From Planctomycetes bacterium UBA2386 (GTDB lineage: Bacteria; Planctomycetota; UBA1135; UBA2386), in assembly GCA_002343845.1 (NCBI GenBank), contig DDSQ01000200.1, positions 305-10,012 on the forward strand: a stretch of 9,708 nucleotides of DNA, written 5' to 3'. Below, in pieces: positions 1-9,708 of the stretch. Both the position numbers and the translations under genes were made by a program. A model generated the notes under the pieces. That model saw only the letters and a list, made by a program, of their open reading frames with translations, was not told the DNA's origin and ran no database searches. Numbering within the stretch: position 1 is the first letter of the stretch; each line of letters begins with the position of its first letter.

Positions 1-766
1 CGGCGGCATGAGCGGCGGCCCGGCGGTCGATGCCCGGGGGCGGGTGATCGGCGTCAACGTCGCCGCGCGCCGCGACGGCGAGCAGATCGGCTTCCTCGTG
101 CCCGCGGCGCCGGCGCGCAGCCTGCTCGAGCGCGGCCGGCAGGCGATGGCGCTGACGCAACCGCTGTACGCCGAGGTCACGCGGCAGCTGCAGGCGCACC
201 AGGCGCAGCTCGTCGAACGCTTTCTCGCGCAACCCTGGCGCAGCGCCAACCACGCGCGCTACCGCGTTCCGGTCCCGCAGGAGAGCTTCATGCGCTGCTG
301 GGGCACCCCATCGCCCGAGCAGCAGAAGTACATCAGCTTCGACCGAAGCGACTGCGAGACCAGCCACGATGTCTTCATCTCGCCGCGCCAGCAGACCGGC
401 TCGATCTCGGTGCGCCACGAGATCTACGACGGATCGCGGCTCGGCGCGCTGCGCTTCGCGCGCCTGTACAGCGCGAGCTTCCGCAACGAGGTCTTTCCCG
501 GCGGGGGCTCGACCACGCCACCGCGCTGCCGGGAGGGCTTCGTCGACCGCGACGGCCTGGCCCTGCGCACCGTCGTGTGCCTGACCGCGCTGAAGCGCTT
601 CGAGGGCCTGTACAACCTGTCGGTGCTGACGACAACCGTCGACCATCCGACGCAGGGCGCGCAGGGCCGGCTGGATGCCGAGGGCGTCGACTTCGCGAAC
701 GCGATGCGCCTGGTCCGGCACTACCTGGACGGATTCGGATGGACGGACCGCAAGCCCCGTCCGTGA
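1..766 (+). CDS. Trypsin/HtrA-like serine protease, C-terminal part (5' end outside window)
   Basis: The reading frame is open from the window edge, so the true start lies upstream. The first residues form the G-x-S-G-G-P serine-protease motif (GMSGGP), with the putative catalytic serine codon at 11-13. A strand pattern typical of the end of HtrA/DegP-like trypsin domains follows (GRVIGVNVAARRDGEQIGFL). The catalytic His and Asp would be upstream and cannot be checked. No PDZ domain is visible. Instead there is a C-terminal extension of about 200 residues with four cysteines (97, 116, 174 and 191, counted from the ATG at 8), which would fit two disulfides in an exported protein. I do not recognise this extension. 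The gene overlaps the start of the next gene by 28 nt, which suggests one operon and coupled translation. The protease call rests on the short N-terminal stretch; the substrate is unknown. Confidence 0.72.
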   Translation, partial: GGMSGGPAVDARGRVIGVNVAARRDGEQIGFLVPAAPARSLLERGRQAMALTQPLYAEVTRQLQAHQAQLVERFLAQPWRSANHARYRVPVPQESFMRCWGTPSPEQQKYISFDRSDCETSHDVFISPRQQTGSISVRHEIYDGSRLGALRFARLYSASFRNEVFPGGGSTTPPRCREGFVDRDGLALRTVVCLTALKRFEGLYNLSVLTTTVDHPTQGAQGRLDAEGVDFANAMRLVRHYLDGFGWTDRKPRP

Positions 767-1773
767 CGCCGCCGCAGGGTTTGCCCCCGCGCCGCCTCGC
801 CGTGCTGGAGCTGCGCGAGCGCGACGGCCGGCTGGCGCAGATCGTCGACGTCACCCGCTGGCCGCTGACGCTCGGCCGGGCACTGGACAACGACGTCGTG
901 CTCGCCGATGCCCACGTGGCGGCCCACCATGCCCGCATCGTGCTCGATGCGCAGGGCGTGCCGATGCTGCAGGCCCTGCCCAGCCGCAATGGCGTGGTCA
1001 TCGAACACGCCGCCGGCGTGCGCCGCCTGAGCGATGGCGAGCAGGCGGCGCTCGCTCAGCCGGCGCGCGCGAGGCTGGGGCACACCGTGCTGCGGCTGCG
1101 GCTGCCGGACGATCCGCTGACGCCGGAGCAGGTGCTGGCGGCCACGCCAGCCGCCGCGTCGGCCGCCCCCGTGGCCCTTCTGGGGCTGCTCGTCGCGCTG
1201 TGGACGCTCGCGGTGCAATGGCTCGATCGCGACCCCGACAGCCGCTGGATCGACTACCTCGCGCCGCTGCTGGTCGCGGCGGGCGGCCTCGCGGCCTGGG
1301 TCCTCGTCTGGGCGCTGCTGTCCAAGCTGTTCCGCGGGCACTTCGCCGTTCGACCGCACCTGCTGCTGACGCTGGCCTTTGCCCTGGCGATCGCGACGGC
1401 GGAGTTCGCGCTGCCGGCGCTGGCCTTCGTCCTCGACTGGCCCCTGCTCAGCCGCGTGGCCGGGCTGGCCGCGGGCGTGCTGGCGGCGATGCTCGTCGTC
1501 CAGCAACTGTCGCTGATCGTGCCGCTGCACGCGCGAAGCGTGCGCCTCGTCGCCGCCGTCCTCGTCGTGCTGGCGGCCGGCGTGCAGATGGTCACGACGC
1601 GGCAACAGCAGGATCGGCTGTTCGCCGAGCTCTACAGCCCGGTGCTCCTGCCGCCGTCGCTGCGTCTGGCACCTGCGCGCCCGGTCGATGAGTTCACGAG
1701 CCGGCTGCGCATGCTGGAACAGCCGCTGATCGAGCGCGTGCGCCGCGCCCAGGCCGAAGACATCGAGCCCTGA
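739..1773 (+). CDS. FHA-domain integral membrane protein
   Basis: The product is 344 residues. The frame is open further upstream, but I chose the ATG at 739: residues before it read as out-of-frame protease sequence, and a GGACGGA element (727-733) sits 5 nt ahead. Residues about 18-122 look like a forkhead-associated (FHA) domain: L-G-R at 45-47, N51, the H63-H64-A65 segment and S-R-N-G at 82-85. FHA domains usually bind phosphothreonine peptides. Here the serine of the usual V-S-R-x-H-A motif is alanine (A61), so phosphopeptide binding is uncertain. About five hydrophobic segments follow (roughly 145-161, 172-195, 206-231, 238-263, 267-286), then a charged tail of about 58 residues. The FHA domain is predicted cytoplasmic. 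The gene overlaps the protease gene by 28 nt, so the product may sense or partner that enzyme. That role is inference; the family beyond FHA is not recognised. Confidence 0.82.
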   Translation: MDGPQAPSVTPPQGLPPRRLAVLELRERDGRLAQIVDVTRWPLTLGRALDNDVVLADAHVAAHHARIVLDAQGVPMLQALPSRNGVVIEHAAGVRRLSDGEQAALAQPARARLGHTVLRLRLPDDPLTPEQVLAATPAAASAAPVALLGLLVALWTLAVQWLDRDPDSRWIDYLAPLLVAAGGLAAWVLVWALLSKLFRGHFAVRPHLLLTLAFALAIATAEFALPALAFVLDWPLLSRVAGLAAGVLAAMLVVQQLSLIVPLHARSVRLVAAVLVVLAAGVQMVTTRQQQDRLFAELYSPVLLPPSLRLAPARPVDEFTSRLRMLEQPLIERVRRAQAEDIEP

Positions 1774-1832
1774 CGACAGCGCCGCGGCCGCCGGGCCGAC
1801 CTGGCCGCTGCAGGTCCCGGCGGCGGGTTCGT

Positions 1833-1852
1833 GACATCTTCCGGGGGATGTC
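1833..1852 (+). other. Inverted repeat (6-bp stem) after the FHA gene
   Basis: GACATC (1833-1838) pairs with GATGTC (1847-1852) around an 8-nt loop, with possible T-G wobble extension. It lies 60 nt after the FHA stop. It could be a weak terminator or part of a regulatory site; no run of T follows it. Confidence 0.3.
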
Positions 1853-1887
1853 CGGCCCGCACCGGGTGCCGCCCCCCGGACGGGTGG

Positions 1888-1901
1888 CTGCGCGTGCGCA
1901 G
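1888..1901. other. Short GC-rich palindrome
   Basis: CTGCGC and GCGCAG are arranged head to head around GT (CTGCGCGTGCGCAG). The two-fold symmetry would suit a dimeric regulator's operator, but such palindromes are common by chance in DNA of this composition. Confidence 0.2.
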
Positions 1902-1948
1902 CGGATCTCCAGAATCGCGTCCTTCAGCCACACGACCGGCCCGCAGGG

Positions 1949-1972
1949 CTGCACCGGATCGCCCCGGTGCAG
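1949..1972 (+). promoter_or_regulatory. 9-bp perfect hairpin just upstream of the oxidase ribosome binding site
   Basis: CTGCACCGG (1949-1957) and CCGGTGCAG (1964-1972) are perfect reverse complements around the 6-nt loop ATCGCC. The hairpin ends 6 nt before the GGAGGA element at 1979 and would lie in the mRNA leader if transcription starts upstream. It could affect translation, mRNA stability or transcript ending. The pairing is seen directly; any function is inference. Confidence 0.4.
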
Positions 1973-1978
1973 ACAGCT

Positions 1979-1984
1979 GGAGGA
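1979..1984 (+). promoter_or_regulatory. Ribosome binding site of the giant oxidase gene
   Basis: GGAGGA lies 7 nt before the ATG at 1992. It is a near-ideal Shine-Dalgarno sequence and fixes this start over the open frame back to 1848 and over the ATG at 2025, which has no comparable element. Confidence 0.8.
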
Positions 1985-1991
1985 CGAACGC

Positions 1992-4900
1992 ATGAGGACG
2001 TCGAGGGAACCCCGTCAGCCGCGCATGGGCGCCGTTGGCCATCGCCGCATCGCGGCGGCGAGCGCGCTGGTGGCGTTGCTGGCCCTGGGTGCCTGTGGCG
2101 GCGGGGGCTCCTCGCCGGAACCGGCCGCCGCCCCGCTCGACGGCCGCCAGCGGCCGCTGGCGAGCTCGCCGGAGTCGATCCCGGCGGATGCCCATGTGAA
2201 GGGCACCTGGAGCGCGGTTCACGACTGGCCGATCATCCCGATCCACTCGGTGCTGATGCCCGACGGGCGCGTGATGACCTTCGGCAGCCGGCCCGACGGC
2301 AGCTCGACCGCGTACTTCGGCCTTGACATCTGGGACAACGCCGGCGACCCGGCCAGCGGCCACCTGTCGATCGCCAACGGCACCGGCAACGACATCTTCT
2401 GCTCGGCCCACCTGCTGCTGCCGCCGCCGGACATGGCCAGCGCGCCGGCCGTCTTCATGGCCGGCGGCGACGCCTGGAACGGCATCAGCAGCACCTTCAT
2501 CGGCATCAAGGGGCAGACGGTCTACGACGGCGCGGTGGGCGGCCTGGTCAAGGGCACCGAGATGACCCGCCCGCGCTGGTACGCGTCGACGACCACGCTG
2601 GTCAACGGCGAGGTCTACATCCAGGGCGGCGCCGGCGGCGCCGACCGCCCGGAGGTGCGTCAGGCCGACGGCACGATCCGCACGCTCACCACGGCGGACA
2701 CGAGCTTCCTCGCATGGTCCTACCCGCGCAACTACGTGATGCCCGACGGGCGCCTGTTCGGCTACGACTACGAAGGCCGGATGTACTTCGTCGACACGGC
2801 GGGCACGGGCACCGTCTCGGCGCGCACGATCCTGCCGATGCAGTACTTCGGCATCGGCAGCTCGGCGATGTTCCGACCGGGCCGCATCCTGCAGATCGGC
2901 GGCAACACCAACGCCGCGGCGATCATCGACGTGACCAGCGGCAATCCGGTGTTCACGCCGACGCAGTCGACCAGCACCGTGCGCAAGACGATGACCGCGA
3001 CGCTGCTGGCCGACGGCCAGGTGCTCGTGACGGGCGGCAGCCCCGTGTGGAACGAACTGCCGGGGGCCAACAAGGCCGCCGAGATCTGGAACCCGGTGGA
3101 CGGGCAGTGGACGCTGGGCGCCGAGGGCGCGCGGGCCCGCCTGTACCACTCGACCGCGCTGCTGCTGCCCGACGCCAGCGTGCTCGTCGGCGGCGGCGGT
3201 GCGCCGGCGCCGGTCGGCGGCCCGTCGATCGGCGAGCGCAACGTGCAGATCTACTACCCGCCGTACCTGTTCAAGGCCGGCGGCGTGCGCGCGACCCGGC
3301 CGGTGATCACCGCGACGCCGGACTGGCTGGAGATCGGGCGCACCTTCAACGTCCAGGTTACCGGCGGCAGCTCGGTCTCGCGCGTCGTGCTGGTCAAGAC
3401 CGGGTCGGCGACCCATGGCTGGAACTTCGACCAGCGCTTCATCGAGTTGAGCTTCACGCGCACGGCCACGCCCTCCGGCGGGCACTCGCTGGCCGTCAAC
3501 TCGCCGGCGCGGCCCGGCGAGGCGACGCCCGGCTACTACATGCTCTTCGTCTTCGACGAGGCCGGCGTGCCGTCCGAGGCGCGCATCCTGCGCATGGGCG
3601 TCGCTGGTCCGCGCAACTCGCTGCAGGCGCCGTCGATCACCAACCCGGGCGCGCGCACCGGCACACCCGGCGTCGCCACCAGCGTGCAGCTGTCGGCCAC
3701 GGACCCGAACCGTGACCGGCTGACGTTCAGCGCGTCGGGCCTTCCGCCCGGGCTGTCGATCAACCCGACGACCGGCCTGGTCAGCGGCACGCCGGCGACG
3801 CCGGGCAGCTACGACGTCGTCGTCTCGGCAAGCGACGGCAGCTACAGCGACAGTGCGGGCTTCGTGTGGACGATCACGCCGCAGACGCCGCTGACGCTGA
3901 CCCTGGCACCCACGCCCGGCGCGAGCCTGGCCGGCAGCTCGGCCGCTTTCGCCGCCGGCGCCACCGGTGCCGGTACCGTCGAGTACTCGTGGAACTTCGG
4001 CGACGGCAGCGGCGACACGCCGTGGTCGGCGCAAGGCCAGGTCTACAAGGCGTACCCCCGCCCGGGCATCTACTCGGTGACGGTGCGCATCCGCGACGGC
4101 AGCGGCGCGGTGATCAGCCGCAGCTTCGTGCAGACGGTCTACCTCGGCAACGGCGGCCTGAAGGCGCCCGCCGTCTCGGGCAACATGGTCATCGCGACGC
4201 CGGTGGTCCACGGGGTCGACCGCCTGTGGGTGGTCAATCCGGACAACGACTCGGTCACGGCCTTCGACACGCTGACGCAGCAGCGCCTGGGCGAAGTCGC
4301 CGTCGGTGCCGCCCCGCGCACGATCACCGTCGCGGCCAACGGGCTGCTGTGGGTCACCAACAAGTCCGACTCGACGATCAGCGTGATCGACCCGGCCAAC
4401 CTGGTCGTCGTGCGCACGATCCCGCTCGCACGGGGCGCGCAGCCGTTCGGCATCGCGGCGTCGCCGGTCGACGCGCAGGCCTTCGTCGCGCTCGAGGGCT
4501 CCGGAGAGGTGCTGCGTTTCGACACCAGCAGCTTCGCGCAGACCGGCCGCCTCGCGGTCGGGCCGAACGTGCGTCATGTCACGGTCACCGGCGACGGCCG
4601 GCAGGTCTACGTGACGCGCTTCATCACGCCGCCGATGCCCGGCGAGTCGACTGCCACGGTGCTGACGCCGCCGGACCGCGGCGGCGAGGTGCTGCAGATC
4701 GACGCGGCCGCGATGACGCTGACGCGCACGATCGTGCTCGCGGCATCGGCCCGCCCCGACAGCGAGAGCCAGGGCCGCGGCATTCCGAACTACCTCGGCG
4801 CGATGAGCATCTCGCCGGACTACAGCCAGGGCTATGTCCCCGGCAAGCTCGACAACATCCTGCGCGGCACGCTGCGCGACGGCTCGCCGCTGAACTTCCA

Positions 4901-6827
4901 GAACACCGTGCGGGCGATCAGCTCGCGCATCCCGCTGGTCGGCGGCTCGGCCTCGGCCGAGGACCTGCCGCGGCGCATCGACCACGACAACGCGAGCCTG
5001 GCCTCGGCTGCCGCCTACGACAACCGCGGCGTGCTGATGTTCGTCGCGCTGGAGACCAGCCGCGAGGTCGCGGTGATCGACGCGCACACGGGCGGCCAGC
5101 TGATGCGCTTCGACGTCGGCCGCGCGCCTCAGGGCCTGGTGGTGTCACCGGACGGCTTCACGCTGTTCGTCCACAACTTCATGGACCGCACGGTCAGCGT
5201 CCACGACCTGCGCCCGCTGCTCACCCAGGGCCTGGCCGTCGTGCCGACCGTGGCCACCTGGCAGTCGGTGCTGCGCGAGCGCCTGCCGGCCCAGGTGCTG
5301 CGCGGCAAGCAGCTGTTCTACGACGCGCGCGATCCGCGGCTGGCCCGCGACGGCTACATGAGCTGCGCGGCGTGCCACCACGACGGCGGCCACGACGGCC
5401 GCGTGTGGGACCTGAGCGGCTTCGGGGAGGGGCTGCGCAACACGATCAGCCTGCGCGGTCGGGCGGGGGCGCACGGCCGGCTGCACTGGAGCGGCAACTT
5501 CGACGAGGTGCAGGACTTCGAGGGCCAGATCCGCACGTTGGCCGGCGGCAGCGGGCTGATGGCCGATGCCGCGTTCAACAGCGGCACGCGCAGCCAGCCC
5601 CTCGGCGACGCGAAGGCCGGGGCCAGCGCCGACCTCGACGCGCTCGCGGCCTACGTCGCGTCGCTGGACCGTTTCGCGGCCAGTCCCTGGCGCGCGGGCG
5701 GCGGCCTGACGCCCGAGGCTGCGGCCGGCCGCACGGTATTCGCCGCGAAATGCGCGGGCTGCCATGGCGGCAGCGACTTCTCCAACAGCCGCGACCGCGT
5801 GCTCCCGGACATCGGGACCCTCACGACGGCCAGCGGCCAGCGGCTCGGTCGCCCGCTGGCGGGCCTCGACACGCCGACGCTGCGCGAGGCGTGGGCCACG
5901 GCACCCTACCTGCACGACGGGTCGGCGCCGACGCTCGAGGCGGCGATCCTGGCGCACCGCGGCCCTGCCTTGTCGCCGCAGGAACTGGCGAACCTCGCGA
6001 GTTATGTCCGGCAGATCGACGCCGACGAAGCCGCGGCACCGGCCAGCCAGGCGAACCTGGTCGTCCGCGCGCTGGCGACGCTGGCCGACAAGGTCGGCGC
6101 GGCCTACGAGGTGCGCGTCAATCGTGCCGTCGTCGGTGCCGGGCAGCTCGATTCGGCCGGCTGGGTCGACCTGTTCTTCGACGTCGCGACGCTGCTCAAG
6201 GATGCGGTCGTCGAGATCGTCTTCAAGAACGACGCGACCGTCGGCAGCGAGGACCGCAACCTCGCGGTGCAGTCCCTCACCGTCGACCGCGCCAGCACGC
6301 TGCCGGCCAACGCGCCCGGCGTCGTCATCGACACCGGCAGCGGCGCGCAGGCCTTCGACAACCAGGACGTCGTCGACGCGACGCGCACCGGCGGCTGGAT
6401 GCCGTGGAACGGCGCGATGCGCTTCCTCCCGGGTGGCAACGCCGGCACGGTCACGGTGCGTGCCCGTGCGACGCTCGCCGCCGGCGTCGGGGTCCAGGTC
6501 GAACTGCGCGTGAACGGCGCGCTCGTGGCCACGCGGGTGATCTCGTCGACGACGGTGCAGGACGCTGTCTTCGCGACGCCGCCGATCGCATCGGGCGATC
6601 GCATCGACGTCGTGTTCACGAATGACGCGCTGCTCAACGGCGAGGATCGCAACCTCTACGTCGAGTCGATCGCCGCGCGCGGCGCCGTCCTCGCCACGAC
6701 GGCCGCCGGCGTCGTGATCGACCGCGGCGAAGGCGCGCAGGCCTTCGACGGCGTCGATGTCCTTCCCGCGGCGGGTTATGGCGGCTGGCTGCCCTGGAAC
6801 GGCGCGCTGCGCTTCGTCGTGCCCTGA
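1992..6827 (+). CDS. Giant multidomain lipoprotein: copper radical oxidase + PKD + beta-propeller + di-haem cytochrome c + two carbohydrate-binding modules
   Basis: The product is 1611 residues. A signal peptide ends in a lipobox (LGAC, C35); glycine follows the cysteine, which favours the outer membrane. Residues about 71-537 are a galactose/glyoxal-oxidase-like Kelch propeller with the C-terminal DUF1929 domain (from about 434). By motif alignment the copper and cofactor residues are all present: C137 (FCS), Y197 (RWY), Y385-H386 (LYH) and H475 (ATH). Such enzymes oxidise alcohols or aldehydes and make H2O2. Next come a putative Ig (He_PIG) domain (about 546-630), a PKD domain (about 633-717, WNFGDG), and a YVTN-type beta-propeller (about 731-1075). 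A MauG/cytochrome c peroxidase-like domain (about 1095-1345) has haem motifs CAACH (1125-1129) and CAGCH (1254-1258) and the family's APYLHDG segment. Two tandem modules (about 1354-1481 and 1484-1611) resemble CBM60-type calcium-dependent xylan-binding domains. Likely role: surface oxidation of a polysaccharide or aldehyde, with the haem domain handling peroxide or electrons. Substrate is unknown. Confidence 0.88.
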   Translation: MRTSREPRQPRMGAVGHRRIAAASALVALLALGACGGGGSSPEPAAAPLDGRQRPLASSPESIPADAHVKGTWSAVHDWPIIPIHSVLMPDGRVMTFGSRPDGSSTAYFGLDIWDNAGDPASGHLSIANGTGNDIFCSAHLLLPPPDMASAPAVFMAGGDAWNGISSTFIGIKGQTVYDGAVGGLVKGTEMTRPRWYASTTTLVNGEVYIQGGAGGADRPEVRQADGTIRTLTTADTSFLAWSYPRNYVMPDGRLFGYDYEGRMYFVDTAGTGTVSARTILPMQYFGIGSSAMFRPGRILQIGGNTNAAAIIDVTSGNPVFTPTQSTSTVRKTMTATLLADGQVLVTGGSPVWNELPGANKAAEIWNPVDGQWTLGAEGARARLYHSTALLLPDASVLVGGGGAPAPVGGPSIGERNVQIYYPPYLFKAGGVRATRPVITATPDWLEIGRTFNVQVTGGSSVSRVVLVKTGSATHGWNFDQRFIELSFTRTATPSGGHSLAVNSPARPGEATPGYYMLFVFDEAGVPSEARILRMGVAGPRNSLQAPSITNPGARTGTPGVATSVQLSATDPNRDRLTFSASGLPPGLSINPTTGLVSGTPATPGSYDVVVSASDGSYSDSAGFVWTITPQTPLTLTLAPTPGASLAGSSAAFAAGATGAGTVEYSWNFGDGSGDTPWSAQGQVYKAYPRPGIYSVTVRIRDGSGAVISRSFVQTVYLGNGGLKAPAVSGNMVIATPVVHGVDRLWVVNPDNDSVTAFDTLTQQRLGEVAVGAAPRTITVAANGLLWVTNKSDSTISVIDPANLVVVRTIPLARGAQPFGIAASPVDAQAFVALEGSGEVLRFDTSSFAQTGRLAVGPNVRHVTVTGDGRQVYVTRFITPPMPGESTATVLTPPDRGGEVLQIDAAAMTLTRTIVLAASARPDSESQGRGIPNYLGAMSISPDYSQGYVPGKLDNILRGTLRDGSPLNFQNTVRAISSRIPLVGGSASAEDLPRRIDHDNASLASAAAYDNRGVLMFVALETSREVAVIDAHTGGQLMRFDVGRAPQGLVVSPDGFTLFVHNFMDRTVSVHDLRPLLTQGLAVVPTVATWQSVLRERLPAQVLRGKQLFYDARDPRLARDGYMSCAACHHDGGHDGRVWDLSGFGEGLRNTISLRGRAGAHGRLHWSGNFDEVQDFEGQIRTLAGGSGLMADAAFNSGTRSQPLGDAKAGASADLDALAAYVASLDRFAASPWRAGGGLTPEAAAGRTVFAAKCAGCHGGSDFSNSRDRVLPDIGTLTTASGQRLGRPLAGLDTPTLREAWATAPYLHDGSAPTLEAAILAHRGPALSPQELANLASYVRQIDADEAAAPASQANLVVRALATLADKVGAAYEVRVNRAVVGAGQLDSAGWVDLFFDVATLLKDAVVEIVFKNDATVGSEDRNLAVQSLTVDRASTLPANAPGVVIDTGSGAQAFDNQDVVDATRTGGWMPWNGAMRFLPGGNAGTVTVRARATLAAGVGVQVELRVNGALVATRVISSTTVQDAVFATPPIASGDRIDVVFTNDALLNGEDRNLYVESIAARGAVLATTAAGVVIDRGEGAQAFDGVDVLPAAGYGGWLPWNGALRFVVP
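6051..6824 (+). repeat. Tandem duplication of a ~128-residue carbohydrate-binding-like module
   Basis: The two halves of the C-terminal region align along their whole length. Shared landmarks are VRA-ATLA near the start, EDRNL-V-S in the middle, GAQAFD--DV, and GGW-PWNGA-RF at the end. Copy 1 spans about 6051-6435 and copy 2 about 6441-6824. The EDRNL and AFD-x-x-DV motifs are the acidic, likely calcium-binding features of CBM60/CBM36-like domains. Copy 2 (GEDRNLYV, AFDGVDV) is closer to the consensus I know; copy 1 (SEDRNLAV, AFDNQDV) has drifted. Divergence at DNA level indicates an old duplication. Confidence 0.75.
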
Positions 6828-6848
6828 CCGCGGCCGCGCGGCCCGCGG
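6828..6848. terminator. GC-only hairpin between convergent genes (possible bidirectional terminator)
   Basis: The 23-nt gap between the giant gene's stop and the acyltransferase stop holds CCGCGGCC (6828-6835) facing GGCCCGCGG (6840-6848), which pair with one bulged C. The position suits termination from both sides. No T-tract is present on either strand, so it would not be a classical intrinsic terminator. Confidence 0.35.
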
Positions 6849-6850
6849 GA

Positions 6851-7783
6851 TCAGGCGGCCCCGTGCAGCATCCGCTCGAGCCGCTCGTCCTTCTGCTGCC
6901 ACAGCCCGTTCAGCCAGTGCTGCACGTGCTTGCGCTGCTGCGGGTCGCCGTCGGCCCGGTGCAGTTCCGCCGGGATCGGCCGGCGCTCGATCGAGACGAC
7001 GATGCGCGGCACCTCGCCGCGCAGGAACTGGCGGAAGCCGGGCACGCCGCCCGGGTAGGCGATGGTCACGTCGACCAGCGCGTCGAAGCGATCGCCGAGC
7101 ACGGCCAGGGCGGTCGCCATGCCGCCCGCCTTCGGCTTGAGCAGGTGGCGGTACGGCGAGTGTTGCGCGGCGTGCTTGGCCGCCGTGAATCGCGTGCCCT
7201 CGACGAAGTTCATCACGCTGGTCGGCGCGTCGGCAAAGCGCGCACAGGCGCGCCGGGCCGCGTCCAGGTCCTCGCGGCGTTTCTCGGGGTTGCGCCGCAG
7301 GACCTCCTCGGAGTGACGGCGCATGAACGGGAAACCCAGCGCCCACCAGGCCAGCCCCATCACCGGCACCCAGATCAGCTCGCGCTTCAGGAAGAACTTC
7401 AGCAGCGGCAGGCGCCGGTTCAGCAGGTGCTGCAGCACGAAGATGTCGACCCAGCTCTGGTGGTTGCACACCACCAGGGTCCAGGCCGCGTCGGGCACTT
7501 GCTCGAGCCCGTCGACCTGCCAGCGCGTGTCCTGCGTCAGGTGCATCCAGCCGCTGTTGCCGGCAATCCAGGCCTGCGCGACGGCATTGAGCAACGGGTC
7601 CAGCCGACGCTGCACGGCGGGCACGGGCGCGAGCAGCAGCCTCGCCAGCGCCAGCGCGAACAGCACCAGGCAGCACAGCAGGGTGTTGGCCACGAGCAGC
7701 GCGGCCGCGACCGCGGCACGCAGCGCTGGCGGCCACGCGGCGAGCGGTGCCCGCGCCGCGCGCTCCGCCTCAGCGCGCTTCAC
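6851..7783 (-). CDS. PlsC/YihG-like lysophospholipid acyltransferase
   Basis: The product is 310 residues and starts with GTG at 7783, overlapping the end of ubiT by 14 nt. A hydrophobic segment (about 22-52) anchors the N-terminus in the membrane. The acyltransferase motif H-X4-D is present as NHQSWVD (H108, D113), and the second motif EGTR lies at 195-198. Length and the F-V-E-G-T-R-F form match the YihG/LCLAT1-like branch of the 1-acylglycerol-phosphate acyltransferase family. Members transfer an acyl chain to a lysophospholipid such as lysophosphatidic acid at the inner membrane. The exact acceptor cannot be read from sequence. It is the last gene of the ubiUVT run and its start depends on the end of ubiT, so it is probably translated by coupling. 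Whether it has a role in quinone metabolism or is simply a passenger in the operon is unknown. Confidence 0.88.
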   Translation of the reverse strand: MKRAEAERAARAPLAAWPPALRAAVAAALLVANTLLCCLVLFALALARLLLAPVPAVQRRLDPLLNAVAQAWIAGNSGWMHLTQDTRWQVDGLEQVPDAAWTLVVCNHQSWVDIFVLQHLLNRRLPLLKFFLKRELIWVPVMGLAWWALGFPFMRRHSEEVLRRNPEKRREDLDAARRACARFADAPTSVMNFVEGTRFTAAKHAAQHSPYRHLLKPKAGGMATALAVLGDRFDALVDVTIAYPGGVPGFRQFLRGEVPRIVVSIERRPIPAELHRADGDPQQRKHVQHWLNGLWQQKDERLERMLHGAA

Positions 7784-8222
7784 GCCACAGCGGCCCGACC
7801 GCGTCGAGCGTGTTCTTCAGCACGAGGCCGAACTCGGTGTCGCCCTCGATGACCAGCGCACGGTCGAAGAACAGGCGGTCGGCGTCGTCGATGCCCCGCA
7901 TCAGCCGCCACAACGCGTCGGCCCGGGCGCGGATCACGACCGCCGGTGTCCTCGCGGGCCCGGTCGGGACGAAGCCGCTGGCGGCCAGTTCCAGGCGTAC
8001 GCGCAGCCCCGGCTCGACGATCTCGATCTCGACCGCGCGGCCGGCGAGATCCTGGCGCTGCGAGGCTGTCAGGCGCGGCAGCAGCAGACGGTTCAGGGCC
8101 AGCGCGAGCACGAGCGACGGGGGCTGCGTCGGCAGACGGCGGACGATGCCGCGGACGCGGCCGGACAGGGCCTCGAGCGCGCCGGTGATGCCGGCGCCCG
8201 GCGACGGGACGGTGGGATTCAT
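7770..8222 (-). CDS. ubiT: UbiT, SCP2-domain factor for oxygen-independent ubiquinone biosynthesis
   Basis: The product is 150 residues with an SCP2 sterol-carrier-like fold over about residues 35-140. The signature near the end (F-F-D-R then VIEGDTEFGLVLKNTLD) is characteristic of the YhbT/UbiT family. UbiT binds ubiquinone and its prenylated intermediates and, with UbiU and UbiV, allows ring hydroxylation without O2. The ATG at 8222 is preceded by GAGGAG at 8239-8234, which overlaps the ubiV stop codon, so translation is probably coupled. It lies 15 nt after ubiV. In E. coli ubiT is divergent from ubiUV, while here all three share a strand. The identification is strong because ubiU and ubiV are adjacent. 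Confidence 0.9.
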   Translation of the reverse strand: MNPTVPSPGAGITGALEALSGRVRGIVRRLPTQPPSLVLALALNRLLLPRLTASQRQDLAGRAVEIEIVEPGLRVRLELAASGFVPTGPARTPAVVIRARADALWRLMRGIDDADRLFFDRALVIEGDTEFGLVLKNTLDAVGPLWREAR

Positions 8223-8233
8223 CGCGGACGGAT

Positions 8234-8239
8234 CTCCTC
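8234..8239 (-). promoter_or_regulatory. Ribosome binding site of ubiT, overlapping the ubiV stop codon
   Basis: On the minus strand GAGGAG begins inside the ubiV TGA (8240-8238) and lies 11 nt before the ubiT ATG. A terminating ribosome would sit on this site, which suggests coupled synthesis. Confidence 0.65.
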
Positions 8240-9188
8240 AGGCGGCCAGCGGCTGCATGCCGCTGCGCCGCCAAGCATAGCCGTCGACGAGCGCACCGGG
8301 CAGCCCGAGGCCGCGAAGCTCGGCCAGCACGTCGGCTGCCGCAGCGCCCCGGTTGTAGGCGGCATCGAAGAGCTCGACGACCCGCGGGAAGTGCGCGGCG
8401 CAGGGGGACAGGCGCACGCTGCGCGCGCCGGCGGCGCGCAGCGCGGCCCCGGCTGCCGGCAAGGCGTGCAGCGCCGCCGACTGCGTCTGGATGCCATTGA
8501 GCACGAGGAACGGTTCGCCTTCGCCCGACGACAGCAGCAGGCCGTCGGCATCGCTGCGGCAGCGGAAGTCGCAGGCGTCCTTCGGCAGCCGGTGGTGGCG
8601 CGCGGTGAAGCAGCGTGCCGAGAAGGCCAGCGGCATGCGGCCGAAGGCGAAGGCCTCGGTGACGACCGGCCCGGCCGGTCCGCGCACGCGGTCGGCGGGC
8701 GGGTTGACGCGGGCCACGGCGTCCAGCGGCAGCTCCAGCGGCGGCACCCAGGTCGCCGCGCCCAGCGGCGCCACTTCCTCCAGCGCGGCGCGGCTGTAGA
8801 CATTGATGTGCGGCCCCACCACGAAGGGCGGGCGGCCGCGCCGCGCGGCCTGTGCGCGCCCGAGCACCGCGAGCGCCGACGCATCGCCGGCCTCGACCGC
8901 GAAATGGTCCTGCTCGCAGACCTGGCGCAGCGTGCGCAGCTCGGCCTCGCTGGTGACGAGCGCCTGGGTGGCCAGCACCACCTGCTTGCCGGCGCTGGCC
9001 AGCTCCACCGCCATCGCCAGCCAGTCGGCGAGCTTGAACTCGTGGCGTCGCGAGCAGACGGTCTCGCCGAGCACCACGGTGTCGGCGGGGCCGTCGGCGA
9101 CATCGGCGTAGAACGCGATCGTCGCGGCGCGCGGCCACCAGTAGGGCAGCGGGCCGACCGTGAGTCCGAAGGGGCGCGGGCTGGGCAT
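8238..9188 (-). CDS. ubiV: UbiV, U32-family Fe-S protein of oxygen-independent ubiquinone biosynthesis
   Basis: The product is 316 residues, close to the usual UbiV length. It is a peptidase-U32-like protein: GP-x-x-YWWPR at the N-terminus, LGETVCSRRHEF around C45, and a C-terminal cluster ARCFTARHH...DACDFRC. The four cysteines expected to hold a [4Fe-4S] cluster are C45, C193, C206 and C210; the last pair has the CX3C spacing of the family. UbiV pairs with UbiU to hydroxylate the ubiquinone ring without O2, using prephenate as oxygen donor in the E. coli system. The frame runs open upstream to 9704, but that part lies inside ubiU and reads as low-quality sequence, so I chose the ATG at 9188. 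No good Shine-Dalgarno precedes it; with ubiU ending 26 nt upstream, re-initiation may be used. Confidence 0.93.
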   Translation of the reverse strand: MPSPRPFGLTVGPLPYWWPRAATIAFYADVADGPADTVVLGETVCSRRHEFKLADWLAMAVELASAGKQVVLATQALVTSEAELRTLRQVCEQDHFAVEAGDASALAVLGRAQAARRGRPPFVVGPHINVYSRAALEEVAPLGAATWVPPLELPLDAVARVNPPADRVRGPAGPVVTEAFAFGRMPLAFSARCFTARHHRLPKDACDFRCRSDADGLLLSSGEGEPFLVLNGIQTQSAALHALPAAGAALRAAGARSVRLSPCAAHFPRVVELFDAAYNRGAAAADVLAELRGLGLPGALVDGYAWRRSGMQPLAA

Positions 9189-9214
9189 GGGGTGGCTCGG
9201 GGCGTGTGGGGGAT

Positions 9215-9708
9215 TCAGCGCCAGGGCCGGTCGTAGGCGCCGAGCGTGTGCTGCTGGCCCTCGGCCCAGCGGGCGAGGGCGGCGGTCCAGCCCGGCTGCA
9301 CGGCATAGCGGGCAGCGGACGCGGCCTGGTCGATGGCCTGGCGCCAGACCTGCGTGACCTCGGCCACGTAGGCCGGACTGCGCTGCCGGCCCTCGATCTT
9401 GATCGCCGACACGCCGGCGGCCAGCAGCTGCGGCAGCAGGGCGAGCGTATTCAGGCTGGTCGGCTCCTCGATCGCATAGTCGCGCTCGCCGTCGACGACG
9501 AAGCGGCCCTTGCACAGCGTCGGGTAGCCGCGCGGCTCGCCGGGCGCCAGGCGGTCGATCAGCACGCCGCCCAGCCGCGCCTCGACGCCGGCCGGCGTGT
9601 CCTCCCAGCGCACGGCCGCGGGCGGTGAGCACACGCCGGCGGTATTCGGCGACTGCCCGGTGGCGTAGGACGACAGCGCGCAGCGCCCCTCGACCATCAC
9701 GCACAGGC
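9215..9708 (-). CDS. ubiU: UbiU, U32-family Fe-S protein, C-terminal half (5' end outside window)
   Basis: The frame stays open to the window edge, so the N-terminal half is missing. The visible 164 residues contain the U32 signature region: LCVMVEGRCALSSY, then AGVCSPP and PTLCKGRF. The four cysteines are spaced 7, 17 and 39 residues apart, which matches the Fe-S ligands of E. coli UbiU as I recall them (C169, C176, C193, C232). The I-K-I-E-G-R segment and an R-x-x-Y-V motif, both typical of U32 proteins, follow. UbiU forms a heterodimer with UbiV and carries out the anaerobic hydroxylation steps of ubiquinone synthesis. It is the first visible gene of the minus-strand run; any promoter, such as an FNR-type anaerobic site, would be outside the window. 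Confidence 0.93.
   Translation of the reverse strand, partial: LCVMVEGRCALSSYATGQSPNTAGVCSPPAAVRWEDTPAGVEARLGGVLIDRLAPGEPRGYPTLCKGRFVVDGERDYAIEEPTSLNTLALLPQLLAAGVSAIKIEGRQRSPAYVAEVTQVWRQAIDQAASAARYAVQPGWTAALARWAEGQQHTLGAYDRPWR

Follow-up and report, generated by a model that had tools for sequence, protein, structure and literature searches.

The stretch of Planctomycetes bacterium UBA2386 DNA analysed here (9,708 nucleotides, referred to as the window) encodes one predicted lipoprotein of 1611 residues, in which an intact copper-radical-oxidase site is joined to a two-haem c-type unit, with putative sugar-binding modules at its C-terminal end (Table 1). Both halves are of known kinds, and their combination is without a description in the open-access literature searched, in line with the preliminary description of this DNA, whose author knew of no characterised protein built in this way. 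What the haems do is something we infer: in the best reading, they would serve self-activation of the oxidase and removal of its peroxide, the main rival being that they wire the oxidase to a cytochrome c.

Table 1. Features of the fused gene (coordinates are those of the window; residue numbers are those of the encoded protein).
Feature	Coordinates	Strand	Basis
Whole CDS, 1611-residue lipoprotein	1992..6827	+	ORF; 1766-protein family at E<=1e-20
Signal peptide and lipobox LGAC, putatively lipidated Cys35	1992..2096	+	Sequence
Kelch-propeller catalytic domain, copper radical oxidase (68-434)	2193..3293	+	phmmer; homologue-model fold match
Cys137, Tyr-Cys cofactor partner	2400..2402	+	GalOx alignment; 191/191 covering rows
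Tyr197, cofactor tyrosine and Cu ligand	2580..2582	+	GalOx alignment; 192/192 rows
Tyr385-His386, Cu ligands	3144..3149	+	GalOx alignment; 192/192 rows each
Galactose-oxidase early-set domain PF09118 (436-534)	3297..3593	+	Pfam GO-like_E_set, 79.0 bits (cut-off 25)
His475, Cu ligand	3414..3416	+	GalOx alignment; 193/193 rows
He_PIG (546-629) and PKD (636-713) linker domains	3627..4130	+	Pfam
Seven-bladed YVTN-type beta-propeller, hydrazine-synthase-beta-like (about 735-1085)	4194..5246	+
Di-haem cytochrome c domain (about 1092-1346)	5265..6029	+	Pfam CCP_MauG, Cytochrom_C; profile match
Haem 1 motif CAACH (1125-1129)	5364..5378	+	Cys, Cys, His in 200/200 rows
His1165-Trp1166, putative distal side of haem 1	5484..5489	+	199/199 rows each
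Haem 2 motif CAGCH (1254-1258)	5751..5765	+	Cys, Cys, His in 199/199 covering rows
His1322, probable sixth ligand of haem 2	5955..5957	+	199/199 rows
First CBM60-like repeat	6069..6416	+	Pfam gives 2 stretches; limits by eye
Second CBM60, Ca-dependent xylan-binding type (1486-1575)	6447..6716	+	Pfam

The reading frame runs from an ATG to a TGA codon without internal stop, and its GC content at the third codon position stays between 0.89 and 0.98 over the full length, giving no indication of a frame change. Moreover, since homologues of 1610 and 1620 residues share 71% identity with the protein across 96–97% of the query, a sequencing error fusing two genes is excluded. The uninterrupted frame claimed in the preliminary description therefore stands, and the assembly or frame artefact that it had named as its own possible undoing can be set aside. 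Its claim of a secreted lipoprotein is likewise backed by the lipobox, whose Cys35 is kept in 157 of the 164 alignment rows reaching that position. The chain has six cysteines in total, and each has an evident role, i.e., as lipid anchor (Cys35), as Tyr-Cys partner (Cys137) or in haem attachment (Cys1125, Cys1128, Cys1254 and Cys1257). The domain order is lipoprotein signal, kelch, early-set, He_PIG, PKD, YVTN propeller, CCP_MauG, Cytochrom_C and two CBM60, of which the linkers, the propeller and both CBM60 stretches had been left out of the earlier reading. A region comparable to this C-terminal one occurs in 33 of the 120 proteins listed (i.e., the best 120 of the 1766 family members, with the window's own counted).

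For the oxidase half, residues 68–534 matched galactose oxidases in a phmmer search (E-values down to 7.9e-39), and Cys137, Tyr197, Tyr385, His386 and His475, at exactly the positions first proposed, all aligned with the copper and cofactor residues of solved galactose oxidases. In the 1611-residue chain, Pfam Glyoxal_oxid_N stayed under threshold (17.4 vs. a cut-off of 37.5), and the GlxA equivalog (NCBIfam NF052501) scored 120.7 against a cut-off of 800 bits. Fold support comes from a model of L075 (1199 residues; pLDDT 85.0, pTM 0.63), a shorter homologue from Rhizobacter sp. Root1221, for which the galactose oxidases 9g43 and 1gof came out on top (E about 1e-35), ahead of GlxA and glyoxal oxidase; at this pTM, the whole-core model yields no usable haem-copper distance. 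The Cys/Tyr/Tyr/His/His site and the kelch/early-set fold, common to the AA5 copper radical oxidases (1GOF, the bacterial 9G43 and Streptomyces GlxA), assign the protein to that group at the level of sequence, and because the copper site is intact, its chemistry is predicted to be that of an H2O2-forming oxidase. It differs from these enzymes in its fused propeller-di-haem unit and in having Gly215 at the place of galactose oxidase Trp290 (+18 from Tyr197), an equivalence established by counting because HMMER puts that Trp in a gap. The stacking Trp of galactose oxidase proper is thus absent from the 1611-residue chain. Its presence varies among copper radical oxidases, and of 192 family rows 133 have Gly at this position, with Ser and Trp in 22 rows each, so that the second coordination sphere seems unlike that of the textbook enzyme, and variable.

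Residues ~735–1345 make up a predicted propeller and di-haem unit; among solved structures, the beta and gamma subunits of hydrazine synthase (HZS) are closest to it. Pfam placed CCP_MauG at 1102–1175 (38.6 bits, cut-off 25.6) and Cytochrom_C at 1243–1342 (36.3 bits, cut-off 21.3); with PF09118 also placed, the domain search suggested in the preliminary description found both the oxidase and the di-haem domain, the failure of which would have spoken against its proposal. In a profile search with the di-haem domain, HZS gamma (5c2v_C) came first (E 2.9e-20) and the di-haem cytochrome c peroxidase (CCP) 3o5c next (1e-18). HZS beta/gamma is both the best structural and the best profile match of the haem half, and the two have in common a seven-bladed propeller followed by a di-haem domain with a His for haem 2. 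In contrast to HZS, the protein has a CCP-type Trp1166 and a copper oxidase in front, and it lacks the third covalent haem cysteine (gamma Cys165), the domain having just the four CXXCH cysteines; no HZS alpha-like family was found among the seven window proteins scanned, and the HZS beta-gamma equivalog scored 65.6 against its 1250-bit cut-off.

Both CXXCH motifs were located correctly at the outset, and they are invariant in the covering family rows. On the putative distal side of haem 1, Trp1166 aligns with the CCP Trp and His1165 falls where two CCPs (3o5c and 9qdt) have Phe, while alignments to CCPs are ambiguous in the loop of the catalytic Glu/Gln. His1322, also present in 96 of 98 copper-type rows of a second alignment, aligns with a His of HZS gamma and with a Met of 3o5c, which we take to be the axial ligand of haem 2. 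The haem 2 of MauG has an axial Tyr. Neither the axial Met typical of di-haem CCPs nor the Tyr of MauG was thus found at this position, and the TTQ_mauG equivalog scored 37.3 vs. 443.85 bits. The haem half shares its fold family, its two CXXCH motifs and the CCP_MauG profile with the di-haem CCP/MauG proteins, but MauG or classical CCP as its name is ruled out by the haem-2 axial residue and by equivalog and subfamily scores far below the cut-offs. The original label "MauG/CCP-like" therefore holds for the motifs and the Pfam match, and gives way where kinship is concerned, HZS beta-gamma being closer and the axial position of haem 2 being His instead of Met.

Of 7994 proteins scored in the family search, 1766 matched at E<=1e-20, and 353 of 390 pattern matches among species-level genomes encode relatives. 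Those retrieved are the best 80 of the 353, mostly Burkholderiales and Verrucomicrobia by title, and are not independent loci, several coming from one assembly. In a 200-row alignment, the copper residues and both haem motifs were invariant in the covering rows, and the haem-1 region was the most conserved of ten stretches (mean pairwise identity of 0.79 vs. 0.48 for the oxidase domain, from 190 rows and 3000 random pairs). Because these rows were chosen by similarity to the whole chain, the joint presence of both halves in them is partly a matter of selection, and an even 299-genome sample of the nearest genome's family offers a fairer count. There, 27 genomes had PF09118, at 47 places in all, and 28 of these places were fused upstream of a propeller-di-haem unit (27 in one frame and G743, with L108, one of the 28, having its di-haem part split over two frames); the remaining 19 comprised one separate gene upstream of a fused gene and 18 without the unit nearby. 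Genes split over frames (L007, L015, L055, L057, L074 and L108) were used as found. The nearest genome itself (G001) is without a propeller-di-haem unit, which was present in 7 of 300 genomes in a wider sample of the order and in 2 of 398 in one of the phylum. The search for the same architecture elsewhere, as earlier suggested, hence reveals a recurring fusion, and the pairing of copper oxidase and di-haem unit is, by its predicted domains, kept across a large family. Sequence databases already contain the fusion, where it goes by names that include "DUF1929 domain-containing protein" and "YVTN family beta-propeller protein".

Within the window, the fused gene has no conserved partner genes and neither an SCO nor a small cytochrome c gene as neighbour; the adjoining genes that were scanned encode a truncated protein that weakly matches the HtrA type, an FHA-domain protein, a YihG-type acyltransferase and UbiT/UbiV/UbiU. 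A same-strand SCO1/SenC gene was found at 35 of the best 80 relatives (of 353), or at 34 under a stricter overlap rule. It lay just downstream in 22 and just upstream in 11, while one locus (L016) has it as a frame of its own within the stop-to-stop span and another has it fused (L030, from Woeseia, where PF02630 spans 2181–2308 of protein P0098); an extra frame overlapping the main-frame start (L079) and an opposite-strand frame (L041) were left out of this count. Where at least 1.5 kb was available on the side examined, SCO occurred downstream at 21 of 64 and upstream at 11 of 65 loci, and with at least 1.5 kb on both sides at 24 of 53. Since the SCO profile for the 80 loci was built from those same loci, the test was repeated with Pfam on whole genomes, taking distances from the oxidase-to-haem span: SCO1/SenC lay within 4.5 kb of 13 of the 28 fused genes (10 on the same strand) vs. 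none of 18 loci with the haem unit and no copper domain, one of which (L091) has a contig end ~300 bases downstream (Fisher p 4.9e-4, or 3.6e-3 for the same strand only, with loci that are not fully independent). It is the closeness of SCO that tells, because SCO genes were present at some place in every one of the 36 genomes searched. Fifteen of the 28 sampled fused genes, several of them on short contigs, had no SCO within 4.5 kb. Among the few non-fused oxidases examined in this respect, one (G743 C17) had an SCO match about 2 kb away. The other neighbour clusters resembled, as judged by eye, widespread ABC-type or regulatory genes, or else frames antisense to the SCO gene. Copper delivery by SCO, as we infer it, is thereby supported by genome context.

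A small monohaem cytochrome c gene was part of the cluster at 18 of the best 80 loci, all of them with SCO, and often stood between the fused gene and SCO (the 18 derive from 20 candidates by adding L028 and L057 and removing L007, L010, L055 and L058, where the hit was the broken main gene itself, a different cytochrome or a questionable frame). A plasmid record (L110) lists, in order, a discoidin-domain protein, a hypothetical protein with a CXXCH motif and an SCO family protein.

On these data, we put forward as the best reading, at somewhat less than an even chance, that the di-haem unit, as part of the chain, serves as a one-electron partner through which the oxidase's own peroxide keeps the copper-tyrosyl site active, with the rest of the peroxide being cleared. 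Specifically, SCO-type chaperones would load copper, after which the Tyr-Cys cofactor would form. The oxidase half could then act on an alcohol, sugar or aldehyde bound close to the CBM60 modules and yield a carbonyl or acid, with O2 being reduced to H2O2. Haem 1 may react with this H2O2 and draw electrons one at a time from the Cu(II)-Tyr site in its resting form, which would thereby be maintained in the active state with Cu(II) and a radical. Haem 2, with its presumed His/His ligation, would swap electrons with a small periplasmic cytochrome c, and surplus peroxide would end up as water. The whole chain would thus combine an oxidase with its own activator and a sink for peroxide.

Comparable partnerships are described for other systems. 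Copper radical oxidases require activation, which in vitro is provided by horseradish peroxidase, and in the fungal Perox-AlcOx pair, likewise a copper radical oxidase with a haem peroxidase, it is the latter that oxidises the copper site from its resting to its radical form (PMC9770985); there, two proteins and an unrelated class II peroxidase are involved, in contrast to one chain with a c-type di-haem unit here. In Streptomyces, maturation of the copper radical oxidase GlxA requires Sco and the haem peroxidase DtpA under copper scarcity (PMC4736821), although as separate proteins and with a DyP-type haem. In mtoX-SCO1-mauG operons, all three components recur, with an SCO chaperone and a di-haem protein encoded beside methanethiol oxidase, another H2O2-making copper oxidase (PMC5739008); this enzyme has an SBP56 fold, however, and there it is the di-haem protein and SCO that may be fused, as opposed to di-haem unit and oxidase. 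For haem 2, a parallel is its bis-His counterpart in HZS, haem gamma II, which has been proposed to receive electrons from a cytochrome c (PMC12607021). By analogy, the 1611-residue protein seems to unite such a copper oxidase/haem partnership in a single chain.

The same haems might instead act as an electron wire, i.e., replace O2 and pass substrate electrons from the reduced copper to a small cytochrome c and the respiratory chain, making the protein a copper-radical dehydrogenase. We hold this to be rather improbable. It would give a purpose to the cytochrome c gene in the 18 clusters, yet that gene is absent from the window and from 62 of the best 80 relatives. Haem 2 appears to be bis-His ligated, like the electron-transfer haem of HZS gamma, for which an electron-accepting role from a cytochrome c has been proposed, but this haem gamma II has a very low potential of about -330 mV (PMC12607021) and such a haem would be ill-suited to accept these electrons. 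Five of the 18 loci lacking the copper domain adjoin a glucose/sorbosone-dehydrogenase-like gene (by Pfam for L088 and by tblastn for the rest), which speaks for this reading; against it, the known copper radical oxidases use O2 (PMC4736821, PMC9770985). The more general proposition, i.e., a copper-radical oxidase wired via an HZS-beta-gamma-like di-haem unit so that radical site and haems trade single electrons within one chain, be it for peroxide self-activation or for passing substrate electrons to cytochrome c, we advance tentatively.

The two halves also occur apart. The propeller-di-haem unit was found without an oxidase domain at 18 loci (L081–L083, with a short N-terminus, and L085–L099), 10 of which were scanned with Pfam and 8 located by tblastn alone. 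Two of those scanned (L081 and L083) have no added front domain, and the other eight have a front end of LVIVD repeats and Big_5 (LVIVD being below cut-off in L091). All 18 keep both CXXCH histidines as well as His1165, Trp1166, Asp1175, Glu1177 and Arg1181, while His1322 is kept in 13 and the position of Gln1179 is Asp in 15. Since the unit is thus retained where there is no copper domain, activation of a copper radical is not what it depends on, and it is a general module that has come to be paired with different front ends. Conversely, the oxidase can do without the unit, 19 of the 47 sampled oxidase domains being non-fused; five of these 19 were aligned, two of them adjoining a fused copy (L101), and keep all copper residues without a di-haem unit. 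A further alignment (VIA-align) consists of propeller rows throughout, so missing di-haem chains are uninformative there.

Besides peroxide use and electron passage, the preliminary description had offered as a third mechanism that the haems mature the Tyr-Cys cofactor, and the separate occurrences bear on this suggestion. Here, the di-haem unit would make or help the Tyr-Cys crosslink, or oxidise copper for its insertion, with little part in turnover, much as MauG makes TTQ in methylamine dehydrogenase (PMC5739008), and the SCO genes adjoining fused genes would suit such a role. However, the sister branch that has no copper domain keeps the same pocket around haem 1, the aligned non-fused oxidases retain their copper residues, and the crosslink of GlxA forms with copper when the enzyme is made in E. 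coli (PMC4736821). Maturation is consequently weakened and disfavoured as the sole role, and of the readings weighed here we consider it the most improbable.

Only slightly less doubtful is that two independent enzymes share one scaffold, with the oxidase acting on a bound glycan and the propeller-di-haem half carrying out a separate peroxidase or oxygenase reaction. The occurrence of the unit alone (L081–L083) or behind an LVIVD propeller would fit such independence, as would a RoxA-like cytochrome c motif (PF21419) scoring above its cut-off (31.3 vs. 26.7 bits), albeit over residues 1295–1317 only and with the RoxC equivalog at 20.8 vs. 900 bits; in RoxA, the N-terminal haem is the oxygenase site and the C-terminal haem is also bis-His (PMC6311187). 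In a FastTree tree of the unit, on the other hand, the presence or absence of the copper oxidase amounts to one change (with a weak support of 67 and long branches), which argues that the pairing is stable.

Finally, the natural bacterial partners of copper radical oxidases are little known, and a protein that unites a copper radical site with its own haem partner makes the question of their natural activator directly testable. Fused HZS beta-gamma homologues are reported as "highly prevalent" and without known function (PMC12758564); copper oxidase, SCO and cytochrome c, as clustered in the present family, provide one genetic context for them. A self-activating oxidase would serve biocatalysis. 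If the wired-enzyme reading is true, the protein would represent a new enzyme class, and the widespread beta-gamma-like proteins would be general redox partners of front-end oxidases.

A propeller loop region of the window protein (residues 916–1000, nucleotides 4737–4991) is strongly conserved, and L916, G930, N933, K952 and D954 never vary across the 98 relatives with the oxidase domain and the 18 loci that carry the propeller-di-haem unit without it. In hydrazine synthase beta, its counterpart may be the insertion in blade 6. An LVIVD-propeller version of the di-haem chain was seen at six loci (L085–L090), five of which are adjoined by a glucose/sorbosone-dehydrogenase-like gene (accompanied by NPCBM in L088). 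It is possible that this di-haem chain and its dehydrogenase-like neighbour form a separate sugar-oxidising system.

Within the window, the genes flanking the fused gene include ubiT, ubiV and ubiU, which by their matches are genes of O2-independent ubiquinone synthesis; the UbiU match is limited to the C-terminal half because the window ends there.

Features flanking the fused gene in the window, and the chaperone part of a Woeseia relative
Feature	Position	Strand	Remark
Edge-truncated protein	1–766	+	Weak HtrA-type match close to its start
FHA-domain protein	577–1773	+	Next after the edge-truncated protein; hydrophobic stretches judged by eye
YihG-type acyltransferase gene	6854–7783		Precedes ubiT/ubiV/ubiU going downstream from the fused gene
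ubiT	7773–8222	-	Match in window proteins; downstream of fused gene, opposite strand
ubiV	8238–9134	-	As ubiT
ubiU, end of gene	9215–9700	-	As ubiT
SCO1/SenC part of P0098 (L030)	Residues 2181–2308		Woeseia protein

Among the relatives, locus L101 (2052–11915, genome G772) carries three consecutive galactose-oxidase-like genes, one fused to a di-haem unit and two without haems, one of the latter with PA14 domains. At L100 (4756–12459), a single 2568-aa frame joins one oxidase domain to two propeller-di-haem units, with four CXXCH motifs in total.

The SCO1/SenC-type copper chaperone (SCO) can itself be part of the chain, as in Woeseia, where the chaperone is fused with copper oxidase and di-haem unit in one protein. 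At L063, a SCO match lies in the same 365-aa frame (12939–14033) as the start of a CXXCH cytochrome, which is perhaps one more fusion within the same cluster. Finally, in genome G743 a SCO match lies ca. 2 kb upstream of a non-fused galactose-oxidase-like gene (contig C17, near 217068–219444), and since this gene is not fused, SCO may go with the copper domain even where the haem unit is absent.
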